Assembly: GCF_001747405.1 (NCBI RefSeq)
Contig: NZ_CP017305.1
Coordinates: 1,754,001-1,818,000 of the forward strand
DNA: 64,000 bases
Direction of reading: 5' to 3'
Source: Chlorobaculum limnaeum
GTDB taxonomy: Bacteria; Bacteroidota; Chlorobiia; Chlorobiales; Chlorobiaceae
Shown: positions 1 through 64,000 of the stretch, in pieces
Position numbering within the stretch: position 1 is the first letter of the stretch
Layout of the letters: every line of letters starts with the position of its first letter
Made by a program: the position numbers and the translations under genes
The notes under the pieces: model-generated
What the model was told of the DNA's origin: nothing
The model's database searches: none
Seen by the model: only the letters and a program-made list of their open reading frames with translations

Positions 1-208
1 CAAGGCCGAGCGCACCCAGAACGAGGAGCAGAAAAAGAAGGATTATCACCGTATCGAGAGAAGCTACGGTTCATTTTCCCGGAGCTTCAACATCGGCGAA
101 CTGATCGACAAGGAGAATATCGGCGCGGCATTCGATAACGGCGTGCTGCACGTCACGCTTCCAAAGATGCAGCCGGTCAAGAAAACTAGGGAAATTTCCA
201 TCAACTGA
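1..208 (+). CDS. Hsp20 small heat-shock protein, C-terminal part
   Basis: The gene enters from the left edge, and 68 codons are visible before the TGA at 206-208. The translation carries the end of an alpha-crystallin domain: [12 protein letters not shown], then a short loop, then the hallmark [10 protein letters not shown] near the end and a basic tail. Small heat-shock proteins are ATP-independent holdases that pass unfolded clients to the DnaK system. Here the gene lies about 80 bp upstream of dnaK in the same direction, which fits shared heat-stress function. The start and N-terminal arm are outside the window, so the full length cannot be judged. Confidence 0.93.
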
Positions 209-223
209 ACCATTTCCTCCCCG

Positions 224-250
224 AACGCCTCTGGACAGTCTGGAGGCGTT
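224..250 (+). terminator. Hairpin between hsp20 and dnaK
   Basis: AACGCCTC at 224-231 pairs with GAGGCGTT at 243-250 around an 11-nt loop. No strong T run follows, so it may be a weak terminator or an mRNA-stabilising hairpin separating hsp20 from dnaK expression. Confidence 0.5.
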
Positions 251-288
251 CACCTTATATCACTATTGAACAAAAGGAATTAGACACC

Positions 289-2205
<1,917 letters not shown>

Positions 2206-2224
2206 GCGCTTTCGAGCCAACCAC

Positions 2225-2268
2225 AAGCAACAAGCCCCGTGTCAGTAAGAACGGGGCTTGTTGCTTTA
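2225..2268 (+). terminator. Rho-independent terminator after dnaK
   Basis: AAGCAACAAGCCCCGT (2225-2240) pairs perfectly with ACGGGGCTTGTTGCTT (2251-2266), a 16-bp stem with a 10-nt loop, beginning 20 nt after the dnaK stop. Confidence 0.9.
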
Positions 2269-2393
2269 TGGCTGTTTTTGCAGAGCCTTCGTGAGTTATT
2301 TGTTCGATTGCGGAAGCATTATCCCTGAATTATTGGTAAACTGAGTCAACTGTCATTATTTCGAAATGCGGGGAGATAAGAGGAGTTGAAGCC

Positions 2394-2702
2394 ATGCTTC
2401 CGAGAACAAAAATGAAACCGGTTCATCCGGGAGAGATTCTCTCCGAAGAGTTCCTCGCCCCCATGCAACTGAGCAACACGGCTGTCGCAAAGGGACTGAA
2501 TCTGCCGGAAACGGAGATCGAAGAGATTCTGCAAGGCAAACGCGGCATCGATGCGAATACCGCCTGGCGACTCGCCCGTTTTTTCAGCAACTCGGCGCAG
2601 TTCTGGTTTGGAATGCAGATGCAGTACGACCTCGAAAAGGCCTACGAAGTCAATGGCGAGGCGATCAAACGTGAAGTCTCCGTTTTTCAGATGCAAGAGT
2701 GA
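2394..2702 (+). CDS. HigA/VapI-type XRE antitoxin (orphan)
   Basis: This 102-residue protein has the typical HigA opening (HPGEILSEEFL at about 10-20). A helix-turn-helix follows (LSNTAVAKGLNLPETEIEEILQ), then the family ending with NSAQFWFGMQMQYDLE. Such proteins bind operator DNA and neutralise a HigB/RelE ribonuclease. HigB normally lies immediately upstream, but those 190 bp hold only the dnaK terminator and no RelE-like frame, so the antitoxin appears solitary. AGGAG lies 8-9 nt before the ATG at 2394, and the in-frame ATG at 2412 is an alternative start. It may act as a plain regulator. Confidence 0.85.
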   Translation: MLPRTKMKPVHPGEILSEEFLAPMQLSNTAVAKGLNLPETEIEEILQGKRGIDANTAWRLARFFSNSAQFWFGMQMQYDLEKAYEVNGEAIKREVSVFQMQE

Positions 2703-2726
2703 ACGCCCGCCGGCGATCTCAAACTT

Positions 2727-3179
2727 TCACGAAACCTCAGCGTTGAGCATCTCCTCCAGAATATCCGCCGCCGTGCCGACCGCATCGACGCACACCGTTT
2801 CAAACAGCTTCAGCTCGCGGGCTTTTTGCAGATTTTCCGGCTCGCCGATGCAGAGGCCGAGAATCGATTCGCAACGGCATGAACCCATGCGCTTCTCGAA
2901 CTCCGCCATGAACTGCCGCCCAAGCTCGTAGCTTTTCGTTTTGTTCGCCAGCTCCTCGATGCCGCCCATGCCGTAGCGCATCGACAACGCCAGAAGCGCC
3001 CCGGAAACCGCGCCGCACAACCCGCCGCCCGCCCCGGCCACGCCGCCGCCAAACACCGTCGCCATCCGCAACGCACTCGCTTCGTCGAGCACCTCCGCCC
3101 GCCGAAAAGCCGCAAACACCGCCTGACTGCAATTACAACGGTTGCTAAATAGTTGGAGAGCTTTTTCTTTTCTGTTCAT
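2727..3179 (-). CDS. C_GCAxxG_C_C family putative redox protein
   Basis: From the ATG at 3179 (MNRKEKALQLF) the product is 150 residues. It has the cysteine pattern of the C_GCAxxG_C_C family: a CNCSQAVF motif near residue 15, a glycine-rich FGGGVAGAGGGLCGAVSG segment near 45-60, and a C-terminal pair in MGSCRCESILG plus a further Cys in LGLCIG. The family is presumed to bind metal or cycle thiols, but its reaction is not established. An upstream in-frame start at 3224 would add 15 residues that look non-coding, so I reject it. It lies 3' of the STAND gene on the same strand with a gap of about 40 bp and could be cotranscribed. Confidence 0.82.
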   Translation of the reverse strand: MNRKEKALQLFSNRCNCSQAVFAAFRRAEVLDEASALRMATVFGGGVAGAGGGLCGAVSGALLALSMRYGMGGIEELANKTKSYELGRQFMAEFEKRMGSCRCESILGLCIGEPENLQKARELKLFETVCVDAVGTAADILEEMLNAEVS

Positions 3180-3220
3180 GGGACTACGGAAAACGATTAT
3201 GATGGATGATCGAAAAACGC

Positions 3221-5657
3221 TCACTCGCCGCTCATTGCCTTTTCGATCTCCGCGAGGGTTTGCTGGGCATTTTGCAAATCATCAAGTACACGCAGGTATG
3301 TGTATATCTCGATAGCACGGCGGGCATGATTTGCGGCTTCTTCAAGATTGCGATTTTGCTTGAGCAAGGCTATAGCTATACAGTGGCAATTTTTTGCAAT
3401 CATTGCGAATCCCCCGATTTTTTCTGCAAGCACGAGCGCCTCGCACGCAAGGGATTCTGCATCTATCCATTGTTTTCGATCAATCTTGACGGCTGCCAAG
3501 TTGTTTGTAAAAGCAGAGGCACCTTCGAGAAAATCAACGTTCTTGGCAATCCGTATAGCTTCATAATAGTCTCGCTCGGCGGCGTTGTAATCTTTGATTG
3601 TTGTTTCTACTCCTGCCAAATCGTTTAACGCAACGGCAACATCATCGCTTTCGGGGGAAATAGAACGAACAATTTCCAGTGATTCGCGATAGGCTACTAT
3701 AGCTTCAGGATAATTTTTACTCAATTCGTGAGCCTGTCCACGTAAGCTGATAGCAATTGCTTTGCAGCGCAGAGAACTTTCCTGCCAGTATTCAGCAACG
3801 CGATTGGCGCAAAGAAGTACTTTATCATACTGTTTTCGAAGAAGGTATGCACCACCAGCCCTATATGCGCACCATCCTGCACGCTCTTGGTTGTTAGCAG
3901 CTAATGCCCGTACTTCAGATTGTTGATAAAGCCATAACAGCTCGTCCAAACGGCCTGAAAAATAGAGTAAATAGAAAATTTGTTCGCATACCGCCTGTAA
4001 ACGATCATTATCACCCTCCAACAGACGAGGTAAGGCAGCAGATATAAACTCCCATTCAGCTTCTAGTATCGGAAATTTTTCATAGTCTTTGCTTTGACCA
4101 CCATATTTCATTGCAAGTGCGTAGGCTCCGTTTACCAAAGCTATTCCTGTCTTGCTCACAGCTTCCGGACGGCGGGCTTTGATGAATTGCGCGGCAAGAG
4201 GTGGGAGATAATATGTCTGAGATTCGAGACCGGAGATCAGAATCGCTCGGTCGGTCAGGTCTTCAAGCGCGGTCTCGGCGGCACGTTCGGGTAAGGCGGT
4301 CATCTGAGCCAGCCATTTCAGCTTGGCTGGTGTGGTGAAATAGGTCAGCGCAGCGAGTACAAGTGTTTCGTTTTCTGTAAAGGTCTCCAGCAGATCGCCA
4401 AAAATGTATTCGAGCGGATCATTGCCTTTTGGCGCTTTTTCGATGAATGCGCAGGCGTCGGCGATGGTGCGGCACTGCGAGCCTTCGCGCCCCAACTGCC
4501 CGGCAATCCATCGGATGAGCAGCGGGTTGCCGTGCGTCATGCTGTACAGGTCGTCGCGCTCTTTCTCCGAGGCGCGTTCGAGGCGCGGATATTTTTTTCA
4601 CCAATTCAGCGATCAGCTCCATCGCTTCGTCACGAGACAGCCGGTCGAGGCGCACGATGCGAGCGTCCACGTCCGTGCGGCGGCGCGAGGTGACGATGGC
4701 TTTGTTGCCGTCGGGCAGGCGCGAGAGGAACTGGAACAGACGTATGCGCTCCTCTTCGGGCAGAGTTTCCAGATTGTCGAACACGATCAGCGCCCTTTTG
4801 CCCGCCAGCGCCAGTCGCAGAACATTCGGGCGTTCATCGGGCGCGAGCCGTTCCAGATTCTCTTCGCCGAGTTCCCTGCCCAGCTCATCGAGCATCGCAA
4901 TCCAGGTCGGACGGGTAAAGTCGGTCAGCGGCTTTTCGCCATCCGACGTCAGTTCGCGCACCTTCGCCGATATGAAAATCTTGCGCTCGAACAAACCCTC
5001 CGGCGCTTCGTGCGCGGCCTTGATCGCCAGCGTCGTCTTGCCGATGCCGCCCGGTCCATCGATCAACGCCCCCCACGTCCGCGACTCCGGCGAAAGCGCT
5101 TCAGCGATGATCTTGCGCTCCGCCTCGCGTCCGACGAAAAATCCCTCTCGTGGAAGCGAGTTGCCGGTTGGCTTGGGTTGCTGGTAGTCGAAATCTGCCG
5201 GTTTATGCTCGGAAAAATAACGTCCAACAGACGATGCAACGCTATTGGCAAGATTATCGGGCGTGGTAAAAAACTCGACGGGCTGCTGTTTTACTTTGGC
5301 AAGTAAACCGTCCAGCTTGGCTTTCTTTTTATGTTCTATAAACTTCGGCGGCCACGAATGGTTTTCATCGACGATGAAACCAAATATCGGTTTGCCATTT
5401 GTCTCGGCGTGAAGAAACTCCTGCTCAGTGATAGAAACCTTTGATCCTTTCGGGATATAGCTATATCGATGAGCGTAAATGCCGACAAATAACTCGCATT
5501 CGTCAATCTCATCAAGACAAGCTTCCGTAGACTCAACCGGCCTCGCGCCAAAAGCTTCCATCCAGATCACATGCAGACCCAGTTGCTCCAGCGCATCATG
5601 GGCTGCTTTGCGGTACTCTTTCAAATCATCATACGTCGAACTGATGAAAACTTTCAT
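3221..5657 (-). pseudogene. DUF4062 / NB-ARC STAND ATPase / TPR protein, frameshifted
   Basis: Two adjoining frames form one gene. The first (ATG at 5657, MKVFISSTYDD) begins with a DUF4062 domain of about 110 residues. A STAND ATPase follows, with P-loop GPGGIGKTT, Walker B ALIVFDNLE and the sensor SRRRTDVD. That frame ends in nonsense after ELVKKIS. Deleting one A from the A7 run at 4592-4598 (minus strand) restores ELVKKYPRLERA...LYSMTHGNPLLIRW. This joins the second frame, a winged-helix region and roughly eight TPR-like helix pairs, stopping at 3221. The restored protein is about 811 residues. DUF4062-STAND proteins resemble bacterial NLR-type sensors, several of which are antiphage, but that role is inference here. 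The TPR half is visibly more AT-rich than its neighbours, suggesting transfer. The shift may be a mutation, a sequencing error or a slippage site. Confidence 0.85.
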
Positions 5658-5922
5658 GCTTGATGCTCTTGATTCAGCAGCCGTCAAAAAGGTCAGTCAA
5701 AGTTTAAATGTACAAAAAAACTGAACATTTACGGCATAGTGGTCGGGTGGAGCGACTCGATGACTGGAACATAGTGGCTGAAACGGCGCGAAATACCTGA
5801 AGAAAACCGGAAAATCGTTACGCAAAACTTTCCATAAAGGTGGCTTTCGAAGCGACGAAATCTTTTTTTATTTGCAGACCTTTTGCTAACTTAACCGAAA
5901 CCAAGGTTTACACCACCACGAG

Positions 5923-6387
5923 GTGCCCAGTCAGCCAATCAAACCGAGCAGAACCATGCAGCCTCAGCTAAGCCGTCCGCAAACCGCCACCAACCAGGTT
6001 CGCAAATCTGTTTCCGGCCCATGGTCAGGAAATGCGGTACACAAAGCCGAAAAGTATTTCATCACATCAGCGAAACGCGACCGTAACGACAAGCTCCAGA
6101 TCGAGCTGGTTCCTGCTTCTGGCCGCCGCAAGCTGTCGCCAACTCCGGAGATGATCCGCAGGCTCATCGATGGCGAGATCGAAATCTACGTCCTCACCAC
6201 CCAGCCAGACATCGCCATTGATCTTGGCAAACAGGTGATCGACATGGAAAATCGCTACGTTATCGATTTCGACAAGCGCGGCGTCAAGTGGACGATGAGG
6301 GATATTCCTGTGTTCTACCGCGATGGCAAGGGCCTGTGCGTCGAGCTTGACAACAAGATCTACACCCTCGACCAGTTCTTCAAATAA
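5923..6387 (+). CDS. Conserved hypothetical protein
   Basis: This is a protein of 143-154 residues that I do not recognise. The N-terminal 35 residues are Gln/Ser/Thr-rich and probably disordered. The remainder alternates short beta-like and charged segments ([62 protein letters not shown]) and ends in [10 protein letters not shown]. There is no signal peptide and no membrane segment, so a small cytosolic protein is likely. A GTG at 5923 and an ATG at 5956 are both possible starts, and the ATG gives a more conventional beginning. Codon use matches the flanking core genes. A terminator follows directly, so it is probably monocistronic. Confidence 0.7.
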
Positions 6388-6429
6388 ACAGGCTTGTTTC
6401 AGCACCTCTCTCAAGCAAATCTGTTCAAA

Positions 6430-6459
6430 AAGAGCCATGTACCAGCGTGGCTCTTTTTT
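6430..6459 (+). terminator. Terminator after the 5923 gene
   Basis: AAGAGCCA (6430-6437) pairs with TGGCTCTT (6448-6455) and is followed by a T run, about 40 nt after the stop. Confidence 0.85.
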
Positions 6460-6464
6460 GTGTA

Positions 6465-6494
6465 CAAAAAAGCCCGGTAACGATCCGGGCTTTT
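6465..6494 (-). terminator. Terminator after the tol-pal operon
   Basis: AGCCCGG (6471-6477) pairs with CCGGGCT (6485-6491). An A6 tract lies before it on the plus strand and T4 after it, so it can end the minus-strand tol-pal transcript just 3' of cpoB and also back up the opposing terminator. Confidence 0.85.
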
Positions 6495-6505
6495 CAGCAT
6501 ACTGA

Positions 6506-7333
6506 CTATTTCTTTTCGAGATTCTTTTGGGCGAGTTTCGCTTCCGGAGATTGCGGATAGAGATTGACTACATCCTTGTAGCGCGCTTTCGCGTTGGCCT
6601 CATCCCCGATTTTCGAGAAAGAAACTCCCTGCTTATAGAGTGCGGCGGGCCGTTTGGGACTCTTGGTATATCTGGCGATCACAGTCTGATATTCGAGGAT
6701 GGCCTTCTCGTACCATTTTTCGTTGTAATAGGTCTCGGCGAGATAGAACTGCGCGTCGGCTACTTTCGGTGATTTGGGATTGCCGGTCATGAAGGCATTG
6801 AAGTTTTCACGCGCCCCCGCAAAATCCAGCTTTTTCATCTTGATCAGCCCCTCGCTGATCAAAGCATCGCCGGTAGCCGGTGAAGCTGCCGCTGGCGTCG
6901 TTCCTGATGCGGCTCCTTTCGGCTGGTCAGCCGCGCTCCCGGGAGCTGCACCCGATACAGGCGGTGGCGGCGGCATCACCCTCGGCGGCAAGGACTTGCC
7001 TGATCCGTCGCTTTCAATACCGAGATATTGCTCTATTCTTGCAATCCGGCTTTCGAGATCGTTGGTTTTTCTGACCAGCAGGGAATCCTCCATATCCAGT
7101 CTCTTCATCGAGGCTCGATAATCGTATTGCTGTTGATCGAGCATTCCGCGAAGCGCAGCGATCTCCTCACGGTACTGGGTTATTTCGGAATAGGATCCCG
7201 CCGACTGCTGCTTTATGACTTGCGACTCCTGCTTGAGCTGTGAAACTTCTCCCTGAACGTAGTTCAGATCGTTCTGCGATGCGCAAGCAGAAAGTAGAAT
7301 CGCAGGAATAAACAAAAAGCGCCTGGTTTTCAT
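6506..7333 (-). CDS. cpoB: Tol-Pal system protein CpoB (YbgF), lipoprotein form
   Basis: The 275-residue product starts with a basic and hydrophobic leader ending in a lipobox (ILLSACAS), so it is predicted to be lipidated. A coiled coil follows (about 25-110, with repeated QLKQES/ESRIARIEQ segments), then a Pro/Gly/Ala linker. The C-terminal half is three TPR repeats typical of CpoB (FNAFMTGNPKSPKVADAQFY, LAETYYNEKWYEKAILEYQ, LYKQGVSFSKIGDEANAKARY). In Enterobacteria CpoB coordinates Tol with peptidoglycan synthesis at division and is a soluble periplasmic protein, so the lipobox is a difference. It is the last gene of the tol-pal operon. Confidence 0.92.
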   Translation of the reverse strand: MKTRRFLFIPAILLSACASQNDLNYVQGEVSQLKQESQVIKQQSAGSYSEITQYREEIAALRGMLDQQQYDYRASMKRLDMEDSLLVRKTNDLESRIARIEQYLGIESDGSGKSLPPRVMPPPPPVSGAAPGSAADQPKGAASGTTPAAASPATGDALISEGLIKMKKLDFAGARENFNAFMTGNPKSPKVADAQFYLAETYYNEKWYEKAILEYQTVIARYTKSPKRPAALYKQGVSFSKIGDEANAKARYKDVVNLYPQSPEAKLAQKNLEKK

Positions 7334-7420
7334 CATGGATCGATAATTATTTCATTAATAACAAAACCGGAGACCAGACATAACCCGGCCTCCGGCATCA
7401 TGTTCATTCGATCGGAAGGC

Positions 7421-7924
7421 TTACTTCGTGACGAAGTGGGCTCTTCTGTTCTTTGCCCAAGCCTCTTCGTTGTTACCGTGATCGAAAGGCTTCTCTTCGC
7501 CAAAACTGACAACCGAAAGTCGATTGCCGCTGACGCCAAGGGTGACCAGATAGTTCTGAGCCGCCTCGGCGCGTCGCTCACCGAGGGCGATGTTGTACTC
7601 GTCGGTGCCGCGCTCGTCGCAATGACCCTCGATGGTCACCGAACTGCGAGTATTCTTCTGCATCCAGGATGCATTCTGTTTCAACTGCTCCTGTGCTTCA
7701 GAACTCAGGGCAGAACTGTCGAAATCGAAGAAAACATCACCGATGACAGTACCACGCCCTCCCCACTGGTCAAGATTTTCCACATCCACTCCAGACCCGG
7801 ATCCTTTACCCGATCCATAACCAGCCCCTGCAGCATCACCCGTCGTTGCGGCTTTCTTTGAAGAACAGCCACCAGCCAGAATGATCAAGGCAGCTCCAAT
7901 AACTCCCGCTAAAGTATGTCTCAT
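7421..7924 (-). CDS. pal: Peptidoglycan-associated lipoprotein Pal (copy 1)
   Basis: This 167-residue lipoprotein has signal and lipobox [10 protein letters not shown], a Gly/Ser-rich spacer and an OmpA-C domain with [10 protein letters not shown], the signature GHCDERGT and the diaminopimelate-contacting region NIALGERRA. It anchors the outer membrane to peptidoglycan and is released by TolB. It lies between a second Pal-like gene upstream and cpoB downstream, all on the minus strand. Its 77-bp gap to the upstream copy contains no obvious terminator. The ATG at 7924 is preceded by AGGGGAGGAACC. Confidence 0.93.
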
Positions 7925-8000
7925 GAGGTTCCTCCCCTTTCGTTGATGTAATCAAAACAGACTGGCGGGCCGCGCAGCCCTCCGTATTATAATAGCATAT

Positions 8001-8462
8001 TTACTTCTCTACAAAATGCGCTCTTCTGTTTTGTGACCATTCGGCTTCGTTATGACCGGTATCGAACGGTTTTTCTTCGCCGTAACTGATCGCGGTCATA
8101 CGGGCTTGATCGGCGCCGAGGCTCACCATGGCGTCCATGGCGGAATCAGCTCTGCGCTGGCCGAGAGCCATGTTATATTCCGACGTGCCCCGCTCATCGC
8201 AATGTCCCTCAATAACGACACTCTTGCCCATATTGGCGGCCATCCACTCAGCATTCTTTTTAAGCTGAACATCGCCTTCGGAGGTGACGCCGGATCGATC
8301 GAAGTCAAAGAAAATATCGCCCAGTGGCGCTACTGGCGCTGGCGGCGGAGGTAGCGGCTTTACCGCTTCGGGTTGGGTGGTGCAGCATGCGCCAAGAAGC
8401 AGCATTGCCGGAACATACATCGCCCTTTTGGTGATCTTTTTAATGTTTGTCATAAAATTCAT
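8001..8462 (-). CDS. pal: Peptidoglycan-associated lipoprotein Pal (copy 2)
   Basis: This OmpA-C lipoprotein of about 153 residues has lipobox LLLGACCTT, a Pro-rich spacer ([11 protein letters not shown]), then [10 protein letters not shown] and GHCDERGT in the same positions as the downstream copy. The two are clearly paralogues from a tandem duplication, though the spacer and N-terminus have diverged. This copy directly follows tolB, which is the usual place of pal. A GTG at 8465 and an ATG at 8453 are alternative starts. Which copy is the main TolB partner cannot be decided from sequence. Confidence 0.9.
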
Positions 8463-8490
8463 CACTGTTTAAACGGTTGACAGAAAACAG

Positions 8491-9795
8491 TTATTTATTG
8501 ACAGACCATGATGGCTGCTGCTGCTCCCCCTGCATACGGAGTAACGGCTTTTGGTTGGTACCGTCCGCGTTCATGACATAAAGCTTTCGTCTCCCATCCC
8601 GGGTCGATGAAAAAACAATCATGCTTCCATCGGGCGACCATGATGGATACTCGTTATTTCTCGACCCACTGGTCAGTTGCAGCATACCTGACCCATCGAC
8701 ACCTATCGTAAATATATTGATTTCGCCATTCTTTTGCATAGATGAATACAATATTTTATCACCATTTGGAGACCATGATGGCTGGGTATTGTAGGTGCCG
8801 CTATAGGTCAGGCGGCGAACCTGGCCGCTGCCAATATCCTGCACGAAAATCTGCGGGCCGCCCTGCCTGGTCGAAACAAAAGCCATTTTCGAGCCATCTG
8901 GAGAAAAGCTCGGCGAGACGTCGATCCCTTTGCTGTTGGTCAACCGGCGGTCAATCGTGCCATCCGCCCTGATGAGATAAAGCTCCTGATCGCCCTGGTA
9001 CGAGAGGGTCGTGGCAAGGGTGTTCGTGCCTGGCCGCCATGCCGGGCTGATGCTCACGCCGTGCTTGTTGACCGAGACTTTAGCGCCGGTGGCGAGATTT
9101 TTGATATAGAGATCGGGTTTGCCGCTCGTGTAATCCGTCCATGCAAGATAATTGCCATCTGGAGAAACGGCGGGCGTAAGAGAGATCGACCGCGAACCGG
9201 TAAGTTGCACGACATTCTCTCCGTCGAAGTCGCACATGTAAACCTCTTTGTTCCCTGTGCGATTGGAGACGAAAACGATTTTGGTGCCGAATACGGAGCG
9301 CTTGCCAGTGAGCAGCTCGACAAGATCGGCGCAGAACCGCAACCCGATCGCCCGAAGCTGGCTCTCCTCGCCGGAATAGTTACGACGGAGCAGCGACTTG
9401 CCGGAAGCATCGAAAACCTGCATTTCGAGAACAGGCTTGCCCGATTTCTTCGTAACGCTTCCCCCCGCGTAAATATCGCCGCCAACAGATGCTATTGAGG
9501 CAAGATTGAGCGTGCCGTCCTGAGAATTTCTGATGTTGAGCGGAGCGGGCATCAGATTGAACAAGCCGGTGAAATCGAGTCCCCCCTTGATGGTGGCGTT
9601 GAGACTGTTGGCCCATGCGGACTCCTTCTCTCCTTGGGCGGCTGTTTTATCGAGGACGATGGCGATCCTGCTGGCCCCCGCTTTCCGGATAGCGATGTAT
9701 TCGCCAACCTCTTCGGCCATGAGCGTAAGGGGCATGAGCAGCAAGCCGAACAGCACGAGGCAAAGGGAGGCGAATGAAATTCTGGTGCGTCTCAT
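8491..9795 (-). CDS. tolB: Tol-Pal translocation protein TolB
   Basis: The 434-residue precursor has a signal peptide (residues 1-27, ending near LMAEE), an N-terminal TolB domain of about 130 residues and a C-terminal beta-propeller. The propeller shows successive repeats of the form [32 protein letters not shown] and [11 protein letters not shown]. TolB sits in the periplasm, binds Pal and links it to TolA. Length and repeat number match the family. It is separated from tolA upstream by a longer gap (188 bp) than the other tol genes. Confidence 0.97.
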
Positions 9796-9983
9796 ATCAG
9801 GCGGAAATGTATTGATGTTTTCGAAACAAGGCAGCCCGGCTTGAGCTACCGATGATCACAAGAGCAAATCTCCCCTGCATCTACATACGAACTGGCTGGC
9901 AAGGAAAACACTCAGTACACGCCAGGAGAGAACCAATCAGATTATACAACAACTTTGTAAAACAAAACAACCAGCAGAGCGGC

Positions 9984-10898
9984 TCAGAGGCCAATCCCTT
10001 GCGGGGTAAAGACAAAGCCTACCCACATTCCCTTGGCCCCATATTCTCTCGGCAAGGCAGGAAATGGCACCGATCTTGCCAGCGCATTCTTGACGGAATT
10101 GTTCAGATATTCGCTTGATGATTTCCGGTCATAGCGTATCTGGCTGACCGAGCCGTCCGGCAGAATCAGCAGGGAGACATAGACCTCCATTCCCGAGGTG
10201 CTTCGAATCATCCGGCTTGAAAACTCCCAATTGTTCTGGATGATTCCGGCGATTTTTGCCTTGTAGGGATCGAACGCTCCCCCGCCGCCGCTGCCGTAGC
10301 GGCCGCCACCCGCCCCCGAGCCGGAACCGAAACTGGCGGGACCGCCGCCGCCGGCCACTTTTTTCTGAAGACTGGCCAGCGTACTGCTGAGATTGCTCGG
10401 AGCCGATGCCGAAGTTTTGCCCGTCTCGGTTTTCCGCGCGGCGGTATTTGTCTTGAGCCGTTCGAGCGCCGCCTGAAGATTTTTGCGTTCGTCAGCCGCG
10501 CTCTGCTTCTTCGGGGTCGGTTCGGAAGCCTTGACCGGAGTTTTGAGTGGAGGCTTTTCTGGAATTTTCTTGACCGCCGCAGGTTCGGGAATCTTTTTGG
10601 CAGGTTGAGGCGGTGGCGACTCGGCAATCTTTTTGGCACCCGCCGGTTCGGGGTTTTCCGGCTGCTTTTCGACGGCAGCCACAGGCGCTTCGGCACTTTT
10701 CGGCCCGCCGGCGGGACCGGGAAGGCCCGGCATCTGCACCAGCGAGACGCTTACGATTTTCAGCGGCGGATGCATCCGGACATAGAGAAGCTGGAATGCA
10801 ACGACAGCGGCAATGACCGCCACGTGCGCCGCCGCAGCAATGCCAATCCAGGTGTAAAGCCGCCGCTCTTCCTGCCTCAGTTCATCCCTGCTCTGCAT
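9984..10898 (-). CDS. tolA: TolA-like protein with TonB-type C-terminal domain
   Basis: This 304-residue protein has one N-terminal transmembrane helix (about 18-38, IGIAAAAHVAVIAAVVAFQLL). A long Pro/Lys/Glu/Ala-rich periplasmic segment follows (about 60-180), then a Gly/Ser-rich stretch and a C-terminal domain (about 215-304) like TonB/TolA domain III (YVSLLILPDGSVSQIRYDRKSS). It would be driven by TolQR and contact TolB/Pal across the periplasm. Its position between tolR and tolB supports TolA rather than TonB. The ATG at 10898 is 15 bp after the tolR stop. Confidence 0.9.
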   Translation of the reverse strand: MQSRDELRQEERRLYTWIGIAAAAHVAVIAAVVAFQLLYVRMHPPLKIVSVSLVQMPGLPGPAGGPKSAEAPVAAVEKQPENPEPAGAKKIAESPPPQPAKKIPEPAAVKKIPEKPPLKTPVKASEPTPKKQSAADERKNLQAALERLKTNTAARKTETGKTSASAPSNLSSTLASLQKKVAGGGGPASFGSGSGAGGGRYGSGGGGAFDPYKAKIAGIIQNNWEFSSRMIRSTSGMEVYVSLLILPDGSVSQIRYDRKSSSEYLNNSVKNALARSVPFPALPREYGAKGMWVGFVFTPQGIGL

Positions 10899-10913
10899 AC
10901 CTTGCCTGCCCGA

Positions 10914-11339
10914 TCATCGTTTCTGGCTGTCTGGCGCCGACGGTTCGGTGACCATGCCGATCTTTTCCACTCCCGCCTCACGGATGGAGGCCATGACCGA
11001 CATGACGAAACCGTACGGCAGTGTCCTGTCAGCCTTCAGATAGACCTCTTCGCCCTTCATTGATTCGAGAATTTTCGGCAGGCGCTCGGCGATTTCGGAG
11101 GCATCGAGCTGATAATCGTTGATCATGATCCTCCTCGACGCATCGACGCTCACCACGAGTCCCCTGGAGTCGATATCCATACGCTCATGCGTCGTCTGCG
11201 GCACCTCGACCTTCATGCCACTGCTCATCATGGGCGCGGTCACCATGAAAATCACGAGCAGAACCAGCATGACGTCCACGAAAGGCGTCACGTTGATCTC
11301 GCTCATGAGCCTGGTTTTTTGTCCGGTCATCATCGTCAT
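10914..11339 (-). CDS. tolR: TolR/ExbD-family proton-channel subunit
   Basis: This 141-residue protein has a single N-terminal helix containing the key aspartate in [18 protein letters not shown], followed by a periplasmic ExbD/TolR domain. TolR works with TolQ as the proton-driven motor that energises TolA. Its start lies 9 bp after the tolQ stop and it precedes tolA, the canonical order. Confidence 0.95.
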
Positions 11340-11348
11340 CGTCTCCGG

Positions 11349-12005
11349 TTACTGATTGAGCAGTGAATCGACGAAGTCCGGGGCGAAATCTTCCATGTCG
11401 CGCTCTATCTGACCGATCTGCTGGGTGAAGTAGTTGTACCCCATGACGGCGGGAATCGCCGCGACAAGGCCGGTCGCCGTGGCCACGAGCGCTTCGGAGA
11501 TGCCGGGAGCGACCGCGGCGAGCGAGGCGGACTTCATGAGGCCGATATTCTGGAAAGAGCTCATGATACCCCAGACGGTGCCGAACAGGCCGATGAATGG
11601 AGCGGTGTTGCCCACGGTCGCCAGAAACGGCACCATGCGGGTCAGGCGCTTGCTCTCGGCGTTGACCTCGCGCTTGACTGCGAGCGCAATGCGTTCCTTC
11701 ACGCCCGACGCAGAGCGGTCACGCATCGCGCTGTACTCGATGTATCCGGCTCGGAACACCCTCGGCAGCGAGCCGTTGCGGTAGCTTTCGCTCGCCGCGA
11801 AGAGCTTGTCTGCATTCTGCAAGTCGAAAAACGAGTCCAGAAAATCCTGGGACTCCCTCATCGACTTCCTCACGAATCCGAACTTCCAGGCAATGATCGC
11901 CCAGGATATGACGGAAAACGCGAGCAGCACGAGCAGCACCATCACCACCACTGGCCCGGATCCGGCAATCAGCGAGAAAATTCCGCCATTGGTATGTTCA
12001 AACAT
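11349..12005 (-). CDS. tolQ: TolQ/ExbB/MotA-family proton-channel subunit
   Basis: The 218-residue product has three hydrophobic segments (about 15-38, 125-150 and 165-190). The MotA/TolQ/ExbB core includes [18 protein letters not shown] and the [20 protein letters not shown] helix, both diagnostic. It forms the inner-membrane proton channel with TolR. It begins 27 bp after the stop of the kinase/DUF92 fusion gene, so it is probably cotranscribed with it. Confidence 0.96.
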
Positions 12006-12032
12006 GTTCGATTCCCTCTGATAGGTTCACAT

Positions 12033-13610
12033 TTATAAAGAGACCAGATTCCTTACAACCATATATGCGACGGCAGAACCCGATATAGCACACAATGTAT
12101 TGACCAGATCGTTGTTTACAAAATGATACCCCTTGAGCAGCTCGTTCGACACGCGGCTGCCGTCGGGCGCGACGCTGTGCGTCCGCTCCGTCACCTTCTG
12201 GCGGATGGGATCGAAGTACTGCGCCTGCACCGTCGCGCCGAAAAAGCTGTCCACCAGACCGGCGAAAAGACCGGAAAAACCTATGACCAGAAGGGATTGC
12301 ACGATACCAACCTGGCTGATCCACGAAACATTCAGGAGCACGGCGCTCGAACAGATGAGCAGGGAGCCGATGAACGACGCCGAGGTGCCGGGTATGGAGA
12401 CGCCGCCCGAAGTTCCCACCGGCACATCCTTGAAAGTGGTGATGAGACGGGCCTTGGCATTGGGCCACATGGTGCCGATTTCGGTCGCCCAGGTGTCGGC
12501 CTGCACGGCGGCGAGGGTGCCGAGATAAGCAAAAAATATATACGGGTCGCCGGTCAAAGAGTAGATCACCATCATGATCCAGGCAACGCCGCCATTGGCG
12601 TAGACTTGCCCTGCATCGCGCTGGGAACCCTTCTCGAACACCAGATCGAACTTCGCCTTGCGCTTGTGGCCGAGCTTGGAGAGAACGGAGGAGAGGAGAT
12701 AGAAGGTCAGCATCGGCACGGTCCAGACGAGACCGCCGATGCCGAAAATGGTCGTTCCGAGCAGAAAGGTCGCCGTCGCGCCGCTGTTGTCGAGAAACTT
12801 GACCTTGATCGAAAATATTGCCATGAACAGCGCGAAAAGCCCGCCGAGCAGAAAGCCGTCGATGGTCACCATGCTGTTGACATCGATCACGTAGAGCACG
12901 TAGGCGATGGCGAGCGGTATGAAAAAGTTGTCGAGACCCCAGGAGAGCAGCGCCTCGACAGCCGTTACCAGCAGCGCCAGAAGCAGTGCCAGGGTGAAAA
13001 GCATCGAGGCCGGCTGGCCGATGAGGCCGCCGGTAAAGGCATCACGGAAAACAAAGAGAGAGACTGAAAGAATGACGAGGCTTGAGAAGAACATGGCTAT
13101 CGAACCTTCGACGCTCTTCCTGCTCTTGGTCAGATTCTCTATATGACGTCCGCCGGCCCCCGCGCCCACCAGCGCCGCAAGGGCGTCGCTAACGCCAAGC
13201 GTCAGCATCGAGGTCTGGAGAATCCAGACATGCTCCCCCCAGAGAAACAGCGCTTGCAGCGCAAAGGCCAGCGGAAAAAGCACCGGGCCGTAACTGACTA
13301 CCGTTTCACCCTCTTGCGTGACGACAGGCTCGCCATGCAATGACTTCAGAAACCCCGCCTTGAGGCTCAGCAGGCCAACCCCGGCGAACAGAAGCGCGGT
13401 AAGCAGCGGATAAAGACTTGAGATAAAATAGGATGGGATGAAAAACATCACCACCCCCATGCAGAGGTGAATCACCTTTCTGACGACAAGCGGATTGACG
13501 CTGAACTTTCTGGCGAGAAGCTCGCCAAGCACCAGAAAAAAGCCGATAAGAGTCAGAAGCAAAAAAAATGAAGGCATATCCTGCGGAGAGGGAGACTGGA
13601 TATTCACCAT
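12033..13610 (-). CDS. Fusion of dolichol/phytol-kinase-like and DUF92 membrane domains
   Basis: From the ATG at 13610 the product is about 525 residues and strongly hydrophobic, with roughly a dozen membrane segments. The N-terminal 240 residues resemble CTP-dependent polyprenol kinases (SEC59/DGK1/VTE5 type): RKVIHLCMGVVMFFIPSY, GVSDALAALVGAGAGGRHI and KSVEGSIAMF. The C-terminal 280 residues are DUF92 (VTE6 type): RDAGQVYANGG, YLGTLAAVQADTWATEIGT and PVGTSGGVSIPGT. In plants VTE5 phosphorylates phytol and VTE6 makes phytyl diphosphate. A two-step isoprenoid-alcohol salvage enzyme is therefore a plausible inference for an organism that esterifies its (bacterio)chlorophylls with phytol and farnesol. 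A start at 13670 would add 20 poor residues. It heads the tol-pal operon. Confidence 0.82.
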   Translation of the reverse strand: MVNIQSPSPQDMPSFFLLLTLIGFFLVLGELLARKFSVNPLVVRKVIHLCMGVVMFFIPSYFISSLYPLLTALLFAGVGLLSLKAGFLKSLHGEPVVTQEGETVVSYGPVLFPLAFALQALFLWGEHVWILQTSMLTLGVSDALAALVGAGAGGRHIENLTKSRKSVEGSIAMFFSSLVILSVSLFVFRDAFTGGLIGQPASMLFTLALLLALLVTAVEALLSWGLDNFFIPLAIAYVLYVIDVNSMVTIDGFLLGGLFALFMAIFSIKVKFLDNSGATATFLLGTTIFGIGGLVWTVPMLTFYLLSSVLSKLGHKRKAKFDLVFEKGSQRDAGQVYANGGVAWIMMVIYSLTGDPYIFFAYLGTLAAVQADTWATEIGTMWPNAKARLITTFKDVPVGTSGGVSIPGTSASFIGSLLICSSAVLLNVSWISQVGIVQSLLVIGFSGLFAGLVDSFFGATVQAQYFDPIRQKVTERTHSVAPDGSRVSNELLKGYHFVNNDLVNTLCAISGSAVAYMVVRNLVSL

Positions 13611-13787
13611 GGTACTGACATTTTGTTTGATAGGTGGAACATAAACAGGACCCTTTGAAGAAAGATACAATTTTTAAGTTTTTACACCACTCATGACAAA
13701 TGAAATAATTGCTATTTTTTGTGTACAGGAAGAATCGCGCACTTGATTTAATAACCGGAAAAATGTAAATTGACTCCAATTTTTCTC

Positions 13788-13991
13788 ATGAACAGGCGCG
13801 ATAACCGAACCATTGCAATGCCGTTTCCGACCAAACATCGTTCCAAGACCACAGCCTCAGGGCACACGGAGGCCTCACGCCCCGAAGCCCCCGCTGCAAG
13901 CAGCTTTACCGCACACCACTCCTCTCTCCTCTCCGGCATTCTCCTTACCGTATCGGTACCGCTCGTACACGTACGAATTATCGTAGCCTGA
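13788..13991 (+). CDS. Putative branched-chain leader peptide upstream of ilvD
   Basis: This short frame (ATG 13788 or 13818, TGA 13989-13991; 67 or 57 residues) lies in the 436-bp region before ilvD. Its last 21 codons are packed with leucine, isoleucine and valine: 13 of 21, including [16 protein letters not shown] and a terminal RIIVA. That is what ribosome-stalling leaders of ilv operons look like. No clear ribosome-binding site is visible at either ATG, and the N-terminal part is longer than in classical leaders. The gene call rests on composition, position and the hairpins that follow. Confidence 0.6.
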
Positions 13992-14087
13992 CCTGCCGTC
14001 AGCCCGTTCCCAGGTCCACCGTATTTTTCGCGACAATACATCAGACTCCAAGGCTTCGGGTAAGGCAGGCCCGGACTGTTGTTTTTT
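13990..14087 (+). promoter_or_regulatory. Candidate transcription attenuator of the ilv/leu operon
   Basis: GACCTG at 13990-13995, overlapping the leader stop codon, can pair with CAGGTC at 14011-14016. The overlapping CCTGCC (13992-13997) can instead pair with GGCAGG (14064-14069). A terminator-like hairpin spans 14042-14078: outer arm CAGACTCC with GGACTG, inner GGCTT with AGGCC. TTGTTTTTT follows, ending at 14087, 25 nt before the ilvD start. GGCAGG lies inside the terminator stem, so the structures exclude each other, as attenuation requires. Stems are moderate and the terminator has bulges. Confidence 0.5.
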
Positions 14088-14112
14088 CAATTGCAAACCA
14101 TTTGTCATGACC

Positions 14113-15795
14113 ATGAGATCCGACACCATAAAAAAAGGATTTGAAAAAGCCCCGCATCGCAGCCTGCTCAAGGCGACCGGATGCGTTTCGTCGAGAGACG
14201 ATTTCTCGAAGCCCTTCATCGGCATCTGCAACTCCTTCAATGAGCTGATTCCCGGCCACGCGCATTTGCAGGAGCTGGGCCGTATCGCCAGGGAGGCCGT
14301 GCGCGAGGCGGGCGGCGTGCCGTTCGAGTTCAACACCATTGGTGTCTGCGACGGCATCGCCATGGGCCACGTCGGCATGCGCTACTCGCTGGCCAGCCGT
14401 GAGCTGATCGCCGACTCGGTTGAGACGGTCGTCGAGGCGCACCGTCTGGATGGCCTGGTCTGCATCCCGAACTGCGACAAGATCACCCCCGGCATGATGA
14501 TGGGCGCGCTTCGCACCAACGTGCCGGTCATCTTCGTCTCCGGCGGGCCGATGAAGGCGGGCCATACCCCCTCGGGCAAAAAGGTCGATCTGATCTCGGT
14601 TTTCGAGGCGGTCGGCAAGTGCAGCACGGGCGAGATCAGCGAGGAGGAGCTTCAGACCATCGAAGAGTGCGGCTGCCCCGGGTGCGGCTCCTGCTCCGGT
14701 ATGTTCACGGCCAACTCGATGAACTGCCTCTGCGAGGCGCTCGGCTTCGCCCTGCCCGGCAACGGCACGATCCTCGCCGCCGACCCGCGCCGCAACGAGC
14801 TGGTGAAAGCCGCCGCGAGCCGCATCGTCGATCTGGTGCGCGATGATGTCCGCCCGCGCCAGATTCTGACCCGCGCGGCGATGCTCAACGCCTTCGCGCT
14901 CGACCTGGCGATGGGCGGCAGCACCAACACGATTCTGCACACGCTCGCCATCGCCAGCGAAGCGGAGCTCGATTTCGACTTCTCGGAGCTGAACGATCTG
15001 TCGTCGAGGACGCCCTACATCTGCAAGGTGAGCCCGGCGACCACCGAGGTGCACATCGAGGATGTGGATCGCGCGGGCGGCATCTCGGCGATTCTGAAGG
15101 AGTTGTCGAAAGTCGAGGGCTTGCTCGACCTCTCCGCCCCGACTGTCACCGGCAAGACGCTCGGCGAAAATATCGCCAGCGCCGAGGTGCTCGACAGCAC
15201 GGTGATCCGCCCGGTCAGTGATCCCTACTCAGCCACCGGCGGCCTCGCCGTGCTGTACGGGAACCTTGCGCCGAATGGCGCGGTTGTGAAGACCGGCGCG
15301 GTCAGCCCGTCGATGATGAAGCACACCGGCCCGGCGAAGGTGTACGACTGCCAGGACGACGCCATCGCGGGCATCATGAGCGGCGACGTGAAATCGGGCG
15401 ACGTGGTGGTGATCCGCTACGAAGGCCCGCGCGGCGGCCCCGGAATGCCGGAGATGCTCTCGCCGACCAGCGCCATCATGGGTCGCGGCCTCGGCGATTC
15501 GGTGGCGCTCATCACCGACGGACGCTTCTCCGGCGGATCGCGCGGCGCCTGCGTCGGCCACGTCTCGCCCGAAGCCGCCGACCGCGGCCCGATCGCGGCG
15601 GTCCGTACCGGCGACATGATCACCATCGACATTCCGGCACGTTCGATGACGGTGGCGCTCGATGACGAAACCATGCGCCAGCGTATCGAGGCATTACCTG
15701 AATTCGAGCCGAAAATCAGGAAGGGCTACCTGGCGCGTTACGCGAGGATGGTCACGTCGGCCAACACCGGCGCGGTGCTGAAAACAGATTTTTAA
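14113..15795 (+). CDS. ilvD: Dihydroxy-acid dehydratase IlvD
   Basis: The product of about 560 residues dehydrates dihydroxyisovalerate and dihydroxymethylvalerate to the 2-keto acids of valine and isoleucine. Iron-sulfur ligands sit in [23 protein letters not shown] and [14 protein letters not shown], and the C-terminus carries GRFSGGSRG. The protein is full length. The ATG at 14113 ([10 protein letters not shown]) is preferred because the family begins this way, while an ATG at 14107 adds two residues. It is the first structural gene after the putative attenuator, with ilvB 73 bp downstream. Confidence 0.97.
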
Positions 15796-15868
15796 CAGAA
15801 ATGACTATGAGGCGAGGCCATTGCGCTTCCGAATGACTCGCCTTGCCATCGATCAACAGGATTGAATC

Positions 15869-17590
15869 ATGCACAATAACGGAGAGAAACTGATCGGATC
15901 CGAAATATTTTTCGAGTGTCTGAGGCGTGAAAACGTCGAGTACATCTTCGGCTACCCCGGCGGGGCGTTGCTGAAGGTCTACGAAACCCTGCACGATGTC
16001 GAGGACATCGAGCACATCCTCGTGCGCCACGAACAGGGCGCGACCCATATGGCCGAGGGGTACGCCCGCGCCACCGGCAGGCCCGGCGTGGTGCTCGTTA
16101 CCTCCGGCCCCGGCGCGACCAACACGGTCACCGGCATCACCAACGCCTACATGGACTCCACGCCGCTGGTGGTCTTCACCGGCCAGGTGCCGAGCACGCT
16201 GATCGGCAACGACGCCTTCCAGGAGGCGGACATTGTCGGCATTACGCGGCCGATCACCAAGCACAACTTCCTCGTCAAGGATGTGAAGGAGCTTGCCTCG
16301 ACCATCCGCAAGGCGTTTTACCTCGCCACCAACGGACGGCCCGGCCCGGTGCTGGTCGATATGCCGAAGGATGTGCTCAACGCCGATTGCATCTTCGAAT
16401 GGCCTGAGAGCGTTGACATTCGCGGCTTCAAGCCGACCATCAAGTGCCACGCAAACCAGGTGCAGAAGGCGGCGAAAATGATCGCCAAAGCCAGGCGCCC
16501 GCTGCTCTACGTCGGCGGCGGCGTCATCACGGCTGAAGCCTCGGAGGAGCTGCGCAAGCTCGCCATCGACCAGCAGATTCCGGTCACCATGACCCTGCAG
16601 GGGCTTGGCGCCTTTCCCGGCGACCATCCGCTCTCGATGGGGATGCTCGGGATGCACGGCACTTACTGGGCCAACCAGGCGGTGAGCAACTGCGACCTCC
16701 TGATCGCCGTCGGCGCGCGCTTCGACGACCGTGTCACCGGCAAGGTGGATACCTTCGCCACGCAGGCCTACAAGATCCACAACGACATCGACCCGACCAA
16801 CGTGGACAAGAACATCAAGGTCGATCTGCCGGTGGTCGGCGACTCGAAGGACTTCCTCGCCTCGCTCATCGAAGCGATGCCGAAGGCGAAGGAGGATCGC
16901 GGCGCGTGGCTCTCGGAAATCGAGGCGTGGCGCAAGCAATGTCCGCTCGACTACACCGTCGAGCCAGATTCGCTCAAGACCGAGTTCGTCATCGACGAGG
17001 TTTCGAAGCAGACCAGAGGACACGCTGTGGTCGTCACCGACGTCGGCCAGCACCAGATGTGGACGTCGCAGTACTACAAGTTCACCGAACCGCGCTCGAT
17101 CATCACCAGCGGCGGCCTCGGCACGATGGGCTTCGGCCTGCCATCGGCCATCGGCGCGGCGTTCGGCGTCACCGACCGGCCGGTGGTGCTCTTCACCGGC
17201 GACGGCGGCCTGATGATGAACATCCAGGAGCTGGTCACGGCTGTTTTCAACAAGCTGCCGGTCAAGATATTCCTGATCAACAACAGCTACCTCGGCATGG
17301 TGCGCCAGTGGCAGGAGCTGTTCCATCAGGAGAAGTACTCCTTCACCGACCTTGCGTCGAGCAACCCCGATTTCGTGAAGGTTGCCGAGGCATTTGGCTG
17401 CAAGGCGATGAGCGCAAGCAATCCCGAATCGGCGCGAAACGCCATCTCGGAAGCGCTCGCGTACAATGACGGGCCGGTGCTGGTCGATTTCAGGGTTATC
17501 CGCAAGGATATGGTTTTTCCAATGGTGCCCGCAGGCGGATCGATTTCCGACATGCTGCTGGCCCGGCTGAATCCGAAAACAATGGTTTAA
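15869..17590 (+). CDS. ilvB: Acetolactate synthase, large catalytic subunit
   Basis: This 573-residue ThDP enzyme condenses pyruvate with pyruvate or 2-oxobutyrate in the first common step of valine/leucine and isoleucine synthesis. The ThDP-activating glutamate is in RHEQGATHMAEG (near residue 55). FAD-binding and central domains follow, then the ThDP/Mg motif GDGGLMMNIQELVTA...NNSYLGMVRQWQ. The length is normal. It ends 9 bp before ilvN, its regulatory subunit, so the two are translated as a pair. Confidence 0.98.
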   Translation: MHNNGEKLIGSEIFFECLRRENVEYIFGYPGGALLKVYETLHDVEDIEHILVRHEQGATHMAEGYARATGRPGVVLVTSGPGATNTVTGITNAYMDSTPLVVFTGQVPSTLIGNDAFQEADIVGITRPITKHNFLVKDVKELASTIRKAFYLATNGRPGPVLVDMPKDVLNADCIFEWPESVDIRGFKPTIKCHANQVQKAAKMIAKARRPLLYVGGGVITAEASEELRKLAIDQQIPVTMTLQGLGAFPGDHPLSMGMLGMHGTYWANQAVSNCDLLIAVGARFDDRVTGKVDTFATQAYKIHNDIDPTNVDKNIKVDLPVVGDSKDFLASLIEAMPKAKEDRGAWLSEIEAWRKQCPLDYTVEPDSLKTEFVIDEVSKQTRGHAVVVTDVGQHQMWTSQYYKFTEPRSIITSGGLGTMGFGLPSAIGAAFGVTDRPVVLFTGDGGLMMNIQELVTAVFNKLPVKIFLINNSYLGMVRQWQELFHQEKYSFTDLASSNPDFVKVAEAFGCKAMSASNPESARNAISEALAYNDGPVLVDFRVIRKDMVFPMVPAGGSISDMLLARLNPKTMV

Positions 17591-17599
17591 GCAACTTCT

Positions 17600-18079
17600 A
17601 TGAAACATCTTATATCCGTTCTGGTCGAGAACAAGTTCGGCACGCTGAACCGGGTTGCGGCCATGTTCAGCGCCCGCGGCTTCAATCTCGAAAGCATCTC
17701 CATCGGCGAGACCGAAGACCCCGAAATTTCGCGCATGACCATCGTGACGCGGGGCGAAGACCGCATCATCAGCCAGGTGCTCAAGCAGCTCAACCGGCTG
17801 GTCGATACGATCAAGGTGACCGACCTCACTCATCAGCCGCATGTGGAGCGCGAACTGCTGCTTCTGAGCCTGAAACTCAACAAATCCACCCAGCACGAGA
17901 TTTTCGAACTGGCCAATGTTTTTAAGGGAAAAGTCGTGGATATAAAGCAAAAATCCATTACTATTGAGTTCGTCGGTTCGCCCGACAAAATCAACACGGC
18001 TATCGACCTTTTCAGGCCCTTCGGCATCCGTGAGCTCGCCCGCTCCGGCGCGGTCGCCATCCATCGCGGCGAGAACTGA
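17600..18079 (+). CDS. ilvN: Acetolactate synthase, small regulatory subunit
   Basis: The 159-residue product begins with an ACT domain (MKHLISVLVENKFGTLNRVAAMFSARGFN, given here from residues 1 to 29 in overlapping terms), followed by the C-terminal ALS small-subunit domain. It binds valine and confers feedback inhibition on IlvB. Length and both domains are as expected. It lies between ilvB and ilvC in the operon. Confidence 0.97.
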   Translation: MKHLISVLVENKFGTLNRVAAMFSARGFNLESISIGETEDPEISRMTIVTRGEDRIISQVLKQLNRLVDTIKVTDLTHQPHVERELLLLSLKLNKSTQHEIFELANVFKGKVVDIKQKSITIEFVGSPDKINTAIDLFRPFGIRELARSGAVAIHRGEN

Positions 18080-18115
18080 TTTTTTTATGTACGTCCAAAA
18101 CCAGTCAACACGAAT

Positions 18116-19114
18116 ATGTCAATGAATGTCTATTACGAGCAGGATGCCGATCTCGCGGTACTGCAGAACAAGAATATCGCCATTCTCGGCTATGGAAGCC
18201 AGGGCCACGCCCATGCGCTGAACCTGAAGGACAGCGGCATGAACGTCTGCGTCGGCCTCAAGACCGACAGCGCCTCTTGCGCCAAAGCACGTGAAGCCGG
18301 CCTGAAGGTTGACACTGTCGCCGAAGCGGTCAAATGGGCAGATATTATCATGGTGCTCCTGCCGGATCAGACCCAGAAAAGCGTTTACGACAACGAAATC
18401 GCGCCGAACATGAAATCGGGCGCGACGCTCGCTTTCGGTCACGGCTTCAATATTCACTACAAGCAGATCGTGCCTCCGGCTGACGTGAACGTCATCATGA
18501 TAGCACCGAAAAGCCCCGGCCACCTCGTTCGCCGCACCTACACCGAAGGCAACGGCGTGCCGTGCCTGATCGCGGTGCACCAGGATGCCACCGGCGACGC
18601 CAAGGCTATCGCGCTGGCGTGGGCCAAAGGCATCGGCGGCACCAAGGCTGGCGTCATCGAGACCAACTTCAAGGACGAGACCGAGACCGACCTTTTCGGC
18701 GAGCAGGCCGTGCTTTGCGGCGGCTCGGCCGAGCTGATCAAGATCGGCTTCGAGACCCTCACCGAAGCTGGCTATCCGCCGGAACTGGCCTACTTCGAGT
18801 GCATGCATGAGCTGAAGCTCATCGTCGATCTCTACTACGAAGGCGGCCTGTCGCGCATGAACTACTCGGTCAGCGACACCGCCGAATATGGCGGCATGAC
18901 CCGCGGCCCGCGCGTTATCGCGGCCAACGCCAAAGCCGAGATGAAGAAGATTCTCGAAGAGGTGCAGGACGGGCGCTTCGCCAAAGAGTTCATCGACGAG
19001 TGCAACTCCGGCTACAAAAAGCTCAACGAGCTTCGCGAGAGCAATCGCAACCACCCAATCGAGGTGGTCGGCGCGAAGCTGCGCGAGATGATGAGCTGGC
19101 TGAAAAAGAAATGA
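18116..19114 (+). CDS. ilvC: Ketol-acid reductoisomerase (class I)
   Basis: The 332-residue short-form KARI carries out the isomerisation and NADPH reduction of acetolactate. The N-terminal Rossmann fold has [13 protein letters not shown], and the cofactor loop ends in [10 protein letters not shown]. The C-terminal knotted domain contains the metal-binding glutamates in [10 protein letters not shown] and [12 protein letters not shown]. ATGs at 18116 and 18122 are both plausible. Its stop overlaps the first possible leuB start, indicating translational coupling. Confidence 0.97.
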
Positions 19115-19125
19115 GCGGGAGGATG

Positions 19126-20181
19126 ATGTATAAAATAGTCTCCATACCCGGCGACGGCATCGGCCCCGAAGTGGTAGCCGGTGCTTTGGAAGTACTCAAC
19201 GCCGTCGCGAAAAAGCACGGCTTCGAAGTCGAAATCGAGGAGCACCTCTTCGGCGGCGCTTCATACGACGTGTACGGCTCCATGCTGACCGACGAGACAC
19301 TCGAAGCATGCAAGAACTGCGACGCCGTGCTGCTCGGTGCAGTCGGCGGTTACAAGTGGGAAAACCTTCCGCACGACAAAAAACCCGAAGCGGCGCTGCT
19401 GAAACTCCGCAAAGAGCTTGGCCTCTTCGCCAACCTGCGTCCGGCGAAGGTCTATGACGCCCTCGTGGCATCATCGACGCTGAAGACCGAAGTGGTGCAG
19501 GGCACCGATTTCATGGTGTTCCGCGAGTTGACCGGCGGCATCTACTTCGGCCAGCCGAGAGGCTACGACGAGAATCGCGGCTGGAACACGATGGTCTATG
19601 AGCGTTACGAGGTCGAGCGCATCGCGCGGCTTGCTTTCGAGTATGCGCAGAAACGCGGCAACGCCAAGGTGACCTCGATCGACAAGGCCAACGTGCTCGA
19701 AGTCTCGCAGTTCTGGCGCAACATCGTGCATGAAGTGCACCAGGATTTCCCTGAGATCGAGCTGGTGGACATGTACGTGGACAACGCCGCCATGCAGGTG
19801 GTGCGCAATCCGAAGCAGTTCGAGGTCATCGTGACCGGAAACATCTTCGGCGACATTCTGAGCGATATCTCCGGCATGATCACCGGCAGCCTCGGCATGT
19901 TGCCGTCGGCCAGCATCGGCTCGGAGCATGCGCTCTACGAACCGATTCACGGCAGCGCTCCGGACATCGCGGGTCAGAACAAGGCCAACCCGATCGCGAC
20001 CATTGCATCGGTAGCCATGATGTTCGAGAACAGCTTCAACAGGCCAGAAGTGGCTGGCGACATCTACGCCGCCATCGAAGGCGCGCTTGCCGCAGGCCTC
20101 CGCACGGGCGACATCGCCGCGCCAGGCGAGGCGATCTGCTCGACAACCGAAATGACGGCAGCCATCGTCGCCCGAATTTGA
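19126..20181 (+). CDS. leuB: 3-Isopropylmalate dehydrogenase
   Basis: The product of about 351 residues oxidatively decarboxylates 3-isopropylmalate, and probably also 3-methylmalate in the citramalate route. Visible motifs are IPGDGIGPEVV at the N-terminus, RELTGGIYFGQPRG, the metal-binding NIFGDILSDISGMITGSLG and EPIHGSAPDIAGQNKANP. Three in-frame ATGs (19111, 19123, 19126) cluster over the ilvC stop. I choose 19126 because MYKIVSIPGDG is the usual beginning and GGGAGG precedes it. A terminator follows, so leuC may have its own promoter or depend on readthrough. Confidence 0.96.
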   Translation: MYKIVSIPGDGIGPEVVAGALEVLNAVAKKHGFEVEIEEHLFGGASYDVYGSMLTDETLEACKNCDAVLLGAVGGYKWENLPHDKKPEAALLKLRKELGLFANLRPAKVYDALVASSTLKTEVVQGTDFMVFRELTGGIYFGQPRGYDENRGWNTMVYERYEVERIARLAFEYAQKRGNAKVTSIDKANVLEVSQFWRNIVHEVHQDFPEIELVDMYVDNAAMQVVRNPKQFEVIVTGNIFGDILSDISGMITGSLGMLPSASIGSEHALYEPIHGSAPDIAGQNKANPIATIASVAMMFENSFNRPEVAGDIYAAIEGALAAGLRTGDIAAPGEAICSTTEMTAAIVARI

Positions 20182-20236
20182 CGGCGAGCAGCGTGAAGCA
20201 TACGACAGAGCACAGGCGGCGATGAGCCGCAACGAG

Positions 20237-20268
20237 AAAAGCCGGAGCTCTGCAAGCGTCCGGCTTTT
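20237..20268 (+). terminator. Terminator after leuB
   Basis: AAAAGCCGGA (20237-20246) pairs perfectly with TCCGGCTTTT (20259-20268), followed by a T-rich stretch. It splits the ilv-leuB unit from leuCD-cimA. Confidence 0.85.
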
Positions 20269-20347
20269 CAGTTTTTGACGGGGGTCATCCGCCCCGCGAC
20301 AGAAAAATTCAGGTAAGATTATATCCGATAACGGAATCTTTGAAACC

Positions 20348-21643
20348 ATGGCACAAACGATAACCCAGAAAATTTTCGCCAAAGCCGCGAACCGCAAGTT
20401 CGTCGATCCCGGCCAGAGCGTATGGCTTAATGTCGATGTCCTGTTGACGCACGACGTCTGCGGGCCGCCGACCTTCGATATCTTCAAGCAGGAGTTCGGC
20501 CCGAAGGCCAAAGTGTGGGATCCGTCGAAAGTGGTGGTGCTTCCCGACCACTACATCTTCACAGCCAACGAACACGCCCACCGCAACATCGACCTGTTGA
20601 GGCAGTTCGCCGCCGAGCAGGGGCTGCCGAACTACTATGACGTAGGCACCGATCGTTATCGCGGCGTCTGCCACGTCGCGCTGGCCGAAGAGGGCTTCAA
20701 CCTCCCCGGCACAGTGCTCTTCGGCACCGACTCGCACACCTGCACCTCGGGCGCGTTCGGCATGTTCGGCTCCGGCATCGGCAACACCGACGCGGCCTTC
20801 ATCCTCGGCACCGGCAAGCTCTGGGAAAAGGTGCCCGATTCGATGAAGTTCACCTTCGAGGGGCAGATGCCAGAGTACCTGACGGCCAAAGACCTGATTT
20901 TGCAGATCCTCGGCGACATCACCACCGACGGCGCGACCTACCGCGCGATGGAGTTCGACGGCGAAGCGGTCTATTCGCTGCCGATCGACGAGCGCATGAC
21001 GCTCTGCAACATGGCCATCGAGGCCGGTGGCATGAACGGCATCATCGCCGCCGATTCTGTCACCGAGGCCTTCGTGAAGGCGCGCACCAGCAAGCCGTAC
21101 GAGATTTTCCACAGCGACCCGGACGCGCAGTACCACAGCATGTACCGCTACAACGTCGAGCAGATGGAGCCGGTTGTGGCGCAGCCGCACAGCCCGGACA
21201 ACCGCGCAACCGTGCGCAGCGTGGCCGGAACGCCGATCACCAAATCGTACATCGGCTCCTGCACCGGCGGCAAGCTGACCGACTTCAGGCTTGCGGCGAA
21301 AATCCTCAAGGGCAAGCAGGTCAGCGTGACGACCAACATCGTGCCCGCGACGGTACTCGTGGCATCGCAGCTCGAAACCGAGATGTACGACGGCCAGAGC
21401 CTGCGCCAGATTTTCGAGGATGCCGGTTGCAGCATCGCCCTGCCCTCGTGCGCGGCGTGCCTCGGCGGCCCTTCGGACACGGTCGGACGTTCGGTCGATA
21501 ACGACGTGGTCGTTTCGACCACCAACCGCAACTTCCCCGGACGCATGGGCAGCAAGTTCGCGGGCGTCTACCTGGCCTCTCCGCTGACTGCGGCGGCCTC
21601 CGCCGTGACGGGCAAACTCACCGATCCGAGGGATTTCCTCTGA
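20348..21643 (+). CDS. leuC: Isopropylmalate isomerase large subunit (homoaconitase-type LeuC)
   Basis: The 431-residue aconitase-family protein isomerises 2- to 3-isopropylmalate and probably citramalate to 3-methylmalate. FGTDSHTCTSGAFG holds one cluster-region motif, GSCTGGKLTDF carries a cluster cysteine, and CAACLGGPSDTVG supplies the others. The length of about 430 is that of the archaeal-type LeuC group rather than the enterobacterial one of about 466. It is followed 35 bp later by leuD, the small subunit. Confidence 0.95.
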   Translation: MAQTITQKIFAKAANRKFVDPGQSVWLNVDVLLTHDVCGPPTFDIFKQEFGPKAKVWDPSKVVVLPDHYIFTANEHAHRNIDLLRQFAAEQGLPNYYDVGTDRYRGVCHVALAEEGFNLPGTVLFGTDSHTCTSGAFGMFGSGIGNTDAAFILGTGKLWEKVPDSMKFTFEGQMPEYLTAKDLILQILGDITTDGATYRAMEFDGEAVYSLPIDERMTLCNMAIEAGGMNGIIAADSVTEAFVKARTSKPYEIFHSDPDAQYHSMYRYNVEQMEPVVAQPHSPDNRATVRSVAGTPITKSYIGSCTGGKLTDFRLAAKILKGKQVSVTTNIVPATVLVASQLETEMYDGQSLRQIFEDAGCSIALPSCAACLGGPSDTVGRSVDNDVVVSTTNRNFPGRMGSKFAGVYLASPLTAAASAVTGKLTDPRDFL

Positions 21644-21678
21644 TCGAACGAAGCAACTGACAAGGAAAACACAGCATC

Positions 21679-22251
21679 ATGGACACCATCATACAGGGTA
21701 AAGCCTACGTTCTCGGCAAGAATATCGACACCGACCAGATCATTCCCGCCGAACACCTGGTCTACAGCCTCTCCGATCCCGAAGAGGTGAAGATGTACGG
21801 CAAATACGCGCTCTCCGGCGTTCCGATCGAGCAGGCGGGACTTCCGGAAGGGGGCATTCCATTCGTCGAGGAGGGCTACTACAGCTCGCCCTACTCGATC
21901 ATCATCGCAGGCCCCAACTTCGGTTGCGGCTCGTCGAGGGAGCACGCTCCCTTCGCGCTGAAGGTCGCCGGAGCGAGAGCGATCATCGCCGAATCCTACG
22001 CAAGAATTTTCTATCGCAACTGCGTGGATGGCGGCTTTGTTATTCCCTTTGAGACCGCGCAGCCGCTCAACAAATCGATCCTGACGGGCGACGAACTGTC
22101 GCTCGACATGGAGAACAACACGCTGACCAACCTCACGCAGAACGTCACCTACCAGCTCCGGCCGCTGGGCGACGTCGTGAACATCGTGCAGGCAGGCGGC
22201 ATCTTTGAATACGCAAGGAAAAACGACCTCATGGCTACGACTGAGGCATAA
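21679..22251 (+). CDS. leuD: Isopropylmalate isomerase small subunit
   Basis: The 190-residue swivel domain of the LeuCD isomerase contains GKNIDTDQIIPAEHL, the hallmark FGCGSSREHAPFALK and YARIFYRNCVDGG. It pairs with LeuC to complete the active site. It lies between leuC and cimA, with cimA starting 9 bp after its stop, so the three form one translational unit. Confidence 0.96.
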   Translation: MDTIIQGKAYVLGKNIDTDQIIPAEHLVYSLSDPEEVKMYGKYALSGVPIEQAGLPEGGIPFVEEGYYSSPYSIIIAGPNFGCGSSREHAPFALKVAGARAIIAESYARIFYRNCVDGGFVIPFETAQPLNKSILTGDELSLDMENNTLTNLTQNVTYQLRPLGDVVNIVQAGGIFEYARKNDLMATTEA

Positions 22252-22259
22252 GCAACAGC

Positions 22260-23864
22260 ATGGTAATTGAACTGTATGACACCACCCTGCGTGACGGTAC
22301 GCAGGGTGAGCACATCAATCTTTCGGTACAGGACAAGCTTCTGATCGCCGAACGGCTCGACGAGTTCGGCGTGGACTTCATCGAGGGTGGCTGGCCGAGC
22401 AGCAATCCAAAGGACGAGGAGTTCTTCCTCAAGGCCAGAAAGCTCGATTTCAAGCACGCCCGCCTCACCGCGTTCGGCTCGACGGCTCGGTCGCTCGACA
22501 ACATCGAGGGCGACCCGAACCTGGTCGGCCTGGTCAGATGCGAGGCGCCGGTGCTCACCATTTTCGGAAAAACCTGGAAGGCCCACTCCGTCAAGAGTCT
22601 CGGCATTTCGGACGACGAGAACGCCGAGCTGATCCGCCGTTCGGTGCGATTCCTCGTCGAGTCGGGCCGCGAGGTGTTCTTCGACGCGGAGCACTTTTTC
22701 GACGGCTGGAAGGACAACGCGGAGTTCGCTGAACGGATGATCACGGCAGCCGTCGAGGCAGGCGCGAGCCGCGTCGTGCTTTGCGACACCAACGGCGGCA
22801 CGCTGCCCCACGAAGTCGCGGCGATCGTCACGCGGGTGCGCCAGATCGTTGTTGTGCCGGTCGGCATCCACGCGCACAACGACGGCGACCTCGCCGTGGC
22901 CAACTCCATCGAGGCGGTCAGGGCAGGCGCGACGCAGGTGCAGGGTACGATCAACGGCATCGGCGAGCGGTGCGGCAACGCCAACCTGGTGAGCATCATT
23001 CCGAACCTCATGCTCAAGCTCAGCAGCGAGTTCAGCCATGTGCGGGATATGAAAGCGCTCACCTCGATGTCGAAGTTCGTGTTCGAGATTCTGAACCTCC
23101 CGCCCGACACCAAAGCGCCCTTCGTCGGCAAATCGGCCTTCGCGCACAAGGGCGGCATCCACGTCAGCGCGGTGATGAAGGAGAGTTCGCTCTACGAGCA
23201 CATCGATCCGGCGCTGGTCGGCAATCGTCAGCGCGTGCTGGTCTCGGAGCTGGCGGGCCAGAGCAACATCCGCTACAAGGCGCAGGAGCTTGGCATTTCG
23301 TTGCCGGAGAAGGGAGAGGTGTTCAAAAATCTGGTCAACCACGTCAAGAAGCTCGAACACCAGGGCTACCAGTTCGACGGGGCTGAAGCCTCCTTCGAGC
23401 TGATCCTGCGCCGCGAACTCGGCCAGTTCACGCCATTTTTCGAGGTGATCGAGTCGAAGGTGGTGATCCAGAACGGGCAAGAGATCAAGGCGGTCGATCA
23501 GGCCGTGATGAAGGTGGTTGTCGGCGATGAAACAGAGCAGACGGTCGCGGACGGCGACGGCCCGGTCAACGCGCTCGACAAGGCGCTGCGCAAGGCGCTG
23601 CTGCACTTCTACCCGGACATTCGCGCCATCAGGCTGATCGACTACAAGGTGCGCGTGCTCGAAGAGAAGAGCGGCACGAGCGCCAAGGTGCGCGTGCTCA
23701 TCGAGAGCAGCGACGGCCAGAACAGCTGGGGCACGGTAGGCGTCTCGACCAACATCATCGAGGCAAGCCTTCAGGCCCTCAACGACAGCATCAACTACTA
23801 CCTCTTCTACCACCAGTCGAAAGCGGTCGCGACAGCTCCATCAAGCGAGGCTTTGAACGGTTAG
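22260..23864 (+). CDS. cimA: (R)-citramalate synthase CimA
   Basis: The 534-residue DRE-TIM enzyme condenses pyruvate and acetyl-CoA. The N-terminus is YDTTLRDGTQGEHINLSVQDK, given in parts: the catalytic TLRDGTQ and DFIEGGWPSSNP. Metal ligands lie in HAHNDGDLAVANS, and GTINGIGERCGNANL follows. A C-terminal LeuA allosteric domain occupies about 400-534. The GTQGEH/GGWP variants are those of citramalate synthases, not 2-isopropylmalate synthase. With LeuCD and LeuB next door it gives a threonine-independent route to 2-oxobutyrate and isoleucine, well known in Chlorobi-like anaerobes. No leuA is present in the window. Confidence 0.93.
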   Translation: MVIELYDTTLRDGTQGEHINLSVQDKLLIAERLDEFGVDFIEGGWPSSNPKDEEFFLKARKLDFKHARLTAFGSTARSLDNIEGDPNLVGLVRCEAPVLTIFGKTWKAHSVKSLGISDDENAELIRRSVRFLVESGREVFFDAEHFFDGWKDNAEFAERMITAAVEAGASRVVLCDTNGGTLPHEVAAIVTRVRQIVVVPVGIHAHNDGDLAVANSIEAVRAGATQVQGTINGIGERCGNANLVSIIPNLMLKLSSEFSHVRDMKALTSMSKFVFEILNLPPDTKAPFVGKSAFAHKGGIHVSAVMKESSLYEHIDPALVGNRQRVLVSELAGQSNIRYKAQELGISLPEKGEVFKNLVNHVKKLEHQGYQFDGAEASFELILRRELGQFTPFFEVIESKVVIQNGQEIKAVDQAVMKVVVGDETEQTVADGDGPVNALDKALRKALLHFYPDIRAIRLIDYKVRVLEEKSGTSAKVRVLIESSDGQNSWGTVGVSTNIIEASLQALNDSINYYLFYHQSKAVATAPSSEALNG

Positions 23865-23904
23865 CACAGCGGTTTGCCCATGGGAGATAATCATTCCTCT
23901 TTCT

Positions 23905-23948
23905 CCAACAGGACTTATAGGTTATAGGCGTTCAATAAGTCCTGTTGG
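23905..23948. repeat. Perfect 14-bp inverted repeat between cimA and radC
   Basis: CCAACAGGACTTAT (23905-23918) and ATAAGTCCTGTTGG (23935-23948) are exact reverse complements around a 16-nt loop. A further GGACTTAT lies about 25 bp downstream. No T run follows, so it may be a Rho-assisted terminator for cimA or a DNA or RNA binding site. Confidence 0.7.
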
Positions 23949-24030
23949 GCCCAAGGAATTTGCATTTATTATCTGACTGGACTTATCTTTAGCGTATTAT
24001 TCACTCCTGACCCCCTTTTCAGGAAACATC

Positions 24031-24669
24031 ATGCGAATTCACGACATCGATCCGGACAACCGGCCCAGGGAGAGGTTCCTGCGTTCCGGCAAGGAGTCCC
24101 TCAGCCCGGCTGAACTGCTGGCGCTCATTCTCCGCTCCGGCACCGCCGGACTGAACATCATCGATACCTGCAACCTGCTCATCTCGCAAAATGGTCTCGA
24201 ACGCCTCGCCGACCTGTCGATTCTGGAGTTGCAGAAAACTCCCGGCATTGGCGAAGCCAAGGCGATGCAGATCGCGGCGATCTTCGAGCTTCAGCGAAGA
24301 TTGCACTTCGCACGCAACATGAACCGGAAAGTGCAGGGAGCGCGTGACGTATTCGAATACATGAAAGGACGTATCCCCGACGAAACCAAAGAGCATCTGT
24401 TCGTGCTCTTCATGAGCACAAAAAACCAGATACTGAGGCACGAAACCATCACCATAGGCACGCTCACCGCGTCACTCATCCATCCAAGGGAAATTTTCAA
24501 GGCGGCGATCCGCGAAAGCGCGCACTCGATCATTCTGGTGCATAACCATCCGTCTGGCGACGTACAGCCAAGCAACGCAGACAAGCAGGTCACCTCGATT
24601 CTGAAAAAAGCCGGCGATCTTCTCCAGATCGAACTACTCGATCATGTGATCGTGGGTAGGGTTTGCTGA
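24031..24669 (+). pseudogene. radC: RadC/JAB-domain protein, 3' end removed by an insertion sequence
   Basis: The frame has the RadC HhH region ([15 protein letters not shown]) and the JAB domain metal motif HNHPSGD. It reads to DHVIVG and then runs into the insertion element as RVC-stop. The lost codons are found intact on the far side (26282-26329). Removing 24659-26281 plus one copy of the 7-bp duplication gives a 669-nt gene, 222 codons, with the normal ending FRDHSLL. The catalytic motif survives in the 212-residue truncated product, so partial function is possible. The role of RadC in DNA repair is itself uncertain. The ATG at 24031 has TCAGGAAAC upstream. Confidence 0.93.
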
Positions 24670-26281
24670 AGAATTCAAGCCATCGCCCCGCGGCACTCAA
24701 TCGCCGCTCGGGGAGGTGACCACGCGAACAAATTTCTGATTACATCAAGCTCCAAAAGGAGCCATTCAAACAGGCGCAAAAAAGGAGCGGCGAGCAGCCG
24801 GTCCAAGTTCATCACGAGGAACGTGATCGAGACCACACTCAGACTGCTCTCGGCAAGCCTCGCCATTACCCGGCCCAGCCCGTATCGGCGCTTCGCCTTA
24901 CCGAACATGCCTTCGACGGCATTCCGGACTCCTTCGTCTTCCCTGATCTGCCGCCGGCGGGCCCGGTTCTTCTCAACATCCTTCGGGGGCCGACCGAGCG
25001 GCACGCCGCTCAGCCGGATTCCTCGTGCCTTGCACCACATCCGGTTGGCCAGCGTCCGGTAGATCTTGTCGGCATGGACTGATTCGGGATAGTGCCCGTA
25101 GCGCTCGCGATATCGCTCGATATCCCGCACCAGGTCGCAGCCTTCGTTGTAGGCGTTCCAGCTCATCCGTTCCGGCAGGCTGATGCCGTCGACGACGCTG
25201 ATGGAGAGCTTCATGCCGAACTCCGTCCTGGCTGCGGCCTTGCCCCGTACGATCGGCCTGACATGGGGCTGGCTGATGCTGACGATTCGATCGCTGATGC
25301 TCTTCCTGTCACTCTTGTACATTTCCTGTTGCTGCCGATACAGCTCATCGATCACCAGCAGGTCGCGATACCGCGCTGTCGAGAGGACGGTCAGCGGTAC
25401 AGCGGCGCTGAGCGCTTCGATATGCTTCAGGTTTCGACCGATGTACTGCAACTGCTGGCGAATGGCTCGACGAAGCGCTTTTTTCGACAGGTTCCGCTTC
25501 ATGATTGCCGAGAGAAACGCTTTCCTGGCCTTCTTGCGATACGTCCTCGGCTTGCCCAACTCCTGCGGAGCATTGGCACACAACTGGTCGATGATTTTCT
25601 CGGTCTTTTCCCGTGCTTCGTTGAGCAGACCAATATCCGTCGGATAGGCGATGTCTGCCGGTGCGCAGGTGGCATCAACGATGAGTTTGCCCTTGTTGCC
25701 GGAACCACCGTCTCCGTCGTCATTCTGGTTCCTTTCCTCAGCCTTCCTGCGCTCTTCAGCCAGATGGCGTTGCAGGAGTTCCTCCTGCAACGCGGCCAGA
25801 TCGGTATGCTTCAGCCGCTTCCGAAAGTGGGTCAGCATCGAGGCATCGAAGGGCGCTGCATGCTGGTACGTTTCAAGACCGATAAAGAACTGGAGATACG
25901 GGTTCTCCTTGATCTGTTCGACCGTCTCGATATCCGAAAGGCCGAGCTTCTCCTTGATAATCAAGGACCCCAGCGCCATGCGAACCGTCAGTGCAGGAGC
26001 GCCCCGTTTCGACATGAAGTTTTTGGCATACATCGTCTCGGCGACGTGCCAGGGAATTACGTCGGCGAGCTTCACCCACCGGTTTTCCGGATCGAGTTTA
26101 CCACCAAACGGCAGATGGAAATTTTCGAACGTGAGCTGCTGAAACTTCGGCTGGTACATGAATCGGCGGTATCGAGGTGCAGGGTTTTTGGGGCTTTTTC
26201 AGGCTTTTCCTTGCATTCAAGATACAAAAATACCGCTTAATTCATTACCATAAAACAATTTAACCATTATTCAGCAGACCC
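24659..26281. mobile_element. Insertion sequence, 1623 bp, IS5/IS1182-like
   Basis: The ends are GGGTTTGCTGAA at the left (24659-24670) and, read inward from the right, GGGTCTGCTGAA (26281-26270). These terminal repeats are 12 bp with one mismatch. The element is flanked by the direct repeat GTGGGTA at 24652-24658 and 26282-26288, a 7-bp target duplication. It carries one transposase gene on the minus strand and has inserted in radC. The intact reading frame outside it and the exact duplication suggest a recent event. Confidence 0.93.
24675..26159 (-). CDS. DDE transposase of the insertion element
   Basis: The 494-residue transposase has an N-terminal DUF772-type domain (RMALGSLIIKEKLGLSDIETVEQIKENPYLQFFIG, shown here as the 62-95 region; key piece ENPYLQFFIG). 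The catalytic core includes LIVDATCAPADIAYPTD with the first aspartate and a later VHADKIYRT with the second. The C-terminal region GMFGKAKRRYGLGRVMARL suits the IS4/IS5-type DDE_Tnp_1 fold. The ATG at 26159 lies 122 bp inside the right end, and the stop is 16 bp from the left end. It looks intact, so the element may be active. The exact IS family needs a database match. Confidence 0.92.
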   Translation of the reverse strand: MYQPKFQQLTFENFHLPFGGKLDPENRWVKLADVIPWHVAETMYAKNFMSKRGAPALTVRMALGSLIIKEKLGLSDIETVEQIKENPYLQFFIGLETYQHAAPFDASMLTHFRKRLKHTDLAALQEELLQRHLAEERRKAEERNQNDDGDGGSGNKGKLIVDATCAPADIAYPTDIGLLNEAREKTEKIIDQLCANAPQELGKPRTYRKKARKAFLSAIMKRNLSKKALRRAIRQQLQYIGRNLKHIEALSAAVPLTVLSTARYRDLLVIDELYRQQQEMYKSDRKSISDRIVSISQPHVRPIVRGKAAARTEFGMKLSISVVDGISLPERMSWNAYNEGCDLVRDIERYRERYGHYPESVHADKIYRTLANRMWCKARGIRLSGVPLGRPPKDVEKNRARRRQIREDEGVRNAVEGMFGKAKRRYGLGRVMARLAESSLSVVSITFLVMNLDRLLAAPFLRLFEWLLLELDVIRNLFAWSPPRAAIECRGAMA

Positions 26282-26329
26282 GTGGGTAGTGAAGGCTGGT
26301 TCAGCTTCAGGGATCACTCCCTGCTTTGA
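26282..26329 (+). pseudogene. radC: Detached 3' end of radC
   Basis: After the right copy of GTGGGTA the sequence encodes SEGWFSFRDHSLL and a TGA at 26327-26329, the conserved RadC C-terminus in frame with the left part. It has no start of its own and is not expected to be expressed. Confidence 0.9.
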
Positions 26330-26457
26330 CTGGTTTTGCGCTCGATGCGGTATTGAGAGGGTGACGATTTCGCAATCGGGACTCCGGCATCATACCGGGT
26401 GAGTCGGCAAAAAGAGATCGTTCAAAAACGACGGCAGGATAAGCGTATCAAACTTGA

Positions 26458-26739
26458 TCAGTTGTGTGCCGGTTTGAACTCGTTCTGAACAGAAATTCCC
26501 TGCATCGACGCTGCCGCTGCACCCAGAGCTGAAGGGAACTCACGAACATTCTTGGCCTGAAGGCCTTTCTGCGTTTTGTCGAGATCGTATTCAACCTCGG
26601 AATCCTGATTGAGCACCTTGAAGCTCTGGTCGGAAACTATCGCCGAGAAATGAACGAATATGTCTTCCCCGCCATCATGGTTCAGAATAAACCCGTACCC
26701 TTTTTTCCCATCAAACCATTTGACCTTGCTTTTAGCCAT
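26458..26739 (-). CDS. Cold-shock domain protein (CspA family)
   Basis: The 93-residue protein starts MAKSKVKWFDGKKGYGFI and contains RNP1 (KGYGFI) and RNP2-like IFVHFSAI motifs of the single-stranded nucleic-acid-binding cold-shock fold. A 25-residue C-terminal extension is rich in Ala/Gln. Such proteins melt RNA structure and aid translation or antitermination. The 149-bp gap to the divergent reductase gene is strongly AT-rich and probably holds both promoters. Confidence 0.95.
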   Translation of the reverse strand: MAKSKVKWFDGKKGYGFILNHDGGEDIFVHFSAIVSDQSFKVLNQDSEVEYDLDKTQKGLQAKNVREFPSALGAAAASMQGISVQNEFKPAHN

Positions 26740-26888
26740 GATGACACTCCAAGGTTGATGTTAACAAAATGAAAACATAACTTTATTTTTTAGTAAAATA
26801 TAAAATATTTCGTCAAATGCCGCAATAGCCGGAACAACTTTCGAGATAACTACGCTCACCGAAAAAGCGATAAAATTTTGTTGTAATT

Positions 26889-27623
26889 ATGAAACATGTC
26901 ATTCTTATCACCGGCGCAGGCAAAGGCATTGGCAGAGCGATCGCTCTCGAGTTCGCCCGCGCCATCAGGCACCATCCTGATTTCGAACCTGTGCTCGTGC
27001 TCTCTTCGCGCACACCGGCAGACCTGGAAGCAATTTCACTCGAGTGCCGCGCCGAGGGCGCTCTGACCGACACCGTCACCGCCGATATCTCCGATATGGC
27101 CGATGTGCGGCGGCTGGCCAATCACATTGTCGAGCATTATGGCCGCATCGATTGCCTGGTGAACAACGCGGGCGTTGGTCGCTTCGGAATGCTGGGAGAC
27201 ATGACCGAGGAGGATTTCGACTACACCATGAGCACGAATCTGAAAGGAACCTTTTTCCTGACCCAGGCGCTCTTCGCCATGATGCAACGCCAGCGTTCGG
27301 GGCACATCTTCTTCATCACCTCGGTGGCCGCAACAAAAGCTTTCGAACACTCGTCGATCTACTGCATGTCGAAATTCGGGCAGCGTGGTCTGGTCGAAAC
27401 ATTACGTCTGTACGCAAGGAAGAGCAACGTACGGATCACCGACGTCCAGCCGGGAGCAGCACTTACGCCAATGTGGGGCGAGGTGAACGACGAAATACAG
27501 TCGCTGATGATGATGCCGGAAGATGTCGCCGCGCCCGTCGTGCAAGCCTACCTGCAACCGGCGAGAACCGTGGTCGAAGAGATCGTGCTGCGGCCCACCG
27601 GCGGCGATTTGCAGGACGAGTGA
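26889..27623 (+). CDS. Sepiapterin reductase (short-chain dehydrogenase)
   Basis: The 244-residue SDR has the NADPH motif TGAGKGIG (residues 8-15), NNAG near 90, and catalytic serine and YCMSK near 145-162. It closely matches my recollection of the C. tepidum sepiapterin reductase, including VLVLSSRTPADLEAISLECR-type segments and the MMMPEDVAAPVVQAYLQPAR tail. That enzyme reduces 6-pyruvoyl-tetrahydropterin/sepiapterin to L-threo-tetrahydrobiopterin, the base of the pterin glycoside of green sulfur bacteria. It heads a run with yqeY and serS. The function is assigned by resemblance to that characterised protein. Confidence 0.88.
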   Translation: MKHVILITGAGKGIGRAIALEFARAIRHHPDFEPVLVLSSRTPADLEAISLECRAEGALTDTVTADISDMADVRRLANHIVEHYGRIDCLVNNAGVGRFGMLGDMTEEDFDYTMSTNLKGTFFLTQALFAMMQRQRSGHIFFITSVAATKAFEHSSIYCMSKFGQRGLVETLRLYARKSNVRITDVQPGAALTPMWGEVNDEIQSLMMMPEDVAAPVVQAYLQPARTVVEEIVLRPTGGDLQDE

Positions 27624-27628
27624 AGAGC

Positions 27629-27662
27629 ATGGACGCTGTGGACGAAGTGGACGTTGTCGACA
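27629..27662 (+). repeat. 9-bp tandem repeat, TGGACGNNG family
   Basis: About four units: TGGACGCTG, TGGACGAAG, TGGACGTTG and a diverged TCGAC. It starts 6 nt after the reductase stop. The same unit recurs after serS, ftsE and, degenerately, the PEBP gene. Confidence 0.75.
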
Positions 27663-27745
27663 CAGGAACGGTGCAACTGTTCCAATTATCAACAATTCCG
27701 GTTATCTTCCGGTTCTTGAAATCATAACCAGTGAACAGCATCATC

Positions 27746-28204
27746 ATGAGTCTGAAGGAAAGAATCGACCAGGAACTGAAAGAAGCAATGAAGAGCGGCG
27801 ACAAGATTCGTCTCAACGCCATTCGTTCCATCCGGGCTGCGCTGCTTGAAAAGGAGGTTTCGATCAGGGTCGGCGGCAAGGCCGTGCTGAGCGAGGAGCA
27901 GGAAATCGAAGTGCTCACGGGGCTGGCCAAGCGGCGTCGCGACGCTATCGAACAGTTCACGGCGGGCAACCGCCCTGACCTTGCCGAAACCGAGGCTGCC
28001 GAGCTGAAGGTGCTCGAAGAGTACCTGCCGCAGCAGCTCTCCGACGAAGAGGTCGAGGCAGCGATTCGCGAGATCATCGCGCAAACTGGCGCGACCTCAA
28101 TGAAGGAGATGGGCAAGGTGATGGGCCTTGCCATGAAAGCGCTCAAGGGCAAGGCCGACGGCGGCAAAGTACAGAACTTCGTGAAATCGCTGCTCTCAGC
28201 ATAA
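27746..28204 (+). CDS. yqeY: YqeY/GatB-tail domain protein
   Basis: The 152-residue product (MSLKERIDQELKEAMKSGDK at its N-terminus) matches the YqeY family over its full length: IRLNAIRSIRAALLEKE, TGLAKRRRDAIEQF, LEEYLPQQLSDEEVEA and a C-terminal MGKVMGLAMKALKGKADGG. The fold is shared with the tail of the amidotransferase GatB and may bind tRNA, but no reaction is known. A GTG at 27731 is an alternative start. It lies 12 bp before serS, which supports a translation-related role. Confidence 0.93.
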   Translation: MSLKERIDQELKEAMKSGDKIRLNAIRSIRAALLEKEVSIRVGGKAVLSEEQEIEVLTGLAKRRRDAIEQFTAGNRPDLAETEAAELKVLEEYLPQQLSDEEVEAAIREIIAQTGATSMKEMGKVMGLAMKALKGKADGGKVQNFVKSLLSA

Positions 28205-28216
28205 CCGCCCAAGACC

Positions 28217-29500
28217 ATGCTCGATATAAATTATATACGCCAGAATCCTGACGATGTGAAGGAGATGCTGCGCCGCCGCCAGCAGGGCGACGACGTGCCA
28301 AAGGTTGACCTGCTGCTTGAACGTGATACCGAGCGCAAGGCGATGGTGCAAGAGACCGACGACCTCAAGGCGCTGCGCAACCGTGTCTCGAAGGAGATCG
28401 CCAACATCAAGCGCACCGGCCAGGGATCGGGCGAGGAGCTGATCGCCCAGATGAAAGAGGTCTCCGACCAGATCGCCGATCTCGATCTGGCGCTCTCGAC
28501 GCTCGAAGCCGACATGGAGGAGCTGCTCTTGACGCTGCCCAACCGCCTGCACGAAAGCGTGCCGGAGGGGCGTTCCGCCGAAGAGAATGTGCTCTGCAAA
28601 GGGCCGGTTTCGTTCGAGCACGATCTCGACTTCCCGGTCAAAAACCACCTCGAACTCGGCAAAAGCCTCGGATTACTCGACTTCGAACGCGGCGCGAAGA
28701 TCAGCGGCGCGGGCTTTCCGGTCTACACCGGCAAGGGTGCGCGGCTGGAGCGGGCGCTCATCAACTTCATGCTCGACACCCACAGCGCTAACCACGGCTA
28801 CACCGAGGTATTCCCGCCCTTCATGGTGAACCAGGAGTCCCTGCGCGGCACCGGCCAGTGGCCCAAGTTCGCCGACCAGGTCTATCACATGCCGGAGGAC
28901 GGACTGTACGCCATCCCGACCGCCGAGGTGCCGGTGACCAACCTGCATCGCGGCGAGATGCTCGACGCGGCGAACCTGCCCATCGCCTACGCCGCATACT
29001 CAGCCTGCTTCCGGCGAGAGGCGGGCAGCTACGGCAAGGACACGCGCGGCTTCCTGCGGGTGCACCAGTTCAACAAGGTGGAGATGGTGCGCTTCACGCG
29101 GCCCGAAGCGTCGTACGAAGCGCTCGAAGAGATTCTCGGCCACGCCGAAGCGATCCTCTGCGCACTCAGGATTCCCTACCGCGTCATCACGCTGTGCAGC
29201 GGCGACATCAGCGCCAACGCTGCAAAGTGCTACGACATCGAGGTGTGGTCGCCAGCGGAGAACAAATATCTGGAGGCATCGAGCGTCTCGAACTTCGAGG
29301 ATTACCAGGCCCGCCGCTCGAACATCCGCTTCAAGCCCGGCGGCAAAGCCAAGCCGGAGTTCGTGCATACGCTGAACGGCTCGGGCCTGGCCACTTCGCG
29401 CCTGATGGTCTCGCTGCTCGAACATTACCAGACCGCCGACGGCAAGATCATGGTGCCGGAGGTGCTGAGGCCCTACACGGGGTTCGATGTGATCGGGTGA
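28217..29500 (+). CDS. serS: Seryl-tRNA synthetase
   Basis: The 427-residue class II synthetase charges tRNA-Ser. An N-terminal antiparallel coiled coil (about 30-105) reaches the tRNA long arm. Motif 2 is seen at [22 protein letters not shown], here cited as [14 protein letters not shown], and motif 3 at [20 protein letters not shown]. The ATG at 28217 begins [19 protein letters not shown], the usual SerRS start. It ends a unit with the reductase and yqeY, and a terminator hairpin lies before the convergent metX. Confidence 0.98.
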
Positions 29501-29510
29501 GGGTAAAAAG

Positions 29511-29546
29511 TGGACGTTGTGGACTGAGTGGACGACGTGGACAAAG
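29511..29546 (+). repeat. 9-bp tandem repeat, TGGACGNNG family
   Basis: Four consecutive 9-mers, TGGACGTTG TGGACTGAG and then TGGACGACG TGGACAAAG, start 11 nt after the serS stop. Confidence 0.75.
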
Positions 29547-29551
29547 AATCG

Positions 29552-29580
29552 GAGGCGCGGCAAAATACCGCGCCTCTTTG
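29552..29580. terminator. Terminator between convergent serS and metX
   Basis: GAGGCGCGG (29552-29560) pairs with CCGCGCCTC (29568-29576) around CAAAATA, with T-rich flanks toward metX. It can serve both transcripts. Confidence 0.85.
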
Positions 29581-29584
29581 CTTT

Positions 29585-31959
<2,375 letters not shown>

Positions 31960-32040
31960 TTACGCTCCATGCAAAGGATTCGGGGGCTGGACGTGCGCGT
32001 GGAAGCTTGCAAGAGAGGTATGAAATCAGCAGGAATGCAT

Positions 32041-32147
32041 ACATCATCTTTCCCGGATTCCCTCCGGGATGGATTTGGCACCGCTCATTTGGAATGAAGG
32101 TTGCCAAGGCTTCGCAGGGCCAGTCCCTCCGCCTTTCTGGATGATAG
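32041..32147 (-). ncRNA. SAM-I (S-box) riboswitch upstream of metY-metX
   Basis: Read on the minus strand from about 32147, ATCATC of P1 is followed by GGCGGAGGGACUGGCCC, then GCGAAGCC, UUGGCAACC, GGUGCCAAAUCC, a P4-like CCCGGAGGGAAUCCGGG and GAAAGAUGAU, which closes P1. These are the conserved S-box core elements in order. The 105 nt between it and metY hold AAGCTTACGC (31956-31965), able to pair with GCGT-GG-AAGCTT (31997-32008). No U-run terminator is seen, so control may act at translation initiation. SAM binding should lower metYX expression. Confidence 0.92.
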
Positions 32148-32258
32148 CTCGAAATCTGAAAAAGAACGTTCAAGTTTCATGAATCTACGACAGATGATAC
32201 TATTTTACAATACGTTGCTTCTCGCTTTCATGAAAAATACTTGTCTTCTTCCCGATCT

Positions 32259-33545
32259 ATGACCGCACGTGAACTCGCCCTTCGTGTTTTGCTCGAACTC
32301 GATGGTATGCGCAAATCCGAAGAGCTGCTCAACCGGATGCTCGAAACCTCCGGCCTCGGCAAAAGCGACCGTGCGCTGGCAAAAGAGCTGGTGGCCGGAA
32401 CGCTGAAGTACCGGCTTCAGTGCGATTACGTCATCGCGCGATTCTACCGTCACGACTACGCCAAAGCTGCTGAAGTGCTGAAAAACATCCTGCGCCTCGG
32501 CGTCTATCAGCTCATGCACCTCGACCGCGTACCCCGCTCGGCGGCAGTCAACGAATCGGTCAAGCTGGCGCGCAAGTACAAGGGCGACCACCTTGCAAAG
32601 CTGGTCAACGGCCTGTTGCGCAACATCTCGAAGGAGAGCATCATTCTCGACGGCTGGACGGCTGACCTGCCCGAAGCGAAACGCCTGTCGATCATCTATT
32701 CGTATCCCGAATGGCTGATCGCGCGATGGATCACGCGCTACGGCATCGACGCGGCATCGACGATGCTCGCGCACGGCAATCTGCCGCCTGCCACCGGCTA
32801 CCGGATTAACCGGCTCAAAACCGATCCGGAGAATCTTCTGGTGAAGCCGGAACTGTCAGACGCAAAAAGGGTTACAGGCGCCGAGGGACTCGGCCATTTC
32901 TTTTTCTCGAAGTCGTTCGACCGGATGGAACCGCTGCTCAAGGAGGGTCTCGTCAGCGTGCAGAATCCGGCGCAGGGGCTCACCTGCCTCATGGCCGCGC
33001 CGGAGCCGGGCAGCACTGTCTACGACATGTGCGCCGCGCCGGGGGGCAAATCGACCTTCATGGCCGAGCTGATGGAGAATCGCGGGTGCGTCATCGCGCT
33101 CGACCGCACGGCGGCCAAGGTGGCGCGGATCGCCTCTAACGCCGAGGCGCTCGGCATCACCATCATCGAGCCGCGCGAAGGCGACGCGCTCACCTTCGAT
33201 CCCGGATGCGCGGTGGATACGATCCTGCTCGACGCCCCCTGCACCGGCACCGGCGTGCTGGGCCGCCGCGCCGAGCTGCGCTGGCGCACGACCGCCGAAA
33301 AGCTCCGGGAGCTTGTCGAGCTGCAGGCCGCCATGCTTGACCGCGCCGCCTCGCTGCTCTCGCCGGGTGGCGTGCTCCTCTACGCCACCTGCTCCGTCGA
33401 ACCGGAAGAGAACGAGCATCAGGTGGAAGCCTTCCTTCAGCGCCACCCCGATTTTGTAATGGAATCATCGCGGCTCACGCTTCCGGGATCGAGCGAAGGG
33501 TTCGACGGGGGCTTCGCCGCGAGGTTCCGCAGAAAGGAGGCGTGA
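32259..33545 (+). CDS. rsmB: 16S rRNA m5C967 methyltransferase RsmB
   Basis: The product of about 428 residues has an N-terminal NusB-like helical domain (residues 1-140, ELALRVLLELDGM...VPRSAAVNESVKLARKY) and a C-terminal SAM-dependent Rossmann domain. The latter has CAAPGGKSTFMAELM, DAPCTGTGVLGRRAELRW and the catalytic-cysteine motif YATCSVEPEENE. It methylates 16S rRNA in the cytosol. The ATG at 32259 is used, while a TTG at 32241 would add six residues. It ends 2 bp before the xerD start, so the pair is cotranscribed. Confidence 0.95.
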   Translation: MTARELALRVLLELDGMRKSEELLNRMLETSGLGKSDRALAKELVAGTLKYRLQCDYVIARFYRHDYAKAAEVLKNILRLGVYQLMHLDRVPRSAAVNESVKLARKYKGDHLAKLVNGLLRNISKESIILDGWTADLPEAKRLSIIYSYPEWLIARWITRYGIDAASTMLAHGNLPPATGYRINRLKTDPENLLVKPELSDAKRVTGAEGLGHFFFSKSFDRMEPLLKEGLVSVQNPAQGLTCLMAAPEPGSTVYDMCAAPGGKSTFMAELMENRGCVIALDRTAAKVARIASNAEALGITIIEPREGDALTFDPGCAVDTILLDAPCTGTGVLGRRAELRWRTTAEKLRELVELQAAMLDRAASLLSPGGVLLYATCSVEPEENEHQVEAFLQRHPDFVMESSRLTLPGSSEGFDGGFAARFRRKEA

Positions 33546-33547
33546 GG

Positions 33548-34462
33548 ATGGCGGAACCCGATGCGCCGTGGCGCGGTGCGCTCGAAACCTTCCTGAACTA
33601 CCTGACCCTCGAACGCAACTTTTCGGGCAACACGCGAGCGTCGTACCTCAACGACCTTGGCCGTTACCTCGCCTGGCTGCACGAGGGCGGCGTCAAACCC
33701 GAAGAGGTTGCGCCGGGGGACATCCGCAAATTCATCGAGGAGCTGCACGAGATCGGCCTCGAAGCGAGTTCGATTGCCCGGAACATCTCGGCGATCCGCT
33801 CGTTCCACAAGTTCCTGCTCACCGAGCGGCTCGCGACGATGAACCCCGCCGAGAACATCCACCAGCCAAAGCTGGCCCGCTACCTGCCTGCCGTGCTTAA
33901 CGTCGAGGAGATGACGGCGCTGCTCGACGCGCCACTCAGGCGGCATCCCACAGCTAAATTCATGCTGCGCGACAAAGCGATGCTCGAATTCCTCTACGCC
34001 ACGGGAGTCCGGGTGAGCGAGCTGATCGGGCTTGGCCGACTGAATCTGCACATGGATGACGGTTTCGTGCGGGTCTTCGGCAAAGGGTCGAAGGAGCGGC
34101 TCGTGCCCATCGGCCAGACGGCCATTTCGTGGATGAAGCGCTACCTCGACGAACTGCGCCCCGGCATGACGAGCGCGACCTCGCATGACACGATCTTCCT
34201 GAACTCGCGAGGCGGCAAGCTCTCGCGCATGGCGGCGTGGAACATCGTGCGGCAGCACGCCGTCATCGCGGGCATCGAAAAGCCGATCAGCCCGCACACC
34301 TTCCGCCACTCATTCGCCACCCATCTGCTCGAAGGCGGCGCCGACCTGCGCGTCGTTCAGGAGATGCTCGGCCACAGCTCCATCATCGCCACGCAAATCT
34401 ACACCCACATCGACCGCTCGTTCATCAAAGAGGTGCACAAAACTTTTCACCCGCGGGGATGA
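33548..34462 (+). CDS. xerD: Tyrosine recombinase XerD/XerC family
   Basis: The 304-residue protein has a SAM-like core-binding domain (FLNYLTLERNFSGNTRASYL) and a catalytic domain with the full RHRHY set: Arg in ATGVRVSELIGL, HTFRHSFATHLL, His in EMLGHSSI and Tyr in TQIYTHI. Xer recombinases resolve chromosome dimers at dif. Full length and core-gene composition support the housekeeping enzyme. The last 80 codons are duplicated at 35353-35602. Confidence 0.93.
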   Translation: MAEPDAPWRGALETFLNYLTLERNFSGNTRASYLNDLGRYLAWLHEGGVKPEEVAPGDIRKFIEELHEIGLEASSIARNISAIRSFHKFLLTERLATMNPAENIHQPKLARYLPAVLNVEEMTALLDAPLRRHPTAKFMLRDKAMLEFLYATGVRVSELIGLGRLNLHMDDGFVRVFGKGSKERLVPIGQTAISWMKRYLDELRPGMTSATSHDTIFLNSRGGKLSRMAAWNIVRQHAVIAGIEKPISPHTFRHSFATHLLEGGADLRVVQEMLGHSSIIATQIYTHIDRSFIKEVHKTFHPRG

Positions 34463-34556
34463 TTCGCACAGCATGGATACCGAGAGACACCCCGCCGGTA
34501 TCCTCACGGAGGAGCCGACGCCAGATTCTACGCGGACGCCGAATACACTCCGACCG

Positions 34557-34599
34557 AAAAAGACAAGGATGACCGCCTGAACGGCAGCCATCCTTGTCT
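34557..34599 (-). terminator. Terminator for the secreted-repeat gene
   Basis: AGACAAGGATG (34561-34571) pairs perfectly with CATCCTTGTCT (34589-34599). On the minus strand the stem is followed by TTTTTC, so it ends the leftward transcript and separates it from xerD. Confidence 0.85.
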
Positions 34600-34635
34600 G
34601 AACGTGAACCGGTAATTCCGGTCAACTGATGAACG

Positions 34636-35103
34636 TTATTTGTTCATACCTTTTGGCTCGCTCCAACCGGTATGCTTGACGTCAATCACCCTGAAGCGTC
34701 CGGGGTCCATCACAAACCAGACATTGTTTAAATTCTGACCCTTGGTATCCCCGGGTTTCTGATCCATCGTGTAATAGTAGAGCGGATAACCCCTGGACGT
34801 GTTCTGTTTCTTTCCGTCACTCCGGATTATCGTGCCAAAATCATTGGAATTGATCAGAGGAGAAGAAGCAAGAATCGCCTCTTTGTAAAAAGGCGGCCAC
34901 TGTATGAGGCACTGACCTTTGCACCGGCTTCCACCGGGGGCATCGAGTTTCGACCAGTACAGCGTCATCCCCTTGGTATCGACAAGATAATCTCCTACAC
35001 CATCCTTGTGCGAAACGAACACGTCCGGCGGAGTTGCAAGAACTGTTATTGCATTGAAAAACATCAGGCATGCAACTACCCAAAAAAGCGACATCTTTCT
35101 CAT
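34636..35103 (-). CDS. Small secreted protein, COG4315/PF03640-like repeat
   Basis: The ATG at 35103 is fixed by AAGGAGA seven nt upstream. The 155-residue product has a clear signal peptide (MRKMSLFWVVACLMFFNAI, cleavage near VLA-TPP). Mature motifs KGMTLYWSKLDAPGGSRCKGQC, cited in part as TLYWSKLD and CKGQCLIQWPPF, and GYPLYYYTMDQKPGDTKGQN, cited as YPLYYYTMDQ, are those of the secreted-repeat lipoprotein family. That family has two copies of a Leu-Tyr-x-[Tyr/Trp]-based motif and unknown function. No lipobox is evident. Base composition is lower in GC than its neighbours and it sits next to a rearrangement scar, so transfer is likely. Confidence 0.82.
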   Translation of the reverse strand: MRKMSLFWVVACLMFFNAITVLATPPDVFVSHKDGVGDYLVDTKGMTLYWSKLDAPGGSRCKGQCLIQWPPFYKEAILASSPLINSNDFGTIIRSDGKKQNTSRGYPLYYYTMDQKPGDTKGQNLNNVWFVMDPGRFRVIDVKHTGWSEPKGMNK

Positions 35104-35313
35104 GATAATTCTCCTTTCTGCTTGAGTTGTTAATTTCCTGTCACTTTGTACTGCATTACCGATCAACTGACCTTATCGCGACCCAAATGCCATGGAGCGA
35201 GTGGAGTAAACACACTGACAGAAAGGATCCAATGTCAGCCAGAGTCCTACGACAAAATAACTGTACTTTTATTAACAAAGTTCCTTATAAAAGAAAGCCC
35301 AATAAAACAGAGA

Positions 35314-35344
35314 CGGCCTGTACCGAGATACCCATCGCTTCGAG
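35314..35344 (+). repeat. 31-bp splinter copied from rtcB
   Basis: This stretch differs by a single base from 36865-36895, inside rtcB. On the minus strand both encode LEAMGISVQA. It abuts the duplicated xerD end, marking a recombination joint. Confidence 0.85.
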
Positions 35345-35352
35345 CTGCGCCC

Positions 35353-35602
35353 CGGAAAACTCTCGCGTATGGCGGCGTGGAACATCGTGCGGCAGCACGC
35401 CATCATCGCGGGCATCGAAAAGCCGATCAGCCCGCACACCTTCCGCCACTCCTTCGCCACGCACCTGCTCGAAGGCGGCGCCGACCTGCGCGTCGTACAG
35501 GAAATGCTCGGCCAAAGCTCCATCATCGCCACGCAAATCTACACCCACATCGACCGCTCGTTCATAAAAGAGGTACACAAGACCTTTCACCCGCGGGGAT
35601 AA
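35353..35602 (+). pseudogene. Duplicate of the xerD 3' end
   Basis: The segment aligns at a constant offset of 1140 bp with 34213-34462 and is nearly identical, ending exactly at the stop codon. It encodes the last 77 or so residues of the recombinase, starting MAAWNIVRQHA at 35369. Changes include V to I and, importantly, the catalytic LGH to LGQ. It lacks the core-binding domain and first arginine and cannot be a recombinase. Homology stops abruptly at both ends, with an rtcB splinter on the left. Confidence 0.92.
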
Positions 35603-35752
35603 ATAAATCCTATTAAAACATTGTATTCTATATTGTTTTTTACATAAAATTTGTTTTATTAACAACGATGCGATAACGTAATACCCGACATTTCATTTCA
35701 GGTATTTGTTAGTGCCAATCCCATTATACGCTCACCTCAAGCAGTATCCGTG

Positions 35753-36601
35753 ATGAAGAAACTTCTTGCCGCATCGATAACCCTGCTGATCTGCCTTGGC
35801 TTTCACCATGACGCTGATGCAGAGACGCTGATCAACTTCAACGATTTTTCTTCCGATTCCGGCTATACGCTTCTGGGCACCGCGAAAAAAGATGGAAACA
35901 AGCTTCAGCTCGTTCCATCGACGATAAATCAGGTTGGTGGCGCATTTTTTAATACGCCTGTCACTGTTTCCAGCTTCAGCACCAGATTCTCCTTTACCTT
36001 CTCCAATCCAGGGGCAGGTGATGGAATGATGTTTGTCATCAAAAATCCGGAGAGCAGTGGATCCTATAAAACAACTGAACTCGGCTATACCGGAGAAGCG
36101 ATAGCCTATGGAGACCGATATGGAGTACCGGGAATCAGAAACAGCGTGGGTATCGAGTTCGACAGCCATTACAACACGACCGCTGGCGTTACCAACGACA
36201 TCAACGGCAATCACATCGGCATCGACGCTAACGGCTCCATGCTCAGTCTTGCGCAAGTTGCTGTAGCAAGTGACTTTAACAGCGCAAACCCGTGGTACGC
36301 CTGGGTCGATTACGATGGAGCGATCCTGTCGGTCAGCGTCAATCAGACCGGAATACAGCCTGCTACGGCGATGCTTTCGTACGGGTCCATCGAGACCCCT
36401 TTTGTGATCAGCGACTATACCGGTTCATCGACCGCGCTGGTTGGCTTCACCGCGTCAACAGGCGGCGCCGTTCAAACGACCACGCTGAACTCGTTCGGAT
36501 TCGACTCGGTGGGAACAGGAGAAGCGGTACCCGAACCCTCGACCCTGGCGCTTTTAGGCACAGGCGCTGTTTTTGCGGGCATTGCCTCACGGAGAAAATA
36601 G
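35753..36601 (+). CDS. PEP-CTERM-anchored L-type lectin-like protein
   Basis: The 282-residue secreted protein has a signal peptide (1-24, ending HDADA-ET) and a central domain of about 220 residues. That domain has the beta-sandwich pattern of legume/L-type lectins (LINFNDFSSDSGYTLLG, FSFTFSNPGAGDGMMFVI, VGIEFDSHYNTT with a possible metal-binding Asp/Asn, and WYAWVDYDGAILSVSV). It ends with a PEP-CTERM sorting tail: VPEPSTLALLGTGAVFAG and ASRRK. PEP-CTERM proteins are processed by exosortase and usually linked to exopolysaccharide. The exosortase is not in this window. The GTG at 35750 adds one Met-equivalent; the ATG at 35753 is preferred. Confidence 0.88.
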   Translation: MKKLLAASITLLICLGFHHDADAETLINFNDFSSDSGYTLLGTAKKDGNKLQLVPSTINQVGGAFFNTPVTVSSFSTRFSFTFSNPGAGDGMMFVIKNPESSGSYKTTELGYTGEAIAYGDRYGVPGIRNSVGIEFDSHYNTTAGVTNDINGNHIGIDANGSMLSLAQVAVASDFNSANPWYAWVDYDGAILSVSVNQTGIQPATAMLSYGSIETPFVISDYTGSSTALVGFTASTGGAVQTTTLNSFGFDSVGTGEAVPEPSTLALLGTGAVFAGIASRRK

Positions 36602-36693
36602 CGCAAAACCGGGCTGGCCGGGTAAGCGCGAATAAGCGGTGTGGACGGAAGCGAAGGGGAATGGATGAAACAGGACTTCGCTATTCCCCTCTT

Positions 36694-36728
36694 CAATTCA
36701 TCATTCAGCACTCATAATTCATAATTCT
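36694..36728. repeat. AATTCAT-type simple repeat
   Basis: Interrupted copies of AATTCATCATTC and CATAATTCATAATTC lie 3' of the convergent lectin and rtcB genes. Related tracts occur at 38881-38906 and 61024-61056. Confidence 0.6.
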
Positions 36729-36730
36729 CC

Positions 36731-38128
36731 TCACCCCTTCATCACCCCCACCGGCACAAGCGTTGCAACTTTCTTTGCGATGCCTGCCGACACCACCGCG
36801 CCGACCACTTCGCCAATATCCTTGTAGGCGGCGGGAGCCTCCTCAGCGAGGCCCTGCATCGATCCGGCCTGCACCGAGATACCCATCGCTTCGAGTTCCA
36901 TCCTGAGCTGATTGCCCTGCACCGTGTGCCTGGCTTTCGTCCGCGACATCCGCCGCCCCGCGCCGTGGCACGACGAGCCGAAGCTTTCGCGCATCGATGC
37001 CGCCTCTCCCTCCAGCACGAACGAGGCGGTTCCCATGCTGCCGGGAATGATCACCGGCTGGCCGGGAAAGGCGCGGGTCGCGCCCTTGCGATGCACGAGG
37101 AGCTGCCGCCGCTGGCCGTCGATTTCGTGCGTTTCGATCTTGGCGATGTTGTGCGCTACATCGTAGACCACGCGCAACGGATCGCTACCCATCACGCTCT
37201 TCCACGCCTGCCGAATCTCCCAGGTGATGAGCTGGCGGTTCGCCCAGGCGAAGTTCGCGCCCGCCGACATGGCGCTGAAGTACTCCTGTCCCTCCAGCGA
37301 ACGGAACGGCGCGCAGCAGAGCTCGCGGTCGGGCACCTCGATGCCGTACGACGGCATCGCGCGGTTCATGACGCGGATGTAGTCCGTGGCGATCTGGTGG
37401 CCGAGGCCGCGCGAGCCGGTGTGGAGCTGGATCACCACCTGCCCCTCGAATAGTCCCATGCGCCCGGCGGCGTCGCGGTCGTAAATGGCGTCGATCCGGT
37501 CGATCTCCACGAAATGATTGCCCGCTCCCATCGTGCCGAGCTGGTCGTGGCCGCGCTGTTTGGCCTGCGGCGAAACCTTCGACGGATCGGCCACGTCGAG
37601 CATTCCGCCCGACTCGATGTGGTCGAGATCACCCGGCTCTCCGTAGCCAAGCGCCACCATGCAGCGCGCCCCTTCGCGAAGCACGCGGTCGAGCTGGGCG
37701 GATGAAAAGGCGATCTTGTTGCCGCGCCCGACGCCGGAGGGCACCTGGCGGTAGATTTCACTGGCGAGGTCGGGAATCTTGTCGCGGATAGTTTCGAAGG
37801 AAGACCGGCTCGCCAGAAGGCGCACGCCGCAGTTGATGTCGTAGCCGATGCCGCCAGGGGAGATGACGCCCAGGTCGAGGTCGAAGGCCGCCACGCCGCC
37901 AATCGGAAAGCCGTACCCCTCGTGAATGTCGGGCATGGCCAGCGCGAACCCCACGATGCCGGGCAGCGTGGCGACGTTGACGAGCTGCTCCAGCGAACGG
38001 TCGGCGAGAATCTGTTCGAGCATCGCTTCGGAAGCGTAAAATCGCGCCGGAACGCACATGTCGCTGCGGTACGAGCGCGGAATCTCCCACAGCCAGCCTG
38101 AAATCTGCCTGATCGACGACCGCTCCAT
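36731..38128 (-). CDS. rtcB: RNA-splicing ligase RtcB
   Basis: The product is 465 residues from the ATG at 38128, chosen because GGAGG lies 5 nt upstream; longer frames read through poor sequence. RtcB joins 2',3'-cyclic phosphate or 3'-phosphate ends to 5'-OH RNA using GTP and Mn. Visible features are MPDIHEGYGFPIGGVAAF, GYDINCGVRLL with the metal-binding Asp and Cys, GAGNHFVEI, QLHTGSRGLGHQI, and the guanylylated His in SCHGAGRRMSRTKA. Archease and ThpR genes lie 6-7 kb away on the same strand. A 31-bp piece of its C-terminal coding region recurs at 35314-35344. Confidence 0.96.
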   Translation of the reverse strand: MERSSIRQISGWLWEIPRSYRSDMCVPARFYASEAMLEQILADRSLEQLVNVATLPGIVGFALAMPDIHEGYGFPIGGVAAFDLDLGVISPGGIGYDINCGVRLLASRSSFETIRDKIPDLASEIYRQVPSGVGRGNKIAFSSAQLDRVLREGARCMVALGYGEPGDLDHIESGGMLDVADPSKVSPQAKQRGHDQLGTMGAGNHFVEIDRIDAIYDRDAAGRMGLFEGQVVIQLHTGSRGLGHQIATDYIRVMNRAMPSYGIEVPDRELCCAPFRSLEGQEYFSAMSAGANFAWANRQLITWEIRQAWKSVMGSDPLRVVYDVAHNIAKIETHEIDGQRRQLLVHRKGATRAFPGQPVIIPGSMGTASFVLEGEAASMRESFGSSCHGAGRRMSRTKARHTVQGNQLRMELEAMGISVQAGSMQGLAEEAPAAYKDIGEVVGAVVSAGIAKKVATLVPVGVMKG

Positions 38129-38239
38129 TGCGCCTCCATTGTTTTCGTTCACGCCGCTTCCCCTGGAAAGACCGAGAACCAATAGCCCCACGTAAGCGTT
38201 CCTGCCGGATATTTCATCCACCATCAACCCGTCGTCATC

Positions 38240-38815
38240 ATGAAGCTGTCGCGAACCATCCGAAACACGCTGGCGCTGCTGTTCATCACGACGCTGCTCG
38301 TGCCCGCAACGCTCAGGGCCGCCGAGAAAGAAGATGCCATGAACTTCGAACTCACCTCATCCGCTTTCACTCATATGGGTGCGATTCCGGCGCTCTACAC
38401 CTGCGAGGGCAAAAACATCTCGCCGCCGCTCGCGTGGAAAAATCTGCCAAAGGGGACGAAAAGCCTCGTGCTCATCGTAGACGATCCCGACGCGCCCGAC
38501 CCGGCGGCCCCGACATTCACCTGGGTGCACTGGATGCTCTACAACATTCCGCCTGAAACAGCGGGACTCGCCGAAGGGGCCGGAAACCGTCCCGCCGTCG
38601 GGATGCAGGAGGGACTGAGCAGTTGGAGCCGTGGCGGTTACGGCGGCCCCTGTCCGCCCATCGGCACGCACCGCTACTTCCACAAACTCTACGCGCTCGA
38701 CACCGTGCTGCCCGACCTGCTTTCTCCACTCAAAGCCGACGTTGAGGCCGCCATGAAAGGCCACATTCTCGGCGAAGCCATGCTGATTGGCACATACAGG
38801 AAAAAGGGCGGTTGA
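38240..38815 (+). CDS. YbhB/YbcL family (PEBP-like) protein, exported
   Basis: The 191-residue product has an N-terminal signal peptide (about 1-28, LALLFITTLLVPATLRAAE). It has the PEBP motifs IPALYTCEGKNISPPLAW, LVLIVDDPDAPDP, FTWVHWMLYNIP and CPPIGTHRYFHKLYAL. The family folds like Raf-kinase-inhibitor protein and binds small anions or phospholipid head groups. Its bacterial role is unknown. It is transcribed divergently from rtcB with a gap of about 110 bp and is followed by a degenerate 9-bp repeat. Confidence 0.93.
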   Translation: MKLSRTIRNTLALLFITTLLVPATLRAAEKEDAMNFELTSSAFTHMGAIPALYTCEGKNISPPLAWKNLPKGTKSLVLIVDDPDAPDPAAPTFTWVHWMLYNIPPETAGLAEGAGNRPAVGMQEGLSSWSRGGYGGPCPPIGTHRYFHKLYALDTVLPDLLSPLKADVEAAMKGHILGEAMLIGTYRKKGG

Positions 38816-38819
38816 TCAA

Positions 38820-38846
38820 TGGACTTGATGGGCGATGTGAATGAAT
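38820..38846 (+). repeat. Degenerate 9-bp repeat, TGGACGNNG family
   Basis: TGGACTTGA TGGGCGATG TGAATGAAT begins 4 nt after the PEBP gene stop. It shares phase and placement with the clear copies at 27629, 29511 and 48268. Confidence 0.4.
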
Positions 38847-38880
38847 AAATAGACGGAAGAGCGAGATTTTCCCCCTCTTC

Positions 38881-38906
38881 CATTCATCATTCATCATTCT
38901 TAATTC
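38881..38906. repeat. CATTCAT-type simple repeat
   Basis: CATTCATCATTCATCATTC and TTAATTC lie directly before the stop of the minus-strand DUF2721 gene, related to the tracts at 36694 and 61024. Confidence 0.55.
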
Positions 38907-39355
38907 TTCTTTTTGTGCCCTTCCAGTTCGATGCGCAACGCTGAGAGGGTGATATTGACGTCGAGCAGGAAAAAAACGAGCGCGGCGATCAGACAGAGCA
39001 TGCTGATAATGAAAATCGATTCAACAAGCAGCGGCAAATCGACATGCAGAAGGCTTGTCATAAACAGCAAAATGATGAGCGTTGCGGCGCCAAGGCAGGT
39101 CAGCGAAGCAAGAAGAATAGCGTTCCTGGCATATTGGGCTCGCTTCCAGAGCACCACGATTTCCCTGTCGATTTTCGATCTTTTCGATTCGGAAAGCTCT
39201 TCATATTGATCGAGCAACTCCCTGGCGCGGTCGATCGTCCGGGCCAACCGGTTGGTCATGGTAAGAAGAAGCAGGCCAATGCCTGATATGAGAATAACCG
39301 GGCCGATGGCTGTTTGCAATACAGGAATGAGTTCTTTGATAGTCGTAATCGTCAT
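38900..39355 (-). CDS. DUF2721 membrane protein
   Basis: The 151-residue protein has three predicted helices: about 12-32 (LQTAIGPVILISGIGLLLLT), 78-102 and 108-132. A charged alpha-helical stretch with ARTIDRARELLDQYEEL lies between the first two. This is the DUF2721 layout, and the function is unknown. Its ATG overlaps the stop of the upstream nuclease gene (ATGA), so the two are translationally coupled. Confidence 0.88.
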   Translation of the reverse strand: MTITTIKELIPVLQTAIGPVILISGIGLLLLTMTNRLARTIDRARELLDQYEELSESKRSKIDREIVVLWKRAQYARNAILLASLTCLGAATLIILLFMTSLLHVDLPLLVESIFIISMLCLIAALVFFLLDVNITLSALRIELEGHKKKN

Positions 39356-40779
39356 GAGTTTTTTATATATGATTCAGATTCAGCCTGGCGCAGTTGGTTC
39401 GACGCGAGATCGAGGCGGTCACCGGGCATCGGGACGAGCGCCTCGACGGCAATCTCGTCGCGCAGAAACTCCCTGAACGTCTCCTTCACTTCCTTCTCGC
39501 CATGCACGATCATCACCTTCGGCGAGCCGTCGCGGCTCTTCAGCCAGCGCACGAGGTCGCTACGGTCACCGTGCGCCGACAGGCCGCCGATGGTGTGCAG
39601 TTGCGCCCGCACCCGGAAGCTCCGCCCGTGCAGCCGCACCTCTTTCTTCCCCTCGACAAGCTCCCGGCCAAGCGTCCCCTCCGCCTGGAAGCCGCTGATG
39701 ATGATGTGACATTCGGGGCGTTCGATGTTGCGCTTCAGGTGGTGCACGATACGACCGCCGTTGCACATGCCACTGCCCGCGATGATGATCGCGCCCTGGC
39801 TCATTTCGTTGATCTTCATCGACTCTTCCACCCTGCGGGTCAGGTGCAGGTTGCCGACGGGCGGCATTTCGCGCATCTGGCGTCGGAAAAGGCGAGCCTC
39901 GGCGTCCCATAACTCCTCGTGACGCCAGTAGATACGGCTCGCCTCGATGGCCATCGGACTATCGAGGAACACCTGCCATTTCTCCAGCGACCACTCGTGG
40001 TAGTGCTCGCCGAAAAGGTAGAGCAGCTCCTGGCTGCGGCCAATCGAGAAGGCGGGAATCAGGATGTTGCCGCAGTCGCGGCACGAGGTTGCGATGATTT
40101 CGCCGATTTCAGCCACGGTGCTTTCGAAATCGCGATGCAGGCGGTCGCCGTAGGTGCTTTCGACGAGCACCACGTCCGCGTGGCCGATGGCGTCGGGATC
40201 GTTCAGGATAGGCGAATCGTACTGCCCGAGGTCGCCGCTGAAGACCAGCGTGCGGGTCGTATCGCCCTCCGTGACCTCCAGCTTCACAAACGCCGAGGCG
40301 AGGATGTGGCCCGCGTCGTGCAGCGACAGCGCGATGCCGGGCAGAATTTCGCGCCGCTCGCCGTACCGGACTCCCTCCATCTGCCTGACGCACCGCTGCG
40401 CCTCTTCGACCGTGTAGAGCGGCTCGGCGTCCCGCTGGCCGTGCTTCTGCATGAAGCGGGCATCGTTCTCCGAAAGCATCGCCGAATCCCGGAGCAGGAT
40501 TTCGCACAACTCGATGGTGCCGTGATGGGTGTAGATCGGCCCGCGAAAGCCGCGATTGACGAGCAGAGGCAGGCGGCCCGAGTGGTCGATGTGGCCATGG
40601 CTGAGCACCACGGCGTCGATTGCCGAAGGCTCAAACGGAAAGGGCTCGCGGTTCAGTGCCTCGACCTCGCGGCTGCCCTGCATCAACCCGCAATCGAGCA
40701 ACACCGTCAACCCGTTCGCCCTGAGAATATGGCAGGAACCCGTCACCCGCCGCGTCGCCCCGTAGAATTCGATCTCCAT
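39352..40779 (-). CDS. Metallo-beta-lactamase / beta-CASP RNase
   Basis: The 475-residue protein has the MBL core with metal motif SHGHIDHSGRLP (near 58-70), further ligands in HDAGHILAS and FSGDLGQYDSPI, a beta-CASP insert with ESTYGDRLH, and SGMCNGGRIVHHLKRN. The C-terminal RNA-metabolising tail has GGLSAHGDRSDLVRW and VHGEKE. It resembles CPSF73/Ysh1-type RNA endonuclease-exonucleases widespread in bacteria. It is probably cytosolic and forms an operon with the DUF2721 gene. Confidence 0.95.
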   Translation of the reverse strand: MEIEFYGATRRVTGSCHILRANGLTVLLDCGLMQGSREVEALNREPFPFEPSAIDAVVLSHGHIDHSGRLPLLVNRGFRGPIYTHHGTIELCEILLRDSAMLSENDARFMQKHGQRDAEPLYTVEEAQRCVRQMEGVRYGERREILPGIALSLHDAGHILASAFVKLEVTEGDTTRTLVFSGDLGQYDSPILNDPDAIGHADVVLVESTYGDRLHRDFESTVAEIGEIIATSCRDCGNILIPAFSIGRSQELLYLFGEHYHEWSLEKWQVFLDSPMAIEASRIYWRHEELWDAEARLFRRQMREMPPVGNLHLTRRVEESMKINEMSQGAIIIAGSGMCNGGRIVHHLKRNIERPECHIIISGFQAEGTLGRELVEGKKEVRLHGRSFRVRAQLHTIGGLSAHGDRSDLVRWLKSRDGSPKVMIVHGEKEVKETFREFLRDEIAVEALVPMPGDRLDLASNQLRQAESESYIKNS

Positions 40780-40871
40780 GATCGCCCCCGTATTTTCATG
40801 AACCGGATTTCCGGCAGACTGGATGCGCCAGATGCATATACTTAAAATGTAGGTGCTGCGACTTGAAAAGC

Positions 40872-40912
40872 AAAAAAGCCTGACGCAACGAGGGTAGTCA
40901 CGTCAGGCTTTT
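40872..40912 (-). terminator. Terminator after the DEAD-box helicase gene
   Basis: AAAAGCCTGACG (40874-40885) and CGTCAGGCTTTT (40901-40912) form a perfect 12-bp stem. On the minus strand it is followed by a T6 run. It also insulates the downstream nuclease gene. Confidence 0.9.
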
Positions 40913-40936
40913 GGATTTCTTTCGGGACAGCTTCGA

Positions 40937-42883
40937 TCAGTCCTTCATGCGCTTCTTTTTGGAGCCAGTGAAGCCGGTGAAGAAGGAAGCGTCATCTTTT
41001 TTGTGCTTGCCGCCCGAGGGCTTGCCGAAGCTTTTCTTCCGGTCGCCGCCGAAACCGCGATCGCCGCCGCGATCATTGCCACGGTCGCTTCCGTAGCCGC
41101 GATTGCCGCCGCGCTCACCGCCGAATCCGCGGTCGTTCCGGTCGCCGTAGCCTCCCTGACGCTCATCCATCTTCGAGACCCTGAGCTGGCGTCCGCAAAC
41201 CCTGACCTTCTTCAGCTCCTGGAACACGTCGTTCGGCATTCCGGCAGGCAGCTCGACCGTGCTGTACTGGTCGTTGATGACGATCTTGCCAACCGCTTCG
41301 GGATCGAGGCCGATCTCGTTGATGATCGCTCCGGCGATGTTGCCCGGCTTGACATCGTGAACTTTACCAACCTCGAGGCGGTAGGTTTCACGCTTCTCGT
41401 CCGAGTACAATCCGCCCTTGCTCTGCCTGCGCGGCTCGCGCTCCCGGCGGTCGTCGTCGCGGAACGAGTCGCGCCCGTGCTCGCGGTCGTGGCGCGACTC
41501 GCGCTCTTCGCGGCGGGCCGGGCGTTGTTCGCGCTCGGGCTTGGCGGAGAGCAGGAACGGCTCGTCGCCCTGCAAGAGCTTGGCCAAAGCGGCGGCAGCT
41601 TCGAGTTCGGATACGTCATGATCCTGGCAGTACTGGCCGATCATGCTGATGTAAAATTCGAGGTCTTCGGCGCCGATGGTGTCGGTGATGCGCTGCTTGA
41701 ATTTTGAGATGCGCTTGTCGTTGACGATCTCGGTCGAAGGCAGCTCCATCAGCTCAATGCGCTTGCGGGTGGCGCGCTCTATGGCGAAGAGCAGCCCGCG
41801 CTCCCTCGGCGAGACGAACAGAATCGCCTCGCCGCTGCGACCGGCGCGGCCAGTCCTGCCGATGCGGTGCACATAGGACTCGGTGTCGGTCGGAATATCG
41901 TAGTTGATGACGTGGCTGATGCGCTCAACGTCGAGGCCGCGTGCGGCGACGTCGGTGGCGATGACGATGTTCAGCGTGCCGTCCTTGAGCTGCTCGATGG
42001 TGCGCTCGCGGGCCGACTGCACCATGTCTCCGTTCAGCGCGGCGGCGGCGTAACCGCGAGCCTGAAGCTTTTCGGCAAGCGCCACGGTTTCGGTCTTGGT
42101 GCGCACGAAGATGATGATACCGTCGAATGGTTCCACTTCGAGGATGCGCGTCAGGGCGTCGAGCTTGTGGTGGCCGCCGACCATCCAGTAGCGCTGGCGG
42201 ATCGTTTCGACGGTCGTGGTCTTCGACTGGATGGTGATTTCGGCGGGAGCTTTCAGGTACTTGCGGGCGATGCGCACGATCGGCGGCGGCATGGTGGCCG
42301 AGAAAAGCGCGACCTGGCGATTGTCCGGCGTCTGGTCGAGAATCCACTCCACGTCGTCGATGAAGCCCATGCGCAGCATTTCGTCAGCCTCGTCGAGCAC
42401 GAGGCACTTCAGGCCGTCGAGGTTCAGCGTGCCCTTGCGCATGTGATCCATCACGCGCCCCGGCGTGCCGACCACCACATGGACGCCGCGCTTGAGGTTG
42501 CGGATCTGCACGCCGTAATCCTGTCCGCCGTAGATCGGCAGCACGTGAAATCCCGGCATGAACTCGGCATAGGTGTGGAACGCTTCGGCCACCTGGATCG
42601 CCAACTCGCGAGTCGGAGCGAGCACGAGCACCTGCGGATCGGTAAGGGAAAGATCGATATTGGAGAGCGCCGGCAACGCGAACGCCGCCGTCTTGCCGGT
42701 GCCGGTCTGGGCCTGGCCGAGCACGTCGCGTCCTTCGAGCAGCAGCGGAATGGTATTGGCCTGAATGGGGGTCGGGTTTTCATAGCCCACCGCTTCGAGG
42801 GCCTGAAGCAGCGGTTCTGACAGCGCGAGGCTGCGGAAATTCACGGAATTTTCTTGCTGTTCGCTCATGGTTGGTTCGTTCAT
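40937..42883 (-). CDS. deaD: DEAD-box RNA helicase DeaD/CsdA type
   Basis: The start at 42883 is chosen because AAGGAG lies just upstream; an in-frame ATG at 42868 is another option. The 648-residue protein has RecA1 with AQTGTGKT, PTRELA, DEADEMLRMGF and SATMP, and RecA2 with ATDVAARGLDV and HRIGRTGRAGRSG. A DbpA-like RNA-binding domain follows (about 490-570, AIINEIGLDPEAVGKIVI). The tail is Arg/Gly-rich with repeated GGDRGF/GNDRGGDR units. It unwinds structured RNA, notably in ribosome assembly in the cold. It is monocistronic with a long 5' region. Confidence 0.96.
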   Translation of the reverse strand: MNEPTMSEQQENSVNFRSLALSEPLLQALEAVGYENPTPIQANTIPLLLEGRDVLGQAQTGTGKTAAFALPALSNIDLSLTDPQVLVLAPTRELAIQVAEAFHTYAEFMPGFHVLPIYGGQDYGVQIRNLKRGVHVVVGTPGRVMDHMRKGTLNLDGLKCLVLDEADEMLRMGFIDDVEWILDQTPDNRQVALFSATMPPPIVRIARKYLKAPAEITIQSKTTTVETIRQRYWMVGGHHKLDALTRILEVEPFDGIIIFVRTKTETVALAEKLQARGYAAAALNGDMVQSARERTIEQLKDGTLNIVIATDVAARGLDVERISHVINYDIPTDTESYVHRIGRTGRAGRSGEAILFVSPRERGLLFAIERATRKRIELMELPSTEIVNDKRISKFKQRITDTIGAEDLEFYISMIGQYCQDHDVSELEAAAALAKLLQGDEPFLLSAKPEREQRPARREERESRHDREHGRDSFRDDDRREREPRRQSKGGLYSDEKRETYRLEVGKVHDVKPGNIAGAIINEIGLDPEAVGKIVINDQYSTVELPAGMPNDVFQELKKVRVCGRQLRVSKMDERQGGYGDRNDRGFGGERGGNRGYGSDRGNDRGGDRGFGGDRKKSFGKPSGGKHKKDDASFFTGFTGSKKKRMKD

Positions 42884-43402
42884 TGTCTCCTTCCGGGTCA
42901 TTGGTAAAAAAAGCGGCTGCCGTCAAAAGAAAGTCACAACGGGAAATCCGGTTCTGCATTCGAAGGTCAACTCTGATCCGATTGAAACGGGAGAGGAATC
43001 CGGCGTTCCTGACAAGTCACGACAAGCGACTGATCCAGAACACTTTACAGGATTTTGTCAGACTCTTTGCCCGGCAACGCCGGACTCGGAATGACTTTGG
43101 ACGCAAGCGAATGCAACCTCGAAAACACGTTCAGATTTTACTTCCGGGACAACCTCGGGAGTGGTCGCAATGCTGGAAAGAAGAGAAATGAAGAGGGGTC
43201 GTCTCATGTCAGTCTTGAGGCAGGCAGCAAGCCCACCATCGATCCATCGCACAATCAGCGGAAAAACGCGGCCCGACGGCCGTCCGGGTTTCCATGCTCT
43301 TTCTTGGCATCATCACCACAACAAAAATCGAACCCCATAGTACGATTTTATCCGGCAAAAGACGAATTATATTTTTCAAGGTTCTCTGCGACTCTTTTCC
43401 AT
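42884..43402 (-). other. Long untranslated region upstream of deaD
   Basis: About 520 bp without a convincing gene lies between the deaD start and the 3' end of thpR. Short frames here have no family resemblance. Cold-shock helicase mRNAs often carry long regulatory leaders, so part may be a 5' UTR. An AT-rich patch near 43340-43385 could hold the promoter. I see no defined RNA family. Confidence 0.4.
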
Positions 43403-43945
43403 TCAGGCGCTTCCGAGAGTAAACCGGCACAGTTCGCGGTACTCCGCGCCACCGGGTTTCAGATGCGATTCGTAGAGGCAGAGCGCGTCGAACGTTCCGC
43501 GCCACGACACCGGTTCGCGCATTTTGCGCTGGCCCATCGCATCGAGATCACGGGAGTTGAAGCGGGCGATGGTGAGGTGCAGGAGGAATGATTTGAGCGG
43601 TTCGCCCGGCGCTCCGGTCGCGGCAAGAAGCCCCCGCGCGAACTCCGGCAGTCCGGCGAGAGCCTCGCCAGTCGCCCAGATAAGCCTCGGGCGGCGTGGA
43701 TCGGGGCCGAACGAGACCTGCTCGAAGATGACCTCGAACGGCGACTGCCGCGCGGCTTCGTCGCGCAATGCCTGACAGACAACCCCGACATCGAGGCACT
43801 GCCACGGCGGAACCAGCGTCAGGTGCAGGTTCTCCGGCCTCGTCCACCGCACCTTCAGCCCGGCATGCGCCCGCCGGAACTCCCCCGCTGCTTCGACCAG
43901 CTCGCGGCCTGCGGGCAGCCCCACGAAGACTCGCCTGCCCTCCAT
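43403..43945 (-). CDS. thpR: RNA 2',3'-cyclic phosphodiesterase ThpR (2H family)
   Basis: The 180-residue protein starts MEGRRVFVGLPAG and has the two catalytic HxT motifs of the 2H phosphoesterases, HLTLVPPW (about residue 41) and HLTIARF (about 128). The family opens 2',3'-cyclic phosphates on RNA, the same end chemistry used by RtcB. Its ATG shares a base with the archease stop (TGATG), so the two are translationally coupled. Confidence 0.93.
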   Translation of the reverse strand: MEGRRVFVGLPAGRELVEAAGEFRRAHAGLKVRWTRPENLHLTLVPPWQCLDVGVVCQALRDEAARQSPFEVIFEQVSFGPDPRRPRLIWATGEALAGLPEFARGLLAATGAPGEPLKSFLLHLTIARFNSRDLDAMGQRKMREPVSWRGTFDALCLYESHLKPGGAEYRELCRFTLGSA

Positions 43946-44346
43946 CAGATGTCCATCAATAATATTGCCACCCACGAACCGTCTGCCCGCTCTTCGACCT
44001 TCGCGCCGTGATATGTGACGGCCTTGATTTCATCCCTCGCGCCGGAAATCGCCCTGCCGAGAAACGAGCCTTCTACGAACTCCTCGCCACTCGACCGGAC
44101 GGCAAGCGCGTCGTAGGCTTCGCGGTGAATCTGCGAGAGCGTGAGCGCTTCGTTGAGCAGATCGACCAGCAGCGCCGTGCGGTCGGGCGCTTCGACGCGG
44201 AACGGACGCTCGACCCGCGCATCCGTCCACTCCGGGCCAGTCCACGCCATCATCGCCCGCAACGCCTCGCCCGCCAGCTCCGCGAAGCTCGCGGCGCTCA
44301 CCTCGAAGCAGAGGTCGGCGGTATGGTCGAGCTGGCGATACGGCAT
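43945..44346 (-). CDS. Archease
   Basis: From the ATG at 44346 (MPYRQLDHTADLCFEV) the protein is 133 residues, the normal archease length. It contains the metal-site residues in DHTAD and the end EIKAVTYHGAKVEE...ILLMDI with the terminal aspartate. Archease promotes guanylylation and turnover of RtcB. A longer upstream frame reads through a region that resembles promoter sequence, so I reject it. It is coupled to thpR and sits about 6 kb from rtcB. Confidence 0.95.
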   Translation of the reverse strand: MPYRQLDHTADLCFEVSAASFAELAGEALRAMMAWTGPEWTDARVERPFRVEAPDRTALLVDLLNEALTLSQIHREAYDALAVRSSGEEFVEGSFLGRAISGARDEIKAVTYHGAKVEERADGSWVAILLMDI

Positions 44347-44500
44347 GTTCCGGAATCTCCGTGATGAATCGTTCGGCAGAGCTTCATGGAGACAATGTAC
44401 GTAACGAAAATGACCGATACAGCCTGCCCGGAACGCGCGGCGACTCTTGTCGCTTTTTTTCTTACCTTGACGAACAAAATATCTATCCACGAAACGAATC

Positions 44501-45784
44501 ATGGCCTCACTCGCCCTCGCCGCATACCGGTTTCTCTCTCCGCTCCAGCCGTTTCTGCTCCGTCTATTGGCGTCGCGCAAGCCGAGGCTGAAAACCTTCG
44601 TCGAGGCGCGGGCTGACCTGTTCGAAGAGCTTGAATCGCGCCTGAACGCCCTGCCGGAACCCTTGTGCCGCCTTTGGATTCACGCCTCGTCGGTCGGCGA
44701 GTTCGAGCAGGCCCGCACGATCATCGCGGAGTTGCGCGAGCAGATTCCGGAGATGGATGTGGTGGTGTCGTTCTTCTCGGACTCGGGCTACGAAACGCGC
44801 AAGCACTACCCCGACGCGGCAGCGGTCTTCTACCTGCCTCTCGACACACCGGAAAACGCGCGGCAGCTCGCGGCACTCGTCGGCGCGGACATCTTCATGC
44901 TGATGCGCTACGACTTCTGGCCGAACCATCTCGAAGCGATCAAGCGAAGCGGGGCGCGAATGCTCCTCGCCGCCGCCGCGCTGCCCGCCGGTTCGCCCTA
45001 TCTCAAGCGTGGATTGAGAGGATTTTACCGCACCATTTTTTCGCTGTTCGACGTGATTTTCACCATCGATGAAAACGACGCCGAGACCTTCCGCAAACGG
45101 TTCGGCTGCACGAGCGTCCGGCAGGCGGGCGATCCTCGATTTGACCAGGTGCTCCAGCGGCAGAAAAAAAGCGACGAGCGGGCGGCGCGGCTCAAGCCGC
45201 TGTTCCGCGACCGGATGACGCTGGTCGGCGGCAGCACCTGGGAGCCGGACGAGGCGATTCTGATTCCCGCGTGGCTTGCGCTCCGCCAGCTGCTCAGCCT
45301 CGTGCTCGTACCGCACAAGGTGGATCGCGAAAACATCGAGCGGCTGCTGGAGAATCTGCGGGAGCGCGACATCGAGTCGGTCACGATTTCCACACTTGAC
45401 GGGAATTTCGACCCGGCAACGCAGGTGCTCGTCGTTGACCAGACCGGCTACCTCGCCGAACTCTACGCCATCGCCTCGATTGCTTACGTCGGCGGCGGCT
45501 TCGGCGTGAACGTGCACAACACCATCGAACCGGCCGTGCACGGCATTCCGGTGCTCTTCGGCCCGCGCCACGGCAACTCGCCCGAAGCGACGGGGCTGAT
45601 CGAAGCCGGAGCAGCCACAGTGGTTACGGAAGAGCCGGAACTCCGCCAGGCACTGACGGCGTTCGTCGATGACGCCGCGCATCTGGAACGAACCGGCGAC
45701 ATAGCTGGCGCGTATGTCCGCTCCCGCCTCGGAGCCACCGGAATCATCGCCAACGCCATCGCGGAGTATTGCGGGAGAAGGTGA
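44501..45784 (+). CDS. waaA: 3-Deoxy-D-manno-octulosonic acid transferase
   Basis: The 427-residue GT-B glycosyltransferase adds Kdo to lipid A precursor at the inner face of the inner membrane. An N-terminal amphipathic anchor (ALAAYRFLSPLQPFLLRLL) comes first. The Kdo-transferase N-domain has the conserved ASSVGEFEQARTII and the glycan-family segment RYDFWPNHLEAIK. A C-terminal domain follows with GGSTWEPDEAIL, YVGGGFGVNVHNTIEPA and VLFGPRHGNSPEA. It is divergent from archease across 154 bp. Confidence 0.95.
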   Translation: MASLALAAYRFLSPLQPFLLRLLASRKPRLKTFVEARADLFEELESRLNALPEPLCRLWIHASSVGEFEQARTIIAELREQIPEMDVVVSFFSDSGYETRKHYPDAAAVFYLPLDTPENARQLAALVGADIFMLMRYDFWPNHLEAIKRSGARMLLAAAALPAGSPYLKRGLRGFYRTIFSLFDVIFTIDENDAETFRKRFGCTSVRQAGDPRFDQVLQRQKKSDERAARLKPLFRDRMTLVGGSTWEPDEAILIPAWLALRQLLSLVLVPHKVDRENIERLLENLRERDIESVTISTLDGNFDPATQVLVVDQTGYLAELYAIASIAYVGGGFGVNVHNTIEPAVHGIPVLFGPRHGNSPEATGLIEAGAATVVTEEPELRQALTAFVDDAAHLERTGDIAGAYVRSRLGATGIIANAIAEYCGRR

Positions 45785-46057
45785 GGGAGCGGGATAACAC
45801 CCTGGGAGCGCCATACTCCAGCTTGGCCTCTTCTGATTCCTGAACAATCTTTTGTCGGGATGCTCTCGACCCATCTGGATTGCCTTCTCTTTCATCTCTC
45901 AACCGACACATCACGCCACGCCACCTAATCCGCTCCCCATTTCAGAAAAACCCCAAACGCATTGGAACTGTCGCTACCAACAAAGAACCCTGCCCCCTAA
46001 TTCATGATTTCCGTATATTCAGGGCATATCTGACCTCTTAACAAAACACTGCCAGCC

Positions 46058-46522
46058 ATGTTCAGCAGAATCCAAACGCTCTATCTCTTTCTTGCCGCGC
46101 TGCTCGCGTTCGGCAGCATGACCCAGCCGTTCTGGACTTTCACGACCGACACGCTCATCCTTTTTGGCGACTTCATGGATGTGCAGGGCGCGGGGCTTTT
46201 CGTGACCGTCGGAAGCGTCGCGGGCGGCATCCTTTCGCCGCTTACCGGCATCGTGGCGCTCGTGACCATCTTCATGTTCTCGAACCGCAAGCTCCAGCAG
46301 ACGCTCATCGCGCTCTCTGTCGTGCTGTTCGCCGCCGACCTGATTGCCGGGCTTGCGGGCGGGCACTTCCTGAAGCAGTACCTCGAAACGCAGTCAACCT
46401 CCGTGAGCTTCGCGCCCGGCAGCGGGCTGTTCATGCTGCTGCCCGAACCGGTGCTCTTCTGGCTCGCCTCGCTTGGCGTGAAGAAGGACGAGAAGATCGC
46501 CACGGCGTACAAGAGGCTCTGA
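46058..46522 (+). CDS. DUF4293 membrane protein
   Basis: The 154-residue protein has four hydrophobic segments (about 8-24, 50-72, 86-108 and 122-140) and starts MFSRIQTLYLFLAALLAF, the pattern of the DUF4293 family of Bacteroidetes/Chlorobi. The function is unknown. Its TGA sits one base before the pdxA ATG, so the genes are coupled. The 273 bp upstream contain no gene and only a small GGGAGCGCC...CTCC hairpin. Confidence 0.85.
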   Translation: MFSRIQTLYLFLAALLAFGSMTQPFWTFTTDTLILFGDFMDVQGAGLFVTVGSVAGGILSPLTGIVALVTIFMFSNRKLQQTLIALSVVLFAADLIAGLAGGHFLKQYLETQSTSVSFAPGSGLFMLLPEPVLFWLASLGVKKDEKIATAYKRL

Positions 46523-46523
46523 G

Positions 46524-47526
46524 ATGCGCATAGTTTTCTCGACCGGCGACATTCACGGCATCGGGCCGGAGATCATTCTGAAAAGCGTGCTCGCGCTGCC
46601 TTCGGAAGAGGAGTGCTACGTCGCCGCCGGATCGTACAAGGCGCTTGAATTCTACCGCGACCGGCTCGGTCTGCCGGTGGAGTTGCGGCGGATCGGTGGA
46701 GTGGATGATATTGCGACCATCGAGCCGGAGCCCGGCGTGCTGCATGTGTTGAGCATCGCCGAGCCGGAGGCGATCCAGCCCGGCGTGCTCTCGAAAAGCG
46801 CGGGCGAGATCGCCATGCGCTCGCTCGAAGCCGCCGCCTCGCTCTGCCGTAGCGGCCTCTGCGACGCCCTCGTCACCGCGCCCTTGCACAAGGAGGCGAT
46901 TGCGCTCGCCGGATACCGCAACACCGGCCACACCGATTTTCTGGCCGACTTTTTTTGGCGTCTCGTCGCAGATCATGCTCTTCGTCGATCCCGTCTCCGG
47001 CCTCAAGGTCGCGCTCGCCACGATCCACGAGCCGCTCTCGAAGGTACCGGAGCTGGTGCGGGCGATGGATCTTGACGGCTTTTTCACCACGCTCTCGGAA
47101 TCGATGCAGCACGACTTCCGGCTCGACGCGCCGACAATCGCCGTGCTCGGTCTCAACCCCCACGCCTCGGACGGCGGGGTCATGGGCAACGAGGAGGCCA
47201 CGGTGATCCGCCCGGCTATCGAGCGGCTGGCGGCGTCGATGCAGATCGACGGGCCGTTTCCGGCGGACGGATTTTTCGGCGCGAAACGCTACCGAGACTA
47301 CGACCTCGTCGTCGCCATGTACCACGACCAGGGGCTTTTGCCCTTCAAGGTGCTCGCGTTTGACACGGGCATCAACGTCACGCTCGGCCTGCCCATCGTC
47401 CGCACCTCGCCCGACCACGGCACCGGTTTCGACCAGGCGGGCAAGGGCACGGCCTCCGAACGCAGTTTTCTCGAAGCGGCAAAGCTCGCCGCCACCATCG
47501 CAAGGAACAGAACGCAAACCACTTAG
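46524..47526 (+). pseudogene. pdxA: 4-Hydroxythreonine-4-phosphate dehydrogenase PdxA, frameshifted
   Basis: The N-terminal frame gives TGDIHGIGPEIILKSVL, VTAPLHKEAIALAGYRNTGHTDFLADFF and then breaks. The C-terminal frame continues GVSSQIMLFVD, LNPHASDGGVMGNEE, YHDQGLLPFKVLAFD and TSPDHGTGFDQAGKGTAS. Removing one T from the T7 run at 46950-46956 restores FFGVSSQIM and a normal 333-residue enzyme of pyridoxal-phosphate synthesis. All metal and substrate motifs are otherwise intact. It may be a recent mutation, a sequencing error at the homopolymer or slippage-corrected expression. It lies between a DUF4293 gene and ftsE in one direction. Confidence 0.92.
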
Positions 47527-47532
47527 AAACCC

Positions 47533-48252
47533 ATGATCGCCTTCGTCAACGCAGACATCGACATCAGGAAAAAACCCATTTTCCGGAACCTGAACTTTTC
47601 GATCCAGCCGGGTGAGCTGGTCTATATCGTGGGCCGGAGCGGCAGCGGTAAAACCACGCTGCTCAAGTCGCTCTACATGGAGACGAGGCCGGTGAAGGGC
47701 GAAATCGTCGTCAACGGCTACAGCTCGCGGAAGATCAGGAAGGGAAAAATCGCCATGCTCCGGCGCAAGCTCGGCATCGTTTTTCAGGACTTCCGGCTGC
47801 TCGAAGACCGCAGCGTGTACGACAATCTCGCCTTCGTGCTCAAGGTGACGGGCACCAAGCACTCGCTCATCAAGGAAAAAGTGATGACCGCGCTGAAGGA
47901 GGTCGGCCTCGAACAGGCTGCCAAAGAGATGCCGCAGAACCTCTCCGGCGGCGAGCAGCAGCGCGTGGTGATCGCCCGCGCGCTGGTCGGCGAACCGCTC
48001 GCCATCATCGCCGACGAGCCGACGGGCAACCTCGACCCGGAAACCTCGCTCGAAATCCTCGAATACCTCAAGAAGATCAACGCCAAAGGCATCAGCGTCA
48101 TCATCGGCACGCACGACTACGAGCTGGTGCGCCACCACCCCTCGCGCACGCTCATGATCAAGGACTTGAACCTCGTCGAAAGCACCATCGAACCCGCGCC
48201 AACAGGCTCCTGCTGGCGGCCCGTGCCGAAGGCGGAAGCGCAGGCGTCGTGA
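47533..48252 (+). CDS. ftsE: Cell-division ABC ATPase FtsE
   Basis: The 239-residue ATPase has Walker A GRSGSGKTTLLK, the Q-loop in GIVFQDFRLLEDRSVYDN (the FtsE-type FQDFRLL), signature LSGGEQQRV, Walker B IIADEPTGNLD and the His switch GTHD. FtsE pairs with the membrane protein FtsX to control septal peptidoglycan hydrolases. No ftsX is present here. The last 25 residues are an unusual Pro/Ala-rich extension. A 9-bp tandem repeat follows. Confidence 0.9.
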   Translation: MIAFVNADIDIRKKPIFRNLNFSIQPGELVYIVGRSGSGKTTLLKSLYMETRPVKGEIVVNGYSSRKIRKGKIAMLRRKLGIVFQDFRLLEDRSVYDNLAFVLKVTGTKHSLIKEKVMTALKEVGLEQAAKEMPQNLSGGEQQRVVIARALVGEPLAIIADEPTGNLDPETSLEILEYLKKINAKGISVIIGTHDYELVRHHPSRTLMIKDLNLVESTIEPAPTGSCWRPVPKAEAQAS

Positions 48253-48267
48253 GCTTCCGGCAGACGA

Positions 48268-48301
48268 TGGACGTGGTGGACGGCGTGGACGGGATGGAGA
48301 T
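48268..48301 (+). repeat. 9-bp tandem repeat, TGGACGNNG family
   Basis: TGGACGTGG TGGACGGCG, TGGACGGGA and TGGAGATG in register begin 15 nt after the ftsE stop, matching the copies after the reductase and serS genes. Confidence 0.75.
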
Positions 48302-48315
48302 GTGATGGGAAGTCG

Positions 48316-48774
48316 CTATTCCCCGCTGAACGCAATTCCGTGACTCTCCAGCCAGTCGATGGCGATGGCCTGCAACGCCTCGGCACGAAAAGCGTTCCAC
48401 GCTTCGGCAACGCCGAACGCATCCACCGTGCTCCTGATGCGCATCGATGCTCCGCGTCCCTGAATGCTCCGCAGCAACCCGCGCCGCAATTCGTCATTTT
48501 CAACCGTCTGGCAGAACCGCCGCATGATCGAACAGTCATCGATGTCGAACTGATCCGGCAATTCGCGGTAATCGCCGGAAAACAGCGCCGCTCCAGCTTC
48601 CCGCACCATCGATTCCTCTGCCGCCCGAACAGCGCTACCCAACTCCGCCGCATCCAGCGCATCGCGGCTAAACGTCACAACCCGTCCCGTACCGATATTC
48701 AAAAACGCCCGCCGCTCCTCATCTGCCAGGCTTATTGCCTCAACAACATTTTTCAGACGAATGATTGGCCCCAT
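48316..48774 (-). CDS. UPF0158 family protein
   Basis: The 152-residue protein matches the UPF0158 pattern: an early IGTGRVVTFSRDALDAAE, then a central acidic PDQFDIDDCSIMRRFCQTV and a C-terminal GRGASMRIRSTVDAFGVAEAW...AIDWLESHGI. There is no signal peptide and the function is unknown. It is convergent with ftsE and has its own upstream region bordering a MITE-like element. Confidence 0.8.
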   Translation of the reverse strand: MGPIIRLKNVVEAISLADEERRAFLNIGTGRVVTFSRDALDAAELGSAVRAAEESMVREAGAALFSGDYRELPDQFDIDDCSIMRRFCQTVENDELRRGLLRSIQGRGASMRIRSTVDAFGVAEAWNAFRAEALQAIAIDWLESHGIAFSGE

Positions 48775-48854
48775 GTTCGATTCCCTTGAATAATGATTAA
48801 CGTCTTTATTACTCCGGCATCAATAACTCGCAGATAAACCCGGAAGAACAGCCT

Positions 48855-48950
48855 GTCATTCTGAATGGAGTGAAGCATCATGAAAAATCCATCTTGTTGA
48901 GAAACAAGGAGTTCTGGATTCTCCTCCCGACAAATCGTACTCAGAATGAC
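48855..48950. mobile_element. MITE/REP-like element, 96 bp
   Basis: The ends GTCATTCTGA (48855-48864) and TCAGAATGAC (48941-48950) are perfect 10-bp inverted repeats. Internal arms GAAAAATCCATC and GGATTCTCC are also partly complementary. There is no coding capacity. It has the classic GTCATTCTGA...TCAGAATGAC form of short palindromic mobile repeats. Confidence 0.8.
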
Positions 48951-48968
48951 CTATGGAAAAAGCTTTGT

Positions 48969-49415
48969 TCACCCGTTCCCGGCGATGTCCTCGTCCCACA
49001 AATCAGGACGCTCGGCGATGAATGCGTCCATCAGGCTCCGGCATCCGTCGTCGTCGAGAAGCGTGACTTCGACGCCGTGCTCGCGCAGGAATCCGGCGTT
49101 GCCTCGGAAGTTCCGCTCCTCCCCCACGACGACCCGCCCGACGCCGAACTGGACGATTGCGCCCGCGCACATCATGCACGGCGAGAGCGTCGTGTAGAGC
49201 GTTACGTCGCCGTACCGGACGCGGCGGCCCGCCTTGCGAATGCAGTCCATCTCGCCGTGGGCTATCGGGTTGCCGTTCTGCACGCGCTGGTTGTGACCGC
49301 TGGCGATGACCTTGCCGCCTTCGACCATCACCGCGCCAACCGGCACGCCGCCCTCCTCGTAGCTTTTCCTCGCCTGTTCGAGGGCCAGTGCCATGAACTC
49401 ACTATCTCTGTTCAT
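48969..49415 (-). CDS. Cytosine-deaminase-like (Fcy1-type) nucleoside/base deaminase
   Basis: From the ATG at 49415 the product is 148 residues. Zinc and catalytic motifs are HGEMDCI and SPCMMCAGAI. The neighbouring sequence (EEGGVPVGAVMV, SGHNQRVQNGNPIAHGE, LYTTLSPCMMC, VVGEERNF) and above all the C-terminus FIAERPDLWDEDI resemble yeast cytosine deaminase Fcy1 (FIDERPQDWFEDIGE). They are less like TadA, whose HAE motif differs. Substrate is therefore probably a free pyrimidine or purine base, by inference. It starts 1 bp after the stop of the cache-domain gene, forming an operon. Confidence 0.85.
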   Translation of the reverse strand: MNRDSEFMALALEQARKSYEEGGVPVGAVMVEGGKVIASGHNQRVQNGNPIAHGEMDCIRKAGRRVRYGDVTLYTTLSPCMMCAGAIVQFGVGRVVVGEERNFRGNAGFLREHGVEVTLLDDDGCRSLMDAFIAERPDLWDEDIAGNG

Positions 49416-49416
49416 C

Positions 49417-50190
49417 TTACTTGCATTGCTGTGCGATGAAGAAGTACCAGCCAAGCGCCGGGGATTTCTGGAAAATCGAGGCCATCTTCTTGCCGTCGAG
49501 CGAATAGTTGAACACGCCACGCTCCTTGCCCATCACCACCTTGAAGGCGTCCCCGAGGCTTTCGTTGCCGATTTCGGAAACCGTTTTGAACGTCCGGGCC
49601 TGATAGCGGTGCAGCGTTACTTTCGTATTCGCATCGAGCGCGTAGAAGTAAGCGTTCTCCGGCAGCGTCATGCGGGATTCGACAAGCTCGGCAAGCTTGA
49701 CCGCATCGACCGAAACGCCAACCGCCGCGACCACCTTGCCGCTGGCGACCACCGGAACGGCGACGATGATCGAGCGCTGCCCTGTCGATTTGCTGATCAC
49801 CAGCTCGCCGAGCACCTCCTGCCCTGCAACGAGTTTCGGGAAATAGCTGCGATCCTTGAGATTCTGATCGGTGAGACCGCCTTTCGCGGTGGAGTAGTAG
49901 CTGCCGTCAGGCATCATGAACCACACCGTGGCATCGGTCGGCAGATCCTGAGCGAAGCGGTCGAGCATCGGCTGGACTGCATCCCACCTGGCCGACTTCG
50001 CCTCCGGTGATGCGGCAATCGCTTTTTCCGTCCGCAGAATGCCTGCGAGGTGCTCCTCGACCAGCCCCGTGAACGCGCCAAGGGCAACCTCCGGCTCCAG
50101 CCTCACCGAAGCCGCTTTCGCCTCCGCGCGAACCGTGAGCAGACACAGCGCCAGCACAGCGGACATCAGGATTGAAATGAACTTTGACAT
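49417..50190 (-). CDS. Periplasmic cache-domain sensor-like protein
   Basis: The ATG at 50190 follows a strong AAGGAGGT. The 257-residue product has a signal peptide (1-24, ending AEA-KAA) and a helical lead of about 60 residues. A double-cache-like ligand-binding fold follows (DATVWFMMPDGSYYSTAKG, LKDRSYFPKL, GELVISKSTGQRSIIVAVPV, VAAVGVSVDAVKLAELV). There is no second membrane helix, kinase or methyl-accepting domain. It is an isolated periplasmic sensor or binding protein. The link to the downstream deaminase could mean sensing of a base or related ligand, but that is speculation. Confidence 0.82.
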   Translation of the reverse strand: MSKFISILMSAVLALCLLTVRAEAKAASVRLEPEVALGAFTGLVEEHLAGILRTEKAIAASPEAKSARWDAVQPMLDRFAQDLPTDATVWFMMPDGSYYSTAKGGLTDQNLKDRSYFPKLVAGQEVLGELVISKSTGQRSIIVAVPVVASGKVVAAVGVSVDAVKLAELVESRMTLPENAYFYALDANTKVTLHRYQARTFKTVSEIGNESLGDAFKVVMGKERGVFNYSLDGKKMASIFQKSPALGWYFFIAQQCK

Positions 50191-50424
50191 GCGAGACCTC
50201 CTTTCAGGTTGTTTGAGAAACACCATGAACTACAAGACCCCAACACTTAACAGAACAGAAACCGGCAATGACGCCAGACAAGCCGAGCCGCCGCATCTCC
50301 TGCTTTTCAAAGTTCAGAATATCCGGGGTGAGAATCAAGAGTGAAATCGGAAGGGGGCTGCTTTTTTGCGCGGCACAATCAGTGCGAGAGCAACATGACG
50401 ATACAAATTATGTCCGTTGATGTT

Positions 50425-50712
50425 TCAATCAGCCAGAACGCGCAGCACGGTGTCGGGTGATTTTTTGACCAGATTGAGCAAGACCAGCGCCGGGCCTTGG
50501 GGTTTGCGATCTCCGCGCTCCCAGTGCCTCAGGGTGGAGACGCTGATGCCAAATGTGGCAGCGAATTCGTTTTGGGTCAGCTTGGTCTGCAACCTGACGC
50601 TTTTCACATCGACCGGTTGAGGATGATAGGTTCTGACCTCGACTGGGTTGCCCTGCGAATACGCGACCGCCTCTTCCAGTCCTTTTGTGATGCTCTCGAA
50701 TGTGCTGCTCAT
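50425..50712 (-). CDS. XRE-family antitoxin-like regulator (NadS/HigA type)
   Basis: The 95-residue protein ends in a helix-turn-helix (VRLQTKLTQNEFAATFGISVSTLRHWERGDRKPQG; the core is TQNEFAATFGISVSTLRHWE) and begins with FESITKGLEEAVAYSQG. Antitoxins of this build pair with a RelE/HigB toxin gene immediately upstream. Here the upstream neighbour is vapC, so a partner toxin is missing. It starts 16 bp after the vapC stop and may be cotranscribed with vapBC. Confidence 0.85.
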   Translation of the reverse strand: MSSTFESITKGLEEAVAYSQGNPVEVRTYHPQPVDVKSVRLQTKLTQNEFAATFGISVSTLRHWERGDRKPQGPALVLLNLVKKSPDTVLRVLAD

Positions 50713-50727
50713 CTCTCTTTCCCCGGC

Positions 50728-51099
50728 TCACTTCTCGAAATAGTGCACGTCCTCGATTCCCTGAAAATCGGAGTCTTGCGTCCACAACGTCGCTCCATAC
50801 TCCCGCGCCGTTGCCAGCATGATGCTGCCGGCCATCGGGAGTTTTTCCTGAGCGCTGATTCGCGCGGCGGTCAATGAGAGCGGGGCCGTCAGTTCAACCA
50901 CCTGCCCCTGCTGCATGAAGGCGATGGCCTGAAGCGCGCTGCCTTCGCCTCGTTGCTGGAGTATCCGTTTGAATACTTCATACAAACTGATAACCGGCAC
51001 AACCAGATTCGTGAAATCTTCGATGGGCGCGGCAAAATGGTCAGCGGCGGGCGTGCCTGCAAAGTACTCCAGCCATCCGGATGAATCGACCACATTCAT
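50728..51099 (-). CDS. vapC: VapC-type PIN-domain toxin, one acidic residue missing
   Basis: The 123-residue PIN protein has Asp5 (VDSSGWLEYF), Glu41 (SLYEVFK) and the late acidic pair in TLWTQDSDFQ (Asp109/Asp111). PIN RNases normally have an Asp in the helix motif LPxADSxxLATA; here the sequence is LPMAGSIMLATA, with Gly91. A GAC to GGC change would explain this. Nuclease activity may be lost. Its ATG overlaps the vapB stop by 4 bp, the standard operon form. Confidence 0.88.
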   Translation of the reverse strand: MNVVDSSGWLEYFAGTPAADHFAAPIEDFTNLVVPVISLYEVFKRILQQRGEGSALQAIAFMQQGQVVELTAPLSLTAARISAQEKLPMAGSIMLATAREYGATLWTQDSDFQGIEDVHYFEK

Positions 51100-51302
51100 A
51101 CCCGGTCTCCTTCGCGCACCACTTGCGTGTCGAGTCCCGGAAGGAAACCGCGCATCTGTTTTGGCGAGCGGATCGGCACCAGTTCGATGCGGCCTTCATA
51201 CACGATTGCCTGAATCTTCTGGCCGGGTTGCAAATCAAGTTGGTCGCGTATTGCTTTTGGAATGACGACCTGAAATTTCGGCGAAATGGTTACGGTTGTC
51301 AT
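51096..51302 (-). CDS. vapB: VapB-type AbrB/MazE-fold antitoxin
   Basis: The 68-residue protein has the swapped-hairpin AbrB motif VTISPKFQVVIPKAIRDQLDLQPGQKI (core FQVVIPKAIRDQL). A C-terminal arm follows (LPGLDTQVVREGDRV) that would thread into the VapC active site. It represses its own operon and neutralises VapC. ATG at 51302. Confidence 0.92.
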   Translation of the reverse strand: MTTVTISPKFQVVIPKAIRDQLDLQPGQKIQAIVYEGRIELVPIRSPKQMRGFLPGLDTQVVREGDRV

Positions 51303-51374
51303 CGATCCTCCATCGTTAATCTTATTGTCATACGACGAATATATCGATCAAAAAAAGGTAAGTCAAGCACCCTC

Positions 51375-51503
51375 ATGTTCGCTCCTCTCAAAGAGCAGGG
51401 CTTTTTCAGAAAGGCTTTTATCGAATGCGAAACCATCGCATGGCCCAACGGAGCGGATGTCGCTCCCGAATCTCTCTACGAAAAACTCCTGCAAAAAGAA
51501 TGA
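51375..51503 (+). pseudogene. DUF2442 C-terminal fragment (copy A)
   Basis: A 42-codon frame (MFAPLKEQGFF...TIAWPNGADVAPESLYEKLL) equals the last half of the DUF2442 family. The usual N-terminal strands are absent from the preceding 70 bp, so the gene is truncated. It is clearly paralogous to the copy at 52626-52811, including the bases after the stop. Confidence 0.8.
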
Positions 51504-51557
51504 AAGCGGGAAGGTGTCGTGCATCAATCCAGAGTTCCGAGGACTTTCGGCATGGGA

Positions 51558-51934
51558 CTACAAACGTTGAATCGTCTCGATCATGGCGTGTACAGCTTGT
51601 CGCAATTCCGGGAGTTCATGAATGCAGATATTGAATATTTCTTCAGCGTCGATGTTAAAATATTGATGTGAAAGCACATCCCGAATACCTTTCACGCCTG
51701 TCCAGTTGATGTTCGGGTAATCCTTGAGCAGGTTGCCGTCAGTTTCCTTGTCTATTTTCTTGAAATTTTCGCCAACCGCGATAAGCATCATGGCAATCGG
51801 TCAAGCATGTCGAGACCGTGTTCGCTGTCGAGAAAATCGTCACCCGTTTTGATCGAAGCGGCTCGCCGCTCGATTCTGCCGAGCGCCTCATCGATCTGAC
51901 TGAGTTTTTCAGCAAGAAGGCGCGTGTTATACAT
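51558..51934 (-). pseudogene. hepT: HepT (HEPN/DUF86) toxin, frameshifted
   Basis: The N-terminal frame from the ATG at 51934 (MYNTRLLAEKLSQIDEALGRIERR) stops after GLDMLDRLP. The C-terminal frame continues MMLIAVGENFKKIDKET and contains the HEPN RNase motif RDVLSHQY (R-x4-H-x-Y). Adding one base near 51795 (CGA-TTG to CGA-ATT-G) gives DRIAMMLIAVGE and a 125-residue HepT. The start overlaps the mntA stop by 8 bp. HepT is an RNase neutralised by MntA AMPylation of the Tyr. The single-base loss suggests inactivation. Confidence 0.88.
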
Positions 51935-52214
51935 AAAGCGCTTCCTCGTCAATGTGCGCTTTGAGGTACTGGTTCATGCGTTTCCAGTAGCGAATCACGT
52001 CAACCTTTCTCATCAGAAGCGATTCGAGAGTCGCCTGTAATTCTGCCTGAAGTAACAGGTTAGGCTCCATTTCAACAACAATGTCAATATCACTGTCAGG
52101 CTTGGCAGTGTCATTGGCGACGGAACCGAAGATACCGACTTTTTTTACGTGATATTTATCAGCAAGCTCTTGCTTGTATTCACGGATAATCTGTAGTACC
52201 TGTTCCTTTTGCAT
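51927..52214 (-). CDS. mntA: MntA minimal nucleotidyltransferase antitoxin
   Basis: The 95-residue protein from the ATG at 52214 (MQKEQVLQIIREYKQEL) has the nucleotidyltransferase signature KVGIFGSVANDTAKPDSDIDIVVE (core GSVAN...DSDID) and a third acidic position in RKVDVIRYW. MntA AMPylates the conserved Tyr of HepT. It appears intact although its toxin is frameshifted. An upstream start at 52274 adds residues without support. Confidence 0.9.
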   Translation of the reverse strand: MQKEQVLQIIREYKQELADKYHVKKVGIFGSVANDTAKPDSDIDIVVEMEPNLLLQAELQATLESLLMRKVDVIRYWKRMNQYLKAHIDEEALYV

Positions 52215-52307
52215 TGTTCTGCCTGTTGCTGAAATGCAGTTTGAGGTTGCTCTTTTTAAGTATATGACGGCCATTCATTCTTTGCAATATCTTTCAGGCA
52301 TGGCCCG

Positions 52308-52469
52308 ATGAGCCGAAGGATCAACGAAAAAATTTGCAGCAACGGATCAACGGCCCCGATATTCAGTGATACCAACGAGCTTTTGGCGGATTGGGAGCTT
52401 GCCGGATCGAGCAAGGAGATGATGCCTGGCGAACCTTTAAACTGAAGAGTGCACCATTTGGAACCTGAA
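52308..52469 (+). pseudogene. DUF4160 C-terminal remnant
   Basis: A 53-codon frame ends NELLADWELAGSSKEMMPGEPL and then KLK, matching the end of DUF4160 proteins (ELLADWELA...GEPLK). The N-terminal domain is missing. DUF4160 genes commonly precede DUF2442 genes, exactly as here, which supports the identification. Confidence 0.65.
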
Positions 52470-52811
52470 TGATGTGATCGGGATAACGTACTTCTGCGAT
52501 TATCGTTATCCCGTCATTGCGAGGAACATCGCGACGTGGCAATCCATGCGGAATCGGCGAAGGCAGTAAAAGATGGATCGCCGCGCCCCGACAGGTCAGG
52601 ACTCGCGATGACGAGTTCTCGTGATTCGAAGATGGGTTGCATGGTGAGGTCGATTTTTCAGAGTACCCGCAAAAAGGCCCGGTGTTCGCCGCTCTCAAAG
52701 ACTCTGGCTTTTTCAGAAGTGCCTTCATCGAAGGCGGAACCATCGCTTGGCCCAACGGAGCGGATGTCGCACCCGAATCCCTCTACGAAAAACTCCTGCA
52801 AAAAGAATGAA
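52466..52811 (+). pseudogene. DUF2442 gene interrupted by a MITE (copy B)
   Basis: CTG at 52466 followed by codons for NDVIGITYFCDYR gives the DUF2442 N-terminus. After the 102-bp element the frame resumes FEDGLHGEVDFSEYPQKGPV (from 52626) and continues to TIAWPNGADVAPESLYEKLL, with a TGA at 52809-52811. The two halves are in different frames, so the gene is dead unless the element is removed. The start codon is also degraded from ATG. Confidence 0.8.
52513..52614. mobile_element. MITE/REP-like element inserted in a DUF2442 gene
   Basis: CGTCATTGCGAG (52513-52524) and CTCGCGATGACG (52603-52614) are inverted repeats with one mismatch. Internal GGCAATCCAT and AGATGGATCGCC arms also pair partly. 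There is no coding capacity. Its ends follow the common CGTCATTGCGAG palindromic-repeat form and it splits a recognisable gene. Confidence 0.8.
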
Positions 52812-52876
52812 AGCGGAAATGTGTTGTAAAGCAATAAATCGGGTATTTTGAGCAACGGAATAACACATCTTAACCT

Positions 52877-54202
52877 TCATTTAGTTATTCTGTGCCAAAT
52901 ATATGCAGGTCGCTTTTCATACCTTTTTTTAATTGACATCGGAAGACTGGCTTCATTTAAAGCACTCATAGCAATTAAAATCAATGAAGGCACTAGTGGA
53001 ACTGGCGATCCTGTATATATCGCTGCAGACAATCCAATTATACTTGCAACACCCCCTTTGAAAGCATTTCTTGAAACAGATTGAGTGTGATCTCGCATCT
53101 CATCAATCTGAGACATTATTTCTATCTGAAATAATTGACGTGCTTTTTGATCAAATTTATCTGACTCATAACCTAAAAGCTGCTCAGACACATTTTGCAA
53201 TGTCAAATTAAACCGCTCAAAAGATTTTGAGTACTTTGTCCTAAGATCAATTATCGTTTCTGGCGAGTCGATGCAAATAAAACTATTATTAGCCTCTAAA
53301 AATTTTGTTGATATTGACGGTTTAGACTTATCGCTAATACTTGCCAAAGATAGAAATTCAGACTCGAAAGGAGATTCTGTAATATAAGTATGACCCAATC
53401 GAGCCGCCACATATGATTCATTATAAATATCCAACAACCGACTTCTCATTGCTTGATTTATAGTCTGATATGCCCAACGTTCAAAATCATCTTTATTCAA
53501 AACACCATTTTTATCCCAGACTGGATCAAACAATAGGCTGCCATCATCCATCTTCTTGCTGCCAGAAATCGTTTTAAACAAAAAAAGACTCGTCCCTGAA
53601 AACCAATAATCGTTTTTAAACTCAACATTAAGAGCCGTCCTTCGTTTTTCGTGTGCATCTTCATTCAAAAGCAACATCCGCCCCTTATCATCCATCACTA
53701 CTGATCTAAGAACAGCATTGTTATGGATAAAATCATGGATCTGTTCAGGAATATCTGACCTAAAAGCATCATCAGAGTTTAAAAAAGGCACTTCATCAGT
53801 AGGACGATTGAGATAAGACAAAGGGAGTATTCTCAAAAAGCCTGCACGAATAAGTTTAAATGCCCATGAAAACAGTTCTAATCCTTTTTTCAACCGGCTC
53901 AACTCAACAGAAAATGATGAGTCAACAATAGGGTCATTGATTATTATAGAATCATAAACCAATAATGAGGATAAGATTTTCTCTTGTGTTGTACGGACTG
54001 AAGAAGTGCTAAACAATGCACTAAGACTTTCGCAATAATCAGAATTATTGACTTCTGATAAGGCAGTCTGCTTCCTAGCATTTATATAATAAGAAACCCT
54101 ATCAGTTATTTCCTTTTTTGATAAACATGTCAAATCAACAATCGAACCAGAAGCAGTAATCAGACCTGACTCTATCAGCATATCCAAAGCAAGATCACTC
54201 AC
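52877..54202 (-). CDS. AT-rich orphan protein, 441 residues, unknown
   Basis: I do not recognise this protein. A GTG start at 54202 is set by GGAGGA four nt upstream. The N-terminal 330 residues look soluble and mixed alpha/beta (LALDMLIESGLITASGSIVDL; TTQEKILSSLLVYDSIIIND; a cluster of charged residues around MDDKGRMLLLNEDAHEKRR). The C-terminal 80 residues have a helix with QIEIMSQIDEMRDHTQS. A Gly/Ala/Ile-rich hydrophobic hairpin follows (GGVASIIGLSAAIYTG, VPLVPSLILIAMSA), probably membrane-seeking, then a basic tail. Base and codon use are strikingly AT-rich against the high-GC flanks, a sign of horizontal transfer. It stands alone between decayed toxin genes and nrdJ. A defence role is possible but unproven. 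Confidence 0.75.
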   Translation of the reverse strand: MSDLALDMLIESGLITASGSIVDLTCLSKKEITDRVSYYINARKQTALSEVNNSDYCESLSALFSTSSVRTTQEKILSSLLVYDSIIINDPIVDSSFSVELSRLKKGLELFSWAFKLIRAGFLRILPLSYLNRPTDEVPFLNSDDAFRSDIPEQIHDFIHNNAVLRSVVMDDKGRMLLLNEDAHEKRRTALNVEFKNDYWFSGTSLFLFKTISGSKKMDDGSLLFDPVWDKNGVLNKDDFERWAYQTINQAMRSRLLDIYNESYVAARLGHTYITESPFESEFLSLASISDKSKPSISTKFLEANNSFICIDSPETIIDLRTKYSKSFERFNLTLQNVSEQLLGYESDKFDQKARQLFQIEIMSQIDEMRDHTQSVSRNAFKGGVASIIGLSAAIYTGSPVPLVPSLILIAMSALNEASLPMSIKKRYEKRPAYIWHRITK

Positions 54203-54293
54203 AGTTCCTCCATTGTATAAAGAACATCCGTTTTGAGAAGTGTAAAACTTTTGTATGTAATATCAAATTCAAATTTCTTGAAAACATCCCCCC

Positions 54294-54324
54294 CAAAAAA
54301 AGCGCCGAGCAATCACCCGGCGCT
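54294..54324 (-). terminator. Terminator after nrdJ
   Basis: AGCGCCG (54301-54307) pairs with CGGCGCT (54318-54324). On the minus strand a T7 run (A tract 54294-54300) follows, directly 3' of the nrdJ stop. Confidence 0.88.
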
Positions 54325-54342
54325 CCCGGAGTCAATCCTACC

Positions 54343-57300
54343 TCACGAACAACCGGTCGTCATTCCGCAATCTTCGCACACCTTGCACGTCCCATTCTGC
54401 TTCACCCTCACCGATCCGCAATTCTCGCACTGTTCGCCCGTATAACCTTGCACCCTTGCCTGCGCGGCCTGGCTTTTGAGGATGCCGTGGTCGTCGGCGT
54501 GGTGTTTTGGCGTGTGGACGGCGAGTTCCGGCTCTGACGCTTTGGCTGCGTGGCCGTTACCGTTGCCGTTGGCTGGCACTTCCGGCACTTCGTCCACCGC
54601 TTTCACGTGCACGAAATCCTTGCGACCGAGGTAGTCGTAGCCGATGGAGCGGAAAACGTAGTCGAGAATCGAAGTCGAGTTCTTGATGGCGTTGTGGCCC
54701 TGCACCGCGCCCGCAGGCTCGAAGCGGGTGAAGGTGAAGCTGTCCACCAGCTCTTCGAGCGGCATTCCGTACTGGAGCGCCTTGGAGGCAAGCACGGCGA
54801 AGCAGTTGAGCAGCCCCTTGAACGACGCGCCCTCCTTGTACATGTCGATGAAGATTTCGCCCAGCGAACCATCCTCGTACTCGCCGGTTCTGAGGAACAC
54901 CTTGTGGCCACCGACGTAGGCCTCGCGGATGAAACCCTTGCGGCGCTTCGGCAGCATCCGGCGCTCGGAGCGGTGATAGACGCGCTCGACGATGCGCTCC
55001 TGCACCTCCTTCGGCCCCTTGGTCTCGTCGAGATCCTCCTCGGTGCCGAGCATGACCACCTCGTCGAGGTCGGCGATGGACGAAATGTTAAGCGGCTGCG
55101 AGAGCTTGGAGCCGTCGCGATAAATGGTGATCGCCTTGACCATCGACTGCCACGCGGCCTGGTACACCTCGCCAATTTCAGCGGTGGTGGCGGTGCCGGG
55201 CATGTTGACCGTCTTGGAGATCGCGCCGGAGATGAAGGGCTGCACGGCACTCATCATGTGCACGTGCGCCATGTGGTTGATGTAGCGCTCGCCTTTGCGC
55301 CCGCAGGTGCTGGCGCAGTCGAAGACCGGCAGGTGCTCCGCCTTGAGATGCGGCGCGCCCTCGATCATCATGGTGCCGCAGACGTAGTCGTTGGCCGCCT
55401 CGATGTCCGCTTCGGTCGCGCCGAGGGCGCTGAGCATGTCGAAGCCGCCGTCGTTCAGCTCCTCGTCGGTGAAGCCGAGCGAGCGGCAGAACTCCTCGCC
55501 GATGATCCACTTGTTGAAGGCGAAGCGGATGTCGAAGACGCTTTCGAGCTGCTTTTCGACCGCCTCGATCTTTTCGTCGGTAAAGCCGCGGCTCTTGAGC
55601 CACTGCTGGTTGATGCCGGGGCAGCCGCGCAAAGTGCCGTGTCCTTTGCAGTATTTTTCGATCTTCTCGATCTGCTTGTCGCTGTAACCGAGCCGCGTGA
55701 GCGCCTTGTGCACCGACTGGTTGACAATCTTGAAGTAGCCGCCGCCCGCGAGCTTCTTGAACTTGACGATGGCGAACTCCGGCTCGATGCCGGTGGTGTC
55801 GCAATCCATGACGAGGCCGATGGTGCCGGTCGGCGCAATGACGCTCACCTGCGCGTTGCGGAAGCCGTGCTTCTTGCCCTTTCTGAGCGCCTCGTCCCAC
55901 ACCTTTCCAGCGGCATCGAACAGCTCCTTTGGGCAGTACTCGGAATCGATGCCGCGAGGCTTGACGACCAGCCCTTCGTAATCATCCTCCGAATTGTTAT
56001 GCGCGGCACGGCTGTGGTTGCGGATGACACGCAGCATGTCGTCGCTGTTCTCGCGGTAGCGGGCGAACGCGCCGAGGTCTTTGGCCATCTCCGCCGAGGT
56101 GACGTATGCCTGACCGGTCATGAGCGCCGCGATGCCGCCCGCGATGGCAAGGCCGCGCGGCGAGTCGTAGGGAATGCCGAGCACCATCAGCACGCGCCCG
56201 AGGTTGGCGAAACCGAGGCCCAGCGTGCGGAACTCGTAGCTCAGGCGGGCGATCTCTTTGGACGGGAAGTGCGCCATCAGCACCGAAATTTCGAGCACCA
56301 CCGTCCAGAGCGCCGAGGCGTGCTGTAGCTCGGGAATCCTGATCTTGCCGCTCTCCTCGTCGAGGAAGTGCGCGAGGTTCAGGCTGGCGAGGTTGCAGGC
56401 GGTGTCGTCGAGGAACATGTACTCTGAGCACGGGTTGCTCGCGTTGATGCGGCCGCTCCTGGGGCAGGTGTGCCACTCGTTGATTGTGGAGTCGAACTGC
56501 AAACCCGGATCGGCGCACTTCCAGGCGCTCATCACGATCTTCTCCCAGAGGTCTTTGGCGCGAACGGCGCGGGCGTCCTTGCCGGTGGTGCGCTCGCGGA
56601 GTATCCACATCTCGTCGTTCTGCACGGCCTTCATGAACTCGTTGGTCACGCGGACGCTGTTGTTGGAGTTCTGGCCGCCGACGGTTGCGTAGGCTTCGGA
56701 CTCGTAGTGCGTGTCGTACTCGTCGAAGTCGAGGGTAGTGTAACCCTGTTCGACGAGCGCCAGTACGCGCAAAATGTAGCTCAGCGGCACGGCGCGTTGC
56801 AGGGCGTTGCGGATGAGCCGGTCGAGCATTTCGTTCTCCTGCCGGTCAGCGCCGCCCCTGAGCGCCTCATCGACGATCGCTTTCAGGAAACGCGAGCAGA
56901 TTTTGGAACCGGCGACCATCGCGGCCACCTTGTCCTCCTCCTTGGCCTTCCATTCGATGAACTTCTCGACGTCGGGATGGTCGATGTCGATGATCACCAT
57001 CTTGGCCGCGCGGCGGGTGGTGCCGCCGGACTTGATCGCGCCCGCCGCCGAGTCGAAGATTTTGAGGAAGCTCATCAGGCCAGAGGAGCTGCCGCCGCCG
57101 CTGAGCTTTTCGCCCGAGCCGCGAAGATTCGAGTAGTTGGTGCCCGAGCCGCTACCGAACTTGAAGACGCGCGCCTCGCGGATAGCGAGGTCGAAAATGC
57201 CGCCTTCGTTGACCAGGTCGTCCTGGATCGACTGGATGAAACAGGCGTGCGCCTGCGGGCGGCTGTAGGCGTCCTCGGACTCTTTCGTTTCGCCGGTCAC

Positions 57301-57789
57301 CGGATCGACGTAGAAGTGCCCCTGCGCCGGGCCGTTGATATTGTAGGCGAACTGAAGGCCGGTGTTGAACCACTGCGGCGAGTTCGGCGCGGCCATCTGC
57401 GCGAGCAGCATGTACGCCACCTCGTCGTAAAACGCCTGCGCGTCGTCGTCGGAATCGAAGTAGTTGTGCCGTTTTCCCCAATCCTGCCAGCAGCCAACCA
57501 TGCGGTGCACCACCTGCCTGATCGAGTGCTCGCTGCCGGTCACCGGCTGGCCATCCGCGCCGATGATGAGATTGCCATCAGCGTCGCGCTGGGGCACGCC
57601 GGTTTTGCGGAAATATTTCTGCGCGAGAATGTCGGAAGCAACCTGCGACCACGCTGCCGGCACCTCGACATCGTTCATCTCGAAGACCTTGGAGCCATCG
57701 GGATTGCGGAGCACGGAGGTTCTGAGCGTGTAGTCGAAACGGTCGTAAACGTTTTCACCAGGGGAGGTGAACAGGCGAGCGATTTTCAT
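54343..57789 (-). CDS. nrdJ: Adenosylcobalamin-dependent ribonucleotide reductase (class II)
   Basis: The product is 1148 residues from the ATG at 57789, which has GGAGA seven nt upstream. It converts ribonucleotides to deoxyribonucleotides using adenosylcobalamin. Features include [18 protein letters not shown] near 170, the active-site loops [21 protein letters not shown] (cited as [11 protein letters not shown]) and [19 protein letters not shown] (cited as [11 protein letters not shown]), and [16 protein letters not shown]. The C-terminal zinc-ribbon tail has [13 protein letters not shown] and [10 protein letters not shown], which relays electrons. The large size is the usual TIGR-type vitamin-B12 RNR of anaerobes. 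A cobalamin riboswitch lies upstream. Confidence 0.97.
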   Translation of the reverse strand: [1148 protein letters not shown]

Positions 57790-58020
57790 GTAAGGTCTCC
57801 AGGATCGATAAATGGTTGTTGACAGGTAAATCTTTTCTATTTCATGACTTACCTCATCCCGGCAACAAGCCGGAAGCCGTCGCGAAATTTCGACGTGGCC
57901 ATGCCAGATGCAATATAACCACCTCGTCAAACTGACGGAAAAAGATCATGAAATAAAAAAATCAGGTCGTTGAAAAGGACACCAGGCTCTCTTCCCGGAG
58001 CCAATCGGCGGCATTCATCA
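57790..58020 (-). promoter_or_regulatory. Leader between cobalamin riboswitch and nrdJ
   Basis: This 231-bp stretch holds no gene. On the minus strand GGCTC-CGGGAAGA-GAGCC forms a hairpin at about 57985-58003. A T7 run lies at 57954-57960, roughly 25 nt later, and is a possible expression-platform terminator. The pairing immediately before the T run is weak, so the mechanism is unclear. Confidence 0.4.
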
Positions 58021-58260
58021 CGGCAGGTTTCCTGACTTCGATGGCTGCGCCGTCATGACAGCGCATTCACCGGAAACCTCCTTCCCCAGCCTTCCCCGTG
58101 GTAATCAGAGGTTGGCTGAGTGGACAGTCTCCCGCCGCGGCGGCGATGAGGGCAGAGCTGTCTCCATCGTCGCGCGGCAAACCATCTTACAGTTGCGGGC
58201 ACAGTGTGCGATTCCCACGCACTTCCCTTTTACCCGGATGCGAACACCCGGCACCGTAAC
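58021..58260 (-). ncRNA. Cobalamin riboswitch upstream of nrdJ
   Basis: Read on the minus strand, the element opens with GUUACGGUGCC. It continues through GUAAAAGGGAAGUGCGUGGGA, cited as AAAAGGGAA then GUGGGAAUCGCAC, and the core ACUGUGCCCGCAACUGUAA. Then come GAGACUGUCCACUC and AGCCAACCUCUGAUUACCA, and it closes with GUCAGGAAACCUGCC. These are the conserved B12-box blocks in order over about 240 nt. Adenosylcobalamin binding should regulate nrdJ, the B12-dependent enzyme downstream. Confidence 0.92.
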
Positions 58261-58431
58261 GTTCAAAGAACTCCCAATGGTAAGGATTTTTCTGAATGAA
58301 GGCAAAGCCGGAAGGCGATTTTCCGGACGGCGGAGGGGTGACTTAACGATGCTGAACCCGCCCGACGCGGATGGCAAAACGCTTTGCGGGCGAGGAGCGG
58401 GAAAGAATTTTTTTACGGTCGAGATGGCACG
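58261..58431. other. Gene-free spacer
   Basis: 171 bp lie between the 5' end of the cobalamin riboswitch and the 3' end of the reductase/epimerase gene. The nrdJ promoter should lie here on the minus strand, but no clear -35/-10 pair stands out. Confidence 0.4.
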
Positions 58432-59439
58432 TCATTTCACCTTCCACTGCGACGGCTCGACCGTCACCAGCCACTCCAGCGTGCGCCGGATGCCCTCGTC
58501 TTGCGGCACTTCGCTGCGCCAGCCGAGCGTTTTGCGGGCTTTCGACACATCGGCCAAAGCCCGCGAGGCGAGCACATCGACCGCCTGCCGGGTCAAGAGC
58601 GGGCGCTTTTCGCTTCCGGCAATCCGCCAGGCAACCTCCATCGCTCCAGCGACGGCCCGAACGAGGCCGAAGGGCAGGTGGAGCGACGGCGGCGGCGAGC
58701 CAATCGCCACGGCGACGCGCCGACACACCTCTTCGAAGGTGATTGCCTCGCCGTCGCAGGCCATGAACGCCTCGGCCTCGGCTTCCGGGCGGCTGGCGGC
58801 GAGCATCGCCAGATCGACGAGGTTGTCGATATAGATCATGCTCATCGGCGCATTGCGCGACCAGTAGAACATCTGCCGCTTGCGGATGGTGTCGGCAAGC
58901 AGCGGAAAGAGCGTCCGGTCGCCGGGGCCATAGACCCACACCGGGTAGAGAATGCTCGCCGAAAGCCCCCGCTTCATGGCCGACCAAACCTCGTTCGTGC
59001 CGCCGATTTTGGTATCGGGATAGGATTGCTTTCGCGTCATGTAGGGCGTCTCTTCGTCGATGCGGCCAAGCAGATGGTGGTCGAAGCACTCGAACGAGCT
59101 GACATGCACCAGCCGCCCGACCCCGTGCCGGAGCGCGGACTCGCAAATCGCGCGGGTGCCGCCGACATTGATGTTAATGAAATCCTGCATCGGCCCCCAG
59201 TCGGAGGTCAGCGCCGCAGCGTGCAGCACGAGATCGCACCCGCGCACGGCGACATCGACCGCTTCGGCATCGCGCACATCCCCCTCGACCACCTCCACGC
59301 CGGAGCTTCGCAGCGACGGAATGCACGCATTCCCCTTTCGCACCAGCGCCTTCACGCGGGCCCCGTCCCGCAGGCACCGCTTCACCAGATGCGAACCGAT
59401 AAACCCGGACGCGCCGGTAACAAGAACTGTTTTGGTCAT
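58432..59439 (-). CDS. NAD-dependent epimerase/dehydratase (extended SDR)
   Basis: The 335-residue Rossmann protein begins TKTVLVTGASGFIGSHLVKR with the GxxGxxG cofactor motif. It has DVRDAEAVDVAV, HAAALTSDWG, the catalytic region HVSSFE and a YxxxK (SYPDTKIGGTNE, near 145-150), and the substrate side YPVWVYGPGDRTLFP. It is most like 3-beta-hydroxysteroid dehydrogenase/isomerase-type and nucleoside-sugar SDRs. The substrate is unknown. The C-terminus FEEVCRRVAVAIG...KTLGWRSEVPQDEGIRRTLEWL (ending TLEWL) is typical of the group. It appears monocistronic. Confidence 0.88.
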   Translation of the reverse strand: MTKTVLVTGASGFIGSHLVKRCLRDGARVKALVRKGNACIPSLRSSGVEVVEGDVRDAEAVDVAVRGCDLVLHAAALTSDWGPMQDFININVGGTRAICESALRHGVGRLVHVSSFECFDHHLLGRIDEETPYMTRKQSYPDTKIGGTNEVWSAMKRGLSASILYPVWVYGPGDRTLFPLLADTIRKRQMFYWSRNAPMSMIYIDNLVDLAMLAASRPEAEAEAFMACDGEAITFEEVCRRVAVAIGSPPPSLHLPFGLVRAVAGAMEVAWRIAGSEKRPLLTRQAVDVLASRALADVSKARKTLGWRSEVPQDEGIRRTLEWLVTVEPSQWKVK

Positions 59440-59576
59440 ATGATTTGAATGTTTATGCCGGTCATTATCTCAGTGGAAAAAACAAAAAGTTGAGTTGACC
59501 AGAAAGGGCTGAACACGTAAGCCCACAGAAGTCAGAAATGCATGAGCGGCTTCGCGCGACATCGCAACCACATTAC

Positions 59577-60830
59577 CTATTGCCGAGGCTTGAATTTCCC
59601 CGTCGCCTCGTCAAAATCCAGACAACGTTCGACACCAAACGCCTGCCACAACGTATCGAGCAATGGCCGAATAACGTTGTCAATGAGGCCGTCATCATCT
59701 ACAGTTTCAATATCCTCGATCCAAACATCCGATGGAACAAGGTGCTGGCGATCCGACTTCTTGGGGTGTCTGGATGGACGAAACGAATTGCCAATTTCAA
59801 GCTCATAATCTTTAACGTTGACAATGCTTACTCCCAAAAGTGCTGGCCCAGAGAAACCCCAGAGTCTCACTGACTTGATGAACTTTATTATTGAGTAATA
59901 GAAAAACACAGACATTTGGTATGACCATACATTTGCCTTTTTATTTCTGTGAAAGTTTTCTTCAATAACACCGCCAAGCTGTACGCCTTCAAGGACACCT
60001 ATTCTGAAAATATGGTTGTAACCAAATTCCCCATCATCTCCTCCTAATCCTGTATGCACAACCAATCCGTCGATATTAAAAGAACGACTACCGCCACCCC
60101 AATCAACTCCAATAAATTCTGTATAACCTTTGTCATAAATTGGTTTCAAATCCACACTCATTCGTCCCGCCAAACCAGCAATCGGCACCAGATGCACCAC
60201 GAGTTGCGGGCCTGCTTTCAGCGGCACGGGCGTTTCTCCTTTCGCGATGAGTTCGCGGCGGGTTGCGATGAAGCGGCGGGCTTGTTCGGCGAGCGTGGCC
60301 GTGCGGTCAAAGGCTCCGCGAATCTGATCATATGACATCTCTGAAATCATTGTGCCGTTACGCATAACAAAACGCCACCATTGGTTATTGTTGTTCTTGT
60401 TTTTGCTTATTCGAATGCCGTGTGGCCCATCATACGACGCCGGAACCCGCAGGATGAGGACATATCCTCCGGCTACCTCAACCTTGTGAAATGTCAGACC
60501 ATGAATTTTTGGCTCTATTCTTGCGTCAAGCACGTGTCTGATTCGGCGCTCAGCCGCATCTGCGGACTCTGTTGTGGTAATCGGAACAATGTCATTGGCA
60601 ACGCCCGCCTTCTCTTGAATTCCATAGACGAAATGACCCCCATCCGCATTGGCAAACGCGACAACGTCTTTGCAAAGCTCAATCTTTTTTTTATCCGGCT
60701 CGCTCTTGTCCCGTTCGATTGTTTCCGGCAGCTCTCGTTTGAAATCCAACGTTTGAGACTCCGGGCATTCGCTTTCGCACAACTGCCGGAGAAAGGCTTC
60801 GTCAATGGTCGCAAGTGATAGTGGCAACAT
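59577..60830 (-). CDS. AlbA_2 / Schlafen-like domain protein
   Basis: The 417-residue protein has an N-terminal AlbA_2 (Schlafen AAA_4-type) domain: ESQTLDFKRELPETIERDK, KDVVAFANADGGHFVYGIQE, and the later RIEPKIHGLTFHKVEV and ILRVPASYDGPHGI. The remaining 230 residues are unfamiliar, with a beta-rich segment and a partly AT-rich coding region. AlbA_2 proteins are putative nucleic-acid-binding or nuclease-like modules found in regulators and defence loci. No DEAD or helix-turn-helix partner is fused here. It stands alone between metabolic genes. Function unassigned. Confidence 0.8.
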   Translation of the reverse strand: MLPLSLATIDEAFLRQLCESECPESQTLDFKRELPETIERDKSEPDKKKIELCKDVVAFANADGGHFVYGIQEKAGVANDIVPITTTESADAAERRIRHVLDARIEPKIHGLTFHKVEVAGGYVLILRVPASYDGPHGIRISKNKNNNNQWWRFVMRNGTMISEMSYDQIRGAFDRTATLAEQARRFIATRRELIAKGETPVPLKAGPQLVVHLVPIAGLAGRMSVDLKPIYDKGYTEFIGVDWGGGSRSFNIDGLVVHTGLGGDDGEFGYNHIFRIGVLEGVQLGGVIEENFHRNKKANVWSYQMSVFFYYSIIKFIKSVRLWGFSGPALLGVSIVNVKDYELEIGNSFRPSRHPKKSDRQHLVPSDVWIEDIETVDDDGLIDNVIRPLLDTLWQAFGVERCLDFDEATGKFKPRQ

Positions 60831-61047
60831 GGTTTGGGGTAAACCTGTGAAAAGTTATAAGTACAAACGACGCATAAAAAGATACGCTTTACCGAAGCAA
60901 AAAATGTCCTCCCGATTTCAAAGCCGCTCGATGCAACGGTAAAATGGCGCTGGATGCTTCGCTTCGCTCAGCATGACAGAAAAATCAGGAACTCCCCGTA
61001 TCACCGCTCTCCCGCTCTTCCCCAATTCATAATTCATAACTCATCAT
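60831..61047. other. Intergenic region with repeat tracts
   Basis: No gene is seen. It contains a TTCGCTTCGCTCAGCATGAC half-palindrome near 60956-60975, resembling the end of a short mobile repeat, and the AATTCAT-type tract at 61024-61056. Confidence 0.45.
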
Positions 61048-61056
61048 TCATAATTC
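61024..61056. repeat. AATTCAT-type simple repeat
   Basis: AATTCATAATTCATAACTC, ATCATTCATAATTC and related units lie just 3' of the minus-strand pentapeptide-repeat gene. The same motif occurs at 36694 and 38881. Confidence 0.6.
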
Positions 61057-62136
61057 GCGCCCCTTCCCCTCCCGCTTTCTCAGCAGCTCGACCAGTTCGG
61101 CGGTGAGGGTGGCCTGGCTTTCGAAGGCTTCGGTGAGGCGTTCCATGTCGGTTCGGCGGTTGCGTTCGGTTTCGGCATCGAAAAGGATCGGCTTCTGGAA
61201 GCCTTCGGAGAGGCTGAAGAGGCGCAGGCAGATTCGAATCAGGATGAGGTACACGACCGGCAAAAGATATTCTCCCAGAATGACCGGCATTTGCTGGTAG
61301 TGGCGGATGACCGAGTCCCAGTCGCCGATGGCGAGAGCGCTCCACTGGACGAAGAAGTAGAGGTAGATCAGCGGATGACCGATGAGAAGAAGACGCAGGA
61401 TTTTGGACTGGCGCTTGCCAGCCGGGTCGCTCTCGTATTTGGAGAGCAACCACGGGAAGTGGCCGACCAGCATGGCGGCCCGGCGGTCGTTGAGGTAGCG
61501 CGCGCCTTGCAGCGCCGAGTCGATGAACGAGGCAACCTGACTCAGAAATGCCGCCGAGAGAATGGTGGCAAGGAAAGCGTAACTGAAATCATCGAACTTG
61601 AACGACCCGGCCAGGTACGGCAGAGTGACGGTTTTGGGCTTGATGACGATGAAAAGCAGGGCGATTCCGGCAAGCGTCACCGAAAAGGTGTGCAGCTTGC
61701 GAGCATGGCGCAGGCTCTCGACCACCGCCTCGGCGTTGGCGCCCTGCATGGAGTTGCCGGGCGGGTCGAGGCGCATGAGCGCCGCCGAGTCGGTCGAGGG
61801 CGAGTAGAGGCCGTTGACGCCGATCTGACACCCCGCGACACCGTCGTAACGCGTGGAGAGGTCGATGGTGCTGCGGCTGAGATTGACGCCATCGAGCCGC
61901 GCTCCCGACAGGTCGGCGCCGCGAAGATCGGCCCCGCGCAAATCCGCGCCGGAGAGCTTCGCCTTGATGAGCACCGTGCCCGTGAGGTCGGCCTCCGAAA
62001 AATCGATGCCTTTCAGGTCGGCAGCGCTGAAATCGGCGTGGCTGAGGTCGGGCCGAATTTCGGGCTGGGCTTGCCGCCAGTGGTTCCAGCTTCCGACTCC
62101 GGCCCTGAGCCTGTCGAGATGTTTTTTGTCAGCCAT
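61048..62136 (-). CDS. Pentapeptide-repeat membrane protein
   Basis: The 362-residue product has an N-terminal run of about ten pentapeptide repeats (A-D/N-L-x-x pattern: ADFSAADLKGIDFSEADL, SGADLRGADLRGADLSGARL) over residues 30-90. A linker follows, then four hydrophobic segments (about 150-170, 185-210, 250-272 and 285-310). The C-terminal cytosolic coiled tail has AETERNRRTDMERLTEAFE. Pentapeptide repeats form a right-handed beta-helix used for protein contacts. The membrane-anchored version has no assigned role. It lies 15 bp downstream of the secreted nuclease-like gene and may share its transcript. Confidence 0.85.
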   Translation of the reverse strand: MADKKHLDRLRAGVGSWNHWRQAQPEIRPDLSHADFSAADLKGIDFSEADLTGTVLIKAKLSGADLRGADLRGADLSGARLDGVNLSRSTIDLSTRYDGVAGCQIGVNGLYSPSTDSAALMRLDPPGNSMQGANAEAVVESLRHARKLHTFSVTLAGIALLFIVIKPKTVTLPYLAGSFKFDDFSYAFLATILSAAFLSQVASFIDSALQGARYLNDRRAAMLVGHFPWLLSKYESDPAGKRQSKILRLLLIGHPLIYLYFFVQWSALAIGDWDSVIRHYQQMPVILGEYLLPVVYLILIRICLRLFSLSEGFQKPILFDAETERNRRTDMERLTEAFESQATLTAELVELLRKREGKGREL

Positions 62137-62151
62137 GCGGAATCCGTGCGT

Positions 62152-62895
62152 TCACTGCATGACGACAGCCTTCTCGCCCGCCGTCTTCTGCGTTCTTTCG
62201 AGCCAGGCGAGAATGGCGTTGAAGAGCGAGGCGCTGCGAATTACCTGGGTGTAGCTCTCATCGACGGTCATGTCGCGATTTTCCTTCCGGATCTTCAGGC
62301 CGAGCTTGCGGGCCGATTCGGCGACGACGGCGATCTCGCGCGCAAGGTCGGCTTCGCTGTTGATAACCGGAGGCCGCATCATGCGCTGGATATAGCCGAT
62401 GTTGTTGCGCACGCTGAACTCGATGATGCCGTCATTGATGCTGTGACGCTGCTTGTTGAAGTCGTCGTAGGGGGTGTTGTGCAGCGGCATCGAGAGGTCG
62501 CCGCAGTAGTGGGCGCAGTAGACCAGCGGATAGTTCGCGTATTTGCCGCTCTTCTTCATCGTCTGGTAATCCCTGACCGCGCCGATGATCGCACCGTAAA
62601 GATGCCCTTCGTCGTCGTTGGTCTGGTTGTAGCGCCCGACCTGCGCCATGACCATCTCCGGCGTGACCGGTTTGTTGGCGTTGTTGTTGTAGTAGTGATT
62701 CGGGCTTTCGACCGGGCCGAACATCTCTTTCGACTTGGCCACGTCGGGCGCAGCGGAGCTGTACCAGAGTTCGAACCCGGCGGCTTCGGCAACGGAGAGA
62801 TGGGTTTTGTCGTGCCAGGCGTTGGCATCGGGCTGGAACGGCTGCGTGCAGAACAGCGCCGTCACTGCGGCGATTCTAATGGGCAGCAAGCGCAT
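62152..62895 (-). CDS. Secreted Zn-dependent nuclease/phospholipase C-like protein
   Basis: The ATG at 62895 has GGAGA nine nt upstream. The 247-residue product has a signal peptide (1-25) cleaved near DANA-WHDKTH. That gives a mature N-terminal Trp-His, which in S1/P1 nucleases and Zn phospholipase C is itself a zinc ligand. A further ligand cluster is CAHYCGDLSMPLHN (H-x3-D, H). Helical composition fits the family. It would act in the periplasm or outside the cell on nucleic acids or phospholipids. The exact substrate is not decidable. Confidence 0.82.
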   Translation of the reverse strand: MRLLPIRIAAVTALFCTQPFQPDANAWHDKTHLSVAEAAGFELWYSSAAPDVAKSKEMFGPVESPNHYYNNNANKPVTPEMVMAQVGRYNQTNDDEGHLYGAIIGAVRDYQTMKKSGKYANYPLVYCAHYCGDLSMPLHNTPYDDFNKQRHSINDGIIEFSVRNNIGYIQRMMRPPVINSEADLAREIAVVAESARKLGLKIRKENRDMTVDESYTQVIRSASLFNAILAWLERTQKTAGEKAVVMQ

Positions 62896-63054
62896 GATGA
62901 TTTTCTCCGGAAAGGGGTTGGCAAGCGAAACTTCTCTTATGCAAACAAGATACGCAGAAACGGAGAAGAGCGGCAACAGAGGAAGAGCGGACGGGCGGAG
63001 ATTTTGCCGGACTGCAACCCACGTTGGACGGAGCGGCAGCCCGGCGGCGGCAGG

Positions 63055-64000
63055 TCAGGCGGACATTTCGAGCATTCTCTTGATCGACTTCAGCGCCCCT
63101 TCGCGGAGCTGCTCATCGACGGTAATCTCCGGCGAGCGGTTCACCATGCAGAGGTAGAGCTTGTCGAGCGTGTTCTGCTTCATCTGCTTGCAGACACTGC
63201 GCGGGTTGGCAGGGTCTTTCGGTGCGGGAATGAAGGTTTTGCCGGGCGAGCGCTTCTCCATTTCGTAGAGAATACCCGGCTCGGTCGCCACGATGAAGCT
63301 CTGCGAAGAGCTGCTGGCGGTGTAGTTGAGCAGGGCCGAGGTCGAGCCGACGAACGAGGCGTGACGCAGCACCTCCTGGCGGCACTCGGGATGGGCGATC
63401 AGCTCCGCGCCGGGGTGCATCGCCTTGGCCTGGATCATGTAGACTTCGGAGTAAGCCTCATGCACGTAGCAGAAACCCTGCCAGAGCAGCATGTCGCGCC
63501 CCGTCTGCTTCATCACCCACGCGCCGAGGTTGCGGTCGGGGCCAAAGATGATCTGCTGCTCCGGCAGAATCTGCCGCACGATATGCACGGCGTTGGACGA
63601 GGTGCAGATGATGTCCGACAGCTTCTTGATTGCCGCCGTCGAGTTGACGTAGGTGATGGCGATGGCGTCGGGATGCGCCTCGCGGAAGGCGCGAAACTCA
63701 TCCTCTGGGCAGCTGTCAGCCAGCGGGCAGCCCGCGCCCGGATCGGGCATGAGCACCATCTTGCCGGGATTGAGAATCTTGGCGGTCTCGGCCATGAAGT
63801 AGACCCCGGCAAAGACAATCACGTCAGCCGAGGTCTTTTCCGCCGCACGCGCGAGCGCGAGGCTGTCGCCCACGATGTCTGCCGCCTGCTGGATTTCCGG
63901 CAGGGTGTAGTAGTGGGCAAGGACGATGGCGTTCATCTCCTTTTTGAGCGCCTCGACTCTACGAAGCAGCTCTTCGGTCGAAAGGGCCGCCGCCTCTTTC
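63055..64000 (-). CDS. nadA: Quinolinate synthase NadA (5' end outside the window)
   Basis: About 315 residues are visible, lacking only the first few N-terminal ones. NadA condenses iminoaspartate and dihydroxyacetone phosphate to quinolinate for NAD synthesis with a 4Fe-4S cluster. The sequence shows [47 protein letters not shown], cluster cysteines in [22 protein letters not shown] and [11 protein letters not shown], and the [11 protein letters not shown] loop. The frame continues upstream of the Met at 63936 to the window edge. It belongs to the prokaryotic three-domain class. Confidence 0.96.

Follow-up and report, generated by a model that had tools for sequence, protein, structure and literature searches.

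A conserved candidate transcription attenuator with a branched-chain-rich leader frame upstream of the ilvD operon in Chlorobia

The region upstream of ilvD in Chlorobaculum limnaeum very probably contains a ribosome-mediated transcription attenuator of the operon ilvDBNC-leuBCD-cimA, which would respond to the charged tRNAs of valine, isoleucine and leucine and to that of valine above all. Several features of classical attenuators coincide here, namely a leader frame enriched in codons for the amino acids that the operon produces, mutually exclusive stems with a common arm and an intrinsic terminator with a U-run ahead of the first gene. The architecture of proteobacterial ilv attenuation, which an earlier sequence-only reading had proposed for this site, is supported by the conserved frame, switch and terminator, although the stems named in that reading were mostly the wrong ones. 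All positions refer to the window, i.e. the whole analyzed stretch of 64,000 nucleotides, and to its forward strand unless stated otherwise.

Operon, promoter-like site and leader frame

The operon behind the leader comprises eight genes in the order ilvD-ilvB-ilvN-ilvC-leuB-leuC-leuD-cimA, all on the forward strand. It opens with the dihydroxy-acid dehydratase gene ilvD (14113–15795, TIGR00110 above cut-off), whose actual start is the ATG at 14113 (MRSD...), and continues with the large and small subunits of acetolactate synthase, ilvB (15869–17590, TIGR00118) and ilvN (17600–18079, TIGR00119), the ketol-acid reductoisomerase ilvC (18116–19114, TIGR00465) and the 3-isopropylmalate dehydrogenase leuB (19123–20181, TIGR00169). 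These are followed by the leuC-type large (20348–21643, NF001614) and the leuD-type small subunit (21679–22251, TIGR02087) of isopropylmalate dehydratase and by the citramalate synthase cimA (22260–23864, TIGR00977). The gene upstream of the leader is oppositely oriented and consequently no upstream unit ends at the leader.

Ahead of the leader a promoter-like site was located at 13743–13771 on the forward strand, consisting of TTGATT (13743–13748), a spacer of 17 nt and TAAATT (13766–13771) with a TG just upstream. Of 79 genomes, 67 show the corresponding pattern (TTGnnn, 16 to 18 nt, TAAnTT) ahead of the leader, with a spacing of 17 nt in 64; mononucleotide shuffles exhibited it in 2.8 genomes on average and in 9 of 79 at most. 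With respect to this pattern transcription is expected to start near 13778. A start inside or downstream of the frame would speak against attenuation, and the conserved promoter-like site, as far as sequence can indicate a start, lies upstream of it.

The leader peptide frame itself extends on the forward strand from the conserved ATG at 13818 to 13991 (57 codons); it is open in 80 genomes and keeps a constant spacing to ilvD. Its L/I/V-rich end occupies 13926–13988 and is followed by the stop TGA at 13989–13991. The sequence-only reading had drawn the frame from 13788 to 13991, which is indeed open and in frame, but the ATG at 13788 is not conserved in relatives, and the leader appears to start at 13818 instead. 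The short L/I/V-rich frame ahead of ilvD described in that reading was recovered as stated, with 13 L/I/V among the final 21 codons, a number that was reached in none of 20,000 nucleotide shuffles of the stretch. No Shine-Dalgarno sequence is evident at the leader, which had been considered a weak point; since ilvD likewise has no obvious ribosome-binding site, its absence is not discriminating.

The comparison of ilvD upstream regions suggested at the outset unveiled that the L/I/V codons are kept in 80 genomes and that the switch described below carries compensatory changes. The L/I/V-rich leader frame was found in all 80 element-bearing genomes, in one of them (L143) by inspection of the sequence. 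Among these, 45 genomes outside the model-building set (L143 by reading) served as an out-of-sample test and carry the frame as well. Over the last 15 codons in 79 genomes, the L/I/V share amounts to 55% in the leader frame, whereas the two remaining forward frames reach 20% and 7%; the mean is 8.72 L/I/V per 15 codons, compared to 3.69 in shuffles with a set maximum of 4.24. Valine occupies leader codon −2 in 73 of 79 genomes. In the second genus (57 genomes, g2) the leader end shares 41% nucleotide identity with the window and still contains 8.6 L/I/V per 15 codons, indicating that the composition is maintained while the leader sequence diverges. The two outer genomes (family f3) contain 11 L/I/V per 15 codons at 37% identity. 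A pairwise substitution test on the leader end yielded 34% synonymous changes (30.5% expected) and thereby no clear purifying selection, so that the leader residues are free to change and the composition rather than the individual residues is preserved. Furthermore, 92% of the leader valine codons in the window's genus are GTA, which makes up 4% of the valine codons in the operon's own genes, the reference for this comparison. Such a bias is as expected for control codons.

Antiterminator, terminator and ribosome position

Downstream of the leader stop two mutually exclusive helices share one arm. The 5′ arm of the antiterminator (14003–14014, forward strand) is 12 nt long, reads CCCGTTCCCAGG in the window and GCCTTTCCCAAG or GCCGGTCCCAAG in relatives, and begins 6–11 nt past the leader stop (11 nt in the window). 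It pairs with CTTCGGGACAGGC, CTTCGGGAACGGC or similar sequences, represented in the window by the 3′ arm CTTCGGGTAAGGC at 14054–14066 of the same strand, which is shared with the terminator as its 5′ arm. Conservation is very high in the 3′ arm CTTCGGGA and in the stretch CCCAAGTCC. In the alignment of 35 sequences 86.6% of the antiterminator cells are paired, compared to 23–52% in slid controls, and changes on both sides were observed at 6 of 11 pairs, for example from G-C to U-A in 10 sequences at one of these pairs. The covariation exceeded that of all 500 shuffles and of every slid control, and RNAalifold recovered the same helix without a given structure. For the 45 genomes outside training 90.9% of the cells are paired and 4 pairs are double-changed, as determined from alignment A2 (48 rows including 3 chance matches), which was fitted to the model and is hence biased towards it. 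Between the two arms (about 14015–14053 in the window) alignment A1 exhibits a strongly conserved CAGAC motif as well as AAGTCC and GGCTT; pairing of AAGTC with GGCTT lengthens the antiterminator.

The mutually exclusive stems originally put forward were GACCTG (13990–13995) with CAGGTC (14011–14016) and CCTGCC (13992–13997) with GGCAGG (14064–14069). Both are present in the window, but the former is unconserved (29% of cells pair, slid controls 21–55%) and the latter is only partly conserved (45%, with the same value for a control slid by +3). As the switch, both stems were rejected, being mostly particular to the species of the window and offset from the conserved antiterminator. The CCTGCC/GGCAGG stem rather represents a species-specific extension of the antiterminator (13992–14069, forward strand) and belongs to the minimum-energy fold of the window.

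The hairpin at 14055–14075 with the T6 tract at 14082–14087 had likewise been pointed out ahead of ilvD and corresponds to the predicted intrinsic terminator (14049–14087, forward strand). Its stem is formed by TTCGGG (14055–14060) and CCCGGA (14070–14075) and is extended by CAA (14049–14051) with TTG (14079–14081). In register, 78% of the CTTCGGG/CCCGGAG stem is paired, compared to 61–62% when slid by 1. The 3′ arm of the terminator varies on one side only (G-C to G-U), and the covariation thus backs the antiterminator and not the terminator. Behind the hairpin a T-tract (at least 5 T in 8) was found in 74 of 79 genomes and is missing in 5. In three related genomes (L103, L104 and L113) the hairpin stands without a T-tract, just 5–6 of 15 leader codons are L/I/V, and the leader reads PVSGVTLKGSVR or similar, a state which may point to decay or to a changed type of control.

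According to the proposed mechanism, the transcript would begin near 13778 and the leader peptide would be translated behind the polymerase. With abundant branched-chain aminoacyl-tRNAs the ribosome would reach the stop at 13989 and cover about 12 nt beyond it. In most relatives this footprint would include the outer half of the 5′ arm of the antiterminator, and CTTCGGG, the arm common to both helices, would be left free to pair with CCCGGA and form the terminator ahead of T6. With scarce branched-chain aminoacyl-tRNAs the ribosome would halt on the upstream L/I/V codons, the 5′ arm at 14003–14014 would be exposed and pair with 14054–14066, no terminator would form and the operon would be read.

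These two states were modeled by folding the RNA with the ribosome at the stop, where pairing was allowed only for the RNA starting 12 nt beyond it (cover taken from PMC4833913), and with the ribosome stalled five codons before the stop position. For the window sequence the computed values were 0.01 for the antiterminator and 0.76 for the terminator with the ribosome at the stop, and 0.62 and 0.00, respectively, with the ribosome stalled upstream. Across the 35 sequences the switch score was 0.72, compared to 0.06 for dinucleotide shuffles. The ribosome geometry of classical attenuators thereby emerges clearly for the window and for the mean of the sequences. About half of the individual sequences show it weakly, the 12-nt mask at the stop leaving more antiterminator than terminator at equilibrium; for these, a contribution of kinetics or of a longer footprint would be required. 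In the species of the window the 12-nt footprint barely reaches the 5′ arm, which begins 11 nt after the stop, and the mask also removes CCTGCC. No conserved protector hairpin of the 1:2 type was found in the sequences compared, small hairpins at the stop codon occurring in some species only. The ribosome-free RNA folds preferentially as the antiterminator, and in terms of these folds readthrough may occur in leader transcripts that carry no ribosome, in contrast to the trp leader of E. coli.

Distribution and a second leader upstream of leuA

For the comparison ilvD upstream regions were gathered from 36 further Chlorobiales genomes. In all except two (G024 and G036) a short frame, rich in branched-chain codons at its end, stops 102–124 nt before ilvD. 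A covariance model of the post-stop region (R1), built from 35 sequences, gave matches in 81 out of 98 genomes from the class. In 80 of them, including nearly all Chlorobiaceae examined, the match is real, and the element is present as a single copy upstream of ilvD. The carriers comprise 78 Chlorobiaceae and two members of another family, which look like Chloroherpeton and a relative. A weak match in G071 and second copies in G021 and G035 were dismissed as chance matches, none of them being located upstream of ilvD. No convincing homologue was observed outside the class among 394 genomes across the phylum (best E 0.0017).

Members of the order without ilvD are also without the element. In ten genomes of the same order (G037, G039, G040 and G042–G048, families f2 and f4), several of them near complete, no ilvD match was obtained, and these organisms probably depend on external branched-chain amino acids. 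G024 and G036 (L108 and L109), complete or near-complete Chlorobiaceae genomes, retain ilvD and the promoter-like site (TTGTATTAATGCATGGGGTGATGTAACTT in L108) with the leader frame and switch absent, an apparent loss of the element. In G041 the ilvD gene behind the element L117 (G041:C22:12712-14391) contains one in-frame TGA, i.e. a sequencing error or a pseudogene.

A second leader precedes leuA. In 13 genomes of the window's genus (L254–L266) a Leu-rich leader is conserved upstream of leuA (MNTVSNMLLLALSLTGLTCLRGSAL in L255), and behind it lies a strong predicted terminator (AAGCCGC...GCGGCTTTTTTT). Leu-rich frames and a similar terminator were also found before leuA in the 8 readable genomes of the second genus (L267, L268, L270, L273, L274, L276, L277 and L280). 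Among these eight are G024 and G036, both of which are without the ilvD element, and in the window's own genome the leader is located at about 2598835–2599050 of G000:C1 on the minus strand. Within the first genus the leader retains CTGAG and the terminator loop retains CTCAG, which makes an antiterminator likely here too, as judged from these motifs. We consider the leuA leader a candidate second attenuator. His- and Trp-rich leaders before hisG and trpE were searched for in about 25 genomes each and none was found. On balance, we lean slightly towards the view that Chlorobia possess two independent attenuators of their own, one for Val/Ile/Leu at ilvDBNC-leuBCD-cimA and one for Leu at leuA, that the former predates the split of Chlorobiaceae and Chloroherpetonaceae and shares no sequence relationship with its proteobacterial counterparts, and that neither has been described previously.

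Alternative explanations and related systems

The strong conservation of the CTTCGGGA arm and of the CCCAAGTCC stretch is what a binding site could display, and the RNA adopts the antiterminator unaided by a ribosome. Both observations would suit a riboswitch or a protein-binding leader, in which a metabolite or an RNA-binding protein selects the structure and the peptide frame is incidental. Nevertheless, an arm with two pairing partners is expected to be conserved anyway, and such a leader predicts neither the L/I/V content retained at 41% identity nor the biased valine codons. The element measures about 90 nt and consists of a single long helix without an aptamer-like fold, and no meaningful Rfam match was obtained for this region up to E = 5 or for 14 relatives at gathering scores; we therefore regard this explanation as very improbable. 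Similarly little weight was assigned to control of translation or to Rho-dependent termination, in which the stalled ribosome would alter the structure near ilvD or shield a Rho site. The genomes L103, L104 and L113, which combine the hairpin with few L/I/V codons and no T-tract, would fit this kind of control, whereas the T-tract behind the hairpin in 74 of 79 genomes, the distance of 102–124 nt between the leader stop and ilvD and the ilvD start left uncovered by the hairpin argue against it.

It is least credible, and practically negligible in our estimate, that the region is a 5′ untranslated region of the usual kind, in which the frame is due to chance and the terminator is a remnant of an upstream unit. 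The codon substitutions at the leader end, which are not clearly purifying, and the persistence of ilvD without the element in G024 and G036 would agree with this. However, 80 genomes with the element, compensatory pairs, the retained L/I/V content and the codon bias argue strongly against it, and the upstream gene, being oppositely directed, provides no unit ending here. Ribosome-mediated attenuation is our preferred reading.

The attenuators of ilvGMEDA, ilvBN and leuABCD in E. coli are leader-peptide attenuators of enterobacteria. The Chlorobia element resembles them in its short L/I/V-rich frame, the arm common to the antiterminator and the intrinsic terminator, and the rare control codons. 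It differs in its unrelated RNA sequence (no Rfam match), in ilvD as the first gene, in a leader of about 45–60 codons whose control codons come last, in an antiterminator arm that begins 6–11 nt past the stop and in that no conserved protector hairpin was found. The mechanism is thus already known as a kind, and the Chlorobia instance matches no described RNA family. In the window region no Rfam family was detected up to E = 5 except for one weak chance match to a miRNA model on the opposite strand, and in the 14 relatives no leader, riboswitch or T-box family was matched at gathering scores.

Leader-peptide attenuation is best known in Proteobacteria and Actinobacteria, and the authors of a 2010 survey knew of none elsewhere before their own Firmicutes case (PMC2965389). 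In the literature searched we found no leader-peptide attenuation of ilv/leu in Chlorobi; the wide in-silico survey of attenuation by Lopatovskaya et al. (2010) may hold an earlier prediction. Chlorobi-1, Chlorobi-RRM, Lnt and SAM-Chlorobi are the Chlorobi RNA motifs of PMC2864571, none of which is placed before ilv in the main text of that paper. For Corynebacterium, attenuation by the ilvB-II motif or at ilvBNC has been proposed or tested (PMC10272879, PMC11857589) and likewise involves a branched-chain-rich upstream frame before ilv followed by a terminator stem; it is actinobacterial and differs in sequence, structure and first gene. The ilvB-OMG and ilvB motifs, RNAs before ilvB that were reinterpreted as upstream frames rich in branched-chain amino acids (PMC10272879), are similar in this respect, but they are linked to ilvB and contain Thr codons in addition; the absence of an Rfam match to them has to be read with the reservation that Rfam 15 may not hold them. 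T-box leaders also couple tRNA charging to the choice between antiterminator and terminator in amino-acid operons. They read the tRNA directly, whereas the Chlorobia element has no T-box match and instead a frame that is predicted to be translated.

A well-conserved case in Chlorobia that is absent from the RNA-family library would imply that transcription and translation are coupled sufficiently closely in these bacteria to permit such control. For green sulfur bacteria it provides a concrete, testable mechanism of amino-acid sensing together with a covariance model for annotation.

Elsewhere in the window, a SAM (S-box) riboswitch (32041–32147) and a cobalamin riboswitch (58005–58273), both on the minus strand, were detected well over the Rfam thresholds. 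Furthermore, shortly past the operon and a radC-like gene, a transposase-like frame of 494 aa (24675–26159, minus strand) was found, which by its sequence looks like an IS1182/IS5-type element.
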